Origin: Chloroflexota bacterium
GTDB lineage: Bacteria; Chloroflexota; Limnocylindria; Limnocylindrales; CSP1-4
Assembly (NCBI GenBank): GCA_021812735.1
Contig: JAKAMV010000287.1
Coordinates: 1 to 10,037, forward strand
DNA length: 10,037 nucleotides
Reading direction: 5' to 3'
Shown here: positions 1 through 10,037 of the stretch, one piece after another
How the letters are laid out: each line of letters begins with the position of its first letter
Numbering within the stretch: the stretch's first letter is position 1
The notes under the pieces: model-generated
The model's input: only the letters and a program-made list of their open reading frames with translations
Told to the model about the DNA's origin: nothing
Databases searched by the model: none
Program-made: the position numbers and the translations under genes

Positions 1-1070
1 GAGCTGAACGTCACGCCGTGCTCGCGCGGGACACGTTTCATGAGCTCGTTGAACAGGCCGAGCTGGGTGCCCGCCATCGCCAGGCCGCCGAGCAGCGCCA
101 GTGCCGCCACCATGGGCAGGTCGTGGAGCAGCGCCATGACGGCCGGGATCAGGGCGGCGGCGAGCATCGAGGGCAGCAGCACGGTCGAGCCGCTCCGCCG
201 ACGCGAGACTCGTCGCGCGACCAGGTAGCCGGCCACCCCGCCGACGTTCTGTGCCGCCCCGATGATGCCGATCCACGAGTTCGGGGCCGCGATCTCGTTC
301 ACGTAGAGCAGCGGCAGGAGCGGCGTCGCGAGCCCCATGCCTGCAGTGAAGATGAAGGCCCGCAGCTCGAAGTCGAGGAAGGTTGCTCGGCTGCGGATCA
401 GCCGGATGAATCCTTCGAGCCGGGAACGCGGGGCGACCGCCGTCTTGCCATCCGGCCGCACGTGGTCCGGGATCACGATCTGTCGCGAGACCCCGAAGCT
501 GGCCGCGCCAGCGAGGGCGCAGCCGACCATCAGCAGCTCGAAGTTGACGGGGAAGGGCACAAGACCCAGCGCCTGGCCGGCGACGACCACCCCGACGGTA
601 GTCGCGACACCGGCGATCGCCCAGCGCCGCCCCAATAGGTCGAACCGTCCATGGGGCCCGGCAGCGCCGTCCATCACGATCGGGAACGCCACGAGCGCCG
701 CGGTCGACGGAAGCGAGGCAAGCGCCCAGATGGCCAGGACCGCAGGCACCGCGAACGACGCCGGGACCAGCAGCACGACGAGCGCGATCACGACGTAGCT
801 GAGCCAGGCCGCGAGCCGGAGCCGGCTGTACCACGGGACTATGTTCCGACGATGCTGGAGCCAGCGCCCGGAGGGGATCGCGAGCAGGAACGCGGAGAGG
901 GCCGGCAGCGAAGTCAGCAGTCCGACCTCGGTGCCCGAGGCACCGAGCCGCACGAGGAACACTGGCAGGAACGTCCCAGCGACAGTCACCAGGCCTACGA
1001 AGATCGAGTCCACCTGCACGAGCGTGTAGTTGCGGGCCTGTGAGGCGAACGGGCTCGGCAGGTGTTCCAT
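1..1070 (-). CDS. MFS transporter, 3'-truncated by window edge
   Basis: Integral-membrane major facilitator superfamily permease; the substrate cannot be told. The minus-strand frame is open from the ATG at 1070-1068 to the window edge, giving 356 complete codons. An in-frame TAG lies 15 nt upstream of that ATG, which fixes the start, since no other start codon lies between. Hydrophobic segments fall near residues 16-40, 48-66, 86-103, 109-130, 150-170, 176-194, 236-257, 266-284, 297-316 and 319-340, about ten of the usual twelve. The loop after the second segment reads SGRWLQHRR (67-75), the MFS motif-A position with its Gly and basic residues. A longer cytoplasmic stretch at 200-235 is the expected central loop between the two six-helix bundles. 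There is no good Shine-Dalgarno. A TAGACT hexamer lies 9 nt before the ATG but has no convincing -35. The family is secure; the remaining ~50-70 residues are outside the window. Confidence 0.9.
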   Translation of the reverse strand, partial: MEHLPSPFASQARNYTLVQVDSIFVGLVTVAGTFLPVFLVRLGASGTEVGLLTSLPALSAFLLAIPSGRWLQHRRNIVPWYSRLRLAAWLSYVVIALVVLLVPASFAVPAVLAIWALASLPSTAALVAFPIVMDGAAGPHGRFDLLGRRWAIAGVATTVGVVVAGQALGLVPFPVNFELLMVGCALAGAASFGVSRQIVIPDHVRPDGKTAVAPRSRLEGFIRLIRSRATFLDFELRAFIFTAGMGLATPLLPLLYVNEIAAPNSWIGIIGAAQNVGGVAGYLVARRVSRRRSGSTVLLPSMLAAALIPAVMALLHDLPMVAALALLGGLAMAGTQLGLFNELMKRVPREHGVTFS

Positions 1071-1287
1071 CGGGTACCGAGTCTACGAGCAGAGGCGGCA
1101 CCCGATCAGGTGTGAAAGCCGACAACCTCTCGATCCGGGAGCCGGACGAAGGGATGGGCCTGGAGGGCCGCCATGGCCGACCCGCCGTCGAAGGGCCAAG
1201 TCGCACACGGCCGTGGACTACATCGTCCAGCCGGGCCACCGTGATGCCCTGCTCACACCCTCGGCCGATCGATTGACGAGGACGCTC

Positions 1288-1447
1288 ATGACCTGAACGG
1301 TCCGCATCCTTGTTGTTGACGACGAGCCGGCCGTGTTCCACGCGCTCGAAGGGACGCTGCGGCCGGCCGGCTTCGAGGTCGTCCGGGCCCCCGGCGCGCG
1401 GAGCGCGATCTGACTAGGTCGCCCGAGCTGAGCGACCCGACCTCGTG
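1288..1447 (+). pseudogene. Decayed response-regulator receiver domain (N-terminal half)
   Basis: Reading from the ATG at 1288 gives M-T-stop, then TVRILVVDDEPAVFHALEGT and on through LRPAGFEVVRAP to a TGA after GARSAI. This is the first strand, the acidic pair (DDE) and helix 1/strand 2 of a CheY-like receiver domain. The expected continuation appears in another frame as VARAERPDLV (1418-1447), directly after an in-frame TAG. The phospho-acceptor region (usually LLDxxLP) that should follow PDLV is missing; the sequence instead runs on as WQVLAAS. So there is a TGA at codon 3, a frame change near 1410-1418, and loss of everything from the phosphorylation site on. The signature is strong for the family. 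The gene cannot give a working receiver unless the stops are sequencing errors. It sits upstream of the anti-sigma ATPase relic in the same orientation. Confidence 0.75.
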
Positions 1448-1510
1448 TGGCAGGTCCTCGCGGCGTCGATCGCCCCGGCCGTCCATGCCGCCGGCAGCTC
1501 CAGGGTCGCC

Positions 1511-1893
1511 TACACCTTCACCCACACCGACGATAGGTTCCGCCTCGCCCTTGTCGTGTCGCCGATCCGGAACCTCGCGTCCTTCTCCAGGCATCCCTCC
1601 CGCCTGCGCTCGAGGCGCCGAGCTGGGCCGGTTGGCCGCGGCGTCATGCAACGCGATCGAGGTCTGGCGGCGCGCCCCGACCCCGCAGGCGCCGGCGTCA
1701 GTATCCACTCGAGCCAATGCCACCGGCCGAAGATGGAATACTTGCCACCATGAGCGAGCGCCTTCCCCAGACCGTCTCGGTCGACCTGTCGCGTCCCCCC
1801 GGCCTCAACCCGGATGACCTGCTGGACCTGCGGCCGCCGCACCCCGAGCCGTCGGCGCTCGGTGGCGAGGCCGTCGCGGGCAGCGGAGCATGA
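1511..1893 (+). pseudogene. Probable decayed RsbW/SpoIIAB-like anti-sigma ATPase
   Basis: No single frame encodes a whole protein, but four pieces in changing frames are in the order of a HATPase_c_2 serine kinase. FRLALVVSPIRNLASFSRH (1538-1594) resembles the N-terminal strand and helix. GAELGRLAAASCNAIEVW (1614-1667) resembles the N-box helix, usually E-x3-NAI-H, here with Ser in place of the catalytic Glu. DPAGAGVSIHSS (1679-1714) resembles the next strand. From 1774 comes VSVDLSRPPGLNPDDL and then SALGG, resembling the D-x-G-x-G loop and the later Gly-rich box. Spacing between F, NAI and VSIH (about 37 and 16 codons) is close to SpoIIAB; the next gap is about ten codons longer. Such proteins hold sigma factors inactive in partner-switching stress pathways. 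The resemblance is by eye and each piece is weak alone. The last piece is also listed as a possible small gene. Confidence 0.4.
1750..1893 (+). CDS. Possible 47-residue protein coupled to the MBL hydrolase
   Basis: An open frame from the ATG at 1750 encodes 47 residues, and its TGA overlaps the ATG of the next gene as ATGA, the classic translational-coupling arrangement. Codon use is typical of the window: about 41 of 47 sense codons end in G or C. The product is Pro-rich and acidic in the middle (PPGLNPDDLLDLRPPHPEP), with no signal peptide or membrane segment. There is no Shine-Dalgarno, but an AATACT hexamer preceded by TG (1734-1742) ends 7 nt before the ATG, which could give a leaderless transcript, though no -35 is evident. 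The alternative, which I favour slightly, is that it is the C-terminal remnant of the anti-sigma ATPase relic. Under that reading the ATGA overlap would be inherited from the intact ancestor. Function unknown. Confidence 0.4.
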   Translation: MSERLPQTVSVDLSRPPGLNPDDLLDLRPPHPEPSALGGEAVAGSGA

Positions 1894-2696
1894 GGGACGT
1901 CCGGCGCGGTGCGCAACGGGACGGGAGGCCCGGTGCGATCGAGGTCACGGTCATCGGATCGGCGCCCTCCGCGCCACAGCCCGACAGCCCGGGCTCCGGA
2001 CTGCTGATCCGCTCGGGCGGGGACTCGCTGCTGCTGGACTGCGGGCCCGGAGTGACGTCCCGCCTCGCGCGCACCCTGGACCCACGGGACCTCTCGGCCG
2101 TCGTGATTACGCACCTCCATGCGGACCACTTCCTGGACCTCGTGTCGCTTCGCTACAGCCTTCCCTGGGCTGGCGCGGACGGGCCCCGGATCCCGGTGCA
2201 CCTGCCGCCCGGGGGCGCCCCGCGACTCGTCGCGCTGGCCGGCGTGATCAGCGAGGCGCCCGACTTCTTCACCCGGGCGCTCGACATCCGCGAGTACGAC
2301 CCCGAGCGGCCGCTGCGCGTCGGACGCCTCACCGTCTCGTTCATCCCCAGCCGCCACTACATCCCTGGCTGGGGCGTGAGCATCGCCCTCGACGCCGGTC
2401 CGCGCCTCGTCCACTCGAGCGACACGGGTCCCAATCCGCAGCTCGCCGACGCGGCGCGCGGCGCAGACCTGCTCGTCGTCGAGGCTACCCTCGGCGACGC
2501 AAGCGAGGACGTGGAGGTCCGGGGTCATCTCACGGTCGACGAGGCGATCGCCATCGCCCGCGATGCGGCCGTTCCACGCGTGCTCCTCACGCACCTGCCG
2601 ACGGACCGGCGTGCGTCGATCCGCGCCGCCCAGGCCGGCATGCGACCGCGCGTGCAGGTCGCCCGGCCCGGGCTGCGCCTGACGCTCGGCGGCTAG
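1890..2696 (+). CDS. MBL-fold metallo-hydrolase (RNase Z-like)
   Basis: A 268-residue cytoplasmic metallo-beta-lactamase-fold hydrolase of the RNase Z/ElaC-like branch, expected to bind two zinc ions. The core starts IEVTVIGS (17-24). The LLLDCGPG strand-loop (47-54) precedes the metal motif HLHADH (75-80). Further likely ligands are H156 (in SRHYIPGWG), D178 (in SSDTG) and H235 (in LLTHLP); H213 is also conserved-looking. These are the second-sphere positions seen in RNase Z-type enzymes. Length is usual for bacterial members. I see no long flexible exosite arm like that of true tRNase Z, so tRNA 3' processing is not assured; phosphodiesterase or arylsulfatase-like activity is equally possible. 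The first ~15 residues are extra relative to the usual MxLTVLGS start, but no other start codon lies in frame before the core. The start overlaps the preceding small frame by ATGA. Confidence 0.9.
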   Translation: MRDVRRGAQRDGRPGAIEVTVIGSAPSAPQPDSPGSGLLIRSGGDSLLLDCGPGVTSRLARTLDPRDLSAVVITHLHADHFLDLVSLRYSLPWAGADGPRIPVHLPPGGAPRLVALAGVISEAPDFFTRALDIREYDPERPLRVGRLTVSFIPSRHYIPGWGVSIALDAGPRLVHSSDTGPNPQLADAARGADLLVVEATLGDASEDVEVRGHLTVDEAIAIARDAAVPRVLLTHLPTDRRASIRAAQAGMRPRVQVARPGLRLTLGG

Positions 2697-2763
2697 GCCC
2701 CGCGATGGGCGGCCAGACCGGTGGTGCCCAGATTGCCCGGGAGGCCGGGCCCGGTACGGAGAA

Positions 2764-2795
2764 CAGCTGGCGCGGCCTTTCATCCGCGCCAGCTG
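2764..2795. terminator. Perfect 12-bp inverted repeat, bidirectional terminator
   Basis: CAGCTGGCGCGG (2764-2775) and CCGCGCCAGCTG (2784-2795) are exact reverse complements separated by an 8-nt loop. The hairpin begins 68 nt past the plus-strand hydrolase stop and 67 nt past the minus-strand oxidoreductase stop, so it can serve both convergent genes. There is no U-tract on either side, common for hairpin terminators in very GC-rich genomes. A smaller stem, CCCGG-gagg-CCGGG, lies at 2736-2749 and may add to it. Confidence 0.75.
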
Positions 2796-2862
2796 CTGCC
2801 GCGACTGAAGGCTGGGCGCGCGCCTGCGGACGGCTCCTCGTGGCAGCTTGAGCAAGGTCGCC

Positions 2863-4581
2863 TCACGAGCGCCCGCCTGCAGCCACCTCGAGGTAGCCGC
2901 ACGGGCAGACGCTGACGCACTTCCCGCATGACTCGCAGTGGTCGAGCGACATGACGAAGTAGCGGCCCGGCTCTGGCTGCTGGAGTCTCACGAAGCTGCC
3001 GACCGTGCAGTACATGGCGCACTGCTGGCAGCCGAAGCACGACCCGCACGAGAGGCAGCGTGCCGCCTCGGCCAGGAACTCCGCCTCGTCCAGCCCGGCG
3101 GCGACCTCGGCGGTCGGCGCCGCAAGACGCTCGGTCGGCGCCAGCCGTACGCGCTGGCGACTCGGCTGGGACGGGTAGAAGTCCCTGAGGAGCACCTCGG
3201 GTCCGACCGAGGGCGCTGCCGCGCGGTTCGGAGGGAGACCGCGAAGCCGCGCATGGACCGCCTCTGCGGCCAGGCGCCCCTGGACGATTGCCTCGCCTGC
3301 GATCCCCTGGACGAGGGCGTCGCCGCCGGCCAGCACATCCGCCTCGACCACGCCCCCGTCGGCCCGGAGCCGCCCGTCCGCGAGGAGCGTCTCAAAGCCC
3401 GCGAAGTCCTGCTCCTGCGAGACCGCGGCGATCACCGCATCGACCGGGATCGCGAACTCCGAGCCAGGCACGGGCACCGGCCGCCGTCGGCCCGACGCGT
3501 CGGGTGCCCCCAGCTCAATCCGCGTCGCGATCAACTCGCGCAGTGCGCCGTCCTGCCGCCCGATCCTGACGGGCGCCGCTTGGAGCACGAGCGTCACCCC
3601 CTCCTCGAGCGCGTCGTCGACCTCCACCGCGATCGCCGGCATCTCCGCTCGCGACCGGCGATAGAGCATCGTCACCTCGGCGCCGCCACGGCGGGCGGTC
3701 CGTGCCGCGTCGACAGCCGTGTTGCCTGCGCCGACCACCGCGACGCGCGGGCCCAGATCGACCGCGTCGCCGAGGTTGACGCGCTCGAGGTATCCCGCGC
3801 CGGTCCAGACTCCTGGACCGTCCTCGCCCGGGATGCCGAGCGTCCTCCCCTGCTGAGCGCCGATCGCGACGTAGAGCACGTCATGCCGGCGGCGCAGGTC
3901 CTCGAACGTGACGTTCACACCGACGCGGACGCCGAGAGCGAGCTCGGCGCCCAGGTCGACGATCCGCCCGATCTCCGCATCGAGGACCGCGGGCGGCAGG
4001 CGGAAGTCGGGGATGCCGTAGCGGAGCATCCCGCCCGCCCTCGGCCGCCCCTCGTACACCGTGACCCGGTAGCCGCGCCTCGCGAGCTGGTAGGCGAACG
4101 ACAGGCCCGACGGCCCCGCGCCGATGACGCCCACGGTCTCGGTCGGCGCCCCGGCCCGCGTCTGGTCGTCAAGGCGCACGAGGGGCAGCCCGGCCCGGAT
4201 CGCGTAGTCGCCGAGGAACTGCTCCATGGCGTTGATCGCGACCGGCTCGTCGTGGGTGCCGCGGTTGCAGAGCGTCTGACAGGGGTGCGGGCACACCCGG
4301 CCGAGCACGGCCGGGAAGGGATTGACGTCGGTGATCGTCTGCCACGCGCGCACGTAGGCCTCCTCGCGCGTCAGGCCCAGCTTGTCGCGCTGCGCGATGA
4401 AGCCGATCCAGCGCCGGATGTCGCCGGAGTTCGGGCACTCCAGCTGGCAGGGCGGCGTCTTCTCGACCTGCGCGGGCCGGTAGACCGGCAGCTCGACCCG
4501 CGGGGGCTCCGTCGCGCGGAGCGGCGGCGCGTCGGGACCCGCGATCGGCGACGGCGCGTCGCCCCGTGCGGGCACGGTCAC
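2863..4581 (-). CDS. GltD-like NAD(P)H/FAD oxidoreductase with C-terminal ferredoxin module
   Basis: A 572-residue soluble oxidoreductase related to the small subunit of glutamate synthase. Such proteins pass electrons between NAD(P)H, FAD and iron-sulfur clusters. The N-terminal Fe-S domain has C45-x3-C49 and C97-x3-C101-x3-C105. The FAD Rossmann motif is GAGPSG (154-159) with an acidic strand end at E177. The NAD(P)H motif is GAGNTA (284-289), followed by YRRS, whose Args suggest NADPH. After residue 505 comes a Cys-rich segment (C509, C512, C515, C518, C521, C525) and then a 4Fe-4S motif, C549-x2-C552-x2-C555-x3-C559-P. GltD lacks this tail, so about 110 residues are added. No glutamate-synthase large subunit is present, so the partner is probably the flavoprotein in the same operon. 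The start is GTG at 4581-4579, overlapping the stop of the cyclic-nucleotide gene as GTGA. Confidence 0.93.
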   Translation of the reverse strand: MTVPARGDAPSPIAGPDAPPLRATEPPRVELPVYRPAQVEKTPPCQLECPNSGDIRRWIGFIAQRDKLGLTREEAYVRAWQTITDVNPFPAVLGRVCPHPCQTLCNRGTHDEPVAINAMEQFLGDYAIRAGLPLVRLDDQTRAGAPTETVGVIGAGPSGLSFAYQLARRGYRVTVYEGRPRAGGMLRYGIPDFRLPPAVLDAEIGRIVDLGAELALGVRVGVNVTFEDLRRRHDVLYVAIGAQQGRTLGIPGEDGPGVWTGAGYLERVNLGDAVDLGPRVAVVGAGNTAVDAARTARRGGAEVTMLYRRSRAEMPAIAVEVDDALEEGVTLVLQAAPVRIGRQDGALRELIATRIELGAPDASGRRRPVPVPGSEFAIPVDAVIAAVSQEQDFAGFETLLADGRLRADGGVVEADVLAGGDALVQGIAGEAIVQGRLAAEAVHARLRGLPPNRAAAPSVGPEVLLRDFYPSQPSRQRVRLAPTERLAAPTAEVAAGLDEAEFLAEAARCLSCGSCFGCQQCAMYCTVGSFVRLQQPEPGRYFVMSLDHCESCGKCVSVCPCGYLEVAAGGRS

Positions 4582-4952
4582 TTCCCGGACTCGCCGCCTG
4601 AGGCCGCCGCGGCGTCCAGGCTCCTGATCCGGCGCGACATCGTCTCGAGGATGTGGAAGGCGAGGGTCGGGTCCTCCTTCATCCGCCGGAGCAGCGTTCG
4701 CTTGTCCACCTTCAACACTCGCGCCTCGCCGACGGCGCGGACGGTGGCCGAGCGGGGCTCACGCTCGAAGATCGACATCTCGCCGAAGAAGTCGCCCTCG
4801 ACGAGGACTCGGAGGCGCTGCTCCCCATCCGGGCTCGCCTTGACCACCTCGACCTTGCCGGACTGGACGACGTACATGCAGTCGCCGGGCTCGCCCTCGC
4901 GCACGATCGGCTGCCCGGGCGTGTACAGGCTGCCGAGCTCGTTCGATCTCAC
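4578..4952 (-). CDS. Stand-alone cyclic-nucleotide-binding domain protein
   Basis: A 124-residue protein made almost entirely of one CRP/PKA-type cyclic-nucleotide-binding beta-barrel. It has no helix-turn-helix, kinase, channel or cyclase attached. The first half carries the barrel Gly signature (PGQPIVREGEPGDCMYVV, 12-29, then SGKVEV). The phosphate-binding cassette is FGEMSIFEREPRSATVRA (56-73), with E58 for the ribose and R67 for the cyclic phosphate both in place. This suggests a real ligand site for cAMP or cGMP. The C-helix region (LLRRMKEDP to MSRRIRSLD) is followed by a short Ala/Gly/Ser tail. It starts with GTG at 4952-4950, one nucleotide after the flavoprotein stop, behind a purine-rich GGGAAAGGGG (4959-4968). 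Its end overlaps the oxidoreductase start. It may be a regulatory subunit for its two redox neighbours; that role is inferred from position only. Confidence 0.9.
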   Translation of the reverse strand: MRSNELGSLYTPGQPIVREGEPGDCMYVVQSGKVEVVKASPDGEQRLRVLVEGDFFGEMSIFEREPRSATVRAVGEARVLKVDKRTLLRRMKEDPTLAFHILETMSRRIRSLDAAAASGGESGK

Positions 4953-4953
4953 C

Positions 4954-6378
4954 TCAAACCCCTTTCCCGCTCCCGTTCGACGGGCGCAGGGCCGTCACCA
5001 TGTTGAGCGCCAGGTTTCCGAGGAAACCCGGGCGCAGCGTGTCGAGGAAGATCTCGCGGTAGGGCGCGCTGCCCGTGAACATGTTCCAGAGCACCGCGCT
5101 CATTCGCGGCATGCGTCCGGCCTCTTCCTGCTCGCGGCGTGTCATAGCCAGGATCGCCCGGCGCGAGAACCTCAGGCGCTTGAGAAGAGTCGTGGTCATG
5201 AAGATCAGGCGCCCGATCGCGTTGTCGTTGGCGATGGTCTGGCACGAGGGCCAGTAGTCGCGGGCGAATGCCTCCTTCGAGACGCCCTGGAGGACGGCGG
5301 TCATCGCCGCCGCCTTGGCGGTCCGGAACGCCGCGCCGATCCCGTCCTTGTACAGGCGCGTGATGCCTGAGTCGCCGATCAGCAGCAGGCGTTCGGCATA
5401 CGGCTGCTTCATGCCGCCCATGTTGATGAGCGGGCTGCAGGCGCAGGCGGCCAGGCTCGCGTCCGCGGGCAGGACGGGTCGGACGACCGGCGACTCGAGG
5501 AAGCGGTGGATGAGCTCTAGGTCGATCTCGTCACCGAGCATGACCATCGTCACGTACTCCCCCTTGGGGATCAGCGCGGCGAACTCGAGTCGGGGGATGT
5601 CGAGCAGGAAGACGTGCATCGAATGGCCCAGGGCCCGTTCGATCTCCTCGCGCGTCGACTTCAGCTCCGTGATGTAGGTCCGCGTCGTCCTCGGGCGGTC
5701 CGGGGGCGACGGGAAGCCGTCGATGGAGGCGAGGAGGTTGCTGTTGACGCCCGTCGCGACGGTGACCAGGTCGTACCGCGTCTCGGTTCCGTCAGCCTCC
5801 CGGACGTGGGGGCGGCCGTCGTGCCAGGCGACGCCGGTCACGAGCTTGCGAACGACGCGCGCCCCCTTCTCGACGGCGAGCTTCTGCAGGTACCCGTCGA
5901 AGCTGATCCCGGCGAGCCCGTCGCCCCCGCGCGGCCCGTCGGCGCGGTAGAGGGCGGCGATCCGCGACTCGCGGGCCGGGCTCGCGATCGGGACGCTCCC
6001 GACGTCCATGTGGACGACGTACGACTCGATCCCGGACTGGATGACCTCGGGCGGGAGCTTGATGCCCTCGGCGGCGAGGATCTGGACGAGCGATTCCGAG
6101 ACGATCCCGCCGCAGTGGTTGCACCCGCCCGGACCCGAGCGCGTGAAGGCGCGCGGCTCGTAGAGGTCGACATCGAGGCGGAGATCGACCATCGCGGCGA
6201 TCTTGAGGAGGAAGTAGGCGAAGAACGAGCCCGCGGGTCCACCACCGACGACCGCGACCCGGTCGCCGTCCTCGAGCATCAAGTCGCTCGACGCGCTGAC
6301 CGCCGTGGTGAGCGATGCGGCAGCGTCACGGCTGCGCGCCTCGCGGGTCGAGAGCAGCCTCATCTCGTGCGAACGCAC
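4954..6378 (-). CDS. Geranylgeranyl-reductase-like FAD-dependent oxidoreductase
   Basis: A 474-residue flavoprotein of the GGR/p-hydroxybenzoate-hydroxylase fold. Relatives reduce isoprenoid double bonds or oxidise aromatic substrates. The FAD motif GGGPAG is at 45-50. A conserved-looking GGCNHCGG (84-91) puts C86 and C89 at the place where geranylgeranyl reductases carry their active-site Cys-Gly-(Gly/Asp). The second FAD motif is LLLIGDSGITRLYKDGIG (331-348). The C-terminal ~100 residues include a basic, hydrophobic segment (RLIFMTTTLLKRLRFSRRAI, 390-409) that may touch the membrane; no clear transmembrane helix is seen. The start is uncertain. GTG at 6378 is the longest choice, ATG at 6363 is possible, and ATG at 6279 (MLEDGDRVAVVGGG) would match where the fold begins. 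None has a clear RBS. It is the first gene of a three-gene operon and probably receives electrons from the GltD-like protein. Substrate unknown. Confidence 0.88.
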   Translation of the reverse strand: MRSHEMRLLSTREARSRDAAASLTTAVSASSDLMLEDGDRVAVVGGGPAGSFFAYFLLKIAAMVDLRLDVDLYEPRAFTRSGPGGCNHCGGIVSESLVQILAAEGIKLPPEVIQSGIESYVVHMDVGSVPIASPARESRIAALYRADGPRGGDGLAGISFDGYLQKLAVEKGARVVRKLVTGVAWHDGRPHVREADGTETRYDLVTVATGVNSNLLASIDGFPSPPDRPRTTRTYITELKSTREEIERALGHSMHVFLLDIPRLEFAALIPKGEYVTMVMLGDEIDLELIHRFLESPVVRPVLPADASLAACACSPLINMGGMKQPYAERLLLIGDSGITRLYKDGIGAAFRTAKAAAMTAVLQGVSKEAFARDYWPSCQTIANDNAIGRLIFMTTTLLKRLRFSRRAILAMTRREQEEAGRMPRMSAVLWNMFTGSAPYREIFLDTLRPGFLGNLALNMVTALRPSNGSGKGV

Positions 6379-6789
6379 CCCACTGTCGCCGCCGACCCGA
6401 CAGACGAGGTCCCGGCCAAAGCGGCGCTACGCTGCGCGGGCGGGCACTGCCGTTCCGCAGCCGAACGGACCGTCCGCATCCCGAGCCAGGCTCTCGCGAT
6501 GACGTCGTCGGGGTCGGGCCGGTCTCGCCAGTGGCTCAGCGCGGGAGGCTGGGCGGCCGTTGCGGCCCCTGCGCGTCATCGCTCTTCCGTTCCCCGGTTA
6601 ACCATCTTGGCGAGAGGTTCGGCGTGGATAGGGCCGGTGGCCCGATCGGAAATGACGTCTGGCTCTATCACCGAGCGACACGGGCGGCGGGAAGGGCCTC
6701 CGGGCTCCCTTGCCGAACGTGTCGCGCTGGCCCGCGAGCCCTGCGCGACTTTGAGGCCGTCGGGGAGCGCTGTAGACCTGTCCGGCGCG
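6379..6789. other. Intergenic region upstream of the redox operon
   Basis: These 411 bases separate the stop of the SDR-DUF2867 gene from the start of the redox operon, both on the minus strand, and should hold the operon promoter. I could not find a convincing -35/-10 pair. The only clear structure is the 6-bp inverted repeat CCGTTC-N7-GAACGG at 6450-6468, about 70 nt upstream of the GTG at 6378, a possible operator. A palindromic GGTTAACC lies near 6596-6603. No tRNA, riboswitch or credible gene is seen. Confidence 0.5.
6450..6468. promoter_or_regulatory. Inverted repeat, possible operator of the redox operon
   Basis: CCGTTC (6450-6455) and GAACGG (6463-6468) are exact reverse complements around a 7-nt centre, so the half-sites are about one helical turn apart, as expected for a dimeric regulator. 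The repeat lies 72 nt upstream of the longest start of the flavoprotein gene. It is not the CRP consensus, and short repeats like this are common by chance in GC-rich DNA, so the call is tentative. Confidence 0.25.
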
Positions 6790-8274
6790 TCAGGAGCCGT
6801 TGAGGCGACGCGCCGCGGATGACTTCCGCATGGCCGCGCGCTCTGCTAGCACGTCGGCCATGCGACGAAAGATTGGCAGGTGGACGGGCAAGAGGAGGTA
6901 CCAGTACAGGTACCCGGCGAGACCGTCAGGGTCGAAGTAGGCGGTCTGGACGAGACGCGAGCCGGTGGCGAGGGGATCGACCGAGAATTGGAGCCAGGCG
7001 CGACCGGGCACCCGCATCTCGGCTCGGAGGCGGAGGAGCCGGGGCCGTTCCAGCGCCTCGACGCGCCAGAAGTCCACCGCGTCGCCGACCCGGAGTCGCT
7101 CGGTGTCCCGTCGACCGAGCCGCATCCCAACCCCGCCCACGAGGCGGTCCATGAACCCCCTGATGCGCCACAGAAGGTGGCCCGAAGGCCAACCGACGGG
7201 GCCCCCCAGCCGCTCCACTTCGGCGAAGATCTCGTCGGGCGCCGCGTTGACCTCCCGAACGCGACGATCCGTCAGGATCCGCCGGGTGGTCGGAGCGGCA
7301 CCGACGAATACCGCTGGTTCGCGTCGGCGGGTCTCGTAGGTATCGAACCACGTCGTTTCGACGCGGTTGCCGACCGTCCGTTCCGCCGCCTCATGGATGG
7401 CCTCTTCGTATCGCAGCAGATCTATCTCGAACGCGGAGGCGACGCCCGGCTCCCGGACCACGCACCCGTGCTCGAGGCGCTCGATGATCGCCCGGGCAAC
7501 TCCGCGCGGCAGCGGGGACATGAGACTGACCCACGCGTCGCTCGCGAACGCTGTCGCGACCGGGAGCGGAATCTGGACGCGGTGGAGGCTCCGGGCGCGG
7601 GCGTACCGGAGGAGCATCTCAGCGAACGACAGGACCTCCGGCCCGCCGATCTCGGCCACGCCCGTCGTCTTCCGCTCGAGCGCGGCCGTCAGGTAGCCGA
7701 GGACGTTGCCGATGGAGATCGGCTGAGCGGGAAGTTCCACCCAGCGCGGCGTCGTCATGATCCGAACATGCTCGGTCAGGTGGCGGATCATTTCGAAAGG
7801 CGCGCTACCCGAGCCGATCACGAGCGAGGACCGAAACTCCATTACCGGGACTCCACCCTGGGCAAGGGCCGCGCCACGATCGCCGAAGGCCGCGGTTCCA
7901 CTCTCGGATGCCGACCCGCGCGGCGCGTCTCCGAGCTCTCCCAGATGGACGATCTGTCGGGCACCAGCGACCCGGGCGGCCGCGCCCAGGGTCTCGGCGG
8001 CCCGCGCCTCCTCCGCCCATGCGGCCGACTGGTACCGGACGATCGTCTCGGGCAGGAGGTAGACGACCTCCGGCGGCTCGGCGAAGTCCCTGAGTGCGGC
8101 ATCGAGCGAGCGATGGTCGCTTGGGTCAGCAGTCAGGACGGTCGAGCCCGGAAAGCGGTGGGCGACCAGGGCAGGCTGGCGGGAGATCAGGGTCAACTCG
8201 TGGCCACCGTGGAGAAGCCTAGTCACGAGTCGCCCCCCGACGTAGCCGCCCGCGCCGACCACCAGGATTTGCAT
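6790..8274 (-). CDS. Atypical SDR/NmrA-like epimerase fused to DUF2867
   Basis: A 494-residue cytoplasmic two-domain protein. Residues 1 to ~310 form a Rossmann-fold atypical short-chain dehydrogenase (NAD-dependent epimerase/NmrA-like). Its nucleotide motif is VVGAGGYVGGRLV (5-17), and LVIGSGSAPFEMIRHLTEHV (151-170) with TPRWVELPAQPI (175-186) matches the conserved middle of this family. No YxxxK catalytic pair is evident, so it may bind rather than turn over the cofactor. Residues ~320-494 are the DUF2867 domain, with VGDAVDFWRVEALER (397-411) and the ending GYLYWYLLLPVHLPIFRRM (454-472). This fusion is a recurrent uncharacterised family of about 480-500 residues. I chose the ATG at 8274-8272 because the nucleotide-binding strand begins at once there. 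The frame stays open to 8469 but encodes only Gly/Pro/Arg-rich sequence. It stands alone, more than 400 nt from its neighbour. Confidence 0.9.
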   Translation of the reverse strand: MQILVVGAGGYVGGRLVTRLLHGGHELTLISRQPALVAHRFPGSTVLTADPSDHRSLDAALRDFAEPPEVVYLLPETIVRYQSAAWAEEARAAETLGAAARVAGARQIVHLGELGDAPRGSASESGTAAFGDRGAALAQGGVPVMEFRSSLVIGSGSAPFEMIRHLTEHVRIMTTPRWVELPAQPISIGNVLGYLTAALERKTTGVAEIGGPEVLSFAEMLLRYARARSLHRVQIPLPVATAFASDAWVSLMSPLPRGVARAIIERLEHGCVVREPGVASAFEIDLLRYEEAIHEAAERTVGNRVETTWFDTYETRRREPAVFVGAAPTTRRILTDRRVREVNAAPDEIFAEVERLGGPVGWPSGHLLWRIRGFMDRLVGGVGMRLGRRDTERLRVGDAVDFWRVEALERPRLLRLRAEMRVPGRAWLQFSVDPLATGSRLVQTAYFDPDGLAGYLYWYLLLPVHLPIFRRMADVLAERAAMRKSSAARRLNGS

Positions 8275-8280
8275 CGCGAG

Positions 8281-8309
8281 AGTATGCGTGAGGCAACCGT
8301 CGCCGACAA
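8281..8309 (-). promoter_or_regulatory. Probable leaderless promoter of the SDR-DUF2867 gene
   Basis: On the minus strand TTGTCG (8309-8304) and CATACT (8286-8281) are separated by 17 nt, each matching four of six bases of the sigma-70 consensus. The ATG begins 6 nt after the -10 box, so transcription would start at or next to the A of the ATG. This fits the absence of any Shine-Dalgarno before this gene. Confidence 0.45.
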
Positions 8310-8386
8310 TGCTGTGTGCTCGTCCGGTACCTCCCCGGGGCGGGAGAGGGCCCCGGCGGCCGCTGTGCACGCCACGTGTCCCCAGC

Positions 8387-8406
8387 CCTCCGCCGATGGG
8401 CGGAGG
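8387..8406. terminator. GC-rich hairpin, possible terminator of the adjacent relic
   Basis: CCTCCGCC (8387-8394) and GGCGGAGG (8399-8406) form a perfect 8-bp stem around a GATG tetraloop. It lies 80 nt downstream of the last stop of the minus-strand coding-like remnant and upstream of the SDR promoter, a natural place for a terminator. No U-tract follows on either strand. Confidence 0.4.
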
Positions 8407-8485
8407 ATCGGCCGACCGGGCGTCGGTTGCCAGCGGCAGCCGGCCGCGGACGACCCCGCCGCTCGCCACGCCGCCTCGTCGGCAT

Positions 8486-8877
8486 TCACCGCCGCGACCC
8501 CGTTAGCAGTCGACAGATGCCGCACGGAGCGTCACGCAGGACCGCCACAGGGGGCTGCGCAGAAGTCGCGGCGGCGCCAACGGCCAGACGGACATCGCGG
8601 GGTATACACCTTGCCGACCCCGAGACGTCCCAGTCCGCGCCCCGGCGCCTGATGACGAGGCTCACGGTCCAGCCCCGGCGTGCCGCGGCACTCGCTGCCT
8701 CCCGCACCTTGATCGGCCCGAGGCCGCCGAGGAACCCGATCGGCCGGGGCAACCGGTCGATGACCAGGAAGTCCTGGCGACCTCCTCCTCGCCCAGTTCA
8801 ACCACGCCGCGCGTTCCCCTCGGCAGGCCTGGCGAGGGCTGGCGATCAAGGGCGAGCTGGCCCCGGCGGAGCGGCAA
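8486..8877 (-). pseudogene. Frameshifted coding-like remnant, family not recognised
   Basis: Two minus-strand frames in succession look coding but do not join. The upstream one reads RRGQLALDRQPSPGLPRG and then GVVELGEEEVA. After a frame change near 8795 it continues as QDFLVIDRLPRPIGFLGGLG, then PIKVREAASAAARRGWTVSLV, to a TGA at 8486. In the second piece about 90% of third positions are G/C while second positions are near 50%, the pattern of real genes in this genome. The alternation of hydrophobic strands and an Ala/Arg helix suggests an alpha/beta protein. The second piece has no ATG or GTG at a sensible start, and a TGA closes it upstream. I do not recognise the family. It could also be an intact gene broken by an assembly indel. 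Confidence 0.4.
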
Positions 8878-9084
8878 GGCGCCGACAAGCCGCCTCGCGA
8901 CGGTCAGCGCGGCCTTTGGCGATCACGGCCAACCCCATGCCTGCCCGGTGATGCGCCATTACCCCAGCCGGTCGATCGGCCCGGCGAAGTACGTCACAAG
9001 TCTCTTGCCTTGGGTGCCCAATCGCCTGAATCTGGACTTATCTTGTGAGGGCCGTCCCCGCCACGATGGAGCGAGCGGGCAGCC

Positions 9085-9091
9085 AAGGAGG
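9085..9091 (+). promoter_or_regulatory. Strong Shine-Dalgarno of the secreted-protein gene
   Basis: AAGGAGG, seven bases of the anti-16S consensus, ends 4 nt before the ATG at 9096. It is the best ribosome binding site in the window. It decides the start at 9096 over the in-frame GTG at 9045, which has no such signal. Confidence 0.85.
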
Positions 9092-9095
9092 GGCG

Positions 9096-10013
9096 ATGTC
9101 ATCGGTCTTGCGTAAGCTTGTGCTCATCGGCGCGGGCGCGGCGCTCCTGTCCGGACTGACGGCAGGGCCGCTGACAGCCGCCTCGTCGACCAAGAAGACC
9201 TACGGCGTCACGGTCACCCCCGCGACCCTGGACTACGGCGCCCCGAGCATCACCTCGGCGTTCAGCGTCACCTACATGAACACGACCCCCGGTGGTATCG
9301 CCTCGTTCAACTCGCTGAGCCTGAGCGCGCCGGCCGGATACTCGATCGACGCCACGTCCGTCTCCTTCACCACGACCACGGGGAGCTCGGCCGGGAACCT
9401 GACGTCGAGCCCCACGACCGTCACGGTGACGAACCTGTACCCGGTGACGTACGGCCAGTCGGTCACCCTTTCGTTCTCGGCGACCGTCGACACCACGAGC
9501 CTCACCTGCTCCACTGCCGTGGGCACCTGGGCGACTCAGGTCTGGACCGGCGCGAACACGAGCGGCACCCTGTTCGCGCTCTCCTCGGCGGTCCCCACCA
9601 CGACGATCGGCACGGACCTCCAGCCCGGAGCCTCGATCACGGCCAGCGGGGTGACCGTGACGAACGTCGGCACGACATGCGTGCCGGTCACGGTCAGCCG
9701 GAACGGCAACACCGTCACGATCCTCAAGCCGACCATCGAGGGGGTCGCGCTCAGCGTCGACATCCTCTGGGACCCTGAGCCCGCGGTCCTGCCGCTGCCG
9801 GTGGACCAGGTGGAGGCTTCCGGCAGCGCGACCCCCGGTCCCGTCCAGTGGTGCGGCGGCACGCCGAGCCAGCCCACGGTCCCGGCGGGCCAGGTGTCCT
9901 GCCTCGTCTCGGAGTCGTCGCAGATCTACGGCCCCGACGCCAGCGGGAACCAGCAGGTCCGGGTTCACGACGTGGTCTACCTGCTGGGCGACTACAGCAT
10001 CGTGCGCGGCTAG
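9096..10013 (+). CDS. Secreted Thr/Ser-rich beta-rich protein, function unknown
   Basis: A 305-residue exported protein that I cannot assign to a named family. Residues 1-29 are a clear Sec signal peptide: R6-K7, the hydrophobic core LVLIGAGAALLSGLTAG, then PLTAAS with probable cleavage after A29. There is no lipobox Cys, LPxTG motif or C-terminal anchor, so it is probably released or loosely surface-bound. The mature part is very rich in Thr, Ser, Val and Gly, with short alternating strands such as KKTYGVTVTPATLDYGAP, TTVTVTNLYPVTYGQS and SGVTVTNVGTTCVP, pointing to two or more Ig-like beta-sandwiches. Four Cys (in LTCST, TTCVP, WCGG and VSCLV) could form two disulfides. The repeated VTVTN may reflect an old domain duplication. 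A strong RBS suggests good expression. It is divergent from the SDR gene and ends just before a hairpin at the window edge. Adhesin, cell-surface or sheath component are possibilities only. Confidence 0.85.
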   Translation: MSSVLRKLVLIGAGAALLSGLTAGPLTAASSTKKTYGVTVTPATLDYGAPSITSAFSVTYMNTTPGGIASFNSLSLSAPAGYSIDATSVSFTTTTGSSAGNLTSSPTTVTVTNLYPVTYGQSVTLSFSATVDTTSLTCSTAVGTWATQVWTGANTSGTLFALSSAVPTTTIGTDLQPGASITASGVTVTNVGTTCVPVTVSRNGNTVTILKPTIEGVALSVDILWDPEPAVLPLPVDQVEASGSATPGPVQWCGGTPSQPTVPAGQVSCLVSESSQIYGPDASGNQQVRVHDVVYLLGDYSIVRG

Positions 10014-10037
10014 CCCGCCGGATCCGGCCGTGGCGGG
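10014..10037 (+). terminator. Hairpin after the secreted-protein gene, at window edge
   Basis: CCCGCC (10014-10019) directly after the TAG pairs with GGCGGG (10032-10037), around a 12-nt centre that can add a G-T or short inner GG/CC pairing. Its position suggests an intrinsic terminator. The window ends at the last stem base, so a following U-tract cannot be checked. Confidence 0.5.

Follow-up and report, generated by a model that had tools for sequence, protein, structure and literature searches.

A stand-alone cyclic-nucleotide-binding domain (CNBD) encoded in tight succession between two redox proteins raises the question of what this sensor controls. The window analyzed here, a stretch of 10,037 bp of Chloroflexota DNA, carries on its minus strand, from upstream to downstream, genes of an SDR-DUF2867 protein, a flavoprotein (G), the CNBD protein (C), and a GltD-like protein (D; Table 1). 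An initial annotation had described G, C, and D as a three-gene redox operon in which cAMP or cGMP may gate electron flow by protein-protein contact. The conserved pairing of CNBD and flavoprotein points to a previously undescribed enzyme in which a cyclic-nucleotide signal would switch electron flow, and we estimate a probability of roughly 60% that C is a cAMP- or cGMP-responsive regulatory subunit of a redox enzyme.

Organization of the locus

Inspection of the DNA confirmed three consecutive ORFs, with a gap of 1 nt and a GTGA overlap. The stop codon of G (TGA) is followed by a single base and the GTG start codon of C at 4952, whereas the tetranucleotide GTGA at 4581–4578 contains both the end of C and the start of D. 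The stretch that separates the SDR gene from G yielded neither a sigma-70 promoter nor a terminator, a result that carries little weight in either direction.

Table 1. Features of the window discussed in the text.
Feature	Position and length	Strand	Description	Basis
G	longest ORF from GTG 6378, 6378..4954, 474 aa; likely from ATG 6363, 6363..4954, 469 aa	minus		ORF list, homologue starts
C	4952..4578, 124 aa	minus	stand-alone cyclic-nucleotide-binding domain, proposed regulatory subunit	
D	4581..2863, 572 aa	minus	GltD-like NAD(P)H/FAD/Fe-S protein, proposed electron donor	
SDR-DUF2867	8274..6790, likely ATG 8274, 494 aa; longest ORF from GTG 8469	minus	recurrent partner	
MBL-fold hydrolase	1890..2696	plus	convergent to D; candidate module member	
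MFS-transporter ORF	left end of window	minus		ORF list, domain scan

Linkage and distribution of G, C, and D

Locus searches used G alone and yielded 92 other close loci, which make 93 with the window, and 16 distant loci (109 in total). Of 169 confirmed genome loci, 80 were kept and further genome samples added, duplicates (L119, L120, L133) were dropped, L126 and L128 were moved by hand to the distant set since their two G-like halves inflate the score, and gene calls came from an ORF picker of our own; L018 and L138 belong to the same genome. Far from the genes being rarely adjacent in other genomes, which the initial annotation had named as evidence against its reading, a same-strand C adjoins G or is fused with it in 90 of the 93 close loci, lying beside G in 80 (66 after, 14 before) and fused in 10. 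Three loci deviate: in L017 and L139 the contig ends after a further 423 and 724 nt, respectively, and L149 carries a CNBD-HD gene in convergent orientation. Among the distant loci, C was found in the fetched stretch of 1 of 16 (L126, approximately 1.1 kb off). The linkage of G and C is far beyond chance, and the tight spacing is conserved as well: the stop of G and the first C-domain codon are separated by a median of 2 nt and, in 64 of 66 loci, by no more than 60 nt. D, which was counted if it scored above 300 bits on the same strand within 3.5 kb, lies beside G in 50 of the 81 close loci where its presence could be judged and is missing from the other 31 (12 undetermined); its earliest start overlaps C by 4 nt in 17 of 36 loci. 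All three genes are present in Seongchinamella unica GH4-78 (L069). Since C accompanies G in 90 loci but D in only 50, the core of the module is the G-C pair, and the proposed operon proved to be conserved as this pair but not basically as a trio.

Distances between G sequences correlated with those between C sequences (r = 0.62 over 87 loci; the highest value in 2000 permutations was 0.12) and with those between D sequences (0.83, 48 loci, without permutation test). A quick G tree of 109 rows, built without bootstrap and with long branches flagged, shows 8 changes of gene order, at least 7 of fusion, and one in the state of D. Judged from these data, the parts of the module appear to travel together across phyla, and a single gain of D is indicated. 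In four genome samples, each of which includes its own center genome that was positive beforehand, G matches at E ≤ 1e-80 were obtained for 15 of 247 genomes from the phylum of an Acidobacteriota MAG (G001), 7 of 200 from the phylum of G011 (Gemmatimonadota), 12 of 251 from the phylum of G008 (Chloroflexota), and 2 of 369 from the class of a Xanthomonadales MAG (G012), of which 10, 6, 3, and 2, respectively, were assigned to the close type by E-value and the remainder to distant relatives. The module is sporadic, yet spread over many phyla, in one reading horizontally. The 39 pattern matches in viral contigs included no relative. Several Lysobacterales have an acetate-type uptake cluster upstream, which looks like the context of one lineage and was set aside.

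The flavoprotein and its redox partners

A domain scan matched an FAD-oxidoreductase domain in G, and a fold search with a G-C relative retrieved the fold of geranylgeranyl reductases (GGR) and FixC. The description of G as GGR-like thus holds for the fold but not for the curated geranylgeranyl reductase family, as G reaches only 44.4 bits with TIGR02032 (cut-off 158.8). The aromatic substrate motif of geranylgeranyl reductases is YxWxFP; in an alignment of 31 G proteins, which includes no GGR chain at this place, its position is apparently occupied by RLEFAALIPKG. Four cysteines of G, C86, C89, C312, and C314, are near-invariant and arranged as CxxC and CxC, and three of them are absent from a G paralogue; they may ligate a [4Fe-4S] cluster or form redox disulfides. 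A profile search of the PDB gave no match with profile A1, and FixC was the top match of the broader profile A6. The protein search identified 5084 relatives of G among 8000 candidates scored (best 120 listed).

D contains the Fer4_20 and Pyr_redox_2 domains and a C-terminal 4Fe-4S dicluster match (Fer4_7, slightly below cut-off), and matches PRK12771 (NF009410) with 497 bits over residues 35–568, slightly below the cut-off of 516. The glycine-rich motifs of GltD-like Fe-S/NAD(P)H proteins are conserved. Five N-terminal Fe-S cysteines are present in 49 of 49 D sequences, ten C-terminal ones in 46–47 of 49 (gaps elsewhere), and an eleventh (C561) in 40 of 49. Electron transfer from NAD(P)H to the flavoprotein, as proposed in the initial annotation, agrees with the way D tracks G and with three distant G relatives that carry a fusion to NDH-2-like domains.

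The initial list of partners was correct for the three genes but missed the link to cyclases (see below) and a fourth gene, SDR-DUF2867, which adjoins G upstream in the window. DUF2867 occurs near G in 18 further close loci, where 0.24 would be expected, and one locus has it fused to G. The SDR half is of the NmrA/epimerase type, and its predicted fold is near complex I chains of the NDUFA9 type. An SRPBCC lipid-binding fold of DUF2867 was considered and is not claimed. The hhalign comparison with neighboring Polyketide_cyc2 proteins gave a probability of 23% (E = 9e-4); one member of this ten-locus Polyketide_cyc2 cluster was Pfam-scanned. The predicted DUF2867 topology is compatible with SRPBCC, but the fold-search rows shown cover the SDR half.

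The ligand site of C

As the initial annotation had recognized, C consists of a single cNMP_binding domain (PF00027, residues 10–93; 94.4 bits, cut-off 27.5), and the domain scan found no output domain. Its phosphate-binding cassette, FGEMSIFEREPRSATVRA, is intact and aligns to PKG sites. Across 90 C domains the cassette glycine is present in 90, the glutamate in 89, and the arginine in 88; the residue after the arginine is serine in 74 and threonine in 14. The arginine is lost in L059 and L138, both of which are G-C fusions, and the glutamate in L032, so ligand binding may not be universal. The cyclic-nucleotide site is strongly conserved overall, and binding of cAMP or cGMP is predicted. A total of 1919 relatives of C was found (best 120 listed); among the matches listed, short "CRP-like" proteins without a DNA-binding domain are called transcription regulators by some sources.

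Cyclases in the neighborhood and alternative roles of C

Class III cyclases (PF00211) were detected in 16 of 17 and 57 of 61 host genomes tested (421 matches in 281.4 Mb). Around close G genes, 21 cyclase-domain genes were counted in 20 loci against 2.03 expected, and 14 against 2.03 (Poisson P = 3.5e-8) if six FHA/cyclase-like genes (c13) and that of L072 are left out, a seven- to tenfold excess near the G-C pair that may be somewhat overstated, because the cyclase and DUF2867 densities derive from Pfam on 78 genomes and the locus counts from our own models. Seven matches below 40 bits (L028, L031, L048, L054, L061, L063, L074) were excluded from the 21; six of these stem from a single Woeseia-type protein, which by eye resembles a cyclase. 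The closest associations were found in L056, where an FHA-GAF-cyclase gene begins at the base directly after the end of C, and in L046, where a related gene follows C after 24 nt; in both genomes this gene is the single PF00211 match. The c13 genes lie immediately after C in four loci (L020, L062, L064, L077) and ahead of G in two (L134, L135).

These data bear on whether C responds to a changing ligand at all. As a structural or assembly subunit, it might serve dimerization or docking to the membrane or a partner with a constitutively bound nucleotide and take no part in signaling. Fusions and tight linkage require physical association only, the domain is kept in the three loci that have lost cassette residues, and the fetched DNA of 73 of the 93 close loci contains no clear cyclase gene. 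The near-complete conservation of the cassette and the cyclase excess, however, point to a changing ligand, and we consider a purely structural role unlikely.

That C senses another ligand, such as cCMP, cUMP, or a redox nucleotide, appears less probable still. By a residue rule that we take to apply here, and judged by eye, the c13 proteins keep the metal-binding Asp residues and seemingly lack the catalytic Asn, and PADLOC matches C to the CNBDs of PycTIR and PycC and the L056 cyclase to PycC, via shared domains. In contrast, the cyclases of L056 and L046 presumably are active, with adenylyl-type residues by the same rule, and the RSAT cassette of C resembles ordinary cAMP/cGMP sites.

Loosely related genes often share operons and D is optional, but a mere clustering of unrelated genes, with C acting elsewhere in the cell, is very hard to reconcile with repeated fusion and with a linkage that holds across phyla in 90 of 93 loci. 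A Pycsar-like defense effector, in which C is activated by a cyclase that infection triggers and NAD(P)H is drained by G-D, is highly improbable. The resemblance in logic (cyclase, CNBD, and NAD(P)H enzyme) and the PADLOC domain matches of C and the cyclases are opposed by several findings: G has no PADLOC match, D has a single weak one that covers 36 residues of an FAD motif, the seven window proteins scanned include no cyclase, and the G-C pair is not tied to one cyclase.

The MBL-fold protein of the window has a cyclic-nucleotide phosphodiesterase model (NF041851) as its best NCBIfam match, with 134.9 bits against a cut-off of 400. It was rejected as a conserved phosphodiesterase partner, as its kind matched only itself in the loci searched, and the gene stays a lead as a candidate for such a partner. 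A different kind of MBL protein is encoded near G in L020, L046, L056, L071, and L072; three of these proteins score below the phosphodiesterase cut-off, and RNase Z models match them equally well or better.

Proposed function

The linkage, fusions, and co-inheritance, the conserved ligand and cofactor residues, and the excess of cyclase and DUF2867 genes together lead to the proposal of a nucleotide-gated redox enzyme. Its catalytic flavoprotein would be G, with the GGR/FixC fold, FAD, and the four near-invariant cysteines. A class III cyclase of the host would make cAMP (or cGMP), and C, having bound the nucleotide, would touch G, and D where present, and thereby raise or lower electron flow. 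In the clade of the window, D would take electrons from NAD(P)H via FAD and Fe-S clusters and hand them to G, which would reduce a substrate (quinone or lipid) that is probably hydrophobic or located in the membrane; the SDR-DUF2867 protein may act on this substrate or a linked one, or carry it. We infer that the proteins touch, that the nucleotide gates the enzyme, that electrons flow in this direction, and that the substrate is hydrophobic. The ten G-C fusions and a fusion of C to D in L025 lend indirect support to action by protein contact. A model of the fused protein (pTM 0.85), viewed without coordinates or PAE, says little about the interface. The cassette losses, the 31 loci with room for D that lack it, and the many loci without a clear cyclase count against the proposal. 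A wider and more tentative reading, which we hold to be somewhat doubtful, is that of a widespread, horizontally spread, and so far undescribed class of second-messenger-gated redox enzymes with a cyclase as writer, a stand-alone CNBD as reader, and a FixC/GGR-fold flavoprotein with four cysteines and possibly an Fe-S cluster as output, co-encoded in some lineages. In such enzymes cAMP would directly set how electrons reach a membrane substrate, with neither transcription nor kinases in between.

Comparison with known systems

Geranylgeranyl reductases (TIGR02032; PDB 3oz2, 3atq) share the fold of G, which differs in its score below the family cut-off, its two cysteine pairs, and its CNBD partner or fusion. 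FixC/ETF-quinone oxidoreductase (PDB 7koe_C) lacks the four cysteines of G within the aligned stretches. Genes of ETF (FixA/FixB) and FixX lie adjacent in FixC/ETF-QO systems, and none was present among the seven window proteins scanned. PRK12771/GltD-like proteins align with D nearly end to end, D being partnered with G-C. Pycsar defense combines a class III cyclase with a CNBD effector; the module differs in that no TIR or TM effector was seen in the window, no cyclase is obligate, and G has no defense match.

Bacterial cAMP is known mainly as a transcriptional signal acting via CRP, in addition to a few channels and acetyltransferases. The acetyltransferase Pat resembles the module in that its CNBD is attached to an enzyme and not to a DNA-binding or channel domain (the Pat model NF058543 gives 39 bits on C, cut-off 460), and CNBD-thioredoxin reductase fusions are cAMP-gated bacterial enzymes as well. 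The module differs from these in that C usually forms a subunit of its own and its partner enzyme is a FixC/GGR-fold flavoprotein. The regulatory subunit of PKA is a separate nucleotide-binding subunit that controls its enzyme by contact; C shares this separateness and differs by its single CNBD, the lack of a kinase, and its redox partner. CNBD-controlled enzymes are thus already known, whereas the pairing with a FixC/GGR-fold flavoprotein appears to be undescribed: a literature search at listing level, with most subscription journals outside, found no description of this pairing or of the DUF2867 link, and the initial annotation likewise knew of no described pathway that matches. The proposal offers a testable role for an uncharacterized flavoprotein family, for DUF2867, and for many of the short "CRP-like" proteins, and if a redox enzyme linked to NAD(P)H indeed has a cyclic-nucleotide sensor as a subunit, the roles of cAMP in bacteria would extend to controlling electron flow directly.

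Gene neighborhood of G

Besides the SDR-DUF2867 gene of the window, DUF2867 was found again near the FAD flavoprotein G in 18 further close loci; in L139 DUF2867 and G form one fused protein. Several Lysobacterales have G preceded by DUF4212/symporter, DUF294-CBS-CNBD, exonuclease, and acyl-CoA synthetase genes. The Thr/Ser-rich ORF of the window had no Pfam match.

Cyclase-like neighbors and distant relatives of G

Near the GltD-like protein D, the Woeseia-type loci L028, L031, L048, L054, L061, and L063 contain a protein that by eye resembles a divergent class III cyclase; the copy scanned (L028) gave no Pfam match. Proteins that combine FHA with a cyclase-like part are tightly linked with G and the stand-alone cyclic-nucleotide-binding domain (CNBD) protein C in L020, L062, L064, L077, L134, and L135; the catalytic Asn expected of a cyclase seems to be missing from them. 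The usual C is absent from L149, where G is accompanied by a CNBD-HD_5 gene. In L126, L127, L128, L129, L136, L141, L142, L143, L146, and L148, the distant relative of G has another GGR-like flavoprotein, G', as its partner or fused to it; among these loci a CNBD near G was seen only in L126. In L131, L140, and L144, distant G and a domain resembling type II NADH dehydrogenase make up a single chain.

Coordinates of genes neighboring G, C, and D
Feature	Location	Strand	Remark
Thr/Ser-rich ORF	window 9045-10013	+	apparent signal segment (by eye)
SDR-DUF2867 gene	window 8274-6790	-	upstream of G
Divergent class III cyclase-like protein (by eye)	L028:7674-8399	-	near D
CNBD-HD_5 protein	L149:1281-2285	+	convergent with G
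DUF4212/symporter, DUF294-CBS-CNBD, exonuclease, acyl-CoA synthetase genes	L004 2653-9309		upstream of G
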